64,000 nucleotides of DNA from an uncultured Cohaesibacter sp. Its GTDB lineage: Bacteria; Pseudomonadota; Alphaproteobacteria; Rhizobiales; Cohaesibacteraceae. Below are positions 1 to 64,000 of the stretch, piece after piece. A program made the position numbers and the translations under genes. Under the pieces are notes generated by a model. The model saw only the letters and a program-made list of their open reading frames with translations. It ran no database searches and was not told the DNA's origin. Positions within the stretch are counted from its first letter, which is position 1, and every line of letters starts with the position of its first letter. The stretch is from contig NZ_OY762934.1 of NCBI RefSeq assembly GCF_963667045.1, positions 806,001-870,000 of the forward strand. Reading direction: 5' to 3'.

Positions 1-347
1 GTTCCGTCGGCCACCTTGATCGGCTGCACCCCGGCCTGTTTGAGCTGGGCAATCGCCGAGGCCCCCACGGCCCGGCAATAGACGGCGGCAATGCCGGAAA
101 GGGCGCCAATCCGCGCCTGAAGCTTGTCTTCACTGCCGTCCTGAACGGCCTCTTCGAAGGCAATGGTCTGATGGAAATGCACTTCGTCCCGCGTCACCAT
201 GAAAATCGCAAAGCTCTCGCAGGTGCCGAAATGCTGGTCCACATGAATAAGGTCACTTGTCGCAAAGGCGATCTTCAACGCACAATCCATGAAACCATCC
301 TCAATGCTGCCATCCACCAGCGTGAGCGTGCGGCTTATCTGGCCCAT
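1..347 (-). CDS. nifX: NifX, FeMo-cofactor biosynthesis carrier (3' end outside window)
   Basis: The protein begins MGQISRTLTLVDGSIEDGFM and carries the NifX/NifB-tail signature HFGTCESF, which marks the dinitrogenase iron-molybdenum cofactor-binding fold. NifX binds NifB-co and the VK-cluster and passes them between NifB, NifEN and apo-dinitrogenase. About 115 codons are visible and the C-terminus is cut by the window edge. The start at 347 has a strong GGAGGGG ribosome-binding site a few bases upstream. It overlaps the 3' end of nifN by 47 bases, so it is the third gene of nifE-nifN-nifX. The family call is firm; an NafY-type relative is the only real alternative. Confidence 0.88.
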   Translation of the reverse strand, partial: MGQISRTLTLVDGSIEDGFMDCALKIAFATSDLIHVDQHFGTCESFAIFMVTRDEVHFHQTIAFEEAVQDGSEDKLQARIGALSGIAAVYCRAVGASAIAQLKQAGVQPIKVADG

Positions 348-1719
348 GGTGCCCCTCCTCCAAATCCTGTACCTGAGCATAGATGGATCGATAGGGTTCG
401 ACGGCCCCCTGCTCCGATGCGATGAGCAGATTGGCGAGATCGAACAAGGTCTGCCGCGACCCCCGATAGCCAACCCAGCAGCGGGCTGGCGCACCGATCC
501 GGTCATATTGCGGAAAACCGGCGCGCAGCAGCGGCAAGCCAAGCCGTTCTGCGCTCGCAGCGCAGTGGGAATTGCCGATGATCAAATCGGCTTCCCCGGC
601 CTGCGCATATTTCTCCAGCTCCTGCAGATCGCCAATCTTGACTTCCCGAGCCACGACATGCCTGAGGATCGCCGTGTTCGATGGTGAAATCGCAGCCACC
701 AGATCGCAGCCCATGCTGGCCAGCAGATCGCCAAGCGCCTTGAGCAGATCAGGATCCGCAGCAATGGCTGCCCGCCCCATGCCCAGATTGAAGTGGGTGT
801 CCAGCATGGCGTCCTGCAGTTGCTGACGCTGCCGCTCCAACCGTCGCGAAACCGGCTGACCGGTCAGCTCGTTCAGCATCGACAGGAAGGTATCGACAGC
901 GTTGAGCCCCATCAGATGGTCAAACCGATAGTCCGGCACGCCGGTGCGTTCCTTGAGCAAGTCGGCGGCCGGGATCATGCTCGACCCGATGACAATGGTC
1001 GCCCGCGCCTTGTGCAAAATTTCGAAGTCGCCGATGCAGGTCCCGCCTGTGGTCAGGGGATTGAAGTCAAGCTCATTGAGATGGCCGTCAAGGCTGGTCG
1101 AGAGATCGGGAATGACAATCGGTAGCAGGCCGAAGGCCTCCACCATGTCCTTGATCTCGTCGAGGTCTGCCGGGGTCAGCGAGGCATTGACCAGAATGTT
1201 GACCTGCCGGTTGGTGGCAATCCCGCCCTTCGTCTCGGCCTCGGGCACCAGACGATTGATCATTTCATAGACGGCCTTGGCAAAACCGGTTTCCAGCGAA
1301 CCGACATAGTCCGGCGTCTCAACAGGTATAACGGCCGTCTTGAAGCATTCGGGATGGCTCTTGCGGAAGGTGGCAACCGCACCATTGACGTCCGACCCCT
1401 GGGTTTCAGATAGGCCCGTTGTCGGGATGCCGATGAGGGCCGGATTGAACTTGCTGCAGATCGTCTTCAGCCCCTCGACCACATTTTCATCCGCCCCCAT
1501 GATGGTGCTGACCTGATCCATCGCGGTGGTTTGCAGGGCCACCGGTTCGCGGAAATGACCGATGAGATAAATCTTGCCATAGGCGGTACAGCCCTGGGCA
1601 CCATGCAGCATGGCAATGGCGTCGCGGATGCCGAGGAATGCCAGGGACGCACCGAGCGAGCTGCTGGCCTTGAGCGGGCTGACGGACAGGGCCTTGTTGC
1701 GTTTGATGATGTCTGCCAT
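301..1719 (-). CDS. nifN: NifN, FeMo-cofactor scaffold subunit
   Basis: This 472-residue protein belongs to the nitrogenase component 1 family and is the beta-like subunit of the NifEN scaffold, on which NifB-co matures to FeMo-co. It opens NKALSVSPLKASSSLGASLA, followed by the cysteine region HGAQGCTAYGK and IGHFREPVALQTTAMDQ, which are typical of NifN rather than NifK. The length matches the family. It starts 5 bases after the nifE stop and overlaps nifX, so the three are translated as a unit. The histidine-containing tail EGHHGPDKPHAHAGG is a lineage-specific ending that is seen in the sequence but has no assigned role. Confidence 0.96.
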   Translation of the reverse strand: MADIIKRNKALSVSPLKASSSLGASLAFLGIRDAIAMLHGAQGCTAYGKIYLIGHFREPVALQTTAMDQVSTIMGADENVVEGLKTICSKFNPALIGIPTTGLSETQGSDVNGAVATFRKSHPECFKTAVIPVETPDYVGSLETGFAKAVYEMINRLVPEAETKGGIATNRQVNILVNASLTPADLDEIKDMVEAFGLLPIVIPDLSTSLDGHLNELDFNPLTTGGTCIGDFEILHKARATIVIGSSMIPAADLLKERTGVPDYRFDHLMGLNAVDTFLSMLNELTGQPVSRRLERQRQQLQDAMLDTHFNLGMGRAAIAADPDLLKALGDLLASMGCDLVAAISPSNTAILRHVVAREVKIGDLQELEKYAQAGEADLIIGNSHCAASAERLGLPLLRAGFPQYDRIGAPARCWVGYRGSRQTLFDLANLLIASEQGAVEPYRSIYAQVQDLEEGHHGPDKPHAHAGGWQH

Positions 1720-1724
1720 GGTTT

Positions 1725-3128
1725 TTACTCCGCTGCGGCCACACTGAGGGATTTGTGCCAGGGTGCGGGCGCGCGTACGGCCTTCCAGATCGGGCTTTCC
1801 ACCGCCTGCAAGATCTGCTCGGCAAAGGTGATCATGCCCTCATAGCCCGCGTAGGCGAGCTCTCGTTCCTGATTGATGTGCAGAAACGGAATGCGGGCCT
1901 TCAGAGCGGTATACATGTTGCGGCCACCGGCGATGAGGATGTCGGTTTTGGTCTCATTGACCATATCGATCAGGGCGCGGGCGCCCTGACTTTCATCGAG
2001 CATCACGGTCTTGTCACCCATCAGCTCGCGGATCTTGGCCTTGTCCTGCTCGGTCGACTTGCGGGTCGAGGTGGCGACCACCTCCATGCCCAGATCCTGA
2101 AGGGCGGATATGATCGACCACGCCTTGACACCACCGGTGTAGAGCAACACCCGCTTGCCAGCAAGGCGGGCCTTAAAGGGCGCAAGGGCCGCATGAAGGC
2201 GCGCTTCCTCACGGGCAATCAGCGCTTCGGTGCGCCCGGTGAGCGAAGGATCATTGATGAGGCGGGCAAAGTCGCGCAGCGCCAGCCCCATGTCGCGAAT
2301 GCCGTAGAAACTGCCCTCGAACCACGGGGTGCCAAAGCCCTCCTTCAGTTTGCGGGCAACGTTGATCATGGCCTTGGAACAGACCATCATGTTGACTTCG
2401 GAACGGTGCATGGTCTGCACTTCCCTGAAGCGGGCATCCCCCGAGAGGGAGCCCAGCACACGCAACCCAAGCTCATCAAGCAGCGGCTGCACATGCCACA
2501 ATTCGCCGGCAATATTGTATTCGCCAATGAGGGCGATGTCGTGAACGGTGATCCCTTCCCGATGCAGATGAGCAGGGACAGGATCGGGCTCGCGCGTGCC
2601 GATCACATGACGCACCATGGTCTCGCCGGCGATGCGATTGCCGAGGTTCTTGGTGCCATAAAAACCGGCCGCATCGACCGGCACGACAGGCACGCCCCAG
2701 CGCTTCTGTACCGCCTTGCAAACGGCCCCGATGTCGTCGCCGATGAGGGCGGGAACGCAGGTGTTGTAGACAAAGACAGCTTCCGGGTTCTGCTCGTCGA
2801 TCGCCTGTTTGATCGAATGGAACAGGCGCTTTTCGCCGCGCCCCATGATGACGTCCTGCTCGGTGAGATCGGTGGTCAGGCCCAGCTTGTAGAGCTTGGC
2901 GCCGGAAGACCGGCTGCCGCGGTTGTCCCATGCGCTCCCGGCGCAGGCGATGGAGCCGTGCACGATGTGGGCAACGTCGGCGATGGGCAGAAGGGCGATC
3001 TGGGCGCCGTCAAAACAGCAGCCACCAGCCGCCGCTCCGGGCTTTGGCCGGGCACAGCCGGACTTTGATTTGTGGTTATGCTCACAGGCAGGTTCATCAA
3101 GCAGCTGTGCGATATCACTTTGTTTCAT
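1725..3128 (-). CDS. nifE: NifE, FeMo-cofactor scaffold subunit
   Basis: NifE is the alpha-like half of the NifEN scaffold. The 467-residue protein has an N-terminal cysteine-rich stretch ([22 protein letters not shown] then CCFDG), the component-1 motif [16 protein letters not shown] and the conserved [15 protein letters not shown] chose the ATG at 3128 over the upstream in-frame TTG at 3137 because a GAGG site lies about 10 bases upstream of it and ATG is the usual nifE start. It is first in nifE-nifN-nifX and is served by its own -24/-12 promoter (3171-3186) with a NifA box (3231-3246). Confidence 0.96.
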
Positions 3129-3170
3129 TGGCCACAAACCTCACTGTAAGAAATGGTCCGGTTTCTGTTT

Positions 3171-3186
3171 TGCAAGGTCTGTGCCA
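3171..3186 (-). promoter_or_regulatory. sigma54 (-24/-12) promoter of nifE
   Basis: On the minus strand this reads GGCACAGACCTTGCA, matching the TGGCAC-N5-TTGC consensus with GG and GC separated by exactly 10 bases. It lies about 45 bases upstream of the nifE ATG. A NifA box sits 45 bases further upstream. nifE-N-X can therefore be transcribed independently of the nifH operon. Confidence 0.88.
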
Positions 3187-3230
3187 CAAGGTAATTCATT
3201 GAATTATATGGAAATATCAATATTCCTCAA

Positions 3231-3246
3231 TGTCGCAAAACCGACA
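3231..3246. promoter_or_regulatory. NifA upstream activator site (nifE)
   Basis: The site is TGTCG-CAAAAC-CGACA, a perfect match to the NifA consensus TGT-N10-ACA with an extended palindromic core. It is 45 bases from the -24 element of nifE, which is closer than the usual 80-150 bases. Confidence 0.85.
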
Positions 3247-3273
3247 ATTGCCTTGTCGTTACAACAATGTCGG
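3241..3273. other. imperfect hairpin over the end of the unknown nif gene
   Basis: CCGACAATTG at 3241-3250 pairs with CAATGTCGG at 3265-3273 with one bulged base and a 14-base loop. It covers the stop codon of the 325-residue gene and overlaps one arm of the NifA box. There is no T-tract, so it may be an mRNA 3'-end stabiliser rather than a terminator. Confidence 0.35.
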
Positions 3274-4236
3274 CAAGGCTCCGGCGCCAAAGACATAGGG
3301 AAAGCGGATCCAGTTCTCGAGCACGTCGAGATCCTTCTCGGCAAGGTAGCGATAGTTGCGCTGATGATCGGTGTAGACCGCCATGGCGATTTGCGGCCAG
3401 ATCTTCTGTTCGACCAGCATGTTGAAATACCAGGCCATGGGAAAACCGGCGTTCTTGTCGTATTCCTTGAGGAAATGCGACAGGCTGGTGCCGGTCATGG
3501 CGGCGACATTTTCGCTGGGCAAGGGAAGCCTCTTGACGGGAACCGGCGTCGCCTCGGTCTTGCGTTCGCCGAAGCGATCAAGGAACGGCAGCAGCTTGAG
3601 AACAAAATGGTCGCTGAATCGCTCCTTGCTGGAAGCCGTGGTGTTGCCCCATTCCTCCAGAAAGCGGATATAACGCAGGTCGGACCCTTCCGAGGAGAGC
3701 TGCTTGCCCACCAGTTCACGGACATCGGTGATCGAATGGAACAGATAGCGGGGCGGTGTCATTTCCACTGGCTCGACACGGGCCGCAAAGGCACCATGCG
3801 GATCGAGCAGATCTTCAAGATCATCCGGCACTTGATCATTGATGAACAGCGGGTGGTCGATGACCTCGGTCAGTTCCTCCACCTTGAGCTGGACAAAGTC
3901 GGCCGCATTCGGGCCGATCGGTGCAACGAAATAGTGGCATTTGCCGTCAAAGCGGGTGGTCATGTAGTCGGCAGCACCACATTTTTCATAGAGCGCGAAC
4001 ATGTCATGATCCGACTCCGCCTCCGCCCATTCCCTCAGGCTGGAGGCAATCCGGTTGCCTTCGCTGTCGACAAGACCACCCAGCCGATACCAACCGCCGA
4101 GCGTCGTGCGATAGCGGAATTTCAGATCGGGCAGCACGGTGCCGATCGCTTCGACCAGCGAGACATGATGCACGCCGGGTTTGACTTTACGGCAGATTTC
4201 CTTGAGTTGAGCGATGCGTGGCTCATAGTCGGTCAT
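3259..4236 (-). CDS. conserved protein of unknown function in the nif operon (325 aa)
   Basis: I do not recognise a named family. The 325-residue protein starts MTDYEPRIAQLKEICRKV, has no signal peptide or membrane segment, and is rich in aromatic and charged residues (GGWYRLGG, WYFNMLVEQKIWPQIAMAVY, DVLENWIRFPYVFGAG). It contains few cysteines and no iron-sulfur motif, so it is not an obvious electron carrier. It follows the DUF6129-like gene by about 25 bases and precedes the nifE promoter, so it is the last gene of the nifH-D-K-T-fdx-nafY run. Position suggests a nitrogenase maturation or protection role, but that is inference only. Confidence 0.7.
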   Translation of the reverse strand: MTDYEPRIAQLKEICRKVKPGVHHVSLVEAIGTVLPDLKFRYRTTLGGWYRLGGLVDSEGNRIASSLREWAEAESDHDMFALYEKCGAADYMTTRFDGKCHYFVAPIGPNAADFVQLKVEELTEVIDHPLFINDQVPDDLEDLLDPHGAFAARVEPVEMTPPRYLFHSITDVRELVGKQLSSEGSDLRYIRFLEEWGNTTASSKERFSDHFVLKLLPFLDRFGERKTEATPVPVKRLPLPSENVAAMTGTSLSHFLKEYDKNAGFPMAWYFNMLVEQKIWPQIAMAVYTDHQRNYRYLAEKDLDVLENWIRFPYVFGAGALPTLL

Positions 4237-4260
4237 GGTCTTTTCCTATTCCTCCCCCTA

Positions 4261-4533
4261 TTACCCCTCCCAGTCAAAAAATTCGGCAATGACCACACCG
4301 GTTGCCTGCTCGGGAACCGATGTGAAGCTGATGCAGCCCTCTCCGCCAACGACGAGGTAAAGGTTGAATGTTTCGTGTGAGCTGATCGGCTGCGCTGCGA
4401 CAATGTCGTCGTCCTGACAAAAGGTGAAATGCACCTCAGGCCATCTGTTGCGCAAATGGGCCGCAACCGACTGGTCAAGACCATGCGCAATGACTTCCTC
4501 CTTCACATCATCCAGCAGCGCAGCATCGATCAT
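4261..4533 (-). CDS. small nif-cluster protein, DUF6129-like
   Basis: This is a 90-residue acidic protein (MIDAALLDDVKEEVIAHGLD...FDWEG). Its N-terminal helix, the motif LRNRWPEVHFTFCQDDDI and its place directly after an NafY gene fit the small proteins filed as DUF6129 in other nif clusters; this assignment is from memory. It has one cysteine, so it is unlikely to bind a cluster alone. Its ATG overlaps the nafY stop by four bases (ATGA), indicating translational coupling. Function is unknown; a cofactor-insertion helper is possible. Confidence 0.65.
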   Translation of the reverse strand: MIDAALLDDVKEEVIAHGLDQSVAAHLRNRWPEVHFTFCQDDDIVAAQPISSHETFNLYLVVGGEGCISFTSVPEQATGVVIAEFFDWEG

Positions 4534-5237
4534 TCTTCGATTTCCTCAAGAAAGGGCGTCAATGTTTTCGCTTCCTGTCCCATCACGCGCGCCAGCCACG
4601 GCGGCGGCGAGCCTGCCAGCACCGTCTGCAGATCGGCAACGATGTCGCGGGCCTGTCGCCCGGCAGGCAGCTTGATGGGATGGATACCGGCGCGCACGAC
4701 CTTGGCGGCAGCCGGTCCGCCGATGGAAATCACGTGCAACACATCACAATCGGCGATCAGTGCAGCACGCCACTTGTTCTTGTCTTCCACGTCATCGGGT
4801 TCACTGGCCGAACGGACATCGATGAGCCGCGCTTCGGTTGCGGACACCTGATAGACGAGAAAACGACGGCAGGAGCCGAAATGTCCGTCCAGCTCCTCGG
4901 CAGAATTGGAGGCGCAGGCGATGCGGATGGAACCGGGCATGTCACCATCGGCATAGGCATCGAGGGGTAGCGCCTCGACGCTCCCGCTTTCGGTGACACC
5001 ATCGCCCTTGAGGACGCGCAACGCCGCCTTCAGGGCGTCGGCCGGCAGTTTGATGAAGGCTTCCCCTCCGGCCTGCCGAAAGGCTTTCATGCCGAGATTG
5101 GCAAATTTCTCTTCGCTCATCGGCAAGCCGACAGCAGCTCCGAGAATGGAAATCAGTGCCCCGGCATCAATACCGGGCAAGTCGTTTGCCGCAAGGCCAA
5201 TGCGCAAGGCCAGCTCGCGCGACAGAGGAGCATTCAT
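4530..5237 (-). CDS. nafY: NafY/NifY-type dinitrogenase accessory factor
   Basis: This 235-residue protein has two parts. An N-terminal helical domain (residues 1 to about 95, ELALRIGLAANDLPGIDAGAL) resembles the NafY N-terminal domain. The C-terminal NifX-like cofactor-binding domain starts near residue 100 with IRIACASNSAEELDGHFGSC. The HFGSCRRFLVYQV stretch is the hallmark of the NifX/NifY/NafY family. Such proteins hold apo-dinitrogenase open and bind FeMo-co before insertion. It lies between a ferredoxin and the DUF6129-like gene. The two-domain length separates it from the nifX at the window start. Confidence 0.8.
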   Translation of the reverse strand: MNAPLSRELALRIGLAANDLPGIDAGALISILGAAVGLPMSEEKFANLGMKAFRQAGGEAFIKLPADALKAALRVLKGDGVTESGSVEALPLDAYADGDMPGSIRIACASNSAEELDGHFGSCRRFLVYQVSATEARLIDVRSASEPDDVEDKNKWRAALIADCDVLHVISIGGPAAAKVVRAGIHPIKLPAGRQARDIVADLQTVLAGSPPPWLARVMGQEAKTLTPFLEEIEE

Positions 5238-5358
5238 GGCAGACCTCCGATCATCATGTCGTTGTCAATGAAAGAAAAAAGGGACGCAAACCCAGTTAGG
5301 AACAACAGGCTGCAGGCGAAGTTCGCGCCCCTCCCCTCGAGTATCAGCTCTCCTGCCG

Positions 5359-5553
5359 TCAGGCAGGAACGATGCAATCTTCCTCGAAGCAGCCTTCCAT
5401 GCATTTGGGACTGTCGTGAGCCCCTTCGCATTCATTGCAGAGCGACGGATCGATGTAATAGACGCCCTTGCGGGGGGAAATCGCATTCGTCGGGCATGTG
5501 GTTTCACAGTCGCCACAGGCTGTGCAGATATCAGCGTTGATCATCATTGCCAT
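5359..5553 (-). CDS. 2[4Fe-4S] ferredoxin of the nif operon
   Basis: This is a 64-residue bacterial ferredoxin. Cluster one is bound by CTACGDCETTC followed by P, and cluster two by CNECEGAHDSPKCMEGC, with the longer spacer that is common in nif-linked ferredoxins. It is a soluble low-potential electron carrier and a plausible donor to NifH or to cofactor assembly. The ATG at 5553 has an AAGGAGA site. It lies between nifT and nafY, with 180 and 120 bases of non-coding DNA on either side. I give no symbol because fdx names differ among diazotrophs. Confidence 0.9.
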   Translation of the reverse strand: MAMMINADICTACGDCETTCPTNAISPRKGVYYIDPSLCNECEGAHDSPKCMEGCFEEDCIVPA

Positions 5554-5721
5554 GGTCTATCTCCTTTTGGGCAAGGCAAAGTCGGGTTCAGGCCTGACGG
5601 GTCAATGCCGGATGGCCTCTCTGCCTCATCTCGCGTGTCCGGCTCGCCTCACCCTGCCCCGGCAGCGCGCCCTCTTGGGAACACCACAGCAAAGCCTGAG
5701 CGTGACGTGCCGGGGGAATGG

Positions 5722-5934
5722 CTATCCGCGTTTGAAACGCAGGGTCGTCGGAAATTCGGGTGGCGGGGAAATCGGATCAATGAAGAACCTGTCTCCATTG
5801 GAAAGCTCCACCGTACCGCCCCAGGAGGCCCCGTCGTCGGTCTCGATCGAGGTGATCACCTCTTCCAGATCCTTCTTGGCCACATAGAACAGCAACTCGC
5901 CCTTGTCGTTGTATCTGAGCATCACGTTTGGCAT
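5722..5934 (-). CDS. nifT: NifT/FixU family protein
   Basis: This is a 70-residue protein with the family pattern MPNVMLRYNDKGELLFYVAK and WGGTVELSNGDRFFIDP. NifT proteins follow nifK in many diazotrophs and are of uncertain function, probably in nitrogenase maturation. I chose the ATG at 5934 because AAGGAGACC sits just upstream; an upstream in-frame ATG (5970) would add 12 residues that the family lacks. It lies 81 bases downstream of nifK in the nifHDKT order. Confidence 0.9.
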   Translation of the reverse strand: MPNVMLRYNDKGELLFYVAKKDLEEVITSIETDDGASWGGTVELSNGDRFFIDPISPPPEFPTTLRFKRG

Positions 5935-6015
5935 TTCGGTCTCCTTGCCCCCTCTCGTGCCCCACATCATCTTGGGAATGATGCGGAGCGGAGGGGAACG
6001 ATATTTGGCCGATGC

Positions 6016-7587
6016 TCAGCGCACCAGATCGTAGTTATAGTCGGTGACACCCATCTTCATGGTGTCCTTGTCCAACTTCTCCAGAACGGCGTTGGTCAGC
6101 GTCGTCAGGATGGTCATGGCGCCTTCATAGCCCAGCGTTGTTGAGCGATGCAGGTGATGACGGTCGAAGATCGGAAAGCCGATGCGGATCAGAGGCACAT
6201 GGAAGTCTTCACCCTTCTTGAGGGTGTCGCGTTCAATGAACTTGCCGTAGGAGTTGCCGATCATGAAGTCCGGCTTCTTGGAGAAGATCAGGGAACGCAG
6301 ATGCCAAAGGTCGGCACCGACATGCACTTCGCAATCCTTGCCATAGGGGCTGTCGGCCAGCATCTTGTCCATGGCCTTCTTCCAGCGCTTGTTGGCATGG
6401 TGGCAGATGATGTGGGTCGGTTCGGCCCCCAGTTCCAGAAGGAAGGCCGCCAGCCCCATGACGAAGTCGGCATCACCCCAGATGGCAAATTTCTTGCCAT
6501 GCAGCCAGGCATGGCTGTCGGTCATCATGTCGACGAGGCGGCCGCGTTCGATTTCCAGAGACAGCGGGATTTCCTTGCCGCTGATCTCGGAAACCTTCAT
6601 CAGGAACTCGTCGGTCCATTTGAGGCCCATCGGGATGTTGATGGCCGGGGTCTCGTGGTTCCATGTGCCCTTGGTGAATTTGCGGGTCTTGACCAGCTGC
6701 CAGGGCTGCAGCAGCAGAGTGTCCTTGGCGTTCGGCGCGTCCTTGACTTCATCCTGGGTGGTGCCGCCGGAATACATGCGGTATTTGCCGTCAGCCGGAG
6801 TATCCAGCACCTCGGAAGGATCGCAGAGCAGCGAATAGTCGACGCCCATTTCCTTCATGTAGCGATGCAGGACACGGTAGTTGCCCAGATAGGTCTCGAA
6901 GCCCGGCACGATGTTGATCTTGCCATTCGCGCCAACTTCCTTGTCTTCCATGCTATTCAGGGTGAAATAGCGGATGGTGCCTTCAAACATGTTGTCCCAA
7001 CCGGTGGTGTGGGAACCGACAAAGCTCGGCGTATGGGCAAACGGAACCGGGAAGTCTTCCGGAATATGGCCCTCCTTGCGGGAGTTGCCGATAAAGGCGT
7101 TGAGGTCATCACCGATGACTTCGGCCATGCAGGTCGTGGAGACCATGATCATGTCGGGCTTGTAAAGCGCACGGGCGTTTTCCAGACCGTCGAACATGTT
7201 CTTCTGGCCGCCAAACACAGCGGCGTCCTCGATCATGGAGTCGGATACGCAAGCAACCGGCTCCTTGAAGTGACGGTTGAAATAGGTGCGGAAGTAGGCC
7301 ACGCACCCTTGTGAGCCATGCACATAGGGCAAGGTGTTCTCGAACCCGAGCGAGCAGAGAACGGCACCGAGCGGCTGGCAGGCCTTGGCCGGGTTGATGG
7401 TAAGAGCCTCGCGGGAGAAGTTCAGCTCCTTGTATTCCTCGGAGGTGGTCCATTCGAAAATCTCGTCAATCCTGGACGGATCGTGCTTTTCCTCGAACAG
7501 AGCCCGCTTGTTGCCCAGCGACGTGGTGTAGTCCTCTTCCCTGAACAGCGGGAAGCTGGGTTTGATATTGTCAACGACTTGGTTCAT
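6016..7587 (-). CDS. nifK: NifK, nitrogenase MoFe protein beta subunit
   Basis: NifK is the beta subunit of dinitrogenase and shares the P-cluster with NifD. The 523-residue protein shows the P-cluster cysteine regions INPAKACQPLGAVLCS, HGSQGCVAYFRTYFNRHFKE and VSTTCMAEVIGDDL, in order. The ATG at 7587 (MNQVVDNIKPS) has an AAGGAGGACC site and gives the usual start; 12 further codons upstream are open but unlikely to be used. It follows nifD by 72 bases. All expected residues are present, so the enzyme should be functional. Confidence 0.98.
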   Translation of the reverse strand: MNQVVDNIKPSFPLFREEDYTTSLGNKRALFEEKHDPSRIDEIFEWTTSEEYKELNFSREALTINPAKACQPLGAVLCSLGFENTLPYVHGSQGCVAYFRTYFNRHFKEPVACVSDSMIEDAAVFGGQKNMFDGLENARALYKPDMIMVSTTCMAEVIGDDLNAFIGNSRKEGHIPEDFPVPFAHTPSFVGSHTTGWDNMFEGTIRYFTLNSMEDKEVGANGKINIVPGFETYLGNYRVLHRYMKEMGVDYSLLCDPSEVLDTPADGKYRMYSGGTTQDEVKDAPNAKDTLLLQPWQLVKTRKFTKGTWNHETPAINIPMGLKWTDEFLMKVSEISGKEIPLSLEIERGRLVDMMTDSHAWLHGKKFAIWGDADFVMGLAAFLLELGAEPTHIICHHANKRWKKAMDKMLADSPYGKDCEVHVGADLWHLRSLIFSKKPDFMIGNSYGKFIERDTLKKGEDFHVPLIRIGFPIFDRHHLHRSTTLGYEGAMTILTTLTNAVLEKLDKDTMKMGVTDYNYDLVR

Positions 7588-7659
7588 TTGGTCCTCCTTC
7601 GCGCCACCAATCTGTGAACTCACGAAGTGTTGGAGAGAATTGATGTCTCTGATGCCGGA

Positions 7660-9138
7660 TCATTCCGCAGCAATGGCCGTTTCTTCACCCAACTTCTTCC
7701 AGGGCGGGGTCATGCTGTCCCAGCACGGATTGTTGAGGGTCATGTCCATGTCGCGCGCAAAGATCGCGAAGCCGTCATAGCCATGGTATGGGCCGGAATA
7801 ATCCCATGAGTGCATCTGGCGGAACGGAATGCCCATCTTCTGGAAGATGTATTTTTCCTTGATGCCCGAGCCGATGAGATCCGGTTTGACGCGCTTGACA
7901 AATTCCTCGAATTCGTAGCCGGTCACGTCGTCATAGATCAGGGTCGCGTTGCCCATCTCGTTGATGGTACGGTCATAGTCGTCGTTGTGGGCGAATTCGT
8001 AGCCCGTGCCGACCACTTCCATGCCGAGGTCCTCATAGGCACCGATGATATGGCGCGGACGCAAACCGCCGACGTAGAGCATGACACGCTTGCCCTCCAG
8101 ACGCGGGCGGTATTTGTCGACCACGGCCTGCCATTGCGGCTTGTATTTCTCGATGACGCGCTCGGCACCTTCCTTGATCTTGTCATCGAACTGGGCCGCA
8201 ATGGCGCGCAGGGATTCCTCGATCTTGGTCGGGCCAAAGAAGTTGTACTCCATCCACGGGATACCGAACTTCTCTTCCATGTAGCGGGAGATGTAGTTCA
8301 TGGAGCGGTAGCAGTGCAGCAGGTTCAGCTTGGCCTTTGGCGTGTTTTCCATTTCCGCCAGCGTGCCGTCACCGGACCACTGGGCAATCACCCGCAGACC
8401 CATTTCCTCAAGCAGAATGCGGGACGCCCAGGCGTCACCACCGATGTTATAGTCGCCGATGATGGTGACGTCATACTCGGTCGAGGCGAATTCCTTGCCG
8501 GTGGCCGGATCAATCACCCAGTCGCGGATGGCGTCGTTGGCGATATGGTGACCCAGCGACTGGGAAACGCCGCGGAAGCCTTCGCAACGGACCGGAACGA
8601 TGGTCTTGCCGGTTTCCTTGCTCTTGGTCTTGGCGACCGCTTCGATGTCGTCACCGATGAGGCCGATCGGGCATTCGGACTGAATGGAAATGCCTTTGGC
8701 CAGCGGGAACAACATGTCGATTTCATCGACAATCCTGGCGAGCTTCTTGTCGCCACCGAAGACGATGTCCTTTTCCTGGAAATCGGAGGTGAAGTTCATC
8801 GTACCGAAGGTATCAACCCCGGTACTGCCGACATAATAGTTGCGGCGACCAGCGCGGGAGTATTGACCACAGCCGACCGGACCATGAGAAACATGGACCA
8901 TATCCTTGACCGGCCCCCAGACCACACCCTTCGAGCCAGCATAGGCGCAGCCGCGGATGGTCATCACACCAGGAAGAGACTTGCGGTTGGAGGTGATGCA
9001 TTTGCTCGACTTCTCGACCGCCTGGTCATTGACCGTCAAATGCTTGGCGCGGTCTTTCTTGGCTTTCTCAGGATAGACCTCGAGCACTTCCTGGATGAGC
9101 GCTTCGGTCTGTTCTTTTGTCATTTCAGACATATTCAT
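7660..9138 (-). CDS. nifD: NifD, nitrogenase MoFe protein alpha subunit
   Basis: NifD holds the FeMo-cofactor. In the 492 residues I see the P-cluster ligands in [27 protein letters not shown] and [13 protein letters not shown]. The FeMo-co cysteine is in [11 protein letters not shown] and the FeMo-co histidine in [17 protein letters not shown]. This is the molybdenum-type enzyme; the length and the partner NifK exclude VnfD and AnfD, which also need a delta subunit not seen here. It lies 72 bases after nifH. The start at 9138 follows GAACGGGAA, a weak ribosome-binding site. Confidence 0.98.
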
Positions 9139-9210
9139 TTTCCCGTTCTAAGATGGGAGCCAATCCGCCTCACATCTTGATCAACAGTTCAAAGTGAATG
9201 CTTCTAAGGC

Positions 9211-10203
<993 letters not shown>

Positions 10204-10286
10204 CTATCCATATGAAATTATTAATAAATAAAATTTTTTGCGGTCTCATAATGCGCGTTACAAGCGCGACATTGCCAATGGGGATT

Positions 10287-10302
10287 TGTCGGATAGGCTA
10301 CA
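10287..10302. promoter_or_regulatory. NifA upstream activator site (nifH side)
   Basis: TGTCGGATAGGCTACA matches TGT-N10-ACA. Its left half has the extended TGTCG core but the right half is CTACA, so it is the weakest of the five boxes. It is about 100 bases upstream of the -24 element of nifH, the usual distance. Confidence 0.8.
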
Positions 10303-10430
10303 GAGTGTCGTACCCCATTGTCGTGTTTTGGGCCGTGTTCTGGATGGAAGCCGGGGCGTATCCAGTTCGGGGGCCAGCAAGGTGTCCGATGTAGGGCTGC
10401 GGGCGACATTTCCCTGACAAAACCCATCAT

Positions 10431-10446
10431 TGTCGCAAAGCCGACA
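10431..10446. promoter_or_regulatory. NifA upstream activator site (SIR2 side of divergent region)
   Basis: TGTCG-CAAAGC-CGACA is a perfect extended NifA box. It lies 57 bases upstream of the -24 element of the SIR2-like gene and about 240 bases from that of nifH, so it probably serves mainly the former. Confidence 0.85.
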
Positions 10447-10502
10447 GGGTCCAAAATTTCTTTTTTCCATTCAATTCAAACAGTTAATGATAATTCGACA
10501 CT

Positions 10503-10518
10503 TGGTTTGGTTCTTGCT
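10503..10518 (+). promoter_or_regulatory. probable sigma54 promoter of the SIR2-like/hemerythrin operon
   Basis: TGGTTTGGTTCTTGCT keeps the invariant GG-N10-GC and the TTGCT of the -12 element but has TTT in place of CAC in the -24 element. It lies 51 bases before the ATG at 10569, downstream of a perfect NifA box. Confidence 0.65.
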
Positions 10519-10568
10519 TGTTCTCTTGCTTCAGATTTCATCGGCAAAACAGAACGGCAGGCATAGTT

Positions 10569-11432
10569 ATGACCAAGGCACTCATCGACCAGATCGTGAA
10601 GAAAGTCGGCACCGGCGACGTCGTCCCCTATCTTGGCCCCGGCGTTCTGTTTGACGTCGTCAACAAGCAGAGCGGTGTGCCAATGCCCGCAGACAGTGAC
10701 AGCCTGATCCTTGCCATGAACAAGGGCCGCCCAATGGCCCCCAAGCTGATGTATGAATTCTCCCGCGCAGCCATGAATCTGGAGCTCAAGCGCGGGCGTC
10801 GCTTCATCGAGCAGATCCTGACAAATCTCTACAAGCAGGAGCAATGGAGCCGCGCAGCCCTGCATGACTGGATCAGAGACGTCGCCCCGCCCTATGTCAT
10901 CGACATCAACCGGGACCTGCAGCTGCAACAGAGCTTTGCCGACGCACCCCATTATCTGGTGCGCGGCATCGCCCGGATCGGCGGAACGAACAATCGCTTC
11001 ATCATTCACCGCCATGACGGCACGGGCTACCAGCCGATCGAGCCGGAAGCCCTCACATCAGATCTGCCGATCCTCTTCAAGCCGCTTGGGTCACCAGAAC
11101 CGCAACCGACCTATATCGCCTCGGATGCCGACTTTGTCGATTATCTCACCGAACTGATGGGCGGGTTTGGTGTGCCGCCCTTCCTCAAGAGCTACCGACA
11201 GGGAAAGCAATATCTGTTTCTGGGAATGCGCTTCACGCGCGATACAGAACGGATGGTGATGTCTGATGTCACATTTGGCGCAGGCGAGTCATCCGGCTGG
11301 GCACTGATCAAGGAACCAACGGACAAAGAACGCCGCTATTGCAAGAAAAAGGCAATTGAAATCATGGAACTGGATGTAACAGACTTTCTTGAGGCGGCAG
11401 GTATTCCCGTATCTGTTCACTGTGTGGTATAG
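10569..11432 (+). CDS. SIR2-like domain protein, NifA-controlled
   Basis: This 287-residue protein starts MTKALIDQIVKKVGTGDVVP, with YLGPGV near residue 21 in the position of the nucleotide-binding glycine loop of SIR2_2-type domains. Later PPYVIDINRDLQLQQ fits the second conserved block. Such proteins recur beside nif genes, but their role is not established. It could bind or cleave NAD or act as a regulator. The start at 10569 lies after the putative -12 element; the longer reading frame from 10518 would begin before the transcription start. The next gene, a bacteriohemerythrin, begins 33 bases downstream. No signal peptide or membrane segment is seen. Confidence 0.72.
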   Translation: MTKALIDQIVKKVGTGDVVPYLGPGVLFDVVNKQSGVPMPADSDSLILAMNKGRPMAPKLMYEFSRAAMNLELKRGRRFIEQILTNLYKQEQWSRAALHDWIRDVAPPYVIDINRDLQLQQSFADAPHYLVRGIARIGGTNNRFIIHRHDGTGYQPIEPEALTSDLPILFKPLGSPEPQPTYIASDADFVDYLTELMGGFGVPPFLKSYRQGKQYLFLGMRFTRDTERMVMSDVTFGAGESSGWALIKEPTDKERRYCKKKAIEIMELDVTDFLEAAGIPVSVHCVV

Positions 11433-11465
11433 ATATGGCAATTCCGAAGTGTGTGGGGACACAAA

Positions 11466-11927
11466 ATGGCATTAATCGAGTGGGACGAAGGCAAGCATCT
11501 TGTGGGCGTCGAAGAGATGGATCACATCCATCAGGGGTTCACGCTCATTGTAAACCGGTTGGGAGAAACTCTCGACCCATCCATTTTCAAGTCACTTTTC
11601 ATCCAGTTGCTGGAACACACCCAAGAGCATTTCTCAACTGAAGAGAAGCTCATGGAAGAGAGCGGCTTTCATGGATGCGAGGAACACCGGCACGAGCACG
11701 CGCGGGTTCTCAAGCAGATGAGCTACATCAACGAAAAGGTCCAGGCTGGCAAGATCGCCTTCGGCCGGGCCTTTGTCGAGGATCTGCCTCGATGGTTCGA
11801 CACCCATGCGGGGATGATGGACAACGCGCTGGCGACCTATCTGAAAGAGACCGGCTTTGAGATTGCGCTTGGTGATACGGCAACGGATATCATAGCCGAC
11901 TCGCCTCCTGTTCCCACTGCTCTCTGA
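11466..11927 (+). CDS. bacteriohemerythrin
   Basis: This 153-residue four-helix protein has the di-iron pattern of bacteriohemerythrins: IEWDEGKHLVGVEEMDHIH (His near 20-22), EHTQEHFSTEEKLM (His51/His55 and Glu59), EEHRHEHARV (His74-78) and WFDTHAGMMD (His114, Asp119). These proteins bind O2 reversibly. Next to a SIR2-like gene under a probable NifA promoter it may buffer or deliver oxygen around nitrogenase, which is inference. I chose the ATG at 11466 (MALIEW) with GGGGA upstream, rather than the GTG at 11451. It converges on nifQ. Confidence 0.92.
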   Translation: MALIEWDEGKHLVGVEEMDHIHQGFTLIVNRLGETLDPSIFKSLFIQLLEHTQEHFSTEEKLMEESGFHGCEEHRHEHARVLKQMSYINEKVQAGKIAFGRAFVEDLPRWFDTHAGMMDNALATYLKETGFEIALGDTATDIIADSPPVPTAL

Positions 11928-11935
11928 AGAGAGCA
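11918..11935. terminator. short hairpin between convergent hemerythrin and nifQ
   Basis: TGCTCTCT and AGAGAGCA form an 8-base perfect stem with a 2-base centre, overlapping the hemerythrin stop codon. There is no T-run on either side, so termination activity is uncertain, but it is the only structure between the two converging genes. Confidence 0.4.
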
Positions 11936-11942
11936 ACGCGGG

Positions 11943-12539
11943 TTACTTCTCCTCTGGAGCGAAGCATTCAGAGAATTCCGAGCAGCTTTCGCAACTGGGC
12001 GAGCGGCACAGGATGAACCCTTCCCGGGCGCAAAGCTGGCGGTAGAAGAATTTCTTCCAGCGCATGTTGTTGGTGTTCTGCTCCGCCAGAGGCCTGAAAT
12101 TGTAGAGAAGCATCTCACTCAGGTATTTGCGCTCGAACAACCCCAGATACGACCAGAGATGATCATCCCCCATGCATCCCGTCGCCACGATATCGGCAAT
12201 CCAGAGCTCCTCGTCGGAGCGATTGCTGCGATGGGCGAGCAAGAGTGAGCGGACGTCGTCGCGTTCACTCGCGCGCTCCGGCTCCACATCCGGGCAGGAC
12301 TGAAGATCAACAGCGTGATATCCGGGGAAAAGTTCGACCACCATCGCCGCGAAACTCTCTTCACCAAGCCCCATGCAGCGAGGCAGACTGCCATGCCCAG
12401 CCATCCAGCTCGACAGCATCTGCGCCGCAAACGGACCGTTGCCCGAGCCCACGGCATAGATCATCAGGCGCTGGTAGAGCGCCTGATGATTGAGGAGGAC
12501 AGGGCCGCCCTCCTTGTCTTCCTTCGCAATGAACATCAT
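11943..12539 (-). CDS. nifQ: NifQ, molybdenum donor for FeMo-cofactor
   Basis: NifQ supplies molybdenum, carried on an Mo-Fe-S cluster, to NifEN/NifH during FeMo-co synthesis. The 198-residue protein ends in the family signature CRSPSCESCSEFSEC (C-x4-C-x2-C-x5-C). The upstream region LPRCMGLGEESFAAMVVELFPG and WIADIVATGCMGDDHLW are also family-like. Its ATG overlaps the stop of the preceding 2Fe-2S ferredoxin by four bases. It is the last gene of the nifB operon. Confidence 0.93.
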   Translation of the reverse strand: MMFIAKEDKEGGPVLLNHQALYQRLMIYAVGSGNGPFAAQMLSSWMAGHGSLPRCMGLGEESFAAMVVELFPGYHAVDLQSCPDVEPERASERDDVRSLLLAHRSNRSDEELWIADIVATGCMGDDHLWSYLGLFERKYLSEMLLYNFRPLAEQNTNNMRWKKFFYRQLCAREGFILCRSPSCESCSEFSECFAPEEK

Positions 12540-12895
12540 GCGCTCTCATAGGTGATGCGGATGTCTTCATCGCGTACGATCATCTGGCACGCGAGGCGCC
12601 ATTCGCTGGGCATGTCATTGACGACGACCCTCTCCAGTTCGTCCCTGGTCAATTTGCCAAGCTCCTGCAGAACTGTCTTTTCCTTGTCGGTCATGTGAAC
12701 GCCCATGTGGGTCGGTCCACCGTCGGCGTCGGTCACATGGATGACGCAAGAGCCACACTCTCCGTCGCCACAGTCGAAATGAATCGGCACCTTGTATTCT
12801 CTTGCAAGCTCCAGCACGGTTTTCCTGTGGCTACCGGCCGGGGCATAGATTTCCATTTCTTCAAATTCGGGATGTTGAAAAATGATCTTTGGCAT
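12536..12895 (-). CDS. 2Fe-2S ferredoxin, nif-associated
   Basis: This 119-residue plant-type ferredoxin binds its cluster with FDCGDGECGSCVIHV and a distant RLACQMIV, giving C-x5-C-x2-C...C. Similar nif-linked ferredoxins (FdV/FdxD type in Rhodobacter capsulatus) probably serve as electron carriers when nitrogenase is made. The N-terminal half (FQHPEFEEMEIYAPAGSHR) and the acidic insert around DKEKTVLQELGKLTRDELE are longer than in typical 95-residue plant ferredoxins. It lies 90 bases after the other 2Fe-2S ferredoxin and is coupled to nifQ. Confidence 0.9.
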   Translation of the reverse strand: MPKIIFQHPEFEEMEIYAPAGSHRKTVLELAREYKVPIHFDCGDGECGSCVIHVTDADGGPTHMGVHMTDKEKTVLQELGKLTRDELERVVVNDMPSEWRLACQMIVRDEDIRITYESA

Positions 12896-12985
12896 TCTAC
12901 CTGGTCCTTCGGGTCAAGAGGATATGCAGAAAGGTCCTTTACGGATTTTCGGGGCGCACGGCAAAGCCCTGCCCCAACGGGTTTG

Positions 12986-13297
<312 letters not shown>

Positions 13298-13301
13298 TCA
13301 T

Positions 13302-14570
13302 TCAGAGTGAGGCAAAGTCGATGACCTTCGGCTTTGCCTTACCAGCCAGCAGCTCGGCAATCGACTGGCCATAGTCGCGGCAGTCGTCCAGCTCCTGTTC
13401 TGTGGGTTGAAACTTGATGCGCTTGCCCTTTTCCGGAACGCGCAACTTGAGGCCACGCAGCCGATCCTCGATCATCGGCACGGCTTCGCCAGACCAGCCA
13501 TAGGAGCCAAAGGCGGCCCCGACCTTACCGCGGGTCTCGATGGCAACCAGCGAGGCGAGCAGGTCCCAGATAGGTTTGACCGCATCGCCGTTGATGGTGG
13601 GCGAACCGAAGATCACGCCATCGGCCTCTTCGATGAGATCGACGAAGGGGTCCACTTCTCCGCCCTGAAGGTCATAGAGGGAAACGCGCACCCCTTCGAC
13701 GGCACTTGCGCCTTCATAGACGGACCGGGCCATGTCGGCCGTGGCGCCGTAGGCGCTCATGTAGAAGATCAGCAGGCTCTTTTCCTTGCCCGCAACCTCG
13801 TTGGGCAAGTGCGAGCCGGAAAGCAACCGATAGCTTCTGATGTAGTCCATCGGCCGATGACGCAGGATCGGGCCATGCGAAGGCGCAATCATCAGCGGAG
13901 CCAGCGGCTCGAGCTTGTCCATGGCAGACAGCACCCATTTCTTGAACGGACGCATGATGTGCTTGAAATAATATTCAAAGGAAAAGCGGAAGTCGCCGAC
14001 CAGATCATTGTAGAACCGCCCGTCGCAGAAATGGGCGCCGAACACATCGCAGGAAAAGAGGATCCGCTCTTCGACCAGAAAAGTGCATTTGGTCTCGGGC
14101 CAGTGTAGATAGGGCGTATGGACGAAGCGGAGTGTCCTGCCGCCGAGATCGAGCTGATCCCCATCATCGGTAAGAGTGTAGCTATAGCTTTCCAGCGCAT
14201 CCTTGAGGGTTGCCTGCAACAGTTTGAGACCACGTTGGGAAACATAGATGTGGGCCTGTGGCGCGCGACGCATCAGCTCCGGCAGGGCACCGACGTGGTC
14301 AAGCTCAAGGTGATTGAGCACGACGGCTCTGATCCGGTCATAGCTTGTCACCGCCTCCAGTCGAGCGAAAAACTGGTTTGAAAATTCCTCCTTCACCGTG
14401 TCGATGATGGCGACCCCCTCAGCCCCTTCGACCAGATAGGCATTGTAGGTGGTGCCGTTCGCCGTCTTCAGGATCAGATCAAAGGTGCGCAGATCCGGAT
14501 CGAACGCGCCGATCCAATGCACGCCGGGGGCAATTTCCTCTGCCGGTTTGGACGCAAGCTGCGCAGTCAT
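13302..14570 (-). CDS. fprA: flavodiiron protein (oxygen/NO reductase)
   Basis: This 422-residue protein joins a metallo-beta-lactamase-like di-iron domain (residues 1-250) to a C-terminal flavodoxin domain (about 260-400). The di-iron motif is NHLELDHVGALPE (H-x-E-x-D-H), with further ligands in HTPYLHWPETKCTF and FSCDVFGAHFC. The FMN-binding loop is YMSAYGATADM. Such enzymes reduce O2 to water or NO to N2O without generating radicals. In R. capsulatus a homologue is encoded in the nif region. The ATG at 14570, 5 bases after the ferredoxin stop, gives the normal length; an upstream extension would overlap that ferredoxin. Confidence 0.92.
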   Translation of the reverse strand: MTAQLASKPAEEIAPGVHWIGAFDPDLRTFDLILKTANGTTYNAYLVEGAEGVAIIDTVKEEFSNQFFARLEAVTSYDRIRAVVLNHLELDHVGALPELMRRAPQAHIYVSQRGLKLLQATLKDALESYSYTLTDDGDQLDLGGRTLRFVHTPYLHWPETKCTFLVEERILFSCDVFGAHFCDGRFYNDLVGDFRFSFEYYFKHIMRPFKKWVLSAMDKLEPLAPLMIAPSHGPILRHRPMDYIRSYRLLSGSHLPNEVAGKEKSLLIFYMSAYGATADMARSVYEGASAVEGVRVSLYDLQGGEVDPFVDLIEEADGVIFGSPTINGDAVKPIWDLLASLVAIETRGKVGAAFGSYGWSGEAVPMIEDRLRGLKLRVPEKGKRIKFQPTEQELDDCRDYGQSIAELLAGKAKPKVIDFASL

Positions 14571-14574
14571 GACC

Positions 14575-14850
14575 TTACAAGATCCCCTGTGCGACGAGTT
14601 CGGCGATGCGCTGGGGCGGAATGCCGGTAAGGCTTCCGGGAGGATTGGCGGCCTCTCCGAATTCATTGAGAATGGCTCCCTCTACCGGGCAGATGCTGGC
14701 GCACTGGGCAACGGCAAAGTCGCCTTCACACTGGGTACAGTCGCTGGCGGCTATCACGAATGTCCGGGCACCGGCGCTGATGGCATCCGACGGGCAGACA
14801 TCCATGCAGGCGTGGCAATTGACGCAGAGGCTGGTGATTTCATAGCTCAT
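14575..14850 (-). CDS. fdxN: 2[4Fe-4S] ferredoxin downstream of nifB (FdxN-like)
   Basis: This 91-residue ferredoxin has clusters bound by CVNCHACMDVCP and CTQCEGDFAVAQCASICP. A 4Fe-4S ferredoxin directly after nifB is the common alphaproteobacterial arrangement, and FdxN supplies electrons to nitrogenase or to NifB. The ATG at 14850 follows AAGGGACC; the longer frame from 14943 would run into nifB. The C-terminal 25 residues (PPGSLTGIPPQRIAELVAQG) extend beyond the cluster domain. It lies 16 bases after nifB and 4 before the flavodiiron start. Confidence 0.88.
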   Translation of the reverse strand: MSYEITSLCVNCHACMDVCPSDAISAGARTFVIAASDCTQCEGDFAVAQCASICPVEGAILNEFGEAANPPGSLTGIPPQRIAELVAQGIL

Positions 14851-14866
14851 GGTCTGGTCCCTTTCT

Positions 14867-16441
14867 TCAGGCACTGGCGGTCTGTTGGCCGGAGCGCGCG
14901 GACTGGTTCCTGTCGAGTGCGCCCGAGGCATGAAGTTCGGCATAGACCGCCATCAGGGCAGGAACGATCGGCTTGTCCGCATGCTCACCATTGGGAATGA
15001 TGCCGGCGGCCTCGAGCTGGTCCCATGGCTTGAAACCGACCTTGGAACACAGCACCACTTCGCAGCCCTTGAGCATGTCAATGGTTTCGGGAAGCGCCGC
15101 ATCACCATCGCCACAATGCACGGGGCCGGTGCAATATTGGGCTGTCTTGCGATGACCGATCAGGCGGGCACCGGCTGGCGAGACCTCATAGATCATGAAC
15201 TCCCGCGCCGAGCCGAAATGCTGATTGATCAGCCCCTGCCCGTTGCTGGCAACTGCCATCAGCACCGGTCGCAAGCCCACTGGCAGGCCCGTCTCCTGCA
15301 ACCGACCAGCAGCAACCGCCGGAGCAGGCTGCGTCAGGCCATTGACTGTAAACAGGGTCTTGCCATTGGCCGCTTTCATCTGTTCCTTGAGAGTTTCCAG
15401 CCGCACCTGCTGTTGTGCCCGCTTCGCTTCAATGTCCGCCTGCACTCTGGCGCGCGTTTCCATGGCGGCGGCATAGTCCACATCGAGGGCATCAATCTTT
15501 GCGAGGGTAAATTCCTCGCCCCGATCCTCGCCCAGCAATCCGACGGCATCAGCGCGGCACTGGCGGCAGTGGCTCATCATGTTCATGTCACCGCAGGCAT
15601 CCTGAAGCTCGGTCAGTTCCTGCTGGGTCGGGGCCCGCTGTCCCATGACACCGTAATAGGTGCCGTGTTCCGGCTCGGTGATCAGCGGCATGACATTGTG
15701 CAGGAAGGCCCCCTTGGCCTTGATCACGCGACTGACTTCCTTGAGATGCTCATCATTGACACCGGGAATGAGCACCGAGTTGACCTTGACCAGCACGCCG
15801 CGCTCAATGAGCATTTCAAGCCCCTTCTGTTGGCGCTCAATGAGGTTCTTCGCTGCCTTGACGCCCCGCATGCGGCGGTTGTTCCAATAGATCCATGGAT
15901 AGATCCGTGCGCCGATCTCCGGATCCACAGCGTTGATGGTGATGGTCACATGGTCGACGTTATACAGCATCAGCTCATCGACGCAGTCTGGCAGCGACAA
16001 GCCATTGGTCGAGACGCAGAGTTTGATGTCGGAGGCCTGCTCGGAGAGCATCCGGAAGGTTTCGAAAGTGCGGGCCGGATTGGCCAGCGGGTCACCGGGA
16101 CCGGCAACGCCAAGCACCGTCATCTGGGGGATGGAAGCGGCAACGGCCAGAGTCTTGCGCACGGCCTGCTCCGGCGTCAGAAGTTCGGAGACAACACCGG
16201 GGCGGCTCTCGTTGGCGCAGTCATATTTGCGATTGCAATAGTTGCACTGGATGTTGCAGGCCGGGGCGACGGCCACATGCATGCGGGCATAGTGGTGATG
16301 CGCCTCTTCGGAATAGCAAGGATGGTTCCTGACACGATCCCGGATGGCATCGGGCAACTGATCGACATGATCCTTCGAGCTGCCACAGGAAACTTGTGTG
16401 CATCCGGCTGATGCTTCGGCCTTGATTGTTCCGTCCGGCAT
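14867..16441 (-). CDS. nifB: NifB, radical SAM FeMo-cofactor precursor synthase
   Basis: NifB fuses iron-sulfur clusters and inserts the central carbide to make NifB-co. The 524-residue protein has the radical SAM motif ACNIQCNYCN (Cys62, Cys66, Cys69) and the NifB signature HPCYSEEAHHHYARMHVAV. A C-terminal NifX-like domain carries INQHFGSAREFMIYEV. I place the start at 16441 (MPDGTIKAEA) because the -12 element of its promoter is at 16487, which puts transcription near 16475; the ATG at 16483 is therefore upstream of the mRNA. AAAGGA precedes 16441. It heads nifB-fdxN-fprA-fdx-fdx-nifQ. Confidence 0.95.
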   Translation of the reverse strand: MPDGTIKAEASAGCTQVSCGSSKDHVDQLPDAIRDRVRNHPCYSEEAHHHYARMHVAVAPACNIQCNYCNRKYDCANESRPGVVSELLTPEQAVRKTLAVAASIPQMTVLGVAGPGDPLANPARTFETFRMLSEQASDIKLCVSTNGLSLPDCVDELMLYNVDHVTITINAVDPEIGARIYPWIYWNNRRMRGVKAAKNLIERQQKGLEMLIERGVLVKVNSVLIPGVNDEHLKEVSRVIKAKGAFLHNVMPLITEPEHGTYYGVMGQRAPTQQELTELQDACGDMNMMSHCRQCRADAVGLLGEDRGEEFTLAKIDALDVDYAAAMETRARVQADIEAKRAQQQVRLETLKEQMKAANGKTLFTVNGLTQPAPAVAAGRLQETGLPVGLRPVLMAVASNGQGLINQHFGSAREFMIYEVSPAGARLIGHRKTAQYCTGPVHCGDGDAALPETIDMLKGCEVVLCSKVGFKPWDQLEAAGIIPNGEHADKPIVPALMAVYAELHASGALDRNQSARSGQQTASA

Positions 16442-16485
16442 GGTGCCCCGATCCTTTCTTCCGCATTGGTCCATGAGAACCATTT

Positions 16486-16501
16486 TGCAAGGGGCATGCC
16501 A
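16486..16501 (-). promoter_or_regulatory. sigma54 (-24/-12) promoter of nifB
   Basis: On the minus strand it reads TGGCATGCCCCTTGCA, with GG-N10-GC and a single mismatch in the -24 CAC. It overlaps the first ATG of the long nifB reading frame, which shows that this ATG is not the start. A perfect NifA box lies 68 bases upstream. Confidence 0.88.
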
Positions 16502-16567
16502 TATGAAGAAAAATATATATCACATTGAAATTTATATGTTTTCTAACTGATACACGGAATTTGACTT

Positions 16568-16583
16568 TGTCGCAGATACGACA
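16568..16583. promoter_or_regulatory. NifA upstream activator site (nifB)
   Basis: TGTCG-CAGATA-CGACA is a perfect extended TGT-N10-ACA box in the 273-base gap between nifA and nifB. Confidence 0.86.
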
Positions 16584-16595
16584 ATGGGAGAGAAC

Positions 16596-16671
16596 GGTGG
16601 ACTTTCACTTTGTGACATACCGACCAATCGATTGCCTGTCTTGGCAAAGAGGCGCGGGGCCAAAGTCCACC
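16596..16671. repeat. inverted repeat with 56-base loop between nifA and nifB
   Basis: GGTGGACTTT at 16596-16605 is exactly inverted as AAAGTCCACC at 16662-16671. Inside the loop a smaller hairpin TTGCC/GGCAA is seen near 16635. It may be the 3' end structure of the nifL-nifA mRNA, but no T-tract follows. Confidence 0.5.
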
Positions 16672-16714
16672 AGCCTGTCAGGAAAGGAGGAAATGGCGGG
16701 ACATGCGGTTCCGG

Positions 16715-18355
16715 TCAGATGCGCCTGACCGAGATGCCGAGTATCTTGATGCGATAGGCGATCTGGCGCGGCGTCATGTCGAGCAGCCGAGCCGCCTTTG
16801 CCTGCACCCATCCGGCTTCTTCCAGCGCGGCGATGACCCGTTCCCGTTCGTCGAGGGTTTCATCCTGCCAGGCGTTGTCCCCAGCCGGTTCTTCGGCAGA
16901 GGCAGACGGGATCTTGAGGATCGGCGGCAAAGGCTGGGCCGGAACGCCGACCAAGGTCTTTTCCGGCAGACCGGAAAGGGAAACCACGTCCCGGTCGATC
17001 ACGCCGTCCGGGCTCATGACGGAGGCGCGTTCGAGGCAGTTTTCCAGCTCACGCACGTTGCCCGGCCAGTTGTGGCGCATGAGCAGACGCACGGCGCTGT
17101 CCTTGAGGATGAGGGTGCGGCCCTGTTGCTGGCCGATCTTGCCGATCAGAAAGCGACCGAGCTCGGGGATGTCGTCCATGCGCTCGCGCAGTGATGGCAT
17201 GTTGATGGCCATGACATTGAGGCGATAGTAGAGATCCTCTCTGAAAGTTCCCGCTTCCACCGCAGCTTCCAGATCCTTGTTGGTGGCTGCGATGATGCGC
17301 ACATCGACCTTGAGGGTCTTGTTGCCGCCAACACGTTCGAACTCGCCTTCCTGCAACACCCGCAACAGCTTGGACTGGAAGGCGGGTGTGATTTCGCCGA
17401 TTTCATCGAGAAACAGCGTCCCGCCGTCGGCCTGCTCGAAGCGCCCCTTGCGCAGGGAAACAGCACCGGTGAAGGCCCCTTTCTCATGGCCGAACAGTTC
17501 CGATTCCAGAAGGTTGTCCGGCAGCGCTGCGCAGTTGAGTTTGAGATAGGGTGCGGTAGCACGCGGCGAGTTATAGTGAATGGCGTTGGCGATCAACTCC
17601 TTGCCGGTGCCGCTTTCGCCTCGGATCAGAACTGTGGTGTTCCATTTGGCCACCATGCGCACCTGATCGAACACCAGCCGCATGGCATCGGTTTCACCAA
17701 TGATATTCTCGAAGCCGTGCTGGCGCTTGACCCGACGACGCAGGCTGTCGCGTTCTTCGCGCAGCTTGTCCTGTTCTTCCTGAACGGCCTTGGACAACAG
17801 GATGGCCTGCCCGATCAGCGAGGCGATCATCTGCATCAGCTTGGCATTGTCTTCCAGAAACTTGTCGGCAAAGAAAGGCTGAGCGGCAAAGACCCCCACC
17901 GGTTCGTTGGAGCCCAGAAAGATCGGTGCGCCGATGAAAGGCCGGTTCGGATCATAGACGCCAAGGCGATCCAGAAAGCGCGGTTCCTCGGCGATGCGCG
18001 GCACCACGATGAGCCTCCTCTCGCTGAGGATGGCACCAACAATCCCCTCTCCGGGCATGTAGCTGACATTCTTGGTGAAGGCCGCTTCATCCTGATGAAT
18101 ATCGATGATCCGCAGCAAACCGCTGTCATTGTCAAGCAGGCAGATCATGCCATAGAGCAGCCGGCCTTCCTCATGCAGCAGACGCAGAACCTCTCTGGCT
18201 GTGTCGTGCAGATCCAGTGAACGGCCAAGCAACTGGCTGACTTTGTAAAGGGTTTCCAGTTCGCGGCGATAAAAAGAACAGAAAACGGGCTTGGGACACA
18301 AGCCCTCATCGTGTTTGATAACTTCATCCGACGTCGTTGGACACTGAATGCTCAT
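16715..18355 (-). CDS. nifA: NifA, sigma54-dependent activator of nif genes
   Basis: The 546-residue NifA has an N-terminal GAF domain (about 45-190) and a central AAA+ domain (about 215-450) with Walker A GESGTGKE, the sigma54 loop EKGAFTGA and DEIGEI. A C-terminal Fis-type helix-turn-helix (AKAARLLDMTPRQIAYRI) follows. The linker between AAA+ and HTH (LPEKTLVGVPAQPLPPILKI and onwards) has no cysteine, whereas the oxygen-sensitive NifA of rhizobia and Rhodobacter carries a Cys pair there. That fits the NifL-controlled class and agrees with the upstream nifL-like gene, 25 bases away in the same operon. Confidence 0.95.
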   Translation of the reverse strand: MSIQCPTTSDEVIKHDEGLCPKPVFCSFYRRELETLYKVSQLLGRSLDLHDTAREVLRLLHEEGRLLYGMICLLDNDSGLLRIIDIHQDEAAFTKNVSYMPGEGIVGAILSERRLIVVPRIAEEPRFLDRLGVYDPNRPFIGAPIFLGSNEPVGVFAAQPFFADKFLEDNAKLMQMIASLIGQAILLSKAVQEEQDKLREERDSLRRRVKRQHGFENIIGETDAMRLVFDQVRMVAKWNTTVLIRGESGTGKELIANAIHYNSPRATAPYLKLNCAALPDNLLESELFGHEKGAFTGAVSLRKGRFEQADGGTLFLDEIGEITPAFQSKLLRVLQEGEFERVGGNKTLKVDVRIIAATNKDLEAAVEAGTFREDLYYRLNVMAINMPSLRERMDDIPELGRFLIGKIGQQQGRTLILKDSAVRLLMRHNWPGNVRELENCLERASVMSPDGVIDRDVVSLSGLPEKTLVGVPAQPLPPILKIPSASAEEPAGDNAWQDETLDERERVIAALEEAGWVQAKAARLLDMTPRQIAYRIKILGISVRRI

Positions 18356-18380
18356 GATGCTCGCAATCTAGTAGGGAGAA

Positions 18381-19220
18381 CTAACAGGCTGGCAAACTGA
18401 CGCATATGTTGGACCCGCGTACGTTGCTCTCGCGGATTTCAATATCGCCATGCAAGTCAGCCACAATCTGCCGGGCGATGGCCAATCCCAAACCGGCATG
18501 GTGCGGACCGGAGTGCCAGGCAGTGTAGAATGGCTCGAAGACCTTGGTTCGGGCGGCCCGGTCAATGCCGGGACCGGAATCCTGAATGCAGACTTCAACC
18601 ATTCTGTCGGCACCAACGCGCGATATGACGCCGACCGAGCGAGCGGTAGCGCCATTCTCCCCTATGGCGTTGATGGCATTATCGAGCAATATCCGGAGCA
18701 TGACGCGGATCGTGATTTCATCACTGTAGATCATCGGCAGTTCCGGACTGGCGCGCCAATCCACTTCGATGCCGTTGGCATCAATGCGGTCGGCAGAAAT
18801 GATGAGACAATCCCTTATCGCCTCGTTGATGTTGATGGGAACGTGCGCGGCCATCCTGTCTTCTGGCAGCGACAGGCGCAGAGTACGGGCAGCCTCGTGG
18901 CCAAACTCAAGCGCCTCGTCCAGCGCTCCGCCCATGGGCAGACAGCCCGGCGTTTCCGATGACTTCGGACCACAGGCCGCGCGCTGCAGATTGTTGGACA
19001 GGGCCGTCATGACATTGAGCGGCTTTTGCAACAGATAGAGCGCCCCGTCGATCACTTCACGGGTGCGATACTCCATCTCCGATTCCGCCATCCGCGCCCG
19101 GACCGCATTGAGGCGGGCCTTTTCATATTCCTGCTTCTGGAACTCGACCAGTTGGCAGTGCGATGCGCATTCTACGGTGTAGAGCGGGGCATGGGTGCGT
19201 TTGGCAAGCTGTTCTGTCAT
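18381..19220 (-). CDS. nifL: NifL-like protein lacking PAS domains
   Basis: The 279-residue protein is a GHKL ATPase of the NifL type. It has a short N-terminal linker with CASHC, a helical H-like region (residues 30-80: MAESEMEYRTREVIDGALY, LLQKPLNVM) without the phospho-acceptor histidine of true kinases, and the nucleotide-binding boxes ILLDNAINAI (N, 177-186), DSGPGID (G1, 214-220), FEPFYTAW and HAGLGLAIARQI (G2). Classical NifL has about 520 residues, with two PAS domains, the first binding FAD; both are absent. The open frame continues upstream to 19499 but contains the promoter there. The start (19220 or 19238) is uncertain, as neither has a good ribosome-binding site. Confidence 0.7.
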   Translation of the reverse strand: MTEQLAKRTHAPLYTVECASHCQLVEFQKQEYEKARLNAVRARMAESEMEYRTREVIDGALYLLQKPLNVMTALSNNLQRAACGPKSSETPGCLPMGGALDEALEFGHEAARTLRLSLPEDRMAAHVPININEAIRDCLIISADRIDANGIEVDWRASPELPMIYSDEITIRVMLRILLDNAINAIGENGATARSVGVISRVGADRMVEVCIQDSGPGIDRAARTKVFEPFYTAWHSGPHHAGLGLAIARQIVADLHGDIEIRESNVRGSNICVSLPAC

Positions 19221-19261
19221 GGCGGTGTGTCGCTTCATTGTCAAATCGATGAAAATGACTG

Positions 19262-19278
19262 ATGCAACTTGCGTGCCG
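19262..19278 (-). promoter_or_regulatory. sigma54 (-24/-12) promoter of nifL-nifA
   Basis: On the minus strand it reads CGGCACGCAAGTTGCATC, a perfect GGCAC-N5-TTGC with GG-N10-GC. With the NifA box 43 bases upstream it implies that NifA activates its own operon. Confidence 0.9.
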
Positions 19279-19319
19279 AATGAAAGGACGCGGATTTTGG
19301 CCAGTTTGCCGTGTCCTGT

Positions 19320-19335
19320 TGTCGCATTTCCGACA
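19320..19335. promoter_or_regulatory. NifA upstream activator site between nifL and rnfA
   Basis: TGTCG-CATTTC-CGACA is a perfect extended box. It lies 43 bases from the -24 element of nifL and 136 bases from that of rnfA, so one site may serve both divergent promoters. Confidence 0.86.
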
Positions 19336-19470
19336 AAAGACGAACCGACCCGCGCAATATTGTAGCAAATGCCCCTCAAGTGACCGCCCCCATGGCCTGC
19401 CGCACAAAAGGCGGCCGAGTACGCAGAATTCAGCCCCCTTGCCCCGACTGCACCGGAAAGTAGCCCCGCT

Positions 19471-19486
19471 TGGCACGGTTGATGCA
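19471..19486 (+). promoter_or_regulatory. sigma54 (-24/-12) promoter of the rnf operon
   Basis: TGGCACGGTTGATGCA has a perfect -24 element, GG-N10-GC spacing and TGC at -12. It is 48 bases upstream of the rnfA ATG. Confidence 0.88.
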
Positions 19487-19533
19487 ACCAGGCTGGCAAG
19501 ACCTTCTTTCAATCAGGCGAACGGATTGCCTTC

Positions 19534-20115
19534 ATGGAACATACGCTGCTGATCCTTCTTGAGACCGCCCTTGTCAACAATGTGGTGCTGGTCAAGTTTC
19601 TGGGTCTATGTCCTTTCATGGGCGTGTCGAACAAGCTGTCGTCGGCGCTGGGCATGGGCTTTGCCACAACCTTCGTGCTGACCCTTGCAGCCACCGCCGC
19701 CTGGGTGGTCGAGCGGTTTCTGCTGGAGCCGCTGGGGCTCCAGTATCTGCGCATCCTGACGCTCATCCTGCTCATTGCCGCCATTGTCCAGTTCACGGAA
19801 ATGGCGATCCGCAAGTTCTCACCGGTGCTGCATCAGCGGCTTGGCATCTTCCTGCCACTGATCACGACCAACTGCGCCGTGTTGGGCGTGGCGCTGCTGA
19901 ACATTCAGGAAGACCACACCTTCTATGAAAGCGTGCTGTTCGGGCTGGGCTCGGCGCTCGGCTTCTCGCTGGTGCTGGTTCTCTTCTCTGGGCTCAGGGA
20001 ACGGATCAAGCTGGCGGAGGTTCCCGCTCTCTTCAAGGGCACGCCGATTGCCTTTCTCACCGCCGGGTTTCTGTCCCTGTCCTTCATGGGATTTGCCGGG
20101 CTGGTTTCCCACTAG
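19534..20115 (+). CDS. rnfA: RnfA, membrane subunit of the Rnf complex
   Basis: This 193-residue protein has six hydrophobic segments and the conserved [18 protein letters not shown] and [18 protein letters not shown] loops. The cysteines in these two loops bind the membrane 2Fe-2S cluster shared with RnfE. Rnf couples ion-motive force to electron flow between NADH and ferredoxin; in Rhodobacter it drives ferredoxin reduction for nitrogenase. It is first of seven genes, behind a NifA/sigma54 promoter divergent from nifL. Confidence 0.97.
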
Positions 20116-20165
20116 CCGCAAGGCCTGCATTCGCAACGGACGACACGCAACAAGAGGATTTTGAC

Positions 20166-20702
20166 ATGTTGGCAGCAATGGGTGCTCTTCTGGCTTTGGG
20201 GGTGCTTCTGGGCGGCGGTCTCGGGCTGGCTGCGCATTACCTGCGGGTTGAAGGCAACCCGATCGCCGGGGAAATCGAGGAGCTTTTGCCGGGGTCCAAC
20301 TGCGGTCAATGCGGCTTCCTTGGCTGTTCAGATGCTGCCAACGCGCTGGCCGAGCACAGCGCCAGTGTGACCCTGTGCCCGCCCGGCGGCAAGACGCTGG
20401 CTGCGGCGCTGGCGGAAAAGCTAGGGGTTGAGGCCGATCTGTCCGCCATGAAGGACACCGGGCCGATGATCGCCTTTGTCTTCGAAGACCTCTGCATCGG
20501 TTGCACCAAATGCGCCAAGCGCTGCCCGACGGATGCCATCGTCGGAGCTTCCAAACAGATTCACGGTGTTGTCGATGACGCCTGCACCGGTTGCGAGAAT
20601 TGCGCCGAGGTCTGTCCGACCGGTGCCATCACCATGCGCAAGGAAACCGCGACCATCCAAACCTGGCACTGGCCGAAACCAGAACTTTCTCTGGCAAGTT
20701 GA
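20166..20702 (+). CDS. rnfB: RnfB, iron-sulfur subunit of the Rnf complex
   Basis: This 178-residue protein has one N-terminal membrane helix (LAAMGALLALGVLLGGGLGL). A 4Fe-4S site follows at GSNCGQCGFLGCSDAANA with a further Cys in TLCPPGG, then two ferredoxin-type clusters (CIGCTKCAKRCP, CTGCENCAEVCP). RnfB is the point where soluble ferredoxin exchanges electrons with the complex. GAGGATTTTGAC lies before the ATG. It is shorter than the longest RnfB proteins, with only two C-terminal clusters, as is usual in proteobacteria. Confidence 0.96.
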   Translation: MLAAMGALLALGVLLGGGLGLAAHYLRVEGNPIAGEIEELLPGSNCGQCGFLGCSDAANALAEHSASVTLCPPGGKTLAAALAEKLGVEADLSAMKDTGPMIAFVFEDLCIGCTKCAKRCPTDAIVGASKQIHGVVDDACTGCENCAEVCPTGAITMRKETATIQTWHWPKPELSLAS

Positions 20703-20714
20703 TGGATTGACCCA

Positions 20715-22271
20715 ATGAGACTATTCAAGATCAAAGGGGGCATTCACCCCGACGGGCGCAAGGAACTGGCCGAGAATGAGAAGATCGAACAGATTCCCCT
20801 GCCGACCCTGATGCGCATCCCCCTCAAGCAGCACACCGGCACTCCCGCCAATCCGATCGTCGAAAAAGGCGATGCCGTAAAAAAGGGACAGGTGCTGGCG
20901 CTTTCCCGCGGGTCGGTATCGGCCACCATCCATGCCCCAACCTCCGGGCGGATCATCGCCATCGGGCGCTTTGTTGCGCCACATGCCTCGGGCCTGCCAG
21001 AACCGACCATCACGCTCAGGCCTGATGGCAAGGACGAATGGGGCGACCTGCCACCTCCCCTCGATCCGTTTGCAACCGAACCGGACGAGATTGCCCGCCG
21101 TGTGGCCGAAGCCGGTGTCGTGGGCCTTGGCGGCGCGGCCTTCCCGGCGGCCGTCAAACTCAACCTGCGCACCCGCGGACCGCTGCATACGCTGGTGATC
21201 AATGCGGCCGAGTGCGAACCATACATCACCTGCGATGATCGCCTGATGCGTGAGCGGGCAGCAGAAATTCTCGACGGTGTCGCCATCATCTGTCACACCA
21301 TCGGTGTCACCAAGGCGTTGATCGGTGTGGAGAAAAACAAGCCGGATGCCATCAAGGCGCTCAAAAAGGAAGCGCAGGCGCAGAACCGCTATGACATCAA
21401 GGTCGTGGAGGTGCCGACCCGCTACCCGACCGGCTTTGCCAAGCATCTGGTGCAGATCCTCATCGGACAGGAGGTTCCGGCGCGGGCGCTGACCGCCGAC
21501 GTTGGCGTGATCGTGCAGAATGTTGCCACCACCTATGCCATCCAGCAGGCCGTCAGGCTCGGTCGGCCACTCATTTCCCGCATCGTGACCGTCAGCGGCG
21601 AGATGATCCGGCGCAAGGGCAATTTCGAGGTGCCGATCGGCACCCCGATCTCTCACATCATCGAGCATTGCGGCGGCTTCATCGATGAACCGGAAAAGCT
21701 GCTGCTGGGTGGTTCGATGATGGGCGATCCGGTTTCCAGCACCCGCGCGCCGGTCGTCAAGGGCTCCAATGGCATTCTGGCGCTGGGACGCAAGGAGACC
21801 TCGCAAAAGCCGGTCATGCCCTGCATTCGCTGCACTTGCTGTGTTGCCGCCTGCCCCTGCGGGTTGATGCCCTATGAAATGGCCGCTCGCATCAAGGCGG
21901 ATGATCTCGAGAGCGCTGTTGATATTGGCCTCAGAGATTGCATCGCCTGCGGCTCCTGCTCCTTTGTCTGCCCGGCCAATATTCCGCTGGTGCAGTATTT
22001 CAACTATGCCAAGGGCAGCCTCACCGCCAAGCAGCGCGCCGCCCACAAGCTGGAGGAGACCAAGCGACTGGTGCAGTTCCACGACGCGCGCATGGAGAAG
22101 ATCAAGAAGGAAAAACAGGCTGCAATGGCGCGCATGAAGGCAGAACGGGAAGCCAGAAAGCGCAAGGAGGAACAGGAGGAGGCAACCATGGGACCTGAGG
22201 GTGTGGCCGGAGTTGTGACAGAGGATGTCACCTCCGAGCCGGACCATCACAAAGCAAGGGCGAAAGCATGA
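20715..22271 (+). CDS. rnfC: RnfC, NADH-binding subunit of the Rnf complex
   Basis: This 518-residue protein has an N-terminal barrel-like part (IPLKQHTGTPANPIVEKGD), the flavin/NADH-binding glycine region GVVGLGGAAFPAAVKL (about 130-145), a SLBB-type segment and two 4Fe-4S clusters (CIRCTCCVAACPCGLMP near 370; CIACGSCSFVCPANIP near 410). A charged, coiled-coil-like lysine/glutamate tail follows (KIKKEKQAAMARMKAERE). The longer, alanine-rich tails of enteric RnfC are absent. It starts 12 bases after rnfB and overlaps rnfD by four bases. Confidence 0.97.
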   Translation: MRLFKIKGGIHPDGRKELAENEKIEQIPLPTLMRIPLKQHTGTPANPIVEKGDAVKKGQVLALSRGSVSATIHAPTSGRIIAIGRFVAPHASGLPEPTITLRPDGKDEWGDLPPPLDPFATEPDEIARRVAEAGVVGLGGAAFPAAVKLNLRTRGPLHTLVINAAECEPYITCDDRLMRERAAEILDGVAIICHTIGVTKALIGVEKNKPDAIKALKKEAQAQNRYDIKVVEVPTRYPTGFAKHLVQILIGQEVPARALTADVGVIVQNVATTYAIQQAVRLGRPLISRIVTVSGEMIRRKGNFEVPIGTPISHIIEHCGGFIDEPEKLLLGGSMMGDPVSSTRAPVVKGSNGILALGRKETSQKPVMPCIRCTCCVAACPCGLMPYEMAARIKADDLESAVDIGLRDCIACGSCSFVCPANIPLVQYFNYAKGSLTAKQRAAHKLEETKRLVQFHDARMEKIKKEKQAAMARMKAEREARKRKEEQEEATMGPEGVAGVVTEDVTSEPDHHKARAKA

Positions 22272-23359
22272 GTGACGTCAACATCACAGCCGGACCATTT
22301 TCCCACTCTGGTGCCAGTGTTTCCCGCACCATGGGGCTCGTCATGGTGGCGCTGCTGCCCTCCACCCTGTTCGGCTTTATCCAGTTTGGCTGGCCCTCGA
22401 TCTATCTGTTTCTGGTTACGGTGGCGGCGGCCCTCATCGCTGAGGCTCTGTGTCTCAAGATGGCGGGCAAACCGGTGAAACTCCATCTGCTCGATGGCTC
22501 GGGCATCCTGACCGGCTGGCTGTTGGCCATGACCCTGCCACCGTGGGCGCCCTGGTGGATCGGAGCCGTTGGCTCTTTGATTGCCATCATGCTGGCCAAG
22601 CAGGCCTTTGGCGGCCTTGGGCAGAATGTCTTCAACCCGGCGATGGTGGCCCGTACGGTGCTGCTCATTTCCTTCCCCATCCAGATGACCCAGTTTCTCG
22701 GGCCGCAGCCGATCTATAGCGGTGCCGCCCCCGATTTCATTGGTGGACTGGCAATCACCTTCGGCAGCCATCCGGAGATTGACGCCATCACCAGCGCTTC
22801 GCTGCTCGGCACGATCAAGACCGAGCTCGGCCGTGGCGAGGTGCTGCAACAGATCCTTGCCCAATCGTTCGACCTCAGGAACATGGTCATTGGCTTTGCT
22901 CCGGGCTCGATGGGCGAAACGTCAGCCATTCTGGCACTGATCGGCGGCCTGTTCCTGCTGACCACCCGCGTCATCACCTGGCACATTCCCGTGGCGATGA
23001 TCGGGGCCATGTGCGCCCTCTCCGGCCTTGCCCATTTTCTCGATCCTGCCCACTTTGCCAGCCCGCTGGTGCATCTGGTCTCGGGCACCTTCGCCTTTGC
23101 GGTGTTTTTCATCGCAACCGACTATGTCACGGCCCCCGGCTCGCCTCTTGGCAAGATCATTTTCGGGGCGGGCGTCGGCATTCTGACCTTCATCATCCGC
23201 ACATGGGCGGCCTATCCGGAGGGGGTTGCCTTTGCGATCCTCCTGATGAACGCCACGGTGCCTCTGATCGATACCTATATCAAGCCGCGCATCTATGGCC
23301 GGACACGCAAGGGTGACCCGATCAAGCTCAAGGAAACCAGCAAGGGAGAGGCACGATGA
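22268..23359 (+). CDS. rnfD: RnfD, flavin-carrying membrane subunit of the Rnf complex
   Basis: This 363-residue membrane protein of the NqrB/RnfD family has about ten hydrophobic segments and the conserved LLDGSGILTGWLLAMTLPP and NVFNPAMVARTVLLISFP. The site of covalent FMN attachment is normally D-x-(T/S)-G-A-T; here it reads DAITSASLL (Asp172, Ser178), so the accepting Thr is replaced by Ser. Flavin transferase ApbE is reported to tolerate Ser, so function is likely retained. It overlaps rnfC and rnfG by four bases each. Confidence 0.95.
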   Translation: MSDVNITAGPFSHSGASVSRTMGLVMVALLPSTLFGFIQFGWPSIYLFLVTVAAALIAEALCLKMAGKPVKLHLLDGSGILTGWLLAMTLPPWAPWWIGAVGSLIAIMLAKQAFGGLGQNVFNPAMVARTVLLISFPIQMTQFLGPQPIYSGAAPDFIGGLAITFGSHPEIDAITSASLLGTIKTELGRGEVLQQILAQSFDLRNMVIGFAPGSMGETSAILALIGGLFLLTTRVITWHIPVAMIGAMCALSGLAHFLDPAHFASPLVHLVSGTFAFAVFFIATDYVTAPGSPLGKIIFGAGVGILTFIIRTWAAYPEGVAFAILLMNATVPLIDTYIKPRIYGRTRKGDPIKLKETSKGEAR

Positions 23360-24081
23360 GCGGGAGCGAATTGAACGCCGATGCCTTCAAGGCCCCCGAT
23401 GGCCATCCAGACGCTGGAGATACGATTGGCAACAGGATCAAGGCACTCTATCTGAGGTATCACGACAATCCGGCCTATCTGGCAACCGTGCTCGGCGGCT
23501 TCTGCCTGATCTCGGCCCTTATCCTTGCCTCGAGCTACATGGCGACGCTGGCCCCGATTGCCCTGAGGCAAAAGGAAGATCTGCAGTCCTCTCTGGCGCT
23601 GGTCATCCCGGCAAGCCTGCATGACAATGATCTGGTTCGTGACGCCTTTACCATCAAGGACACTCATGGCGCCCGCACTGTCTATCCCGCCTACCGGCAG
23701 GGAACACTGACCGCTGTTGCCTATCAGGTCAGCGCTGTCGGTTATGGCGGGCCGATCCTGTCGATTATCGGTGTGGACCCGAACGGTGCCCTGCTTGGCG
23801 TCGAGGTGTTGCAACACACCGAAACCCCGGGACTTGGCGACCGCATTGAATCCAAGCGCGGCGACTGGATCAAACAGTTTTCAGGGCGCTCGCTTGCTGA
23901 GCCATCCGAGGCCCAGTGGAAGGTCAAGAAGGACGGTGGCTATTTCGACCAGCTGTCCGGGGCAACCATCACCCCGCGCGCCGTGGTGCTTTCGGTGCGC
24001 AGCGGGCTGGAATTCTTCAAGGCCCACAAGGGCGAGATCCTCACCTGCCCCGGCGGTTCATGCAAAGGAAGCCGATCATGA
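23356..24081 (+). CDS. rnfG: RnfG, periplasmic FMN subunit of the Rnf complex
   Basis: This 241-residue protein has a cytoplasmic N-terminus, one membrane helix near residues 43-65 (ATVLGGFCLISALILASSYM) and a periplasmic FMN-binding domain. The flavinylation motif is intact in YFDQLSGATITPRAVV, where the Thr of SGAT accepts FMN. The conserved GYGGPILSIIGVD and ETPGLGDRIE also support the call. The N-terminal 30 residues are longer than usual. It overlaps rnfD and rnfE. Confidence 0.95.
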   Translation: MSGSELNADAFKAPDGHPDAGDTIGNRIKALYLRYHDNPAYLATVLGGFCLISALILASSYMATLAPIALRQKEDLQSSLALVIPASLHDNDLVRDAFTIKDTHGARTVYPAYRQGTLTAVAYQVSAVGYGGPILSIIGVDPNGALLGVEVLQHTETPGLGDRIESKRGDWIKQFSGRSLAEPSEAQWKVKKDGGYFDQLSGATITPRAVVLSVRSGLEFFKAHKGEILTCPGGSCKGSRS

Positions 24082-24773
24082 CAAAAAGCTATCGCGAGAT
24101 CACTCTAGAGGGCCTCTGGACCAACACGATCCTGTTTTCGCAGACGCTGGCGCTTTGCCCGATGCTGGCTGTCACCGGCACCGCTACCAACGGCCTTGGG
24201 CTGGGGGTGGCCACCACTGCCGTACTGGTGGCCTCGGGCCTGCTCATCTCCCTCTTGCGCAACTTCATCGAGCCGGAAATCCGCATTCCCGCCTATGTGC
24301 TGATCATCGCCGGGCTGGTAACAATTGTCGATCTCTACATGAATGCCTATCTGCATGATCTCTACAAAATCCTTGGGCTGTTCATTCCGCTGATCGTCAC
24401 CAACTGTGCCATTCTCGGCCGTGCTGAAAGCTTTGCCTCCAAGGCACGCATCCTGCCCTCGGTGCTTGATGGTCTGATGATGGGGGTGGGCTTCACCATT
24501 GCTCTTGTGCTGCTCGGCGCGGTGCGCGAGATCCTGGGATCCGGCACCCTCTTTTCAGGAGCCTCGCTGTTGCTCGGACCGGCCTTCAGCTTTCTGGAAG
24601 TGGCCGTCATTCCGGATTACCCCGGCTTTCTCATCTTCATCCTGCCACCGGGCGGTTTCATCATGCTGAGCCTCATCCTCGTGGGCAAGCGGCTGATCGA
24701 CAACCAGTTCGAAAAAGCCCGCAAGGCCCGACAGGACGAGACGGACCTCATCGGCGAACACATCACGATATAG
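24078..24773 (+). CDS. rnfE: RnfE, membrane subunit of the Rnf complex
   Basis: This 231-residue protein is homologous to RnfA, with six hydrophobic segments and the two cysteine loops LALCPMLAVTGTATNGLG and FIPLIVTNCAILGRAE, which bind the shared 2Fe-2S cluster. The ATG at 24078 overlaps the rnfG stop (ATGA) and gives the family start MTKSYREITLEGLWTNT; reading further upstream would duplicate rnfG sequence in another frame. Confidence 0.97.
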   Translation: MTKSYREITLEGLWTNTILFSQTLALCPMLAVTGTATNGLGLGVATTAVLVASGLLISLLRNFIEPEIRIPAYVLIIAGLVTIVDLYMNAYLHDLYKILGLFIPLIVTNCAILGRAESFASKARILPSVLDGLMMGVGFTIALVLLGAVREILGSGTLFSGASLLLGPAFSFLEVAVIPDYPGFLIFILPPGGFIMLSLILVGKRLIDNQFEKARKARQDETDLIGEHITI

Positions 24774-24784
24774 GAGAGACCTTC

Positions 24785-25045
24785 ATGAATATCGGCGTTG
24801 CCTATGTCACCCCCACACACAAGGTCTGGCTGCGGATGGAAATGCCCGATGGCTGCACCATAGAGGAAGCCATTCACCGCTCCGGCGTGCTCAACCAGTT
24901 CCCCGACATCGATCTCAAGACGCAGAAGGTCGGCATCTTCGGGCGCATCGCCAAACTCAACAAGGTTCTGGAAGATGGCGACCGGGTCGAGATCTACCGG
25001 CCGATCACCGCCGATCCCGATCAGGTCGAGCGACGGGACCAATGA
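24785..25045 (+). CDS. rnfH: RnfH family protein
   Basis: This is an 86-residue ubiquitin-fold protein (VAYVTPTHKVWLRMEMPDGC, VGIFGRIAKLNKVLEDGDRV, EIYRPITADP). RnfH is the last gene of rnfABCDGEH in R. capsulatus and is also found with ratA in enterics; its role in the complex is unclear. AGGAGAG lies before the ATG, 11 bases after rnfE. It ends the nitrogen-fixation island on this side. Confidence 0.93.
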   Translation: MNIGVAYVTPTHKVWLRMEMPDGCTIEEAIHRSGVLNQFPDIDLKTQKVGIFGRIAKLNKVLEDGDRVEIYRPITADPDQVERRDQ

Positions 25046-25120
25046 ACAGGAACCGATCGGTCATTCCCTTCTGGCTGGAGCGAAAGCGCCACGTCTAGCC
25101 GGTCGCTCGCCCTCAAGCGC

Positions 25121-25141
25121 GGTCCGGATCGGGTCCGGACC
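25121..25141 (+). terminator. strong hairpin downstream of rnfH
   Basis: GGTCCGGA and TCCGGACC form a perfect 8-base GC-rich stem around a 5-base loop, 75 bases after rnfH. There is no T-tract, so it may be a pause or stabiliser element. Confidence 0.5.
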
Positions 25142-25143
25142 TC

Positions 25144-25179
25144 AGGCTGAAAAGGCCTCCCTCTCTCCTTTTCAGGCCT
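25144..25179. terminator. hairpin between convergent rnfH and phnM-like genes
   Basis: TGAAAAGG (25148-25155) pairs with CCTTTTCA (25167-25174) and the stem extends through one bulge to AGGC/GCCT. It overlaps the stop codon of the phnM-like gene on the other strand and probably acts in both directions. Confidence 0.5.
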
Positions 25180-26392
25180 GGCCCTGCGGGGTGGCGCTAT
25201 AGGCGGTGCGACCGGCAACCCATGTATGCCGCACAGCGGGAACATGACCATCGGGCCAGTCGACCAAAACCAGATCGGCCCGTCTTCCGACGGCAATCTC
25301 GCCGCGGTCATCGAGCTTCATGGCTTTTGCGGGATTGGTCGAGACAAGCTTCCAAAGGTTCAGGCGATCCGCCCGCTTTTCCGCATCCAGACGGGCCACG
25401 GCTGCCAGCATCGCCGGATAGTAATAGTCCGAGGCCAGAATGGAGCAGAGCCTCGCTTCCACCATGTCGCCAGCATTGGGCGACGCGCCAAGGTGGCTGC
25501 CACCACGCACCGCATTGGGAGCGCCAAAGGCCACCATGTCGCCCCGCTCCTGGGCCACGGCAGCAACCGACACGGCCATCGGGAATTCCGAGATAGTCGC
25601 GCCATGGTTGCGATAGAAGTCGCGGGTCTCGTCCTGCGTATCATCATGGCTGAGCATTGGCGCATTCCTGCTGCGCGCCAGTTGCCCCACTTCTGCGATG
25701 GCGTCCCTGACAAGCGGGCGCATCCGCCAGCGGTCTTTGAGCAGCTCGGCATAGTCGGCAGTGGAGAGGCCGGAGCGTTCGGCACGCCCGGCCATCTTGG
25801 CACGAAAAGCGGGGTCATCTGCGTTCACCACCGGAAACTGCGAGGAATGCTCGAACGGGCGGCGTTGCAGTGGCATGTCCGGGTGCAGCATGGCCATGGA
25901 TGTGTGGTCATTGAATGCAAGGGATGGTGTGAGCGGCCCGTCCAGCGTTTCCTTGAGCAGGTCTATCCCTTCAAGACAGAAGGTTTCCCATCGCAACTGG
26001 ATGCGGTTTTCGACGGTCAGCCGGTCAGCCCAAGTCATGATGGCGCGGATCATTTCGCGCGCCCGTTCAACACTGCGTAGGCCCGGCTCCCAGCTGATCG
26101 ACAGGGCGTGGTAAGCCGTGGCTATGCCGTTTGACGCGAGTTGCCGGTCGGTTTCCAGAAGGGCTGCCTCCATGGGAAAGAAGACATTGGGGCGCGGCAT
26201 CAGCTGCCGCTCAAAGGCATCGCCATGAATATCGATCATGGCCGGAGCCAGAAGACGCCCCCTTCCATCGATCTCCCTGCTCGTTCCGGCACCACCAATG
26301 GCCGAGATGACACCATCGGTGACAGTGACCGTGGTTTCAACGATCTGATCAGGCAGAAAGACCTCTGCACCGACGATTGTGAATTCTTGCAT
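25172..26392 (-). CDS. PhnM-like amidohydrolase, outside the phn locus
   Basis: This 406-residue amidohydrolase is related to PhnM (ribose 1-methylphosphonate 5-triphosphate diphosphatase). It has the metal site IDIHGDAFERQLMPRPNVFF, where canonical PhnM has HTDHVE, then LAFNDHTSMAML, APMLSHDDTQDETRDFY and NAVRGGSHLGASPNAGD. The ending DRGEIAVGRRADLVLVDW is typical of the fold. A second, canonical phnM lies in the C-P lyase operon here, so this is a paralogue and its substrate may differ. The ATG at 26392 has AAGGA upstream. It converges on rnfH and diverges from the phosphatase gene. Confidence 0.8.
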   Translation of the reverse strand: MQEFTIVGAEVFLPDQIVETTVTVTDGVISAIGGAGTSREIDGRGRLLAPAMIDIHGDAFERQLMPRPNVFFPMEAALLETDRQLASNGIATAYHALSISWEPGLRSVERAREMIRAIMTWADRLTVENRIQLRWETFCLEGIDLLKETLDGPLTPSLAFNDHTSMAMLHPDMPLQRRPFEHSSQFPVVNADDPAFRAKMAGRAERSGLSTADYAELLKDRWRMRPLVRDAIAEVGQLARSRNAPMLSHDDTQDETRDFYRNHGATISEFPMAVSVAAVAQERGDMVAFGAPNAVRGGSHLGASPNAGDMVEARLCSILASDYYYPAMLAAVARLDAEKRADRLNLWKLVSTNPAKAMKLDDRGEIAVGRRADLVLVDWPDGHVPAVRHTWVAGRTAYSATPQGQA

Positions 26393-26709
26393 GTTCTTGA
26401 TCCTTGAAGCGAAAACGGCAATGCGCAGCATGAGGGGAACCGGTCACAGACCCGGTTGAAAAGACAGAAGGACACCTCAAAGATGTCACTTTGATTACAG
26501 ATAGACCACAGCGGGATTGCACAGCACATGTTTACCTGGCAGTAGCCAAAGTGTCGCGCCCCAATGACGCCAAGGTATCGGAGCAAAACGCGCCGCACAA
26601 CGCCAGCAGCATTGCATCCTTAGCCGTTAGCCTTTATCCCTTTGACAGGTTGGCCCGATGGAGCCGGGGTTTGACCCTTAAGAGAAAAATCCAGAATGAA
26701 AGCACCAGA
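26393..26709. other. intergenic region between phnM-like gene and gph
   Basis: This is 317 bases of divergent upstream DNA. It is more AT-rich than its surroundings. I see no clear NifA box, sigma54 promoter or palindrome, and no convincing small gene; the open frame starting at 26491 is only the upstream extension of gph. Confidence 0.5.
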
Positions 26710-27366
26710 ATGAAAGCAATTGTATTCGATTTAGACGGGACGCTGGTCGACAGTGTGCCTGACCTGCACATCACCGCCAACAAGCTGCTTGCCGCACATG
26801 GTTGCGAGCCTCTGGAACAGGCGCAGGTCCGTTCGTTCGTGGGCAATGGCATCCCGGTTCTTGTCGACAAGATCTGCAAGGCCGCAAGCCTTTCGATCAA
26901 TGAGTCCAATCGCAGCGCCATCAACGGGGAATATCTCGCTCTCTATGATCTGGTGCTTGAAGACAAGAATACCCAACCCTTCCCGGGTGTGAGGGAGTGC
27001 CTCGAGGCCTTTGTCGACATGGGGATCACCCTTGGCCTTTGCACCAACAAGCCTGAAGCACCGACCCGCATCATTCTCGAGGATCTCAACTTCACGCCCT
27101 TCTTCAGCAAGGTGATCGGCGGGGACACGCTCTCTCAGCGCAAACCGGCGCCGGAACCCCTATGGGCCTGTTACGAGGGGTTTGACCTTGCAGATTGCCT
27201 GTTTGTCGGGGACAGCGAAGTGGACGCGGCCACGGCTCATGCCGCTGGCGTGACATGCGCGCTCTATGAGGAAGGCTATCGGCAGACACCGCTTGCCGAG
27301 TTGCCGCACGCCTTCAGCTTTACCGACTATGCAGCGCTTCTGGACTATGTGAAGCAATCACACTGA
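26710..27366 (+). CDS. gph: phosphoglycolate phosphatase (HAD family)
   Basis: This 218-residue HAD phosphatase has motif I in FDLDGTLVDSVPDLH, motif II in CTNKPE, motif III Lys in SQRKPAPEP and motif IV in FVGDSEVDAATA. It hydrolyses 2-phosphoglycolate, formed by DNA repair or oxygenation, to glycolate. The predicted start MKAIVFDLDG at 26710 is set by motif I near the N-terminus; the preceding open frame is not family-like. A short direct repeat (CCAGAATGAAAGCA twice) overlaps the start. Confidence 0.9.
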   Translation: MKAIVFDLDGTLVDSVPDLHITANKLLAAHGCEPLEQAQVRSFVGNGIPVLVDKICKAASLSINESNRSAINGEYLALYDLVLEDKNTQPFPGVRECLEAFVDMGITLGLCTNKPEAPTRIILEDLNFTPFFSKVIGGDTLSQRKPAPEPLWACYEGFDLADCLFVGDSEVDAATAHAAGVTCALYEEGYRQTPLAELPHAFSFTDYAALLDYVKQSH

Positions 27367-27437
27367 GGTTGGCTCAACCAGCCGCCGGAGAGAAACAATT
27401 GCCCGCTGGCCGCGAGACCACCGGGCAAAAGTCATTA

Positions 27438-29033
27438 TCATTCAGCAGCTTCCAGCGCACGCTTGATACGCCGCGCCAGTGCCTTGCGGGACTTTTCGTC
27501 GGCCAGTTTGTCGAACGCCTCCTTGAGGTCGATCTGCAATTCGGCGAACTCGTTGTGGGCGTCCCAGCCACAGACATCGCTCTGCTGGACACGATGCGTG
27601 ATGTTCGGCGCGTATTCTGCCAAGCCCTCGACCGACAGGTTCACTTCGTCGTCAATGGCTGGAATCGTGATCATTTTTTCCGGCAGCCCCTTCTCGACCA
27701 GCGCCGCCTTCAAGGCTTCCGAGGCTTCCTGCTCACCATGGCAGAGGAACAGGCCGTGGCGGATTGGCTGGCGTTCGAGGATCCACTCGATCAGTTCATC
27801 GCCGTCGGCGTGACCGGAATAGGTTTCGAGCTGGCGTACCTTGCCACGGATCCTGATTTCCTCGCCCTGAATACGCACCTTCTCGGCGCCGTTGGCGAGC
27901 AGCCGACCAAGAGACCCTTCAGCCTGATAGCCGACCAGCAGCAGGGTCGTGTTGGTCCGCCACATGTGGTTCTTGATGTGGTGGCGAATGCGGCCGGCAT
28001 CGCACATGCCGCTGCCAGCCATGATGATGGCGCCGGACTTGATGCGGTTAAGGCCCTTGCTCTCTTCCACCGACTGAGTGAAGCGGATGCGCGAGGTATC
28101 GAGTTTATTGACGAAATCACCGACATCCTGCAGTTCCCCGGCGTGCTTGATGAACACTTCGGTCGCCTTGATCGCCAGAGGACTATCGAGGAAAATCGGC
28201 ACGTCCTGCAATTGGCCTGTGTGCTGCAGGATCAGGATATCGGCCAGCAGTTCCTGCGTCCGTTCCACGGCAAAGGACGGGATGAGCAACAGACCGTTGT
28301 CCTTGAGGCCGAGCTGGATTTCTTCCAACAGGGTCTGCCGTTTCTGTTCCGGTGTCACCGTCGGGCGATTGCGCCCGCCATAGGTGCTCTCGGAGATGAC
28401 ATAGTCATAGTCTGATGAGGCCGCCGGGTCCGGATAGAAGAGCTTGTGGTCGGGGCCAAGGTCACCGGAGAACAACACCCGCAGGCTCTTTTCGTTTGGA
28501 TCATCGGAAGGGATTTCGAGGGCAATGGAGGCGGAGCCCAGTATATGACCAGCATTCCAGTATTTGGCGCGGATACCTTCGATATCGACCCATTCCTCCG
28601 AAGGGACCGATCTGAAATAGGTCTGGCACTCAGATGCATCCTGCTGGGTGTAGATCGGCTCTATCTCGGGCTTGCCACGGCGGGTATTGCGCCTGTTGAG
28701 GTTCATCACATCCATTTCCTGGATGTGGCCACTGTCAGGCAACATGGCGGCGAGCAGATCGACGGTCGGCTCAGTCATGTAGGTCGGCCCCGTGAAACCC
28801 TGTTTGTAGAGTTTGGGCAACAGGCCGGAATGGTCGATATGGGCATGGGTCAACAGCACGAAATCAATCTCTGCCGGATCGAAAGGGAAGCCGTCATAAT
28901 TGAGCGACCGGACCGCCTTGGTGCCTTGGAACATGCCACAATCGACGAGGAATTTGTGTCCCGCCGTCTGAACCAGATAGCATGAACCGGTTACGATGCC
29001 TGCGGCGCCACAGAATTTGAGCTTTACGTCCAT
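27438..29033 (-). CDS. metallo-beta-lactamase/beta-CASP ribonuclease
   Basis: This 531-residue protein has the metallo-beta-lactamase motif LLTHAHIDHSGLLP (H-x-H-x-D-H), FSGDLGPDHKLF as the second metal block, the beta-CASP segment with FAVERTQELL, GSGMCDAGRIRHHIKNHM and VGYQAEGSLGR, and the late YSGHADGDEL. It belongs to the YSH1/CPSF73-like exonuclease group (COG1236), probably acting on RNA. It is not a typical RNase J, which has a different C-terminal domain. The ATG at 29033 has GAAGGAAGAAGCAAGA upstream. Confidence 0.88.
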   Translation of the reverse strand: MDVKLKFCGAAGIVTGSCYLVQTAGHKFLVDCGMFQGTKAVRSLNYDGFPFDPAEIDFVLLTHAHIDHSGLLPKLYKQGFTGPTYMTEPTVDLLAAMLPDSGHIQEMDVMNLNRRNTRRGKPEIEPIYTQQDASECQTYFRSVPSEEWVDIEGIRAKYWNAGHILGSASIALEIPSDDPNEKSLRVLFSGDLGPDHKLFYPDPAASSDYDYVISESTYGGRNRPTVTPEQKRQTLLEEIQLGLKDNGLLLIPSFAVERTQELLADILILQHTGQLQDVPIFLDSPLAIKATEVFIKHAGELQDVGDFVNKLDTSRIRFTQSVEESKGLNRIKSGAIIMAGSGMCDAGRIRHHIKNHMWRTNTTLLLVGYQAEGSLGRLLANGAEKVRIQGEEIRIRGKVRQLETYSGHADGDELIEWILERQPIRHGLFLCHGEQEASEALKAALVEKGLPEKMITIPAIDDEVNLSVEGLAEYAPNITHRVQQSDVCGWDAHNEFAELQIDLKEAFDKLADEKSRKALARRIKRALEAAE

Positions 29034-29258
29034 TCTTGCTTCTTCCTTTCTCCTCAGACTGCTGGCCCAGATCGTTGTTGCCCGCTCTTTGGCCAGTTCC
29101 CTCCCATCCTTTCACGGTGAGGAAGGAATGCAACATCTCTTTGAAATAATTAAGTCATAAATGGTTAAATTGGTGGCAATAAGTTCTATCTATAGTTTCA
29201 GGGGAAATCGATAGATCTGCATGTCCCATGCACCCAACAACAGAAGTGATTCCGAACA

Positions 29259-30014
29259 ATGATTTCAAATTCGCCCAAACCCGATCATCCAATGGACAAT
29301 GATTTGCTTGCCTACGAAGACGTTGATTTCCTCAGGCGAGAGGAATTGCGCGGTGCAAGGCTGGAGCTTGAATTCACCAAGGCTGATCTGGGCATGCGGG
29401 ATCATGGCATTCTGTCAACGGTCGTGGTGTTCGGCAGTGCGCGCTTCAAGGAGGACCATCCCTTCTACCAGCAGGCTCGCGAACTGGGACGGATCGTCTC
29501 TGAACGCGGCGGCGCCCTCAATCCGACTAATGGCACCCATCGCAACGTGATCTGCACCGGCGGTGGCCCCGGTATCATGGAAGCGACCAACCGGGGTGCA
29601 TTCGACGCTGGCGCCAAGAATATCGGGCTCAACATCGTGCTGCCGCATGAGCAGCACATCAACCCCTATGTCACGCCGGGGCTGAGCTTCCAATTCCAGT
29701 ATTTTGCCTTGCGCAAGATGCATTTCGCCATGCGGGCCAACGCCCTCGTCGCCTTCCCCGGCGGCTTTGGCACTCTGGATGAGTTGTTCGACATCCTGAC
29801 CCTCAAACAGACCGGCAAGGTTTCGAGCATGCCGATTATCCTGCATGGCAAGGACTTCTGGGAGAATCTCATCAATTTCGACACGCTCATCAAGCACGGC
29901 ACAATTTCGCCGACCGATGTGGAGCATTTCATCATTGTTGATGCCCCGGAAGAGGCCTGGCAGGTGATGGTGGACTATGGTGTTGACACCGTGGATCAGA
30001 ACAAGGTTGTCTGA
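29259..30014 (+). CDS. LOG-family nucleoside monophosphate phosphoribohydrolase
   Basis: This 251-residue protein has the LOG signatures VVVFGSARF, TGGGPGIMEATNRGAFDAG and FPGGFGTLDELFD. These define enzymes that cleave the N-glycosidic bond of nucleoside 5'-monophosphates; plant and some bacterial members activate cytokinins. It is longer than the 190-residue minimal LOG and has an N-terminal extension (EDVDFLRREELRGARLELEF) found in the larger bacterial group. The substrate here is unknown. A second ATG at 29292 is possible. Confidence 0.85.
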   Translation: MISNSPKPDHPMDNDLLAYEDVDFLRREELRGARLELEFTKADLGMRDHGILSTVVVFGSARFKEDHPFYQQARELGRIVSERGGALNPTNGTHRNVICTGGGPGIMEATNRGAFDAGAKNIGLNIVLPHEQHINPYVTPGLSFQFQYFALRKMHFAMRANALVAFPGGFGTLDELFDILTLKQTGKVSSMPIILHGKDFWENLINFDTLIKHGTISPTDVEHFIIVDAPEEAWQVMVDYGVDTVDQNKVV

Positions 30015-30030
30015 CACACGAAGATAACGT

Positions 30031-30063
30031 CCATCCCCGCTCATACGGGGGGATGGATATTTG
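30031..30063 (+). terminator. terminator of the LOG-family gene
   Basis: CCATCCCC (30031-30038) pairs with GGGGATGG (30049-30056) around a 10-base loop, followed by ATATTTGTT. It is 17 bases after the stop codon. Confidence 0.65.
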
Positions 30064-30075
30064 TTGGAACTTGGC

Positions 30076-30501
30076 TCAAGCAGGCCACACAATGCCATTT
30101 TCAGCGCTCGCAACGGCGTCCAGCGTATCCGCCGCCCCAACGTCAGCCTTTGCCTTGAGCCGGATCGCTTCAAGGCGTGCTGCTGTCTGTCGCCATTGGT
30201 CAGCCATGGAAAGCCATAGCGCCGCCAATGCGTCCGCATCGTTGGCGGTAATTCCAACTTCCGCCGCCAAAAGCGGATAGTCGGCAAGGTCCGGATTGGT
30301 TGCCGCCTGCCAAGCCTTGGCTTCTGCTTCCTTGGCAAGATAGATCATCTCTTGCCCGACCATGTCTGTCAGCAGCGCCGCCCGTTCCGCTGCAATTTTG
30401 GTGTTGATTGCCTCAAGCGCAATGCTCTTTGCTTTCTCAAGAGCAAGAGCTTGTTTCGCCTCTGAAGTGATCAATTGGCCAAGATCAATGATAATGGTCA
30501 T
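30076..30501 (-). CDS. helical phage-tail-associated protein (unknown)
   Basis: This 141-residue, mostly helical, alanine-rich protein starts MTIIIDLGQLITSEAKQALAL and ends NGIVWPA. Segments KAKSIALEAINTKIAAERAAL and LADYPLLAAEVGI resemble small proteins encoded after tail-fibre genes in alphaproteobacterial phages, possibly assembly chaperones; I cannot name the family. It overlaps the preceding gene by four bases (ATGA) and is last of a three-gene cassette. Confidence 0.6.
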   Translation of the reverse strand: MTIIIDLGQLITSEAKQALALEKAKSIALEAINTKIAAERAALLTDMVGQEMIYLAKEAEAKAWQAATNPDLADYPLLAAEVGITANDADALAALWLSMADQWRQTAARLEAIRLKAKADVGAADTLDAVASAENGIVWPA

Positions 30502-30833
30502 TCTTCTATCCCTTCCTCTTCATAGGTCGGCAAAGTGATTTTCCCGTCTTTGGTGACCTCAATCATAGCAGGATAGAGCACCGCCCTTGCCGCGTCCGTC
30601 GAAGGGTCGGCAATGAAGCCATGAGGCAGGATGAGAGACAGACAAAGAGCCCCGTCTTCATCGCGCTCGATATCAGAGGCCAGCCATTCGCAATCCACCG
30701 CATCACGCGGCAAGGTGGCCCCGGCCGGAATGCCGGACAGGTCCAGTGCTTCGCCGTTGATAGTCAACACATCGCCAGCAAGTGACAGGGAAAGCGCATC
30801 GTCGCGCCGTTGTGGAATCAGGGTGAGTTTCAT
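30498..30833 (-). CDS. small protein of tail-fibre-like cassette (unknown)
   Basis: This is a 111-residue acidic protein (MKLTLIPQRRDDALSLSLAG, VDCEWLASDIERDEDGAL, LILPHGFIADPSTDAARAVL). Such short proteins recur with DUF2793 tail genes in phages and in gene transfer agents of alphaproteobacteria. The ATG at 30833 has AAGGAGATATTTC directly upstream, 11 bases after the DUF2793 stop. Function is unknown, probably structural or in assembly. Confidence 0.6.
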   Translation of the reverse strand: MKLTLIPQRRDDALSLSLAGDVLTINGEALDLSGIPAGATLPRDAVDCEWLASDIERDEDGALCLSLILPHGFIADPSTDAARAVLYPAMIEVTKDGKITLPTYEEEGIEE

Positions 30834-30844
30834 GAAATATCTCC

Positions 30845-32059
30845 TTAGAACCAGCGGCCAAACCAAAGCTTGTCACTGTCAATTTTGGTGATGGTGCCAG
30901 TGAAGGCCGCCGCCGCTGTTGTGATTGCGGCGTTGCCATTGGTGCAAATCTGGGTTCCATCAGCAAAGCGCACATATTCGCCGTTGGCGTTGCTGCCCCG
31001 TTCAATGATGGCCCCTGTCGGAACGCCTGACGATTGCGCCACGGTTCCGAGGATATTTCTTTGGCCGTAGATGAGCTGCCAACTTTCCCAACCTGCCCCA
31101 CGATACCAGCGCTCAAACACCTTGGCATCATTGGCAACCGTTGACCAAACGATTTGCCGGACGCGGGATGCGCTGTATTTTTCCATCATCAGCATTCCGA
31201 ATTTTGCACCCGCCGTTCCAGCAAGGCCAGTGGGCAAGCTGGCGTTGTTTGCTGTCGATCCACCCAACACCCCCCAAAGGCCGCAAGGGGTGTCCGGGTC
31301 GTCTACGTCAGCGAGCTGGGGCACACTTCCAACTTCCCCAATTCCGAACGCCCCGACGGTCAAAAGCCTTCCGCTTGTCGTGTCACTGGTCGATGATTGC
31401 ACCGCCGTGCCTGTCAAAAGCCCAGTTGCCCGAGCAATCTTGAGCGCGGTTGTCCAACTGGAACCATCAGCGCTGACCTTGAATGAAAAGTCATCTTCAC
31501 CGGCACACCCCATTTCAGCGCGGCCTGACCAGTTGGTTTGAAACAACAGGCTATTGGTGTCAGCAACCGCCGCCTTGTTGACCTTGATCTGATGGCCGTT
31601 GCCCGCATTGTTGAAAAGGCTGGCAGCAGAGGCAAGGGCTAGGCGGTTTGTCGTGTCTGCCGTGGCATTGATCCCGATCTTGTCAAATGTGCCATCCGCC
31701 AAAGACGCGCTAAAGCTTGTAGAAACGAAATCTGACCAGACCGCCCCGTCATGGCAAAGCAGCCTGCTTTCATCGGTGACCCACGCCAACCATCCAGCCA
31801 GCGGTTGAAACCGCATCCAGGCCCCGTCGAGATAGGCGGCAATGCTGCCCTCCCATCCGCTCCAGGCTCCACTTGCTCCACCGGCCACGATGTAGCGCGC
31901 CCCCTCTTCCGGTTCAGCCGGCGGCGCTGACAAATCCCGGTCAGCAACGGACAGCTGCACCAGCGCGTCCAGCATCCGCAGGGCTTCGTTATGGGTGATA
32001 TGCTTCTGGTTCTGATTGCCCACGATGTAGGGCAATGCGAGGTTAGTTGTCTGTTCCAT
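30845..32059 (-). CDS. DUF2793-containing tail-fibre-like protein
   Basis: This 404-residue protein opens with the DUF2793 pattern MEQTTNLALPYIVGNQNQKH, then HNEALRMLDALVQLSVADRD and GARYIVAGGASGAWSGWEG. The middle and end are beta-rich, with repeated threonine/alanine/glycine stretches. The tail includes QLIYGQRNILGTVAQSSGVP and GAIIERGSNANGEYVRFADG, typical of receptor-binding fibre ends. It is first of three co-directional genes; no integrase, capsid or portal gene is near. TTGGAGAC precedes the ATG at 32059. Confidence 0.8.
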   Translation of the reverse strand: MEQTTNLALPYIVGNQNQKHITHNEALRMLDALVQLSVADRDLSAPPAEPEEGARYIVAGGASGAWSGWEGSIAAYLDGAWMRFQPLAGWLAWVTDESRLLCHDGAVWSDFVSTSFSASLADGTFDKIGINATADTTNRLALASAASLFNNAGNGHQIKVNKAAVADTNSLLFQTNWSGRAEMGCAGEDDFSFKVSADGSSWTTALKIARATGLLTGTAVQSSTSDTTSGRLLTVGAFGIGEVGSVPQLADVDDPDTPCGLWGVLGGSTANNASLPTGLAGTAGAKFGMLMMEKYSASRVRQIVWSTVANDAKVFERWYRGAGWESWQLIYGQRNILGTVAQSSGVPTGAIIERGSNANGEYVRFADGTQICTNGNAAITTAAAAFTGTITKIDSDKLWFGRWF

Positions 32060-32357
32060 GTCTCCAATCAATCCAACTTATTGTTGCGCTCGGAGAGTCT
32101 TATCATTTGCCCGGAACAGGCGGATTAGTATCCTGCCAGTACCCAGACTGTGCCCTGCCTGCCCCAAGGCGACCCTAAGGGCAGAGGCACGCGACGACAC
32201 AATAAACCTCGTTAAAACAGAAGCTTGAGCGGGAATGAGGGCTCCATCAAAAAAGGGAAGCGCGCACCCAAGCACACTTCCCGCACAAAACCCGCTCGAC
32301 TTGTTCCCCTTGCCCCCTTGACCTTCTGAGGCGACAACGGGCCATTGGCTCAAATCA
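32060..32357. other. intergenic region between hemH and the tail-fibre cassette
   Basis: This 298-base gap contains the hemH terminator (32249-32282) and presumably the promoter of the tail cassette. An open frame of 91 codons (32078-32353, minus) has no recognisable features and spans the terminator, so I do not call it. Confidence 0.5.
32249..32282 (-). terminator. intrinsic terminator downstream of hemH
   Basis: Read on the minus strand, GGGAAG (32282-32277) pairs with CTTCCC (32260-32255) and is followed by six T residues. It lies 75 bases after the hemH stop. Confidence 0.7.
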
Positions 32358-33392
32358 TTACACCCAGCCCTGCAGCTCGTTGATGGTCAACAGCGTGAGC
32401 ATTTCCATGCCCTCTTCGCTGTCGTTGAGACAGGGCAAATGGGCAAACTGCTCGCCGCCATGCTCCATGAAGATATGCCGGTTTTCGCCATCGATTTCCT
32501 CAAGGGTCTCAAGGCAATCGGCGGAAAAGCCGGGATTGAAAACGGCTATCCGCCTAGTGCCGGATTGAGCGAGCCCCTCAACGGTCTTGTCGGTATAGGG
32601 CTGGAGCCATTCTTCAGGGCCAAAGCGCGACTGGAAGGTGGTGCGCATGTAATCAGCCGACCACCCCATGGCCTCACGCACCAGACGAGAGGTCTTCATG
32701 CAGTGGCAATGATAGGGATCGCCATTTTCGAAATAGCGCTTGGGAATGCCATGGTAGGAGGCAAGAATGACCTCCGGTTCGAAGTCGAGCTTTGCCAAGC
32801 TGCTTTTCAACGAGGCTGCCAGAGCATCGATATAGGCGGGATTGTCGTGATAGGGCGGCAGGGTGCGCAAGGCCGGTTGCCAACGCATGGTCTTGAGGAT
32901 GTCGAACACCGCGTCGTTGACGGTGGCCGTGGTTGCGGCGGCATATTGCGGATAGAGCGGCAACACGAGCAGCCGCTCGCACCCCTTCTCCGCCAGCGCC
33001 TTGATCTTCGACTTGATCGAGGGATTGCCATAGCGCATCGCATAATCCACCTCGACCGGACGGCCCAGCTCCATGGCAGCAAAGCGCTCGGCCAGCTTTT
33101 CTGCCTGACTGCGGGTAATGGTCAGAAGCGGGCCTTCATTGCGCTCCTTGTTCCATATCGCATCGTAGGCCTTGCCCGATTTCTGCGGGCGGGTTTGCAG
33201 GATGATGCCATTCAGGATCGGCCACCACTTCCACTTGGGCTCTTCAATGACCCGCTGATCGGACAGGAATTCCTTGAGATATCGACGCATTGACTTGTAG
33301 TCCGTGCCGTCGGGTGTCCCGAGGTTCACAAGCAGGATGCCTATCTTGCCAAACGCAACGGTCGGGTGATTGTCGGGCCAGTGTGTCTGCAT
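32358..33392 (-). CDS. hemH: HemH, ferrochelatase
   Basis: HemH inserts Fe2+ into protoporphyrin IX, the last step of haem synthesis. The 344-residue protein has VAFGKIGILLVNLGTPDGTD at the N-terminus, the catalytic histidine in LASYHGIPKRYFENGDPYHC and the conserved acidic helix NPGFSADCLETLEEI. The tail residues ELQGWV are close to the membrane-associated end of alphaproteobacterial HemH. It is a single gene with a terminator behind it. The start at 33392 follows the SD-like AAGGACC. Confidence 0.96.
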   Translation of the reverse strand: MQTHWPDNHPTVAFGKIGILLVNLGTPDGTDYKSMRRYLKEFLSDQRVIEEPKWKWWPILNGIILQTRPQKSGKAYDAIWNKERNEGPLLTITRSQAEKLAERFAAMELGRPVEVDYAMRYGNPSIKSKIKALAEKGCERLLVLPLYPQYAAATTATVNDAVFDILKTMRWQPALRTLPPYHDNPAYIDALAASLKSSLAKLDFEPEVILASYHGIPKRYFENGDPYHCHCMKTSRLVREAMGWSADYMRTTFQSRFGPEEWLQPYTDKTVEGLAQSGTRRIAVFNPGFSADCLETLEEIDGENRHIFMEHGGEQFAHLPCLNDSEEGMEMLTLLTINELQGWV

Positions 33393-33615
33393 GATATGGT
33401 CCTTGTCTCGATCGGTCAGGTTTACTCAACGGGGTCCATGCAAGCGGTCGAACTGCAAAAGACCACAGGAAGGTGCTTCTGCCCACTCTAAAAACCTATA
33501 CTTAGCAATGCCAATAAGCGGCTGCATCAAATCCATTCCAAAATACATGAATTTCTCGCAATACTGCAATCGGTCAATTGATGTGATAGCCGATGGCGGG
33601 ACCAAAACAAAAGGA

Positions 33616-34173
33616 TCAGAGGAGAGCAGGTGCAGAAGGAAGAGATTGGGATGCGGTGCAAAGATTGCGGATCGTTGAAACAGGGGCCTGCAGGATGCCG
33701 GATGGGACAAAGTTTCCCGCGCCCATTTCGAAGCATTCCTCAGCCACTTGCCTGAAACCAAGCTTGTCATAGAAGGCTCGGGCTTTCCTGCTTGCCACAA
33801 GCACACTGACCTCGACGATCAGATCATCATGATGGCCCATGAGGGCATGTGACAGCAGTGCCTGCCCGATGCCCATACGCTGCTTCTGCCGCGCGACATA
33901 CAGACCCCAGACATAGACAAAGCCCTGCCGCTGGGCGTGGACGATCGATCCGACGATGCGGGAGCCCTGCTCGGCGAGACAGGCGGTTTCATCGCGGCCC
34001 GGCACCAGGGTCTTGATGCCATTGCCCAGCAGGCTGGCGATCAAACCATCCGTTGCCGCTCTGCCGACTTCGGAAACATAGGTATCAAGCCAGCTCTGCT
34101 TGAGAAAGGCGCAGAGTTCCTCCGCCTTTTCCATCACATATGGCCTGATCTCCGGTGTCATGATAGTCGCCAT
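33616..34173 (-). CDS. GNAT-family N-acetyltransferase
   Basis: This 185-residue acetyltransferase has the acetyl-CoA loop [20 protein letters not shown] (Q/R-x-x-G-x-G/A) and the late [20 protein letters not shown] typical of GNAT enzymes. The N-terminal part ([26 protein letters not shown]) resembles small-molecule acetyltransferases. The substrate is unknown. The start overlaps the rlmE stop by 16 bases; an ATG at 34161 is an alternative. Confidence 0.85.
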
Positions 34174-34904
34174 TCTCCCGTATCCTCGTCGGGGCGTCCG
34201 CGGAAGCCTTTGGCAAAGACATACATCTCCGGGCTTTCCTTGCGGCTTGCCGGTGGCTTGATATGATAAACAGTCTGATAGTCGCGCTTCAGCTCGGCCA
34301 GCATTTCATGCTCCGTGCCCCCCCTGAAGACCTTGGACAGGAAGACGCCACCGGGACGAAGGCTTTCCTTGGCGAAAAGGGCTGCAACCTCGAACAGATG
34401 CACGGTCCGCAAATGGTCGGTCTGCTGATGCCCGGTAGTCGGTGCCGCCATGTCCGAGAGAACAATATCGGGCCGGTGACCGCCAAGCGCATCCATCAGC
34501 ATTTTCGGCGCATCATCGTCAAGGAAGTCCTTGAGCAACACGGTCACGCCGGGCAAGGGATCCATGCCAAGATAGTCGATGCCGACCACCAGTGGGTTGT
34601 CACTGTTGGACTGCACCCGACGGGCGGCAATGTCGCACCATCCGCCCGGCGCACAGCCAAGGTCGACGACACGCATGCCCGGTTTCAGAAACTGGAAGCG
34701 GTCATCCATCTCGATCAGCTTGAAGGTCGAGCGCGAGCGGAAACCTTCCTGCTTGGCGCGCTGGACATAGGGGTCATTGAGCTGCCGCTGCAGCCAGCGC
34801 GTCGAGGAGCTTTTGCGCCCCCGCGCTGTCTTGACCCTGACCTTCTCAACGCGAAGACCGCGGCTGTTGCGCCCTTCACCACCGGCTGCGGGTTTTTTCG
34901 CCAT
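34158..34904 (-). CDS. rlmE: RlmE (FtsJ/RrmJ), 23S rRNA 2'-O-methyltransferase
   Basis: This 248-residue methyltransferase modifies U2552 of 23S rRNA. It has the SAM-binding [19 protein letters not shown] and the catalytic K-D-K-E tetrad spread over [38 protein letters not shown] and [14 protein letters not shown]. The ATG at 34904 ([12 protein letters not shown]) has AAAGGTGGAGC upstream, giving a basic N-terminal tail of about 40 residues. It follows the Ppx/GppA gene, an arrangement common in alphaproteobacteria. Confidence 0.95.
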
Positions 34905-35074
34905 CTGTCGAGCTCCACCTTTGTTATCCGACGGGCCGTCTGCGCCAATCCGGCAGCAGACAGAACCCTTCGATCTGTCCTGTTGATATTTACGCACCGA
35001 TATAGGGGCAGAAAGCCGATCTGCAAAGCCCCGGCCAGCAACTTCACTGGCCAGAAACACCCAATTTCGACGTA

Positions 35075-37168
35075 TCACTTGCTTTCGGCAGTCTTGACCT
35101 TGCCGTGGCCACCACGATGGCCCCGCCCGCCCCGACGGCGAGAGCGCTTCTTCTTGGGGCCAGCCTTCTTGCCCGGTTGACTGGTTTGCGGGTTCCAGAC
35201 GCCGTCATCGATCATCATTTCCATCAGGATGCCCTCACGCAGGCCGCGGTCTGCAACGCGCAGCTGCGAGCATGGCCACTCCCTGTGGAAGGCTTCAAGA
35301 ATGGCGCAGCCTGCCAGCACGAGATCCGCCCGATCGGCCCCGATGCAGGGGTTGTTCATCCGTTCCTGGAAGTTCATGTCCAGAACGCGCCCGATCATGT
35401 CGCGCAGCTCGGTTGCCGTCAGCCATGTTCCGTCGACCTGACGCCGATCGTAGCGTTCAAGGCCGAGATGAACACCGGCCAGCGTCGTCACCGTGCCAGA
35501 GGTGCCGAGCATATGGATATGCTTGGTCTCGATGGCCTTGGCGAGCGCCTCGCGCTCCTCGAACTGGCCCAGCATGCCACGCACGTCTTCCACCATGCTC
35601 TCGAAATGCTCGCGAGTCACCACCTTGCCACCATGCTTTTCGGACAGGGTGACAACGCCAACCTGAAGCGACGTCCAGCAGCGAATCCGTTCGGACAGAT
35701 GGCGCAGGGAGCGACGGGTCTGGCGGTTGCGCTTTTCCCCCGGATGCAGGGCGTTGTCATCGGAGACCTTGTCGAGATCAAGCCAGACAATCTCCGAAGA
35801 ACCACCGCCGATGTCAAACAGCACCACGCCATCCGCTTCGGGATGCACCAGCGAGGCACAACCGGCCACGGCCAGACGGGCTTCCGTTTCGCGGTTGACA
35901 ATCTCCAGACGCAGCCCGGTCTCACGATGGACCCGGTTGAGGAAGGCAGGCCCGTTCACCGCCCGGCGACAGGCTTCCGTTGCAATCAGGCGGAAGCGCT
36001 TGACGGCGCGATAGTTGAGCTTGGATTGGCAGACCTTGAGCGCAGCAATCGCACGATCCTGCGCCTCTTCACTCAAACGCCCGGACTGGGAAAGCCCCTC
36101 GCCCAATCGAACAATCCGGGAAAAGGCATCAATGACCCTGAAACTCTGACCATATGGCTCGGCAACCAGCAGGCGGCAATTGTTGGTTCCCAGATCAAGC
36201 GCCGCATAGGTCTCGGTTTCGTGATCGGCATGGGGCCGCTGCACCGCTACCTGCGCATCTTGCGCCCGGTTCTGGGCTCGCCGCCCATCAGCTTGCGCGC
36301 CACTGTTGGGTTGGCCCTTCTGGCCCGCAGCCTTCTGGTTGAGCGCTGCCTCTCGCCGCTTGCGGACAGACCGGTTTCTGTTCTGCTCGTCAATGATCGA
36401 GCCCTTGGGGAACTCAGCCGCCTTGCTCCTCGTGGAGGTGTCAGGTGCCTGATGTGCATTGCCAGAGGCCGGACGAGTGTCCCTTGCTGCGCCCGCTACC
36501 GGATTGCCGCCATCGCCATTGCCGTTGGCGCGGGCTTTTGCACCGCGCTTGCGTCGACGAGACGATTTGCGTGCAGAAGATGCGCCGGATTCGGAAGCAG
36601 AAGCGGCTGGTTTTTCGTGATTGGCCTTTGGCTGATCGCCATCGGCCAAACCAGTGGCCACCCCCGGGGTGCCCCCAGACGAGGGTTGAGACGCACGAGA
36701 AGCGGCCGCAGCATCGCCACGACCGGATATAGCATTGACGTTCACGGAATGGGAGTGATCCCCGCCATGAGAACGCTTTTCTTCAGAAAGCGTGTTGGGC
36801 AGCTCCTGTCGGGGCCCATTGCCATGGGCATTGTCGCGTCTGTTGCGAGAGCGCGAGCGCCGACTCTTTCGCCTTTGCTGCTGGCCATCGGTTTCATTTG
36901 CCCTATGCTGGGCAAACTTCTCCTGTTGCTCAGTATCCTGTGGTGCGCCGGGCTTGCTGGACAGTGCAGCCCTCTCACCAATTATACCGACAGGTACCGT
37001 GTTCTGATCACTGGTCTGGTCACTGGCATGTGCTGTTCTTTGTCGATTGGAACCGCGTTTGCCTTTATGAACACGTCGTGGGCCAACAGATGCACGAGTC
37101 CCCTTGGGGGCCTCGCCACCATCTTGTGCCAATATCTGTCTCCTGCTGCGCTGCAATCGTGAGGACAA
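35075..37168 (-). CDS. Ppx/GppA phosphatase with long arginine-rich N-terminal extension
   Basis: The 697-residue product has an exopolyphosphatase/guanosine pentaphosphatase domain from about residue 320, with [36 protein letters not shown] and [15 protein letters not shown]. Before it lie some 320 low-complexity residues rich in Arg, Ser, Gly, Gln and Asn, with clusters such as [15 protein letters not shown] and [16 protein letters not shown]. The C-terminus is also basic ([19 protein letters not shown]). Usual Ppx/GppA proteins have 310-520 residues. The start is uncertain: the first codon is TTG and no ATG occurs before the enzyme domain. Confidence 0.85.
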
Positions 37169-37595
37169 ATCACGGCGCGCAGCTCGTGATTCAATTGTGT
37201 TGTCTTCCCTAGTCTAGCAGCATGAAGCCAAAGGGCAACCCGCGAAATGCAATTACCGCGCCAAGAATTGGTCCCGTTCACTCCCGCATGTGATGGCCGT
37301 CCGATGCTGACATCCGCCCCTTGTGCGAGCAGGACCCCGCTCCCAACCTCTCGCCACAGCCTTCACAGAAGTCATCTGCGGGTGATCTTCGGCAAGACCT
37401 ACACCGTCTTTTCATCCCTCTTCATCCTATCCACGCAAGGCTCCTGTGGGAAAAAAGCAAAAACGGGCTGCAGTCACATATTTTTCAAAAACCCCTCTTG
37501 ACGCATCGGTAGGACAGGGATAGAAACCCCGCACAACGTTTGAAAACAACGTTCTACCGCTTCTTTAAAACTTTGGCGTAAGCCTTTGTTCCTGC
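37169..37595. other. gap between ppx-like gene and tRNA-Gln
   Basis: The 427-base gap contains only short open frames without recognisable features. It probably holds the promoters of the ppx-like gene (leftward) and of the tRNA (rightward). I see no repeat or attachment site. Confidence 0.5.
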
Positions 37596-37669
37596 TGGGG
37601 AATAGTTTAATGGTAGAACAGCGGACTCTGACTCCGTCGGTCCTGGTTCGAGTCCAGGTTCCCCAGCCA
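37596..37669 (+). tRNA. tRNA-Gln (anticodon CTG)
   Basis: The sequence folds as a tRNA. TGGGGAA pairs with TTCCCCA in the acceptor stem, GTTTAATGGTAGAAC forms the D-arm, and GCGGA/TCCGT is the anticodon stem around the loop CTCTGAC, giving anticodon CTG. CCTGG-TTCGAGT-CCAGG is the T-arm. The discriminator is G and CCA is encoded. It reads CAG codons. Confidence 0.96.
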
Positions 37670-38210
37670 CTTCTCCTCTTTCTTTTTCAAATACAGATTT
37701 GAGTAAACGCGCAAAATTGCGTTACTTGTGCTGGCGCGCTTGTCCTGCGTTGCCTTGAGGATTTTGTTTGCCCGTCGCCACGCAAACAGGCGCAAGTCTT
37801 TTACTTTGCAAGGCATGGCATTTCCCAACAAGAGCCAAAGCCGAGCATGAAGATGAGTGAGACAAAGGCATCAGGCGCAAGGAAAAAATCTGTAGGCGCA
37901 CCGCTTTTATGTGCGCCAGACCTTCTCCTGACAGCGCCACACTTGGCCAACTTGTTGAAAACAGCGCTCAAAACACATAGCCAGAGACTGGACAAGAAAA
38001 CAGGCAAGACCAACCACGGAAAAGAGCGCATTTCGGATGCGCTCGTTTTACTTGTCACTACTTGGCTGTGTTTAGCCATCAGGTAGTGTCATCGCGCAGT
38101 GACATCCCCCGGCTACCTTTTCGCCATGGGGTCCAGATGCCAACTGACATTTGCCAAGTTGCCGCCACCCGCCTACCTTTTCGTGAGACGAAGTCCAACC
38201 GGAGTGTACC
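37670..38210. other. gap downstream of tRNA-Gln without a convincing gene
   Basis: There are 541 bases with short overlapping frames on both strands (a 79-codon frame at 37847-38086 and a 92-codon frame on the other strand), none with a family signature. Two near-identical 14-mers, CGGCTACCTTTTCG and CGCCTACCTTTTCG, lie about 65 bases apart just before the DUF2332 gene. No copy of the tRNA 3' end was found that would mark an integrated element. Confidence 0.45.
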
Positions 38211-39170
38211 ATGATAGCCGAGCGATACGAACGCTTTGCCCGAACCGAAGCCGCAGACCGGTCGCCGCTTTATGAAAAGCTCGCCAACCATGTGGCCCAC
38301 TCTGCCGTTTGCCTTCGCTTTCTGGAACAATTGCCCCCGGATCGCCAGCAGCCCAATCTGCTGTTTGCGGCCGTGCGCCTTGTCACCGGTGTACCTGGCT
38401 CTCCTCAAGCATTGGATGAGGCTTTGCTGGCACATGGTGACGCCATCGCTGAAATCATGCGCAGCAGAACAACCCAGACCAATGAGCCTGCCCGATGTGC
38501 AACACTTCTCCCCTCGCTCGCACAGATCGAAGGGCCCGTCGCCCTCATCGAGGTAGGAGCGTCTGCTGGCCTTTGCGTATTGCCCGAATACTATGGCTAC
38601 GATTGGGGACGGCAGCGTCTTGCTCCTCCCCAGGCGCTCGATGATGCCCCTGTGTTTGATTGCTTTGCATCCGACACAACGCCGCTACCGACGCGCTATC
38701 CTGACATCGTCTGGCGTGCCGGGCTTGATCTCAATCCGCTTGACGTGACGAATGGCGAGGATATGGCTTGGCTAGAAGCTCTTGTCTGGCCGGAGCATCA
38801 TCAGCGGCTTCAGCGGCTGAAGGCCGCCATATGCATCGCCCAAAAGCGCCCGCCAAGGCTGGAGAAGGGCGATCTGACCCGAGATCTCACCGCGCTGATG
38901 GCTGAAGCGCCGCAGGACGCAACACTCGTCATCTTCCACACAGCTGTGCTCAGCTATATCCCGCACCAGACCCTTCGCGATGACTTTGCAAAGCACATGT
39001 TGGCCTCTGGCGCCGTCTGGCTAAGCAATGAGTCACCGCGCGTTTTCCCGCAGTTTGCCGCCGGGTTGACTGCGCCGGAGAGCGGCAAGTTTCTCCTATG
39101 CAGGAATGGCAAGCCGCTCGCCTGGACCGGGCCACATGGCCAGTCCATCGACTGGATTGCACCCGATTGA
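38211..39170 (+). CDS. DUF2332 family protein
   Basis: The 319-residue protein shows the DUF2332 pattern: an N-terminal YERFARTEAADRSPLYEKLA, then LIEVGASAGLCVLPEYYGYD, WRAGLDLNPLDVTNGEDMAWLEALVWPEH and LVIFHTAVLSYIPHQ. The glycine-rich EVGASAGL suggests a SAM-methyltransferase-like fold, but the family has no established function. It is a lone gene with GGAG before the ATG. The bases around it include decayed DNA, so it could be a transferred gene. Confidence 0.8.
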   Translation: MIAERYERFARTEAADRSPLYEKLANHVAHSAVCLRFLEQLPPDRQQPNLLFAAVRLVTGVPGSPQALDEALLAHGDAIAEIMRSRTTQTNEPARCATLLPSLAQIEGPVALIEVGASAGLCVLPEYYGYDWGRQRLAPPQALDDAPVFDCFASDTTPLPTRYPDIVWRAGLDLNPLDVTNGEDMAWLEALVWPEHHQRLQRLKAAICIAQKRPPRLEKGDLTRDLTALMAEAPQDATLVIFHTAVLSYIPHQTLRDDFAKHMLASGAVWLSNESPRVFPQFAAGLTAPESGKFLLCRNGKPLAWTGPHGQSIDWIAPD

Positions 39171-39199
39171 CGGCTTGGAGGGTTGCCCCGGGAGGATTA

Positions 39200-39957
39200 T
39201 TATGAGGCGCTAGTCCACTGTCCGCTCATACTGCAGGCTGGCAACAATCGGTTCACTGCGCAGGGCATCGTGGCATCACTGTCAGGAATGGCTTCACTCG
39301 GCAGAACCTCTACGACCTTGCCGCCCGGCATCCCGACAAACAGGTCGCACATGAGGTCCACCACTGCCGGACGATGACTGACGATCAGGTCGGTGCAACC
39401 TATTTCCTCACTAGCCGGACCAGCAGGTTGAAGCCAAGGGAGGCGCAGGAGATGGCAATACCGGGGAACGTCACTCCCCACCAGCTATCGATCATGTAGC
39501 GACAACCGGAATTGATCACGACACCCCACTCGAGCAGTGGTGGCTGGGCACCAAGACCAAGAAAGCCGAGGCTAGGGCGGTAAGGATCACGACCGCCATG
39601 TTGAGCGCGAGTCGAATGATCTCCGACGGCGGCGACCATGCTCAGCGTTACGTCAAAGGCAGCACTGATGATAATAGGGAACAGCGCCAGCTCAGTGATG
39701 GTAGGCATAACATGGATGATATCATCTGTGTCTTGCCGATACTTGTAGAACTACTCCCACATGGCGCGATCAAGACCAAGCTGCCGATAGACATTCCCAT
39801 AGACTTCACGCGTTGCCTCTTCTCCCACAATGGCACACACCGAGTCATTGGGCATAGCTCTGCCAATAATGAATGTCTGTGTAAGAAGACCCAGAAGGGT
39901 AACAGCAATCGTGCCCACCCTGGACACGGCAGCTATTACCTGGCTCTTGTACGCCAT
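39200..39957 (-). pseudogene. remains of a peptide/nickel ABC transporter operon (dppB-dppC-dppD/F)
   Basis: Read on the minus strand, three decayed pieces follow in operon order. The first (39957-39751) resembles the start of a DppB permease (FIIGRAMPNDSVCAIVGEE, YRQLGLDRAMWE) and then hits a stop. The second (39708-39400) matches the end of a DppC permease (SLGFLGLGAQPPLLEWGVVI, WWGVTFPGIAI). The third (39481-39200) matches the end of an ATP-binding subunit (IVSHRPAVVDLMCDLFVGM, GGKVVEVLPSEAI). Large internal parts are missing and frames differ, so the operon is collapsed and nonfunctional. Confidence 0.75.
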
Positions 39958-40393
39958 CTGTTTGGGAGACCAGCCTTAGCTGTGTGTGCCCTCTCCCAAG
40001 GGGGAGCGAGCAACACTCTACACGCTTTGCTGCGACTCGCTTGACAACATATACCGGGCGCACATTTATCTATATAGTTGTAATATAAATATAAAGCACG
40101 CCAAGGTAGTTTGACAGAAGATGGGCAACACCCAAAAAGTGATTGTCATCAGAAGGCGGACCAGACTGACGCAGGCTTCAAGAAAGTAACCAAAATTCTA
40201 AATACTATTCCGAAATTTGCACAATTTCGCACAAATGACGTAGATTCCATCCAAAATGTGCTAGTTTTGGTTTACTAGAACGTAGGTGAGTGTGGCGCAT
40301 TTTCGTCAGTGCGCCTGCCAAGTCAGATAAAACGTGTCACAGGATCAGGACATGCGGCGTCATCCGCGGCCTGTTCGGGATTTTGCATTGTGA
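39958..40393. other. AT-rich gap after the transporter remnants
   Basis: These 436 bases are clearly more AT-rich than the neighbours (for instance the run TATATAGTTGTAATATAAAT). No gene is seen. A short direct repeat TTTGCACAATTTCGCACAAA lies near 40215. It may be further decayed transporter upstream DNA plus the promoter of the next gene. Confidence 0.45.
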
Positions 40394-41026
40394 ATGGCGG
40401 TAGCGGGCAAGATGGAAGAAACAACCAAAGACAATCCCGTTGCGGAAGCTCTTTACGGTGACGAGCGACTGAAATGGAAGGCATCGCCAAACTGGGATCT
40501 GGCGGAGAGACACACGCGCAGCCTTCGCCCGCTTCTGATGATCTCGGCCTTGACGGTTCTGGCCAGCCTCCTTTCTGTGATTGTCGTTATGAAAAGTGCA
40601 CCCTTGCACAACGGATCGCCAGACAGGCCAATGGCCATTGCCATCATGACCATCGTCTTCTCGGCCACCGGATATCTGTGGCTGAACCTGACGCGCCGAT
40701 ATTTTGATCTGCGTATGCCTGCTCCCAAATCCACCAGAATCCATTATGCCCTCACCGATCAACGGCTGATCGTTCTGCCCGAAGGTGCCGGAGCCCTCGA
40801 TGTGCGGGCCGATCAGTATCGCCTCTCCAGTGCCTCGCTGCAGCCGAACGGACAGGTTCATGATCTGGAGTTGCAGTTTGAAAGCCGGGTTCAGAAAGAA
40901 TCCGCTGCGGCCATTGGGCCCGTGTTTCTGCGCGCGCTGGAAAATGCCGATGTCATCATGGATGCTATCGTCGCGCAGTTTTCAGCCGACCCCTGGGCGT
41001 TTCATGCCCCTCTTGGCCAGCAATAG
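40394..41026 (+). CDS. membrane protein with bacterial PH-like domain (unknown)
   Basis: This 210-residue protein has two membrane segments, near residues 45-66 (LLMISALTVLASLLSVIVVM) and 80-98 (MAIAIMTIVFSATGYLWLNL). A soluble C-terminal part starts with IHYALTDQRLIVLPEGAG; the YALTDQRLI pattern is typical of bacterial PH-like domains. No function can be assigned. The start is 40394 or the ATG at 40412. Confidence 0.65.
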   Translation: MAVAGKMEETTKDNPVAEALYGDERLKWKASPNWDLAERHTRSLRPLLMISALTVLASLLSVIVVMKSAPLHNGSPDRPMAIAIMTIVFSATGYLWLNLTRRYFDLRMPAPKSTRIHYALTDQRLIVLPEGAGALDVRADQYRLSSASLQPNGQVHDLELQFESRVQKESAAAIGPVFLRALENADVIMDAIVAQFSADPWAFHAPLGQQ

Positions 41027-41086
41027 ACCGCACGATCAGAGGCAATCGGGTCGGATCAACCTGTATGACAGCCGAACAGCTTTGCC

Positions 41087-41683
41087 CTAGTCAGCCCATT
41101 GCTGCAAGAGATCGACCAGAGCCTCTCCCGCGACGGAAAGGGAGCCGGAATTGTCAAGATGCAGGGTTTCCTCGCCGAACAGGTCGTCATCGGCAAGCGC
41201 CTTTGTCCGCTGCAGGCGTTTTTCGATCTCTTCGGCGCTCTCCCTGCCCCGCCCGACAAGTCGCCGAGCCAATATGTCGGTCTCGACGGTCAGATTGACC
41301 ACCATGAGGTCGGGGAAGCGGGATTTGAGCAGTGGGATGGTCTTGCGCGAGCCGTTGGCGATGGCAACGCCCCCCTTGGCAAGATGGTCCAGCAGCGACA
41401 CCGGCAGCCCGTAGTAGAGGCCATGTGCACCCCATGAGATGACAAACCGCCCCTGCATCTCGGCCTTCTGGAAGTCGACGATGCTCATGCTTTCGTGGTC
41501 CTCGGTGGGATCCCCCGGCTGGCGGGTGATGCAGCGACGGACAAACAGGATGCGCGGGTCGTCCTTCAGCCTTGCCTTGGCATAATCCAAGAGACTGTCC
41601 TTGCCGGACCCACTGGGACCAACGAGCAGAATGAAACGGCCTTTCGTGCAAACGGCCTTCTCTTGCCGGCTTTGCCTGCCCAT
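41087..41683 (-). CDS. phnN: PhnN, ribose 1,5-bisphosphokinase
   Basis: PhnN phosphorylates ribose 1,5-bisphosphate to PRPP, the last step of the C-P lyase pathway. The 198-residue protein is guanylate-kinase-like, with the P-loop ILLVGPSGSGKDSLLDYAK, the ITRQPGDPTEDHESMSIVDF region and the late LVGRGRESAEEIEKRLQRT. I chose the ATG at 41683, which has GGAGG eight bases upstream; in-frame ATGs at 41701 and 41716 are also possible. It follows phnM directly. Confidence 0.92.
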   Translation of the reverse strand: MGRQSRQEKAVCTKGRFILLVGPSGSGKDSLLDYAKARLKDDPRILFVRRCITRQPGDPTEDHESMSIVDFQKAEMQGRFVISWGAHGLYYGLPVSLLDHLAKGGVAIANGSRKTIPLLKSRFPDLMVVNLTVETDILARRLVGRGRESAEEIEKRLQRTKALADDDLFGEETLHLDNSGSLSVAGEALVDLLQQWAD

Positions 41684-41720
41684 GTCCACTGCCTCCACCA
41701 TTCTTTCTCTACCCATCGCC

Positions 41721-42875
41721 TCAGGCAACCCGCGCTCCCGTGCGCCAGACCTGGCGGATGACCGGCGTGTTGCGCGATTTCCGCACGCGCACCAGATCGG
41801 CTCGCTTGCCAATCTCGATAGCCCCCCGATCATCAAGCCCCACCGCCTTGGCCGGGGTGTCGGAGATGAGACGGACGGCTTCAGGCAGGCTCAGTGTCTG
41901 GTCCTGATCGGCGAGCCGGAAGACGGCCTGCACTAGCGAAAACGGAATATAGTCCGATGACAGAATGTCGAGCACGCCAAGATCCACCAGATCGCTGGCG
42001 GCAATATTGCCCGAGTGCGAGCCGCCGCGCACGATATTTGGCGCGCCCATCAATACGGCAAGCCCGGCCTGATGGGAAGCCCGGGCCGCTTCGATGGTAG
42101 TGGGGAATTCGGCCACATGTACGTCATGGCGGACGGATTCCTCGACATGGGCAATGGTCGCGTCATCGTGCGACGCCAGAATGACACCGCGCTCGCGACA
42201 GAGGTTGGCGATTTCCGTGCGATGACGGTCAGAATTGCGCTCGGATGCGGCAGAGCGACGTGTGCACATCTCCCGGAAATCCTGGTCGGACATCTTCAGC
42301 TTACCCTTGTAGTAGACGGCATATTGCTCGATATCGACAAACTGCCGCTGGCCGGGTGCATGGTCCATGACAGAAACCAGCTTGATGAGGTCATATTTGT
42401 CGAACTGGTGGAAGGCCGTCAGGCAGTCATCGGCGGAGACTTCACAGCGCAGATGGATAAAGTGGTCGGCCCTCAAAGTGCCTTCATCGACACCGCGCTG
42501 GAAGGCATCGGCCATGGTCTTCATGTCGTCATAGCTAAGATCGGCGTCATGATCGATGCCGACCCGCAGGGCGTCGAACACCGTCGTGATGCCAGACGTG
42601 GCAATCTGTGCATCATGGGACAACACAGCGGCCATGGCGCTCCAGCGCACTTTCGGGCGCGGCGCATAGTGGCCCTCGACATGATCGGTGTGCAGCTCGA
42701 CGAAGCCGGGCAGCAAATACTCTCCGTCCATATCTTCAGCGGTCCTGTCCAGAGCAGAGGTCAATGCACCTTCGGCAATGTCATCAATCATGCCATTACG
42801 GATGTGGACGTGGCCGTGAATGATCTCATCCCGCGTGACAATGGCAGCATTCTTCAAAAGCAGATCGTTCTTCAT
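41721..42875 (-). CDS. phnM: PhnM, ribose 1-methylphosphonate 5-triphosphate diphosphatase
   Basis: This 384-residue amidohydrolase removes pyrophosphate from the triphosphate intermediate of the C-P lyase pathway. The metal-binding VELHTDHVEGHYAPRPKVRW, the SHDDATIAHVEESV block, APNIVRGGSHSGNIAASDL and the ending DDRGAIEIGKRADLVRV are all canonical PhnM. It lies between the DUF1045 gene and phnN. It is distinct from the paralogue at 25172-26392. Confidence 0.95.
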   Translation of the reverse strand: MKNDLLLKNAAIVTRDEIIHGHVHIRNGMIDDIAEGALTSALDRTAEDMDGEYLLPGFVELHTDHVEGHYAPRPKVRWSAMAAVLSHDAQIATSGITTVFDALRVGIDHDADLSYDDMKTMADAFQRGVDEGTLRADHFIHLRCEVSADDCLTAFHQFDKYDLIKLVSVMDHAPGQRQFVDIEQYAVYYKGKLKMSDQDFREMCTRRSAASERNSDRHRTEIANLCRERGVILASHDDATIAHVEESVRHDVHVAEFPTTIEAARASHQAGLAVLMGAPNIVRGGSHSGNIAASDLVDLGVLDILSSDYIPFSLVQAVFRLADQDQTLSLPEAVRLISDTPAKAVGLDDRGAIEIGKRADLVRVRKSRNTPVIRQVWRTGARVA

Positions 42876-42910
42876 CGTTTCAAATATCCTTTGTCGCTGA
42901 ACTGGCAGCG

Positions 42911-43600
42911 CTAACCGATCCGGACCTGCTGGCGAACGACAAACGGGGCGCCACGTTCAGGTTCTTCGTAAAGAGAGAGGGAGAAGAGTGCGCGCGGCTC
43001 GGCGATGGTCGGGGCAAAATGAGCCTGCAGCGCTTCGGCAAAGGCCGGTGCCAGCGCATCGGGCACGGGGTTGGTCAGAGTCATGTGGAAGCGGAAATCG
43101 CCGAAAATGTAAGGGTAGCCCCATGTCAAGAGATTGTGCCGCTGGCTCTCGGTGAGCCGATCCGGGTTGCGGCGGGCAATGTCCTTTTCTTCGAGCGGCG
43201 CGCGGAAGCGATCAAACTCCTGTACAAGGCTGGAGGCCAATTGTTTGAGCTCGGCGGAGGGTTCTGCCGGTCTCAGGGCAAAAAACGCCCCTAACTGGCC
43301 AATGACAAATCTCGGCAGCAGGAAGGGTTGAAGCGTGGCGGCATAGCTTGCAAGCGCGGCTTCCAATTCCTCGATGGTCTTGCCCTCTGCAAGCTCGAAG
43401 GGAGCCTTGAGGGTTCCGTGGAAGCCATAACGACGGGCGTCGGAGACGAGAGCCGCGAAGGCGTCATCATCGAGGCCATCCACCGGCGAATGGCATTCCA
43501 GCACCTTGCCGGTAAAAACATCCCGGCCCAGCCATTCGGCGGCAGCCTTGTTGAGCGGGTCTTCGGCAAGCGGTGCGTAAAAGATGGCGTAGCGGGGCAC
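42911..43600 (-). CDS. DUF1045 protein of phosphonate operon (2H phosphoesterase type)
   Basis: This 229-residue protein has two short catalytic-type motifs, FHGTLKAPF near residue 60 and FHMTLTNPV near 171 (H-x-T), of the 2H phosphoesterase superfamily. The start MPRYAIFYAPLAEDPLNKAA is typical of the phosphonate-operon protein family DUF1045. It probably acts on the cyclic phosphate intermediate of the pathway, in place of PhnP, which is absent here; that is inference. It lies upstream of phnM in the same direction. Confidence 0.85.
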   Translation of the reverse strand: MPRYAIFYAPLAEDPLNKAAAEWLGRDVFTGKVLECHSPVDGLDDDAFAALVSDARRYGFHGTLKAPFELAEGKTIEELEAALASYAATLQPFLLPRFVIGQLGAFFALRPAEPSAELKQLASSLVQEFDRFRAPLEEKDIARRNPDRLTESQRHNLLTWGYPYIFGDFRFHMTLTNPVPDALAPAFAEALQAHFAPTIAEPRALFSLSLYEEPERGAPFVVRQQVRIG

Positions 43601-43719
43601 AGACTGGTTCCTTCATTCGGTGTGGTGTCTTGATGGACACTCTGTCGGCGGATTGGGGCAAATTTCAGATTGCCCCTGCCGTTGTTTTTCTGGCTCGTTG
43701 CGCAACTGAGGCAAAGGCC

Positions 43720-45276
43720 TCAGCCCTTGGTCAGCTTGGAGCGCAGCTTGTTGGAAATCGTGTCGAACACATAGACGACAATCAGAATGAGGATCACCAT
43801 GTAGAAGACATTCTCCCAATCCTGATTGGTACGCATGGCTTCCCACAGCTTGAGGCCGATCCCCCCTGCCCCGACGGCACCGATGATCGTTGCCGAGCGG
43901 GTGTTGGATTCCCAGAAATAGAGCGATTGGGACAGGAATACCGGCAGGATCTGCGGCACGACACCATAGCGCTGCACCAGCACGGGGCTTGCGCCCAGCG
44001 ACTTGACGCCCTCGCGCTGCTTGTCATCGATATTCTCCAGCGTCTCGGAATTGAGCTTACCCAGAGTGCCTGTGTCGGTGAAGAAGATCGCCGAGATGCC
44101 TGCCAGCGGTCCCGGCCCGAAGGCGCGGGTGAAGAACAGCGCCCAGATCAGCATGTCGACCGAACGCAGGAAATCGAAAAAGCGCTTGATGACCTGATTG
44201 ACGAAGCCATTGGGCGTAATATTTCTGGCAGCCATGAAGGACAATGGAAAGGCGATCAACGAAGCAAACAGCGTACCGACGAAAGCCATGACAATGGTCT
44301 GCATCAGCTTGATCCAGACGTCGCCATGCTGCCATTCCGCATTATTGAAGAAATTGTCGAGGGCCAGCATGAGGTTGGACTGATCCGGCTTGATCCGCTC
44401 ACCGGAGACGATCAGACCCAGCACCTCGCCTGCACTCTTGTTCCAGAAGGGCGAGTTGGTATCGAAGATGAAATTCTCCCAGCCAAGGAACCGGTGGTGA
44501 ACCTTGACCTTGTAATTCTGCACCTCGACGCGCCCGTCGAAGCCGAAACGGGCGACGACCTTCTCATTTTCATATTTCTGCTGAGCCCAATCAGGCAGAG
44601 CGCCGCGCGGGTGGACGGCCTTGTCACGGTCCACATCGATGACCAGCGTCTCATCGCCCCGGGTGATGGTAACCATCCCCGGAACAATGACCACATGGCC
44701 ATCGCCAATGGTGATATTCGCCTGTGTGGTCACAGCCTTCATTTCCGTCTTGGCTGCACCCGTCGATTTGCCCACATTGGCGGGATTGTCGGCCGTCGGG
44801 GCCTCTGGTGCCATGAAGGAAAAGCTTGAGGCTGGCTTGGCAGGTTCAGCTGGCTTTTCCGCCGTCGGCGCGCCTGGTGCCATGAAGGAGAAGGCCTGAG
44901 CAGGCGCTGCGGATTCAAAGACCTCCGCCTCGGGGGTGACCTGTTTTGTCTCAACGGTCTTGACGATCCAGTCCGGTTGCGGATTGGCGCCAAGCGGCGA
45001 GAAGCGCGGAAACTCGATGCTCAGGTAACCATTCTCGAACTTGACGTCCGGGCGTGCCTCATAGGAGATCCAGTCGGCCAGATAGGCACCGGCGATGTCC
45101 CAGTTGCCATTCGAAAAGACCTTGCCGATGTGCAGGAAACTCGATCCAACGAAGGCATAGACGACAATGGCGATAAAAATCAGAAGCCCGCGAAAGCGCT
45201 TGAAGAAGCCAGGCTTGAAGACCGCTGGATAACGGGCGATCATGTCCTGTATGTCTGTGGCTGCTGTGGTGTTCAT
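43720..45276 (-). CDS. phnE: PhnE2, phosphonate ABC transporter permease with large periplasmic insert
   Basis: This 518-residue permease has one N-terminal membrane helix (about 30-48) and the permease core from about 322 to the end, with the EAA loop EGVKSLGASPVLVQRYGVVP (422-441). Usual PhnE has 260-300 residues. The extra 270 residues (50-320) lie after the first helix, hence are predicted periplasmic. They contain a proline/alanine linker with a duplicated unit (AFSFMAPGAPTA at 128-139, SFSFMAPEAPTA at 151-162) and a beta-rich part. GGAGACGGGACC precedes the ATG at 45276. It follows phnE1 by 11 bases. Confidence 0.9.
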   Translation of the reverse strand: MNTTAATDIQDMIARYPAVFKPGFFKRFRGLLIFIAIVVYAFVGSSFLHIGKVFSNGNWDIAGAYLADWISYEARPDVKFENGYLSIEFPRFSPLGANPQPDWIVKTVETKQVTPEAEVFESAAPAQAFSFMAPGAPTAEKPAEPAKPASSFSFMAPEAPTADNPANVGKSTGAAKTEMKAVTTQANITIGDGHVVIVPGMVTITRGDETLVIDVDRDKAVHPRGALPDWAQQKYENEKVVARFGFDGRVEVQNYKVKVHHRFLGWENFIFDTNSPFWNKSAGEVLGLIVSGERIKPDQSNLMLALDNFFNNAEWQHGDVWIKLMQTIVMAFVGTLFASLIAFPLSFMAARNITPNGFVNQVIKRFFDFLRSVDMLIWALFFTRAFGPGPLAGISAIFFTDTGTLGKLNSETLENIDDKQREGVKSLGASPVLVQRYGVVPQILPVFLSQSLYFWESNTRSATIIGAVGAGGIGLKLWEAMRTNQDWENVFYMVILILIVVYVFDTISNKLRSKLTKG

Positions 45277-45287
45277 GGTCCCGTCTC

Positions 45288-46247
45288 CTACATGCTGGCG
45301 CCAAAGGCAAAGGCCTGATTGCCGACGATCTTCTTGCGCAGCCATGCCGAGAACTGGTCGATGGTGATGATGGTGACGAACAGCAGCAGGATGATTGCCA
45401 GCGTCTTGGCTTCATGGCCACGGGAGATCGACAGGCGCAGGGCCTCGCCGATACCGCCGCCGCCAACGGCACCGATGATGGTGGAGGCACGCACGTTGAT
45501 TTCCAGCCGCAGCAGGGCATAGGACAGGAAGTTGGGCAGCACCTGCGGCACGATACCGAACCAGACCCGTTCGACCCAGTTGGCCCCAACCGCCTGCAGG
45601 CCCTCGTCCGCCTTCATGTCAGCATTCTCGACCACTTCGAAGAACATCTTGCCAAGCGAACCAACCGTATGGATGGCCACGGCAATCATCGCCGGAACCG
45701 CGCCGATGGTCAGAACGGCAACGAAGAAGCCGGCAATCACGATTTCCGGGAAGGCACGCAGCACTTCCAGAATGCGGCGAACGACAAAGCGCAGCCATTT
45801 CTGCGTGGTCAGGTTGCTGGCGGCGAGGAAGCACAGAATAAAGCCGAGGAAGAAGCCGATGAGGGTCGCAAACATGGCGATATTGATCGTCTCAAGCATC
45901 TTGTAGACATATTCGGGCATATAGAACGCGCCGATCAGATAGACCCGGCCCTCTGGATAGTTGAACTTCAGACTGCCGTCGAAATAGGGCGAAGGCAGGT
46001 CAAACAGGGCACGCCAGATCTCCCAACCGTCGCGTGGGATCATGTCGCCAAAGAAATCAAAGAAATAGGGCAGCCGGTCAAAGAACTTGCCTGCGTTGGT
46101 CTCATTGGCAAACCACAGCGACCCGGACAGTGCCACCAGAAGAATGGCCAGAGAAAGATAGGTGTAGAAGCGCCTCTTGCGGCTGAGCGCCTGCCAGTGC
46201 AGCTCGGTTGCCGCGGCAGCAGCAGACAGCTTGACGGGTGATTTCAT
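45288..46247 (-). CDS. phnE: PhnE1, phosphonate ABC transporter permease
   Basis: This 319-residue permease has about six membrane helices, the first near residues 30-47 (YLSLAILLVALSGSLWF), and the EAA loop EGLQAVGANWVERVWFGIVP. ASTIIGAVGGGGIGEAL is typical of PhnE. A periplasmic loop (50-110) is moderately enlarged. It pairs with PhnE2 to form the channel for PhnC and PhnD. It lies 196 bases downstream of phnD. Confidence 0.93.
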   Translation of the reverse strand: MKSPVKLSAAAAATELHWQALSRKRRFYTYLSLAILLVALSGSLWFANETNAGKFFDRLPYFFDFFGDMIPRDGWEIWRALFDLPSPYFDGSLKFNYPEGRVYLIGAFYMPEYVYKMLETINIAMFATLIGFFLGFILCFLAASNLTTQKWLRFVVRRILEVLRAFPEIVIAGFFVAVLTIGAVPAMIAVAIHTVGSLGKMFFEVVENADMKADEGLQAVGANWVERVWFGIVPQVLPNFLSYALLRLEINVRASTIIGAVGGGGIGEALRLSISRGHEAKTLAIILLLFVTIITIDQFSAWLRKKIVGNQAFAFGASM

Positions 46248-46394
46248 GTCCTTGTTCTTTCTTGCCTGATAGTGCCAGTATCTTTGCCATAGAACCGGTC
46301 ACCCGGACGAAACGCCGATGGGCGAACAGATGGGTGAACAGATCGATGACAAGAGCGTGGCTCGGAAAAGTGAATTTCAAAGCGAAAAGGATGA

Positions 46395-46409
46395 CCCGGA
46401 ATTTCCGGG
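46395..46409. repeat. perfect palindrome between phnD and phnE1
   Basis: CCCGGAATTTCCGGG is a 15-base palindrome with a single central base, within the 196-base gap downstream of phnD. It could form a hairpin that protects phnD mRNA, giving more binding protein than permease, which is inference. Confidence 0.45.
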
Positions 46410-46443
46410 CCACCCAAAACGCCTATGCAAATCAATGGAACTC

Positions 46444-47358
46444 TTAAGAGCCGATCTTTGCCTTGCGGGCTGCAATGATGGCCTTGTAGAAGTCGACGTT
46501 GACTTCGGTGAAGCCCTTGTAGTCGCCGCCCTGAATAGCAGAGAAGCAAGCCGGATCAGCTTCAGGCATGTTCATCATGAAGGCCTTGAACTTTGCCTTG
46601 ACGTCCGGATCGAGCGTGGAACGAACAACAACCGGACCGTTCGGGATCAGCGGAGAAATCCAGAGCTGAACCAGATCGTTCATGTCCAGGATGCCCTTGT
46701 CGACCATCTTGCGCAGGTTGCCGGAGGTGTAGCCGTCTTCGAATTTGCCAACGCCCGAAGCCCAGGTGGTACCAGCATCGAAGGTGCCCTTGACGACTTC
46801 GAGAACGAGGTTCTCATGACCGCCACCAAAACCGGTGGAGCCGAAGAATTCGTTGACCGGAGCGCCAATGGCTTCCGGCAGGGTTACGGAAGGAACGAGG
46901 AAGCCGGAGGTGGAGTCAGGATCGGCGAAGCCCAGCTTCTTGCCCTTCATTTCCATCACGTCGGTCATGCCGGAATCCTTGCGGGCAACCATGACGGAGT
47001 GATAGCCGGTGGAGCCGTCCATCTGAACTGTGGTCAGGATAGGCTCAACGGCATCCGGGTTGGTCAGATAGGTCTTGGCATAACCGGAAGCACCCAGCTC
47101 GGCATAATCGAGCGTACCACCCAGCAGGCCCTGAATGGTGCCGTCATAGTCGGCAGACGGGAACAGCGATACTTTTTCAACGCCGAGAACTTCAGGCAGC
47201 TTGTCGACCATGCACTGGAAGTTGCGCAGACGGTCGGCTTCGTTTTCGCCCCCCAGAATACCGATACGGAATTCTTTTTCAGCAGCAACGGAAGGAGCAG
47301 CAGCACCGGCAACCAGCGCAGCCACGGAAGCAGCAGCAAGAACAATTTTCTTGAACAT
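46444..47358 (-). CDS. phnD: PhnD, periplasmic phosphonate-binding protein
   Basis: This 304-residue binding protein has a cleavable signal peptide (MFKKIVLAAASVAALVAGAA, cleavage near ...SVAA/EKEF). EFRIGILGGENEADRLRNFQ, ADYDGTIQGLLGGTLDYAEL and GSTGYHSVMVARKDSG match PhnD of the phosphonate transporter family, as does the ligand-binding DPDSTSGFLVPSV region. It captures phosphonates in the periplasm and delivers them to PhnE1/PhnE2. It lies between phnC and phnE1. Confidence 0.95.
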   Translation of the reverse strand: MFKKIVLAAASVAALVAGAAAPSVAAEKEFRIGILGGENEADRLRNFQCMVDKLPEVLGVEKVSLFPSADYDGTIQGLLGGTLDYAELGASGYAKTYLTNPDAVEPILTTVQMDGSTGYHSVMVARKDSGMTDVMEMKGKKLGFADPDSTSGFLVPSVTLPEAIGAPVNEFFGSTGFGGGHENLVLEVVKGTFDAGTTWASGVGKFEDGYTSGNLRKMVDKGILDMNDLVQLWISPLIPNGPVVVRSTLDPDVKAKFKAFMMNMPEADPACFSAIQGGDYKGFTEVNVDFYKAIIAARKAKIGS

Positions 47359-47439
47359 TTGACGTCTCCTGATGTCAGCCGGTCCTTGCCGGCCTCATGC
47401 ATTTCGAGAAATAGGCTTAGGTGTTGGACTATTGGCCTG

Positions 47440-48285
47440 TTACGCTGGCGAAGCGATCTCTGCAGAAACCATAGGAGCAACCATTGCGCCTCTGGCTTCT
47501 GGTGATACGGGAATGGATGTGGAGGTAATGGCCTCGGAGATTTCTGCCCCCTCGGTCGAGCCGTAAATCATTTTCACGGCCTCGTTGGTGAGCTCGGACG
47601 CAGACCCGTCGAACACCACCTTGCCATGGAACATGCCGATCACGCGCTCGCAATAGGTGCGCGCCGTATCGAGCGTATGCAGGTTGGTCACAACCGTAAT
47701 GCCGTCGCGCTCATTGATATCCTTGAGGCTGTCCATCACGATCTTGGCGTTCAGCGGGTCAAGGGAGGCGATCGGTTCGTCAGCGAGAATGACCTTGGGG
47801 CTCTGCATCAGGGCGCGGGCAATGGCTACGCGCTGCTGCTGGCCGCCAGAAAGGGTCCCTGCCCGCTGCAAGGCCGTCTGCTCGATACCGAGGCGCTCCA
47901 GTGCCATCAGGGCTTCGGCGCGCTCTTCGGCGGAAAAGATATTGAGAAGATTGAGGACCGTGTTTCGATGGTTGAGGCGGCCAAGCAGGACATTGGTCAG
48001 CACATCAAGCCGCGGCACGAGATTGAACTGCTGGAAGATCATGGCGCAGTCCCGCTGCCAGTCGCGCAACTCGCGGCCCTTGAGACCGGAGACCTTCTTG
48101 TCGCCAAAACTGATGGTGCCATCCGAGGGATCGATCAGCCGATTGATCATCCTCAGCAGGGTCGACTTGCCCGCGCCGGATCGGCCGATGACACCGACCA
48201 TCTGTCCCTGGGGAATGGAGACGGTGACTGAATCGACAGCCGTGTTTGCCCCAAAACGACGCGACACATTCGTCAATTCCAGCAT
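47440..48285 (-). CDS. phnC: PhnC, phosphonate ABC transporter ATPase
   Basis: This 281-residue ATPase has Walker [12 protein letters not shown], the Q-loop [20 protein letters not shown], the signature [15 protein letters not shown], Walker [13 protein letters not shown] and the H-loop NLHTLD. The [16 protein letters not shown] segment is typical of PhnC. The last 35 residues ([20 protein letters not shown] and onwards) extend beyond the ATPase fold. It is the first gene of the phnC-D-E1-E2 unit, 222 bases after the acetyltransferase gene whose terminator lies in the gap. Confidence 0.94.
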
Positions 48286-48445
48286 GAGGTTTCTCCTTCC
48301 ATTCCCGTTTCTTCCGGGCCAATCCCGTCAAATCCGGGCATCAGGTCTTTTGGTAAAATGTTATCTTCTAACCAGCGAAGGATTACGCACCTTATGTGAC
48401 ACGTGCTTGTCTTGAACGTTTCAGTTTCATGACAAAACCGGTTTT

Positions 48446-48484
48446 TAAAAGAAAAGGCCCGTGCTTCCACAAGGAGCACGGGCC
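48446..48484 (-). terminator. intrinsic terminator of the phnG-L-acetyltransferase unit
   Basis: GGCCCGTGCT and AGCACGGGCC form a perfect 10-base stem with a 9-base loop. On the minus strand it is followed by TTTTCTTTTA. It lies 23 bases after the acetyltransferase stop and separates that unit from phnC. Confidence 0.88.
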
Positions 48485-48507
48485 GTATCAAGTCATTGAA
48501 TTTACGT

Positions 48508-49173
48508 CTATTTATACTTCGCAATAAAGTCTTCAACCGAAAGATTGCGGAAATCATCAAGGGCTGCTCGGAGGGCTTCATGTGACCAGTCCCACCAGGC
48601 CAGATCCTTGAGGTCGCGAATGATTTCCGGCGCAAAGCGCGAGCGGATCGGATTGGCCGGAACGCCGCCGACAATCGTGTAATCGGGCACATTGCGGCTG
48701 ACCACGGCCCCGGCCCCAATGATCGCACCATCGCCGATGGTCACGCCGGGCAGGATCGTTGCACCATGGCCGATCCAGACGTCATGGCCGATGGTGACAC
48801 GATGATCGCGACGCCAGTCGATGAAGCTCTCTTCCTGCTCGCAATCGTCGAAATAGGCATTGGCCCGATAGGTGAAGTGATGCAGGGTTGCCCGCCAATA
48901 GGGATGATTGGGGGCGTTGATCCGCACCGCCTGTGCGATATTGGCGAACTTGCCGATGGTCGCGCACCAGATGTTGCCATCGCGCTCGATATAGGAATAG
49001 TCGCCAAGGGTGCTTTCGGAGATCAGTGTCCGGTCCCCCACCTCGGTATAGCGACCAAGCGTGGAGCCGGTCACCTCGGCATTGGGATGAATGGTCGGTG
49101 CGACGCCGAGCTTGTGCAGCTTCTTCTGTGGCGTCTCCTCGCCATTCTCGCCCGTGTGATTATCGTTGTTCAT
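48508..49173 (-). CDS. hexapeptide-repeat acetyltransferase of the phn locus
   Basis: This 221-residue left-handed beta-helix protein has repeats such as [20 protein letters not shown] and [40 protein letters not shown] and the late [17 protein letters not shown]. It matches the family of phosphonate-operon acetyltransferases (DapD/GlmU-like), which may acetylate aminophosphonates like PhnO; the substrate is inferred. It follows phnL by 85 bases and ends at a strong terminator. Confidence 0.88.
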
Positions 49174-49258
49174 GGTGTCTCTGCTCTGGATGGGGTGGAT
49201 TGTTGCCCCGTTCTATCGATCTGTTTCAAGGTGAAGCTGTTCGTCAGTCAGGTTAAAG

Positions 49259-50038
49259 TCAGGCCAATTCAACAGGCCGGCCAGCCAACCTTCCCTGACC
49301 CTGACCCTTTCTCTTTGCCCGTTCGGCAAAATGGGCAACATCGATAATGGCATCAGCGATCTGCTCGCGCACGTCCTCATCATGAAAGATCCCAAGCAGC
49401 GCCACACCCTTTTTCTTCTTCTCGCGAATGAGGTCGATGACAACCGCGCGGTTTGCCGCATCCAGCGAGGCGGTCGGTTCATCAAGCAACAATACCGGGT
49501 GCTCGGTGAGGAAGCCGCGGGCGATGTTGACCCTCTGCTGCTCGCCGCCGGAAAAGGTTGCTGGCGGCAACTGCCACAGAGTTTCTGGCAGATTGAGGCG
49601 GGCGAGCATTTCCCCTGCCTTGAGGCGGGCCTCGGCGAGGCCTTCCCCCTGCCCCACCAGCGCCTCGGCGGCGACATCGAGCGCAGGAACCCGTGGCATG
49701 GCGCGCAGAAACTGGCTGACATAGCCAACCGTCTCGCGGCGGATGGCAAGGATAGTGCGCGGTTCGGCCTGGGCGATGTCAATCATCGTGTCGCGATAGG
49801 CAACCATGATCTGCCCGCAGTCGGCGCTGTAGTTGCCGTAGATCATCTTGAGGATGGAGCTTTTGCCCACCCCGGACGGGCCACCGAGCACGGCGCATTC
49901 ACCAGCGCGCAGGGCGAAGTTGACCCCTGAGACCACGGGAATGGTCACCGAGCCACGCAGATGCATGACAAAGCTCTTGGCGACATCGGTCAACAGCACC
50001 GGAGTCGTCTTGACGATGGAGGAAATGGTATCTGGCAT
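49259..50038 (-). CDS. phnL: PhnL, C-P lyase-associated ATP-binding protein
   Basis: This 259-residue ABC-type ATPase has Walker A GGPSGVGKSSILKM, signature FSGGEQQRVNIARGF, Walker B VLLLDEPTASLD and GIFHDEDVRE. GSVTIPVVSGVNFALRAGEC and YVSQFLRAMPRVPALDV are characteristic of PhnL. PhnL and PhnK bind the PhnGHIJ core rather than transporting. The C-terminal 20 residues (AERAKRKGQGQGRLAGRPVE) are basic and unusual. It begins 9 bases after phnK. Confidence 0.95.
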   Translation of the reverse strand: MPDTISSIVKTTPVLLTDVAKSFVMHLRGSVTIPVVSGVNFALRAGECAVLGGPSGVGKSSILKMIYGNYSADCGQIMVAYRDTMIDIAQAEPRTILAIRRETVGYVSQFLRAMPRVPALDVAAEALVGQGEGLAEARLKAGEMLARLNLPETLWQLPPATFSGGEQQRVNIARGFLTEHPVLLLDEPTASLDAANRAVVIDLIREKKKKGVALLGIFHDEDVREQIADAIIDVAHFAERAKRKGQGQGRLAGRPVELA

Positions 50039-50047
50039 CCTTAGCTC

Positions 50048-50929
50048 CTAGACCTGAAGTATGGACGAGATGAGAAGTTGGGTGTAGGGCGCCTGAGGAT
50101 CATCGAGCACCCGATCAGTGAGGCCGGTTTCGATCACCCGTCCCTCTTTCATGACCACCATCCGGTGCGACAGCAGACGGGCGACGGCCAGATCGTGGGT
50201 CACGACAATGGCGGCCAACCCCAGCTCGGCAACAAGTCCGCGCAAGAGGTCAAGCAGGCGCGCCTGCACCGACACATCAAGACCACCGGTTGGCTCGTCC
50301 ATGAAGACAAGGCGCGGTCCGGTCACCAGATTGCGAGCGATCTGCAAGCGCTGGCGCATGCCACCGGAGAAGGCGCGCGGCTGGTCGTCAATGCGATCCC
50401 TCGCGATCTCGACCTGCTCCAGCCAGTCCGAGGCGGTCTCGCGAATATCACCATAGTGCCGTTTGCCGATCGCCATCAGGCGTTCTCCGACATTGGCCCC
50501 GGCGGATACCGTCATGCGCAGGCCATCGGCCGGGTTCTGATGGACAAAACCCCAGTCGGTGCGCATCAGGAAGCGCTTCTCCGCTTCGCCAAGCCGGAAC
50601 ACTTCACGCATGGTGCCGTCGCGCATGCGATAGTTGACCATGCCGGATGTCGGTGTCATGCGGGTAGAAATGCAGTCGAGCAGCGTGGTCTTGCCCGAGC
50701 CGGATTCGCCGACGATGGCCAGCACTTCACCGGGCCAGAGATCAAAGCTGATATCCTCGCAGCCGACCCGGCGGCCATAATATTTCGACACCGAGCGCAC
50801 CTGCAGCAGCGGCTTTTCGCCCAGATCCATGGGACGTGGCGGAACGAGGGAAGACTTGGGCAGATGATCGCCGGTATGTGCCTTGTTCATGGGGGACGTC
50901 TCCATATGGCCAGAATTGCGGGCTGTCAT
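50048..50929 (-). CDS. phnK: PhnK, C-P lyase-associated ATP-binding protein
   Basis: This 293-residue ABC-type ATPase has Walker A GESGSGKTTLL, the PhnK-type FVHQNPADGLRMTVSAGANV, signature FSGGMRQRLQIARNL, Walker B LVFMDEPTGGLDVSVQ and VVTHDLAVARLLSHRM. PhnK docks on PhnJ in the C-P lyase core. The ATG at 50929 overlaps the phnJ stop (ATGA) and gives about 40 extra residues before the ATPase domain; internal ATGs in that stretch are alternative starts. Confidence 0.95.
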   Translation of the reverse strand: MTARNSGHMETSPMNKAHTGDHLPKSSLVPPRPMDLGEKPLLQVRSVSKYYGRRVGCEDISFDLWPGEVLAIVGESGSGKTTLLDCISTRMTPTSGMVNYRMRDGTMREVFRLGEAEKRFLMRTDWGFVHQNPADGLRMTVSAGANVGERLMAIGKRHYGDIRETASDWLEQVEIARDRIDDQPRAFSGGMRQRLQIARNLVTGPRLVFMDEPTGGLDVSVQARLLDLLRGLVAELGLAAIVVTHDLAVARLLSHRMVVMKEGRVIETGLTDRVLDDPQAPYTQLLISSILQV

Positions 50930-51873
50930 GCTTCCGTTCCTTCCTTGGCGCTATCCGCTGACGCGCCGTCCAATATGTCCGGCGACAGGGCGCCGCGGTG
51001 ACCATTGGCGCGGCGCTCTTCGCAATAGTCGCTGTCCGAGCAGACGAACATGCGCCCGCCTTGATCATCAAGAATGACCTCATCAAGAAACACGCCCGTC
51101 CCCCCGCAAAGGGCACAGGGTTCTTCGAAATGCTGTATCTCGAAGGGATAGTCCTCAAAATCGAGGCTCACGACGTCGGTATAGGGCGGGATGGCATAGA
51201 TGCGCATTTCGCGCCCGGCACCGTAAAGCTGCAATGCCTCGCTCCTGTGCATCTTCGGGTTATCAAATTTCGGGGTCGGTGACGGGTCCATGATGTAGCG
51301 ACCCTTGACCTTGACCGGATAGGCATAGTTGGTGGCAATGTGGCCCTTCTGGGCGATGTCCTCATAGAGCTTCACATGCATGAGGCCATAATCTTCCACC
51401 GCATGCATCTTGCGGGTTTCTGTCTCGCGCGGTTCCAGAAAGCGCAGCGGTTCCGGGATCGGCACCTGAAAGACAATCACCTGTCCCTCATGCAGTGGTT
51501 CTTCCGGGATGCGGTGGCGGGTCTGGATGACCGTTGCCTCGGTGGTGTGCGTCGTCGTTTTGACCTTGGCCATCCGGGCAAAGAAGGCACGGATGGAAAC
51601 CGCGTTGGTGGTATCGTCAGCCCCCTGGTCGATCACCTTGAGGGTGTCATCCGGGCCAATGATGGAGGCGGTCACCTGCACCCCGCCGGTGCCCCAACCA
51701 TAGGGCATGGGCATTTCGCGGCTGGCAAAGGGCACCTGATAGCCGGGAATGGCGATGCCCTTGAGAATGGCCCGGCGGATCATGCGCTTGGTCTGTTCAT
51801 CGAGATAGGCGAAGTTGTAATCGGCGATGGCGCCCTGCTGCGCCTCGATGTCATGAAGGGTCGCGAACGTCAT
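50926..51873 (-). CDS. phnJ: PhnJ, C-P lyase catalytic subunit (radical SAM)
   Basis: PhnJ cleaves the C-P bond of ribose 1-phosphonate 5-phosphate using SAM, a 4Fe-4S cluster and a glycyl/thiyl radical mechanism. The 315-residue protein has the cysteine set EPCALCGGTGVFLDEVI and FVCSDSDYCEER, and the N-terminal MPYGWGTGGVQVTASIIGPD. It is about 35 residues longer than E. coli PhnJ, with an extra tail after the last cysteine (RANGHRGALSPDILDGASAD). It overlaps phnI and phnK by four bases each. Confidence 0.97.
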   Translation of the reverse strand: MTFATLHDIEAQQGAIADYNFAYLDEQTKRMIRRAILKGIAIPGYQVPFASREMPMPYGWGTGGVQVTASIIGPDDTLKVIDQGADDTTNAVSIRAFFARMAKVKTTTHTTEATVIQTRHRIPEEPLHEGQVIVFQVPIPEPLRFLEPRETETRKMHAVEDYGLMHVKLYEDIAQKGHIATNYAYPVKVKGRYIMDPSPTPKFDNPKMHRSEALQLYGAGREMRIYAIPPYTDVVSLDFEDYPFEIQHFEEPCALCGGTGVFLDEVILDDQGGRMFVCSDSDYCEERRANGHRGALSPDILDGASADSAKEGTEA

Positions 51874-53006
51874 TGAGCCGCCTCCTGTTCCTCATCCGCA
51901 TCCTTGTGCGAATTGGCCTCAAAGAATTCCGATTGCATGCGGCGCACCAGCTTCAGCTCGGCCTGGAAGTCGACATAATGGGGCAGCTTGAGATGCTCCA
52001 CAAAGCCGGTGGCCTGAACATTGTCCGCATGGGAGATGACGAATTCCTCGTCCTGCGCTGGCGCGAGGATATCTTCGTCCAGCTCCCTTGCCCGCAGGGC
52101 GCGGTCGCACAGGGCCATGGACATGGCCTTGCGCTCGGACTGGCCAAACACCAACCCGTAACCACGGGTGAACTGCGGCGGCACGGTCTTTGAGCCCTTG
52201 AACTGGTTGACCATCTGGCACTCGCTGACCTGAATGCGCCCCAGCGAGACGGCAAATCCCAGCTCCGGCACCTCCATCTCGACGTCCACTTCGCCGATGC
52301 GGATTTCTCCGGCGAAGGGGTGACTGCGGCCAAAACCACGCTGGGTCGAATAGCCCAGCGACAGCAGGAAACCTTCATCCCCACGCGACAGGGCCTGTAG
52401 GCGCAGGTCCCGGTTCATGGGGAACTGCATCGGCTTGCGCGTCAGGTCACCCGGTTCATCCCAATCGCTACCGCATTCAGGTGCAGCGCTGTCCGGTTCC
52501 ATCAGCCCCTCACCTGCAATCAGATCAGAAACGCGGGGCATCGGCTCCTTGGCGTGATCTTCCGTCAGTTCCGTTGCCCGCGGTGCGGGCACAGCGTCGT
52601 CCGTTGCCAACGATGGGTCGAGCAGACGGTGGGTATAGTCGAAGGTCGGCCCGAGGATCTGGCCACCGGGCAAGTCCTTGAAGGTTGCCGAAATGCGGCG
52701 CTCTATGGTCATTTCACCTGTGTCGATCGGCTGGGAGTAGCCAAGGCGCGGCAACGTGGTGCGATAGGCGCGCATCAGGAAAATGGCTTCAATCATGTCA
52801 CCGCGCGCCTGCTTGATGGCCAGTGCCGCCAGCTCCCGGTCATAGAGAGCGCCCTCGCTCATGACGCGGTCAACGGCCAACGCCATCTGTTCGGTGATCT
52901 GATCCAGCGTTATGGCTGGCAGCGAGCGGTCGCCGCGGCGTCTGTCAGCCAGCAATTCATGGGCGGCCTTGATGGCGGCTTCACCGCCTTTTACAGCTAC
53001 ATACAT
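51870..53006 (-). CDS. phnI: PhnI, C-P lyase core subunit (nucleosidase)
   Basis: PhnI, with PhnG, H and L, attaches the ribose triphosphate to the phosphonate. The 378-residue protein starts MYVAVKGGEAAIKAAHELLA and contains RRISATFKDLPGGQILGPTF, ATQ-like YSTQRGFGRSHPFAGEIRIG and HLKLPHYVDFQAELKLVRRM. The ATG at 53006 lies one base after the phnH stop (TGAGATG); the open frame upstream to 53387 is only phnH read in another frame. Confidence 0.96.
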   Translation of the reverse strand: MYVAVKGGEAAIKAAHELLADRRRGDRSLPAITLDQITEQMALAVDRVMSEGALYDRELAALAIKQARGDMIEAIFLMRAYRTTLPRLGYSQPIDTGEMTIERRISATFKDLPGGQILGPTFDYTHRLLDPSLATDDAVPAPRATELTEDHAKEPMPRVSDLIAGEGLMEPDSAAPECGSDWDEPGDLTRKPMQFPMNRDLRLQALSRGDEGFLLSLGYSTQRGFGRSHPFAGEIRIGEVDVEMEVPELGFAVSLGRIQVSECQMVNQFKGSKTVPPQFTRGYGLVFGQSERKAMSMALCDRALRARELDEDILAPAQDEEFVISHADNVQATGFVEHLKLPHYVDFQAELKLVRRMQSEFFEANSHKDADEEQEAAQ

Positions 53007-53007
53007 C

Positions 53008-53676
53008 TCAATGATCCTGCTTGTCGGACGATGCCGGTTGGCCAAGCGCAATCGCGGTGGTGCGGGGCAGACAGGCGATGGCCTCCGGGGCGATGAAAAC
53101 GACATCAACACCCCGCGGGAACAGCTTGTGGTTCTCCTGCCACTGGGCAACAAACAAAGGAGAAAGCGGCGAGACCGCCAGCGATTGCGTGTCTCTGATA
53201 CCCGGCCCCGAAAGGCGCCAGTCCGGCTTGTTCTCAAGACGCTCCACCTGAATGAGCAGGGTTGCCGAGCGGTCCGGGTAGTCCTGTAACCCCTTGGCAA
53301 AGCTCTCCAGCGCCGGCATGTCCCGCTTACCGGTGAGCACAGCAAAGGTGGCAGCGTCCGGCTCATCAACAAGGGGCGCTCCGACATGGAAGGTCAGCCA
53401 GTCCTTGAGAGCGCCGATGTCCTTCATGGCTCCGTCCAGCCAGACCGGCGTGTCGGCATCGGCCATGGTCGCCAGAACGGCAGCCGTCAGTGGCAACATG
53501 GGGAACGGCGGGTGGGCGTCCGTTGCAACAGGCTTGATGGTTCCGGGGCGGGCCATGGCGTCCATGAGGCTGCGGAAAATGCGTTGGGACTGATAGACAG
53601 GTTCCCCCAGTCCGCCCTGCATTGCCTCGAGGCTGGTTTCCGGCGGTGTCTTGCTGAAGCTTGTCCGGGTCATCAA
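53008..53676 (-). CDS. phnH: PhnH, C-P lyase core subunit
   Basis: This 222-residue protein has the family start with YQSQRIFRSLMDAMARPGTI, then DADTPVWLDG, AAT-type FAVLTGKRDMPALESFAKGL and SATLLIQVERLENKPDWRLS and GPGI. The late FPRGVDVVFIAPEAIACLPR is typical. It is part of the PhnGHIJ complex. It overlaps phnG by four bases. Confidence 0.95.
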   Translation of the reverse strand: MMTRTSFSKTPPETSLEAMQGGLGEPVYQSQRIFRSLMDAMARPGTIKPVATDAHPPFPMLPLTAAVLATMADADTPVWLDGAMKDIGALKDWLTFHVGAPLVDEPDAATFAVLTGKRDMPALESFAKGLQDYPDRSATLLIQVERLENKPDWRLSGPGIRDTQSLAVSPLSPLFVAQWQENHKLFPRGVDVVFIAPEAIACLPRTTAIALGQPASSDKQDH

Positions 53677-54212
53677 TCGTCCCCCCTGACCATGGTGAAG
53701 AAATTGACGCGGGTCGCCTGCGTCTCGGCTGCGCGCGTTTTGTCCCGCTCTGCCGCCAGCGCCTTCAGCGGCACCAGAATGGCCTGCTCGATGGAAGCTT
53801 CCATGGCTGGATCGGTTGCCAGAGCATCAATCACGGCGGCGAGCTTGGCCTTGCCGTGGTTTCGCCCGAGCATCACCGCATGGCCAATGGCGCCGCCTTC
53901 CATCCGCACCGTGGCGCGGGTCACGGTTGCCTCGCCGAAGTTGAACGGTGCACCGCCGCCGCCGATACGACCACGCAGGGCGACCAGTCCGGTTTCCGGC
54001 CCGCGCAGCAATTCGCAGCCGGGGTCCAGTTTCATGGCCTTCCAAAGGCGGATCAGGTCAGCCGCAGGCGCGTTGGCCAGAATTGACATGCGCTGTTGCC
54101 GCGCCTGCTGGTCTCTTGTGAGACCATCCAGAGTTTGCCCGAACGGCTCACCAGCCCCAATGTCCGGCGCAGTATCCGCCGCTGTTGTGTGTTGATCTTG
54201 CATGTTCGCCAT
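53673..54212 (-). CDS. phnG: PhnG, C-P lyase core subunit
   Basis: This 179-residue protein has the PhnG pattern RMSILANAPAADLIRLWKAM, GLVALRGRIGGGGAPFNFGE and TVTRATVRMEGGAIGHAVML, GRNHGKAKLAAVIDAL. It has about 30 extra N-terminal residues (MANMQDQHTTAADTAPDIGA). Starts at 54224, 54212 and 54203 are all possible; 54212 has CTGGA upstream. It is the first gene of the long phn minus-strand run, behind a palindrome that may be the PhnF operator. Confidence 0.92.
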   Translation of the reverse strand: MANMQDQHTTAADTAPDIGAGEPFGQTLDGLTRDQQARQQRMSILANAPAADLIRLWKAMKLDPGCELLRGPETGLVALRGRIGGGGAPFNFGEATVTRATVRMEGGAIGHAVMLGRNHGKAKLAAVIDALATDPAMEASIEQAILVPLKALAAERDKTRAAETQATRVNFFTMVRGDD

Positions 54213-54302
54213 TCCAGTTTGCATCCGAATCCACTGTCTGCCTCATCAGGCCCGTGCCATGTCCGAGTCAGGCCAAGCCTAAGGGCAAGACTTGTCTTCC
54301 CG

Positions 54303-54333
54303 GTGACAGGGCCAGTGACAGGTCCTGTGACTG
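54303..54333. repeat. three 12-base direct repeats upstream of phnG
   Basis: GTGACAG occurs at 54303, 54315 and (as GTGACTG) at 54327, exactly 12 bases apart. On the strand of phnG this reads CTGTCAC repeats, which resemble half-sites of a Pho box (CTGTCAT, period 11) but with one extra base between them. Confidence 0.55.
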
Positions 54334-54409
54334 GGCCGGCAGCAGGTTCTCGGCTATCCGCGTATCGCAGTCACCTGCCCAGCCTTGAAAAAGAGTGTTA
54401 CATGAATAT

Positions 54410-54429
54410 TTGTCTATTTATATAGACAA
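54410..54429. promoter_or_regulatory. palindromic operator candidate for PhnF
   Basis: TTGTCTAT-TTAT-ATAGACAA is a perfect 20-base palindrome with GTCTA/TAGAC arms, the type of site bound by HutC-subfamily GntR regulators such as PhnF. It lies about 200 bases upstream of phnG and 240 upstream of phnF. Confidence 0.65.
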
Positions 54430-54648
54430 CTGTACTTGCGCCGTTCTTATCGTGCAATAATGACGCCCTTATGACATCGGCAGACAATTCACAGCAAGAC
54501 AGCCGCCATCCCATCTTTCCTGACAGACATAACAGCCAGAGCAGCCAGAGCAGCCAGGGGCAGCGGCAACAAGAAAGATAGCCGTTGCGCGCCGAATCAG
54601 GCAACGATGCATCAAGACCAGCCCAAACGCGCAAAGGAACGCTTGGCC

Positions 54649-55416
54649 ATGGCCTCGGATATTATTAGAAGCGGCGTCGGACGCCGCACGGGTATCGCCC
54701 TCTGGCGACAGATTGCTGACGCCATCAGGGCCGGGATTTCTTCCGGTCTTGGCGATGAAAGTGGCAGATTGCCGCCGGAAATGGAGCTGGCTGAACAGTT
54801 TGGCGTCAACCGACACACAGTCCGCTCCGCCATTTCGGCGCTTGTCTCGGAAGGCATCCTGCGCGCGGAACAGGGGCGTGGCACCTTCATCATCAAGCCC
54901 GAGCGCCTCACCTATCCGATCTCCAAGCGAACCCGCTTTTCCGCCACGCTCGCAGAACAGGGCCAGAGGGGCGAATCCCGCATCATGTCCCATGGCGTCA
55001 TTTCAGCTCCCGAGGATGTGGCGCGGGCGCTGGCGCTCTCCCCCGGAGCGCCGGTGTTGCAGGTGCGTTCTGTGGGATTTGGTAACAACACGCCAATCAG
55101 CCGGGCCACCGCCTGGTTCGACAATGAACGCTTTCCGGAGATGCTACCCAACCTCCTGAGGTACAATTCGGTCACCAAGGCCTTTGTCGCCTCGGGGCTT
55201 GATGACTATGTGCGTGTATCCACGTTGGTGGAAGCCTATCACGCCACCCTTGATGACATAGAAATCCTGCGCCTTGCCCCCGGCTCGATCGTGCTGGTCA
55301 CCTATGCTGTCAATGCCGATCTTCATGGCAAACCGGTGCAATATTCCAAGACCCGCTTTTCCGCTGACAGGGTCAGCCTGCAGATTGAACGGGATCCGCA
55401 TCAGCCCGAAGCCTGA
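54649..55416 (+). CDS. phnF: PhnF, GntR-family (HutC type) regulator
   Basis: This 255-residue protein has an N-terminal winged helix (LPPEMELAEQFGVNRHTVRS, AISALVSEGILRAEQGRGTF) and a C-terminal UTRA ligand domain (about 90-250; VLQVRSVGFGNNTPISRATA). Divergent to phnG, it is the expected repressor of the C-P lyase genes. The ATG at 54649 has AAGGA upstream; an in-frame ATG at 54607 would add 14 residues. The neighbouring palindrome is its likely operator. Confidence 0.92.
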   Translation: MASDIIRSGVGRRTGIALWRQIADAIRAGISSGLGDESGRLPPEMELAEQFGVNRHTVRSAISALVSEGILRAEQGRGTFIIKPERLTYPISKRTRFSATLAEQGQRGESRIMSHGVISAPEDVARALALSPGAPVLQVRSVGFGNNTPISRATAWFDNERFPEMLPNLLRYNSVTKAFVASGLDDYVRVSTLVEAYHATLDDIEILRLAPGSIVLVTYAVNADLHGKPVQYSKTRFSADRVSLQIERDPHQPEA

Positions 55417-55577
55417 GCGTCAAGCCATCACGGCGTCTTGCGAGACATGATCCGTCGCCAGAAAGTCCGGCTTGTACCACTGCGCTCTGACACTACATAA
55501 TCGATATCACGTCTATCTTTGTCCGCATTCTGACCAGTCTGGTTCGTGCGGCCCAAATCTTTTCAGGAGGACATTTC

Positions 55578-56042
55578 ATGCAACTCATCAGCCCTGACTT
55601 CAACGATGGCGATCCGCTACCGAACAAATGCGTTTCAAAGGGCCTGGGCGGGGAAGACCGCTCTCCCCTGTTGCAGTGGAGCGATGTCCCATCGGGCGCA
55701 AAGAGCCTTGCCCTGACCTGCTATGACCCAGACGCCCCGACCGGCTCGGGTTTCTGGCACATGATCGTCACCAACATTCCGGTATCGGAATCGGGCGAGA
55801 TTTCCAGCGACACCCTGCCTGCCAGCGCCAAGAGCGCTCTCAATGACGCTGGCACTGAAAATTACACCGGTGCCTATCCGCCAGCAGATGACCCTGCCCA
55901 CCGCTATATCTTCACCTTGCATGCTCTCAGCCTTGAGGAAATCAACCCCGAAGGCATGACCGGTGCCTATGTACGCTTCACCATCATGCGCAACCAGCTG
56001 GCCTCGGCGAGCATCATGGGACATTTCAAGAATAACGGCTAA
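55578..56042 (+). CDS. YbhB/YbcL-type phosphatidylethanolamine-binding-like protein
   Basis: This 154-residue protein has the PEBP motifs SPLLQWSDVPSGAKSLALTC and DPDAPTGSGFWHMIVTNIP, the AYPPADDPAHRYIFTLHAL block and the final RNQLASASIMGHF. The biological role of bacterial members is unclear. A strong AGGAGGACATTTC lies before the ATG. It is a single gene. Confidence 0.92.
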   Translation: MQLISPDFNDGDPLPNKCVSKGLGGEDRSPLLQWSDVPSGAKSLALTCYDPDAPTGSGFWHMIVTNIPVSESGEISSDTLPASAKSALNDAGTENYTGAYPPADDPAHRYIFTLHALSLEEINPEGMTGAYVRFTIMRNQLASASIMGHFKNNG

Positions 56043-56196
56043 GCACATTTACGCTTGATCGTTGTTTTGATAAAGAATATCGGATGTGGCCGGAACAATT
56101 CCGGCCATTCCTGTCTGGAATCCATCCGTCTGCGATAGCGCAGCTGTGCCGCTGGCCCTCGCTGGTCACAAGGCTCTTTGAAAGGTCATTGCCCTC

Positions 56197-56535
56197 ATGA
56201 AACGCGTCAACCCACTCAAATTGAATAACCTGCAGCTGAAGACGCTGGTTCTGACCCAGATTCTGGCCCGCTCCCAGCCAGAAGAAGCATGGAATGCTGA
56301 CGGCACCATCACCATTCTGCGCCTACCTCACGCCCATGGCGACCATCTGCATGTCGGCGAATATGTCGTCAACAGCGCCGATGCAACCGGCTTCAACAAC
56401 CGCGGCGTATGGGCTGCTCTGGCTCGCAAGGGTCTGGTCGCAGACAAGGATGTCCCGCCGATCCAGCTCACCCGTGAAGGGCTTGAGTATGACACCGGTC
56501 TTGATCACCACTTCACTGCAAAGTCCGATCACTGA
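56197..56535 (+). CDS. conserved hypothetical protein (112 aa)
   Basis: I do not recognise a named family. The 112-residue protein is basic at the start (MKRVNPLKLNNLQLKTLVLT) and has a histidine-rich middle (LPHAHGDHLHVGEYVV) and a His-rich end (DTGLDHHFTAKSDH), so metal binding is possible. KTLVLTQILA suggests a helical N-terminus. AAAGG is near the ATG. It stands alone. Confidence 0.7.
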   Translation: MKRVNPLKLNNLQLKTLVLTQILARSQPEEAWNADGTITILRLPHAHGDHLHVGEYVVNSADATGFNNRGVWAALARKGLVADKDVPPIQLTREGLEYDTGLDHHFTAKSDH

Positions 56536-56669
56536 CACTGTGCCGTTGCGCTTGTACAGATGTAGCTATGGACAGCTTGAGGCCATGGGATAACACTTAT
56601 CTCCAGTAATCCATCGTCTTGCCTTTAGCCGTCCATATTAGCTCAATCAATTCCGAGGGAGGATTTCAG

Positions 56670-57293
56670 ATGCGCATCATCTTGGCTGACGACCATCCCT
56701 TATATAGATCCGGCATGAAGCAGATGCTCGCGGAATTGTACCCGGATGCCACGATTGATGAAGCCGGAGACGCCGGGACCCTCAATTCGCAGGTTTCTGC
56801 GCAGCCGGAGCCGGATCTTATCATCTCCGATCTGCTGTTCCCCGGCTTTGACTATATTCGCGACCTGAAGCGCCTGCGCCAGACCTTTTCCCTCTGCCCG
56901 ATCATTGCCGTCTCGATGATGAACGACCCGCTGGAGGTCGAACATATCATGGCGCTTGGGGTCAATGGCTATGTCTCCAAGTCTGTGCCTTCCGAGCAGA
57001 TGCTCGAAGCGGTGGAGAAAGTCATGCAGGGCAATATCGAGATTCGCCTGAGCGACGAGTGTTTGTCGCCGGAGACGCAAGGCCTGATCAAACCGGCCCT
57101 TGATGAACTAACCCCGCGCCAGATCGAGATTCTCAAGCTTCTGCGCCATGGTCTGTCCAACAAGGAAATCGCCCGGGAACTGGACCTTTCACCGTTCACG
57201 GTGCGCAGCCATGTTTCAGCACTGATGAAAAATCTCGGCGTTTCCAACCGAGCTGCTGCCTCTGCCATTGCTGCGACCTATGGGCTGAACTGA
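56670..57293 (+). CDS. LuxR/NarL-family response regulator
   Basis: The 207-residue regulator has a receiver domain with phospho-acceptor Asp54 in DLIISDLLFPGFDYI, acidic ADDHP at residues 6-10 and a switch Lys in YVSKSVP. A LuxR helix-turn-helix follows (LTPRQIEILKLLRHGLSNKE, LDLSPFTVRSHVSAL). GAGGGAGGATTTCAG precedes the ATG. It converges on a hybrid kinase, its likely partner. Confidence 0.93.
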   Translation: MRIILADDHPLYRSGMKQMLAELYPDATIDEAGDAGTLNSQVSAQPEPDLIISDLLFPGFDYIRDLKRLRQTFSLCPIIAVSMMNDPLEVEHIMALGVNGYVSKSVPSEQMLEAVEKVMQGNIEIRLSDECLSPETQGLIKPALDELTPRQIEILKLLRHGLSNKEIARELDLSPFTVRSHVSALMKNLGVSNRAAASAIAATYGLN

Positions 57294-57327
57294 CGCGTTT
57301 GCCCCTCCTTGTCGCTCGCATTGACGC

Positions 57328-59130
57328 TTAGGAAATGACTTGTGCATCACTGGATAGCGAAAATAGTCCGAGCATTGCCGAACGCAGCTGCACGGGCTGA
57401 ACCGGCTTGTGCACGAGCAGCAGGTTGGCTGCCTTGACCCTTTGCTGAACGTCAGGCGCCAGATCCCCTGAAATGACCAGTGCCTTCAGGCCCCGACCGT
57501 AGCGCTCCTTGGCTTCCCTTACGATTTCAAGACCGGTGTAGCCCTGAGGAAAGGAATAGTCGGAGATGATGAGATCAACCGGCCCTTCGATGAGACGCAT
57601 TTGCTCAAGGCTCTCGGCAGCGCGAATTCGACACCCCCATGTCTGGAGCAGGTTGACAGTCGCTCGACGGGTTTCCTCGTCGTCGTCAACAACAAGCACC
57701 ATTTTCTGATTGAAGAGCGCGCCGATCCGTTCAGATGGACTGGTCGGCTTTTCAATGGTTGCCGACAAAGGCGCACTGACCAGACCGCCGATCTTGATGC
57801 AGGTGCCTGCGGGGCTGGTATCAAGGCTGATCGACAAAGTCTGCAAATCGGCAAGGCGGCGGACAATGGCCAGACCAAGCCCGAGCCCCTTTTCCACGTG
57901 ATCCGAGCCCCCTACGTCCGGCGTCATGCGGTTAGAGCGCTGCTTGATCTGGGTGAATTCTTCAAAGATCACCGATTGATGCTCGACAGGGATTCCGGGA
58001 CCATCATCACAGACGGTAATGCTGACAGCAGAGCCATCCTTATCCACGATGATCCTTGCGAAGCCTCCGCCTGAGTGGCGGATAGCGTTGGACAGCAGAT
58101 TCTGCACCATGCGCCGCACCAATATCGGATCGGCAACCACCCCCACCTTTGGCCCTTCCAGCATCAGGGTGACATGGGCGATTTCGGCCAGCGGCTCATA
58201 ATCGTCAAGCACATGGTTGAGCATATCCTCAAGATCGAAAGCGGTGGGGCGGACCTGAACCTTGCCACTGTCAAGCAGGCTGACATCAAGCAGCGAATTG
58301 AACAGCTTGGAAAGGGTCTGGAGAGAATTGCGGATACGGTTCAGCGTTTCCCGGCTCTTGCTATCCAACTTGCTGAGGGGCAAGGTTTCGATGTGCAGCC
58401 CGATAGCGTGCAGGGGTTGACGCAAATCGTGGCTGGCAGCGGCCAGCAGTCGGGTCTTCTCGCGGTTGGCATGGCGGGCAGCCTCCGCCGCCTCGCGATA
58501 GCGTTGGGCAAGATCAAGATTCTCGTTGCTGATCTCAATATATTGCGCAACGGATTCCAGCACGTCATGGCCAAAGCGCATCATCATCGACAGAAAAATG
58601 AGCACCAGCCCACCCAGCAGGATGAACTCATCGCCGAGCATGAAAAGGCGCAGGGCCAGCAACCCCAAATACGGCACGGCATAAAGGACAAACGAACGTG
58701 GAAACACAGCCAGAGATCGCACGGCCGCGGCCGTGGCACCAGCCGCAATGGACATCTGGATGGCAAAGTGGGCGACATTACCCGGATTGAGGCTGACATA
58801 GGTCATCACGCCCCAACTGACCCCGACCATACAGCTCAGGCAATCCATCAGCCGGATCCAGAGATAGGGCTGTCGCTTCTCCTCGGATACCTGGGTGTAG
58901 CTGCGCCGCCAGACTTCCATCAGCAGCGGGTAGAATATGATCTGCAACACCCCCCATAGCACGAGGAACCAAGTGTAGACATCGGCATTGCTGCTGGCGA
59001 TATAAATCAGAACGCTGGCGCTGGTGATATGCCCGAGGTAGATGGAGTCCGGTGTTTTCAGGAAAACATTGACGTGTTCATGAACAGTGCTCGCAGGAAG
59101 AGGCGCTTTGAAGGCATCAAGAAGGTACAT
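57328..59130 (-). CDS. membrane hybrid histidine kinase
   Basis: The 600-residue protein has about six membrane segments (residues 30-185), an H-box AASHDLRQPLHAIGLHIETL (His234), an ATPase domain with NLLSNAIRHSGGG, DDGPGIP and KGLGLGLAIVRRLADL, and a C-terminal receiver (about 475-590) with DLIISDYSFPQGYTGLEIV. The DLRQPLHA H-box is that of the HWE-unrelated RpfC/LuxQ-like hybrid group. No sensor domain is seen outside the membrane part. The ATG at 59130 is preferred over the GTG at 59139. It faces the LuxR-type regulator with 34 bases between stops. Confidence 0.9.
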   Translation of the reverse strand: MYLLDAFKAPLPASTVHEHVNVFLKTPDSIYLGHITSASVLIYIASSNADVYTWFLVLWGVLQIIFYPLLMEVWRRSYTQVSEEKRQPYLWIRLMDCLSCMVGVSWGVMTYVSLNPGNVAHFAIQMSIAAGATAAAVRSLAVFPRSFVLYAVPYLGLLALRLFMLGDEFILLGGLVLIFLSMMMRFGHDVLESVAQYIEISNENLDLAQRYREAAEAARHANREKTRLLAAASHDLRQPLHAIGLHIETLPLSKLDSKSRETLNRIRNSLQTLSKLFNSLLDVSLLDSGKVQVRPTAFDLEDMLNHVLDDYEPLAEIAHVTLMLEGPKVGVVADPILVRRMVQNLLSNAIRHSGGGFARIIVDKDGSAVSITVCDDGPGIPVEHQSVIFEEFTQIKQRSNRMTPDVGGSDHVEKGLGLGLAIVRRLADLQTLSISLDTSPAGTCIKIGGLVSAPLSATIEKPTSPSERIGALFNQKMVLVVDDDEETRRATVNLLQTWGCRIRAAESLEQMRLIEGPVDLIISDYSFPQGYTGLEIVREAKERYGRGLKALVISGDLAPDVQQRVKAANLLLVHKPVQPVQLRSAMLGLFSLSSDAQVIS

Positions 59131-59390
59131 TTTACTCACTTATATTGACTGATCTGCCTTTACATCGGTTCCCGCTGTTCATTATCTTGCCTGAACACTT
59201 TGGAATATCATATTTGCATATAATTTTCCGCTTTTCCAATTGAATTCATTCCCAAAACACTAGGTAGTTTTACGTTTTATTTCATTGTTTGCCACTTCCT
59301 CATTTTGTCGCTAATCTGGACGATGTCTCTATTGGGGAAGTCTTCGGCAAGGGCTGTCGACGGCGGAGAACCCGACAGCGGGAGCGTTGC

Positions 59391-60014
59391 ATGCCCAAGC
59401 TTGATGAAGTTCTGGAAATCATTGATCAGATCAATGCACAAGACCCGCGCATGACCGCGACTGATGGTGCCGCAGCCGTGCCGTCCGATCTGATATATGG
59501 CATGCGGATGAGTCTTGTCTGCGACCGGTTCGCCCCGATGGCGGATGACTGCATCAAGATTGCTGCGCGCGGACAGTATCTGGAAAGCTGGCTGTTTGAT
59601 GCTGAACTGGCGAGCGCCGACACGTCATCAGATCCTGCCCCGACGGAAGAGCAGCAGCGAGCCCACAGTGCGGAAAAACTGACCAAGATCATGGCAGCCA
59701 ACGGCTATGACAATGAGGACCGCAATACGCTGCGCGACCTGCTTCTAGGCTCGAAAGATGCTTCGGACGGGCGTCTGCAGTTGCTTGAAGACCTCAATGG
59801 TCTGGTATTTGTGTTGTTCCACGCCAAGCAGGCCATCGCAAAATATGACAGGGTGGCTCTGCCGCAGCTTCTCGGCAAGGCCCTGTCGCGGATGAGTGAC
59901 GAAGCCCTCAGCTTTGCGTCGCGAGAGACCGACGATCCGATCATCACGGGCTCCATCCAGTCCATTCGCAAGACTCTCAGTCCGCAAAAAAAGTCGGTCT
60001 ATTATCTCGATTGA
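59391..60014 (+). CDS. hypothetical helical protein (207 aa)
   Basis: I cannot assign this protein to a family with confidence. It is largely helical and acidic (MPKLDEVLEIIDQINAQDPR, MADDCIKIAARGQYLESWLF), with a second half containing LRDLLLGSKDASDGRLQLLE. The IAARGQYLESW part recalls DUF4202 proteins but the rest does not. The ATG at 59391 has GGGAGC upstream. It diverges from the hybrid kinase with 260 AT-rich bases between. Confidence 0.65.
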   Translation: MPKLDEVLEIIDQINAQDPRMTATDGAAAVPSDLIYGMRMSLVCDRFAPMADDCIKIAARGQYLESWLFDAELASADTSSDPAPTEEQQRAHSAEKLTKIMAANGYDNEDRNTLRDLLLGSKDASDGRLQLLEDLNGLVFVLFHAKQAIAKYDRVALPQLLGKALSRMSDEALSFASRETDDPIITGSIQSIRKTLSPQKKSVYYLD

Positions 60015-60329
60015 CGGAGTTCACATCTCATCCAGCCTTTGAAAAGGGACAATGTCCGACATGACCGGTGTCTGCACGATGCTCTTGCACCTCCAGCCGA
60101 CGAGCAAAGTTCCTGCCGTCCGGCACGATCTTTCAGCACAAACGGGCACATCGACGCACGGCACGAGTACAGGTTGATGAATTGTCGCCTTTATTCACTT
60201 TTTCGACACTAACCGCCGTTTCCCCGTCTGTTTTTTTCATTCAGGAATTTTATTTAGACCAAAAGTAGTGTAGCAACACTTCGAGAAAGCTTTGCACTGC
60301 CCAAATAGGGAGCCAAGAGAGGACACCTT
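60015..60329. other. gap before the MenA-like gene
   Basis: The 315 bases contain only short open frames (for example 60068-60268) with no recognisable features and increasing AT content towards the menA-like gene, where its promoter probably lies. I see no repeat or known motif. Confidence 0.45.
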
Positions 60330-61277
60330 TTGTCTGAAACTGATGTGAATATGGCCGCACGTCCGCAAAATGACTATAACTGGTCGTCGGTTTGGTTGAT
60401 GGCAATACGTCCCAAGACGCTTCTGCTATCGCTTAGCCCTGTTTTGCTTGCTGGACTGATCGTATATGGCGATTACCTTCCTGCGGACTGGATCGTCTTT
60501 CCCATCATAATCCTGTCCTCCGTCAGCATTCAAATCGCGACCAACCTCTGGAATGACGCGACAGACGCGTCCACCGGGCTGGACAAGGCCAGCGAGCGCC
60601 TGGGGCCACCACGCGTCACCAGCCTTGGGCTTTTGAAGCCCTGGCAGGTGCGGCTAGCGGCGTTTCTGTTTCTGCTCCTTGCCGCGCTCTGTGGCCTTTA
60701 TCTTGTTTTCATTGGGGGCTGGCCAATCCTGCTGATCGGCATCGTCGGCATTCTCTGCGCGTTCGGCTATTCATCGGGCCCCTATCCGATTTCAGGCTCG
60801 CCCTTCGGTGAGGTCTTTGTCATCAGCTTTTTCGGCATCATGGCGGTCATGGGCAGTGCCTATCTTTTGACGGGCGCATGGACCGAGACCAGCTTCTGGG
60901 CCGGGTTCTATATCGGGTTGCCGGCTGCGGCTGTGCTGGTGGTCAACAATTTCAGGGATCGTATGGGTGATGCAGAGGGCGGACGGCGAACCCTGGTCAT
61001 CCAGATTGGCCCCAAGGCAGCCAAACGCCTCTATGCGATGCTGTTGCTACTGTGTTGCGCTGGGCTGGTCCATGTCAACAGCCTCATCCATCCCGGTACC
61101 CTGAGCCTCGTCAGCCTTGTCGTGGCTGGCCTTCTGATGATCTATTCCCTCGCCGTGCCAATCCGGAAATTCTTCCTGGCAGACACGGCACCGTTGCAAA
61201 ACAAGTGCCTGCTTGGCACTTCGGTTTTTCAGCTGCAATGGCTCGTCGCCTTCATCCTCATCATGCTTGCCAGCTGA
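60330..61277 (+). CDS. menA: MenA-like UbiA-family prenyltransferase
   Basis: This 315-residue membrane protein of the UbiA superfamily resembles 1,4-dihydroxy-2-naphthoate polyprenyltransferase. The first Asp-rich motif is NLWNDATDASTGLDK (N-x-x-x-D), the second is NNFRDRMGDAEGGRRTLVI; WLMAIRPKTLLLSLSPVLLA is the usual first helix. About eight helices follow. The start is a TTG with GAGAGG seven bases upstream; GTG and ATG at 60345 and 60351 are alternatives. No other men gene lies nearby, so the native substrate is uncertain. Confidence 0.82.
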   Translation: MSETDVNMAARPQNDYNWSSVWLMAIRPKTLLLSLSPVLLAGLIVYGDYLPADWIVFPIIILSSVSIQIATNLWNDATDASTGLDKASERLGPPRVTSLGLLKPWQVRLAAFLFLLLAALCGLYLVFIGGWPILLIGIVGILCAFGYSSGPYPISGSPFGEVFVISFFGIMAVMGSAYLLTGAWTETSFWAGFYIGLPAAAVLVVNNFRDRMGDAEGGRRTLVIQIGPKAAKRLYAMLLLLCCAGLVHVNSLIHPGTLSLVSLVVAGLLMIYSLAVPIRKFFLADTAPLQNKCLLGTSVFQLQWLVAFILIMLAS

Positions 61278-61325
61278 CCGGATCGGAAGGCACGCGCCCA
61301 CTTTGCCAAATCGACGCTTACAGCA

Positions 61326-61781
61326 TCATTCAGGCGCCATGCTGGCTCCGACACCGGCAACCGGCACCTCGATCGTGACACTCCCAGCCTTCTCGAAGGT
61401 CAATGCAAGCGGAAAACTCTCGCCCTCCTTGAGCGGTGCCTTGAGCTTCATCAGCATCACATGATAGCTGCTCGGCTTGAGCGCCACCACGGCATGGGCC
61501 GGAATATCGATGCCGTCTACGGGGCGCATCCGCATTATGTCGCCGTCCTTGATGTGGGTATGCAGTTCGGTTACCGCTCCCACATCCGCATGTGCCGATA
61601 GCAGGCGGTCTGCCTCGCCATCATTGGTGATCTGCATGAAGCTGCCACCGGCTCGCGCCATACCTGCGGTCGCGCGGGCAAACGGAGCGGAAACCGTTAT
61701 GTCTCCGACTTTCCACTCGGACGCTGCGGCTGAAAGGCACGACATCCCCAAGACAATTGAACTGATAATCAATCTTTTCAT
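61326..61781 (-). CDS. periplasmic copper chaperone PCu(A)C
   Basis: This 151-residue protein has an N-terminal signal peptide (MKRLIISSIVLGMSCLSAAA) and the PCu(A)C copper motif with ELHTHIKDGDIMRMRPVDGI and a later SSYHVMLMKL (H-x10-M...H-x-M). It delivers Cu(I) to the CuA/CuB sites of cytochrome oxidase. The start MKRL at 61781 is preferred over the ATG six bases upstream. It converges on the menA-like gene. Confidence 0.93.
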   Translation of the reverse strand: MKRLIISSIVLGMSCLSAAASEWKVGDITVSAPFARATAGMARAGGSFMQITNDGEADRLLSAHADVGAVTELHTHIKDGDIMRMRPVDGIDIPAHAVVALKPSSYHVMLMKLKAPLKEGESFPLALTFEKAGSVTIEVPVAGVGASMAPE

Positions 61782-62086
61782 ACCCACTCTCTTCCTATCC
61801 CCTTTGTTCTATTCCTGATTGGCCTTACGTTTCTCATGCCAGCAAAATGGAGGCTTTCATGCTCAATGCCGACCTGAAAAAGCAAACCTTTGTCACGGCT
61901 GACCACTTTATTAATGCCGCTTTGTTCATTAAACTATGATAATACGCACGATGACTTAGGTCATTGTATTTAAGCCCAAAGACGTATCCAATAAGCCTGC
62001 CATGACTCTCCCGGCTTTTGTCTGGCGAGTATGATCGTTCCCGACACGAGACTGCAACTCTCGCGAAATCACAAAAAGGTCAACTC
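61782..62086. other. AT-rich region upstream of the BASS transporter gene
   Basis: This 305-base gap includes a 14-base palindrome ATGACTTAGGTCAT at 61951-61964, about 120 bases before the transporter start. It may be an operator. No gene is seen; an in-frame TTG at 62018 lacks a ribosome-binding site. Confidence 0.45.
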
Positions 62087-62980
62087 GTGAATACACCTCT
62101 TATTCCCATCGGCCTCGCCCTCATCATGATGACGGTCGGACTATCGGTCCGGTTGTCCGACTTCAAAGCCCTGCCCCATCAGCTCAATGCTGTTGCAGCT
62201 GGCCTTCTTGCTCAGCTGGTTTTCCTGCCGGTCATCGCCCTTGTCGTGGCGCTGGTTACCGGCCTTGATACGGTCTATGCCATCGGCCTGATCATTCTGG
62301 CGTCTGCGCCGGGCGGCATTTCTTCCAATCTGCTGACGGTTCTGGCCCGCGGCAAGACGGCGCTTTCCATTTCGCTGACCATCCTGACCAACCTCGTCGC
62401 CTTCATTACCATTCCCACGGTCCTCTCCATCGCCTTCCTCATTTTCCGTGGATCAGGCCTTGAAGGACCGAGCACCGAAGCGCTGCATTCCCTGCCATTT
62501 GGCGAAACCGCCATCAAGGTTCTGGCGATTTCCGCGCTGCCACTGGCCATCGGCATGCTGATCTGCCGGTTCCTGCCCAATTTTGCGAACCGCATCGAAA
62601 AGCCGGCCAAATTCATCGCGTCAGCCATCTTTGCCGCCATTGTGGTCAACTCCTTCTACAGCGAATGGAGCAGCATCATGTCGCATTGGGCCTCCGTCGG
62701 ACCTGCTGTCATCCTGCTGAACGTCCTCGCCATCGGCTCGGCCATGCTGTTCAGCCGCCTGTTCCGTCTCAGCGCCAAGCAGGCCGTCACCATTGCCATC
62801 GAATGCGGTTTGCAGAATGTGGCACTGGCGTTGGTGATTGCCCAGTTTCTGGGGAATGGCCGCTTCATGGTGCCATCCTCCATCTATGCGCTGGTGATGA
62901 ACGTCTCTGTTCTGATCCTCATCGCAGTTGGCAACAAGCTGTCGGAAGAAAAGAGCGAAGTGCGTCTGAAACAGAAATAG
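62087..62980 (+). CDS. bile acid:sodium symporter (BASS) family transporter
   Basis: This 297-residue transporter has about nine helices and the family patterns MTVGLSVRLSDFKALPHQLN, LASAPGGISSNLLTVLARGK, LSISLTILTNLVAF and ECGLQNVALALVIAQFLGNG. Members carry organic anions with sodium; substrates here are unknown. I placed the start at the GTG 62087, which has AAAAGGT upstream, rather than the TTG at 62018. The C-terminus ends in a charged tail (NKLSEEKSEVRLKQK). Confidence 0.88.
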   Translation: MNTPLIPIGLALIMMTVGLSVRLSDFKALPHQLNAVAAGLLAQLVFLPVIALVVALVTGLDTVYAIGLIILASAPGGISSNLLTVLARGKTALSISLTILTNLVAFITIPTVLSIAFLIFRGSGLEGPSTEALHSLPFGETAIKVLAISALPLAIGMLICRFLPNFANRIEKPAKFIASAIFAAIVVNSFYSEWSSIMSHWASVGPAVILLNVLAIGSAMLFSRLFRLSAKQAVTIAIECGLQNVALALVIAQFLGNGRFMVPSSIYALVMNVSVLILIAVGNKLSEEKSEVRLKQK

Positions 62981-63111
62981 CACGCTCAGTGCGCAGGCGG
63001 ACATGATGGCTCTCGCTGCGCAAACCGGCACCACCAATCAGGCGAGACGGCTTTTCGTTTAACCACGTGATCGGCTGTCTCGCCTTTTTGTTAGTTCGTT
63101 CCCTGACCCAG

Positions 63112-63720
63112 TCAGAAGGTCGGCGGAGAACAGGCACTGATGCAAATGCAGGTTTCGGCCCCGGTGTTGCGAAAACGGTGTGGCTGGGTGCTCTCGAAAT
63201 ACCAGGCATCGCCGGGCCGCAGGATCTGACGTTCGTCCCCCACGGTTACCTCAAGGCTGCCAGAAATGACGATGCCGCATTCCTCGCCCCTGTGACTGAG
63301 CGCAACGCGCCCGGTATCAGCGCCGGGCATCAGTTTCTCATGCAGCATCTGGATGGCCTTGTCGGGCCTGTCTGCCCCAACAAGGCGGAAGGACAGCTTG
63401 CCCTTGCCTATCTCCTTGAGATCTGTTGCCCGATAGAAATAACGCCCCTCGGCAGCCAGCTCGAAGGAGAAGAAGCGCGCCAGATCCATGTCCAGACCAT
63501 CCAAGATGCGCTTCAAAGCTCCGACAGACGGATTGGACTGGCCGCTCTCGATCTGTGATATGGTGGCGTTGGCAACGCCGGTCTTTTTGGCCAGTGCCCT
63601 TTGGGACAGGCCAACGCCCATGCGCACCTGACGCAATCGCTCGCCGATATCCGCCCCGATATCGCGATCAACCTCAGCCGCATGCAGCAAATCCGTGTGC
63701 GGCAATATCGTGTCTGCCAT
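63112..63720 (-). CDS. XRE-family regulator with cupin domain
   Basis: This 202-residue regulator has an N-terminal helix-turn-helix (LRQVRMGVGLSQRALAKKTG, VANATISQIESGQSNPSVGA) and a C-terminal cupin (about 100-200; GEECGIVISGSLEVTVGDER, ILRPGDAWYFESTQPHRFRN). It belongs to the PuuR-type group that often controls polyamine or amino-acid catabolism. The ATG at 63720 has GAGGAGGCC upstream. It diverges from the aminotransferase gene, a likely target. Confidence 0.9.
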   Translation of the reverse strand: MADTILPHTDLLHAAEVDRDIGADIGERLRQVRMGVGLSQRALAKKTGVANATISQIESGQSNPSVGALKRILDGLDMDLARFFSFELAAEGRYFYRATDLKEIGKGKLSFRLVGADRPDKAIQMLHEKLMPGADTGRVALSHRGEECGIVISGSLEVTVGDERQILRPGDAWYFESTQPHRFRNTGAETCICISACSPPTF

Positions 63721-63894
63721 GCTATCCGAAGGCCTCCTCATTCGCAAACTGTTCACCCGTTCAATATATCAAACACTTTACTATCGGCCTACGTATTTTC
63801 AATAGGTTACAAGGACGAAAATAAAGGCTTGTTCATTTTGGGCAAGCACCGCACACTCGCGCGATAAAAATAATCGCTTTCCCAAGAGGTCTTT

Positions 63895-64000
63895 ATGAAC
63901 AACCAAAGCAAAATGCCTAACGATCTGTCCAGTTTCTGGATGCCATTCACCCACAACCGTGGCTTCAAGCAGGATCCGCGCATGGTGGTCTCTGCGGACG
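63895..64000 (+). CDS. omega-amino acid:pyruvate aminotransferase (5' end only)
   Basis: Only 35 codons are visible. They read MNNQSKMPNDLSSFWMPFTH then NRGFKQDPRMVVSADG, which matches the N-terminus of class III beta-alanine:pyruvate aminotransferases. AGAGGTCTTT precedes the ATG. The divergent XRE-cupin gene fits control of such a catabolic gene. The 3' part is outside the window. Confidence 0.75.
   Translation, partial: MNNQSKMPNDLSSFWMPFTHNRGFKQDPRMVVSAD

Follow-up and report, generated by a model that had tools for sequence, protein, structure and literature searches.

A natural NifL without PAS domains, encoded beside a NifL-type NifA in Cohaesibacter

The nif locus and its short nifL gene

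The DNA analysed here, a 64 kb stretch referred to throughout as the window, is part of a 5.24 Mb single-contig genome of Cohaesibacter (Alphaproteobacteria, Hyphomicrobiales). Its minus strand bears a nitrogen fixation cluster made up of nifN, nifE, nafY, nifK, nifD, nifH, nifQ, a flavodiiron gene, a ferredoxin gene, nifB, nifA and nifL, with a number of unassigned ORFs interspersed. The nifL gene occupies positions 18381–19220 on that strand (279 codons plus stop, with its ATG at 19220) and is named from its match to TIGR02938, its place in the NifL clade and its dN/dS values. On the same strand lie nifA (16715–18355; 671 bits to TIGR01817), nifB (14867–16483; 624 bits to TIGR01290), a 4Fe-4S ferredoxin gene in the fdxN position (14575–14943; Pfam Fer4 models) and the flavodiiron gene (13302–14666), the flavorubredoxin-like product of which exceeds the cut-offs of ODP and Flavodoxin_1 and scores 268 bits against NF008887, below the cut-off of 635. 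Divergent from nifL on the plus strand is rnfABCDG (19534–24081), where rnfA, rnfB and rnfC are identified by NCBIfam models and rnfD and rnfG are named from their position, their place being conserved by tblastn.

Other features of the cluster deserve a brief description. The NafY-like protein (4533–5237, minus strand) matches DIMCO_N and Nitro_FeMo-Co; NafY is typical of gammaproteobacterial nif clusters. Between nifQ and nifH sits a 179-residue ORF (10479–11015, minus strand) with no Pfam match. Of six other alphaproteobacterial stretches, four have a counterpart of it at 39–53% identity, and the remaining two (L071 and L024) end nearby. The flavodiiron gene, between the nif ferredoxin and nifQ, recurs at 74–79% identity in all six further alphaproteobacterial clusters examined. 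A search at E 1e-6 finds none in four nifLA stretches from other classes; just two of these stretches, L079 and L080, include the nifB–nifQ part. Its product could possibly remove oxygen near nitrogenase. Elsewhere in the window, a 603-residue ORF (57328–59139, minus strand) weakly resembles the C-terminal half of NifL (E 1.8e-4) and is probably a sensor kinase.

The first-pass annotation had described the product of 18381–19220 as a NifL-like protein that lacks PAS domains and has a complete GHKL ATP site, and profile searches bear out both points. The NCBIfam model TIGR02938 (NifL) matches the 279-residue protein with 181.2 bits (E 2.8e-53) over model positions 250–492 of 494, that is, with its C-terminal half only, and the score, with half of the model missing, stays below the curated equivalog cut-off of 242.45 bits. 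Pfam places HATPase_c at residues 167–277 (2e-17) and finds no PAS domain, either in the short protein or in the frame read from the farthest start, at 19499. Both PAS1, which binds FAD, and PAS2, which relays the signal, are features of the A. vinelandii-type NifL, and both are missing here. Judged from its sequence, the protein is a NifL by descent and, by architecture, one without the two defining features, PAS1 and PAS2.

A PAS domain left in a second frame upstream, the circumstance that would have undone the first-pass reading, is absent. The PAS half of a full-length relative, run by tblastn against all frames of the 64 kb window, finds nothing better than E 0.48, which rules out a frameshifted or separate PAS domain there; the C-terminal half of the same relative matches 18384–19136 at 1.6e-70. 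The start codons of the divergent nifL and rnfA genes are 313 bp apart, so that there is no room for a PAS half between them. A longer start within the 375-codon open frame is likewise ruled out, since a conserved sigma54-type element and a NifA-type site sit there, and it is also contradicted by genome G014, whose frame is 286 codons only.

That sigma54-type −24/−12 element, CGGCACG-N4-TTGCA at 19263–19278 (minus strand), lies 56–59 bp before the ATG in all 12 Cohaesibacter genomes with the gene, and 56–57 bp before the nifL ATG in three of three full-length relatives, in each case with one or two mismatches. The NifA-type upstream activator site, TGT-N10-ACA at 19320–19335, is found 113–125 bp before the ATG in the same 12 genomes, and two such sites occur in each of the three full-length relatives. 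The conservation of both before the ATG establishes the short start and rules out a hidden or frameshifted N-terminus. Together, the two motifs arise at a rate of 5e-5 in 20,000 two-base-block shuffles of the upstream stretch of genome G000. A further sigma54-type −24/−12 element precedes the divergent rnf operon (19471–19486, plus strand), and in all 12 Cohaesibacter it lies 250–266 bp away from the ATG of nifL and carries one or two mismatches. A single NifA-type site lies between the divergent nifLA and rnf (window 19221–19533) in all 12 Cohaesibacter with the gene. An FNR-type box upstream of nifL (TTGAT-N4-ATCAA, up to two mismatches) was seen in two of 15 genomes, in different places, with no conserved site.

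Domain anatomy and conserved residues

The AlphaFold2 model (mean pLDDT 76.5 from an input of 19 sequences; an input of 13 rows gave a poor 63.6) predicts a long helix over residues 14–82 (18975–19181, minus strand), spanning the linker and the first helix of the dimerisation (H/DHp) region, then a second helix at 96–116 and a GHKL fold from residue 127. The pLDDT is below 50 at residues 1–14, 88–93 and 224–243 and about 50 up to residue 20. The GHKL nucleotide-binding domain, delimited by HATPase_c, the invariant motifs and this model, covers residues 127–278 (18387–18842, minus strand). Its nucleotide-binding motif residues N181, D214, G216, G218, G243 and G245 are invariant in 19 of 19 alignment rows; the Klebsiella-like L033, which stands outside that alignment, gives no HATPase_c match. 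For the window protein, phmmer puts A. vinelandii NifL (9qq6 chain A) first among PDB sequences (E 7.2e-37), the H/DHp and GHKL regions aligning over residues 29–277, and the best fold among 350,542 PDB chains is A. vinelandii NifL in the NifL–NifA complex (Foldseek E 1.8e-16, TM 0.73 by query length).

In the alignment with 9qq6 chain A, Tyr62 and Leu63 (codons at 19032–19037, minus strand) take the positions of A. vinelandii His305 and Arg306. The phospho-acceptor His of the H box is therefore absent, as had been remarked from the sequence at the outset, but so it is from most NifLs: among 24 aligned rows, only A. vinelandii and L032 have His at this position, and the other 22 have Tyr, Phe or Val. 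On this alignment, its absence is ordinary for NifL and not special to the short form. The position of Arg306 is occupied by Leu in 13 of 13 PAS-less proteins, by Gln in all 10 other PAS-bearing NifLs (three of the order and seven of other classes of the phylum, with PAS presence checked) and by Arg in A. vinelandii. In addition, the Gly of LQGP is replaced by Lys in 11 and by Ala in two of the 13 short forms. Given these replacements at the Arg306 and LQGP positions, signal handling may differ from that of A. vinelandii; because all 13 Leu-bearing forms fall in one clade, however, the Leu counts as one event and is a correlate only.

The sequence CASHC at residues 18–22 (codons at 19155–19169, minus strand), where the first-pass annotation had imagined redox input arriving through another protein, is indeed present, with C18 and C22 close to where the long helix begins. 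Both cysteines belong to ECAxxCQL, whose residues E17, C18, A19, C22, Q23 and L24 are the same in all 12 Cohaesibacter, although most positions from 2 to 16 vary. From the short NifL of BM303 (L013), ECAxxCQL is absent, and both cysteines are missing.

Descent, selection and the NifA partner

Strong profile matches (E at most 2.8e-87) occur in 16 of 397 genomes of the order. Thirteen of these carry the short form: 12 Cohaesibacter, out of 18 genomes in that genus, and BM303 (G033), a MAG from a different family. The other three (G812, G845 and G834) have open frames of 565–600 residues. BM303 calls for caution, since just 23 bases separate the start of its gene from a contig edge; an in-frame stop occupies bases 8–10. 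The NifLs of the congeneric G006 and G009 are 98% and 88% identical to that of the window. In a set of 25 genomes, nifA, nifH and NifL are found together in 16 and are all absent from the other nine, among them G004, a genome of just 64% completeness. Nine more genomes of the order match weakly (1.3e-27 to 5.8e-23); seven of these matches were placed in the tree described below, outside NifL, and those of G886 and G1020 were left out of it. At E 1e-40 the family model finds one of 385 genomes of the class and 30 of 398 genomes of the phylum, seven of them over the cut-off. Of the 22 phylum matches with E below 1e-40 that stay under the cut-off (L034–L055), the 14 put in the tree were rejected as NifL, all of them falling outside the NifL clade. 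In viral contigs one stretch fitted a pattern and none encodes a relative, a protein search of the plasmid collection gave as its best match a Methylococcus NifL at 33%, and PHROGs returned kinase-like and unnamed families only.

Whether the protein might fall outside the NifL clade was settled by a tree inferred by maximum likelihood from the shared C-terminal region, with 46 rows comprising 22 NifLs and 24 other sensor kinases (NifL_L033, Klebsiella-like on inspection and with a degenerate GHKL, was left out, and HKa_L019, with no profile match, was dropped). The NifL rows split from the 24 kinases with 100/100 support, and the window protein is among them. The 13 short forms make up one clade inside NifL (100/98), to which the three full-length alphaproteobacterial NifLs, themselves a clade (98/91), are sister; the joint clade has 100/99 support. 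These full-length proteins, from G834 (L024), G845 (L071) and G812 (L072), share 44–45% identity with the short form over the common part, and their loci have the same rnf-nifL-nifA-nifB-fdxN-flavodiiron order, promoter kind and NifA-type sites as Cohaesibacter. They differ from it in having kept PAS1 and PAS2, with two PAS stretches each; the seven NifLs of the phylum that belong to other classes have PAS as well. G834 NifL aligns with A. vinelandii NifL over residues 76–571 (E 2.2e-108) and, as the one checked, keeps Ser39, Glu70, Asn102, Tyr110 and His133, which are given as FAD contacts of the A. vinelandii protein (PMC12540587). With full-length, two-PAS sisters in the same order, the same gene order and the FAD-contact residues kept in G834, the loss of PAS is derived and the short form secondary. 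Tree, PAS content and gene order show a single loss of both PAS1 and PAS2, in the lineage of Cohaesibacter and BM303.

The gene has not decayed since. By a Nei–Gojobori count, dN/dS is 0.02–0.10 in seven pairs of near species, which indicates that the gene is under purifying selection and functional; the distant pair G000–G016 gives 0.21, with synonymous sites near saturation. Such ratios, and the occurrence of the gene in 12 genomes of the genus, rule out a pseudogene.

The partner has the Pfam architecture GAF-AAA+-HTH, and its closest PDB chain is A. vinelandii NifA (9qq6_C, E 3.4e-185); a nifL–nifA pair is common to A. vinelandii and Cohaesibacter. A NifA over the TIGR01817 cut-off is encoded directly downstream of nifL in all 13 short-form loci. 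The claim that its linker lacks cysteines stands, and extends to the whole group: the linker CX4C is found in none of the 13 short-form partners and none of the three full-length partners (0 of 16 together), as against 30 of 30 NifL-less NifAs examined, these being the best-scoring of 53 in the order. The C-X11-C ... C-X4-C pattern of oxygen-sensitive alphaproteobacterial NifA, at the AAA+ end and in the linker, is absent from the window NifA. In a NifA tree, the 16 alphaproteobacterial NifL-associated sequences group with seven NifL-linked sequences from other classes (100/100, with the meeting of long branches flagged), away from the 30 canonical NifAs of the order, and so this tree tells the same story as NifL descent. 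In earlier work, Cohaesibacter nitrogenase has already been placed in a cluster with Gammaproteobacteria (PMC8399215), and an alphaproteobacterial NifA, that of Martelella endophytica, is listed among NifL-regulated NifAs (PMC8219145). Glu356 of NifA was considered as a marker of NifL partnership and rejected: it is Glu in 16 of 16 NifL-associated NifAs and also in the four of four NifL-less NifAs that fit the pattern (26 of 30 did not fit), and so is not diagnostic. By these sequence comparisons the partner is a NifA of the NifL-dependent type, and neither classical oxygen sensor, the FAD-PAS NifL or the linker-cysteine NifA, is present.

A probable nitrogen and energy brake, weighed against other readings

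We consider it probable (about 0.7) that the short protein is a natural PAS-less NifL acting as an anti-activator, which would grip NifA through its DHp–GHKL half and report only ADP/ATP and PII status. Underlying this reading are descent from NifL, loss of the N-terminal half, intact GHKL motifs, purifying selection, an adjoining NifL-type NifA, and the NifA-type site and sigma54-type element ahead of nifLA, all established by sequence, phylogeny and synteny; from these we infer binding and inhibition of NifA and a response to ADP and PII.

In A. vinelandii, NifL(143–519) with a small linker deletion keeps the response to fixed nitrogen and loses that to oxygen, PII acts on the GHKL domain (PMC3466315), NifL 147–519 still forms a complex with NifA without redox sensing, and ADP on the GHKL domain stabilises the NifL–NifA complex (PMC9866876); the C-terminal domain of K. 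pneumoniae NifL alone is also said there to form a stable complex. The suggestion made at first pass, that ADP/ATP and GlnK might be sensed through the GHKL domain, agrees with these published properties of PAS1-less A. vinelandii NifL (PMC3466315, PMC9866876). The laboratory truncations remove PAS1 and retain PAS2, whereas the natural short form is without PAS2 as well; compared with A. vinelandii NifL, whose PAS1 is known as PDB 2gj3, it lacks both PAS1-FAD and PAS2 and has Tyr for His305 and Leu for Arg306. In the 2:2 complex of A. vinelandii, it is the DHp/GHKL part of the NifL dimer that touches the AAA+ domain of NifA (PMC12998174).

By analogy with that complex, the short NifL would dimerise and hold on to the AAA+ domain of NifA. 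ADP would tighten the grip, as would unmodified PII when nitrogen is plentiful, and 2-oxoglutarate, acting at the GAF domain of NifA, would loosen it. Two or more PII genes are present in 16 of 16 genomes; a Pfam search for DraT gave no match anywhere, controls included, and is uninformative. The two motifs ahead of nifLA, one of NifA type and one of sigma54 type, hint at a positive loop, in which NifA itself would switch on nifLA and the short NifL would serve as a nitrogen and energy brake; the nifLA of A. vinelandii, on the other hand, is reportedly without NifA autoactivation (PMC8219145). The prediction is a brake on NifA that follows nitrogen and energy status and receives no redox signal from a flavin. 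There would be no oxygen response through FAD, and oxygen control would sit elsewhere: in transcription, in respiration, in the removal of oxygen or in the cysteines of Cohaesibacter. The flavodiiron gene is a suggestive neighbour for respiratory or enzymatic removal of oxygen.

The ADP/ATP–PII brake gives no role to ECAxxCQL, invariant though it is, and it is here that a rival account begins. A thiol or metal switch might have replaced PAS-FAD, with C18 and C22 (CX3C) forming disulfides, or holding a metal or cluster between the two subunits, and so conveying oxygen or redox state. The invariance of ECAxxCQL next to mostly variable residues 2–16, the four-residue spacing of the cysteines along a predicted long helix, and a NifA whose lack of linker cysteines leads one to expect some other oxygen input all speak for such a switch. 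We nonetheless think it unlikely: both cysteines are missing from the PAS-less BM303 protein, the full-length G845 NifL already has Cys at the C22 position (in an ungapped comparison by eye), so that C22 may be inherited, and in the PAS-less ArcB of Haemophilus a cysteine-independent, apparently metabolic signal accompanied the loss of PAS (PMC11620690). Similarly doubtful is the fuller proposal that the CX3C at the head of the dimerisation helix is a new oxygen/redox sensor that gates the grip on NifA, with Leu63 tuning the helix. Leu63 could also be read as the mark of a brake locked on, a protein that inhibits at all times, lets go only when NifA has bound 2-oxoglutarate, and sets the threshold of the positive nifLA loop. 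Leu in every PAS-less protein, against Gln in 10 and Arg in one of the 11 PAS-bearing NifLs, fits this idea, as does the constitutively inhibitory R306C form of A. vinelandii NifL (PMC9866876); one of the papers cited in PMC3466315 describes this arginine in its title as crucial for switching. Yet thirteen sequences of one clade amount to a single evolutionary event, Gln is usual at this position in the other aligned NifLs and Arg therefore not general, and the conserved ATP-site motifs argue for continued nucleotide control, which together leave the locked-on brake at what we would call long odds.

Redox input could instead come in trans from a separate PAS protein, and nine places in the genome do match the PAS half of NifL at E up to 0.001. 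None of the nine is within the window, and of the two looked at, the best lies in a 980-residue open frame and the other, a small PAS protein, adjoins a chemoreceptor gene; we regard this source as very improbable. That an ordinary histidine kinase should stand beside nifA by chance is scarcely credible, for all that the GHKL domain has complete ATP motifs, given Tyr at the position of the H-box His, the place of the protein inside the NifL clade, and family searches that turned up no receiver-domain protein in the neighbouring ORFs they covered. The preferred reading, a brake answering to ADP/ATP and PII, has a possible parallel in the ArcB of Pasteurellaceae, a natural ortholog without the redox-sensing PAS that seems to answer another signal (PMC11620690); unlike the short NifL, ArcB is a sensor kinase from an unrelated pathway, but it is a precedent for the loss of PAS together with a change of signal.

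We found no report of a natural PAS-less NifL, or of NifL in Cohaesibacter, in a search mostly without subscription papers that is weak evidence of absence. NifL homologs in Alphaproteobacteria have already been stated to exist in PMC9866876, whereas the introduction of PMC4999443 holds NifL to be absent from that class; the NifLs of Cohaesibacter, L071, L072 and L024 add to the evidence against such an absence. Proteobacterial nif control is usually described with two solutions to the problem of oxygen, a FAD-NifL or a linker-cysteine NifA. Cohaesibacter has neither, and nonetheless keeps a NifL under purifying selection. As a natural version of the laboratory PAS deletions, the short NifL suggests that a cell profits from the GHKL/DHp half by itself, which would separate the nitrogen and energy function of NifL from its oxygen function. 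It makes the site of oxygen control in Cohaesibacter directly testable, and it is a small candidate oxygen-blind nitrogen brake for the engineering of nif control.
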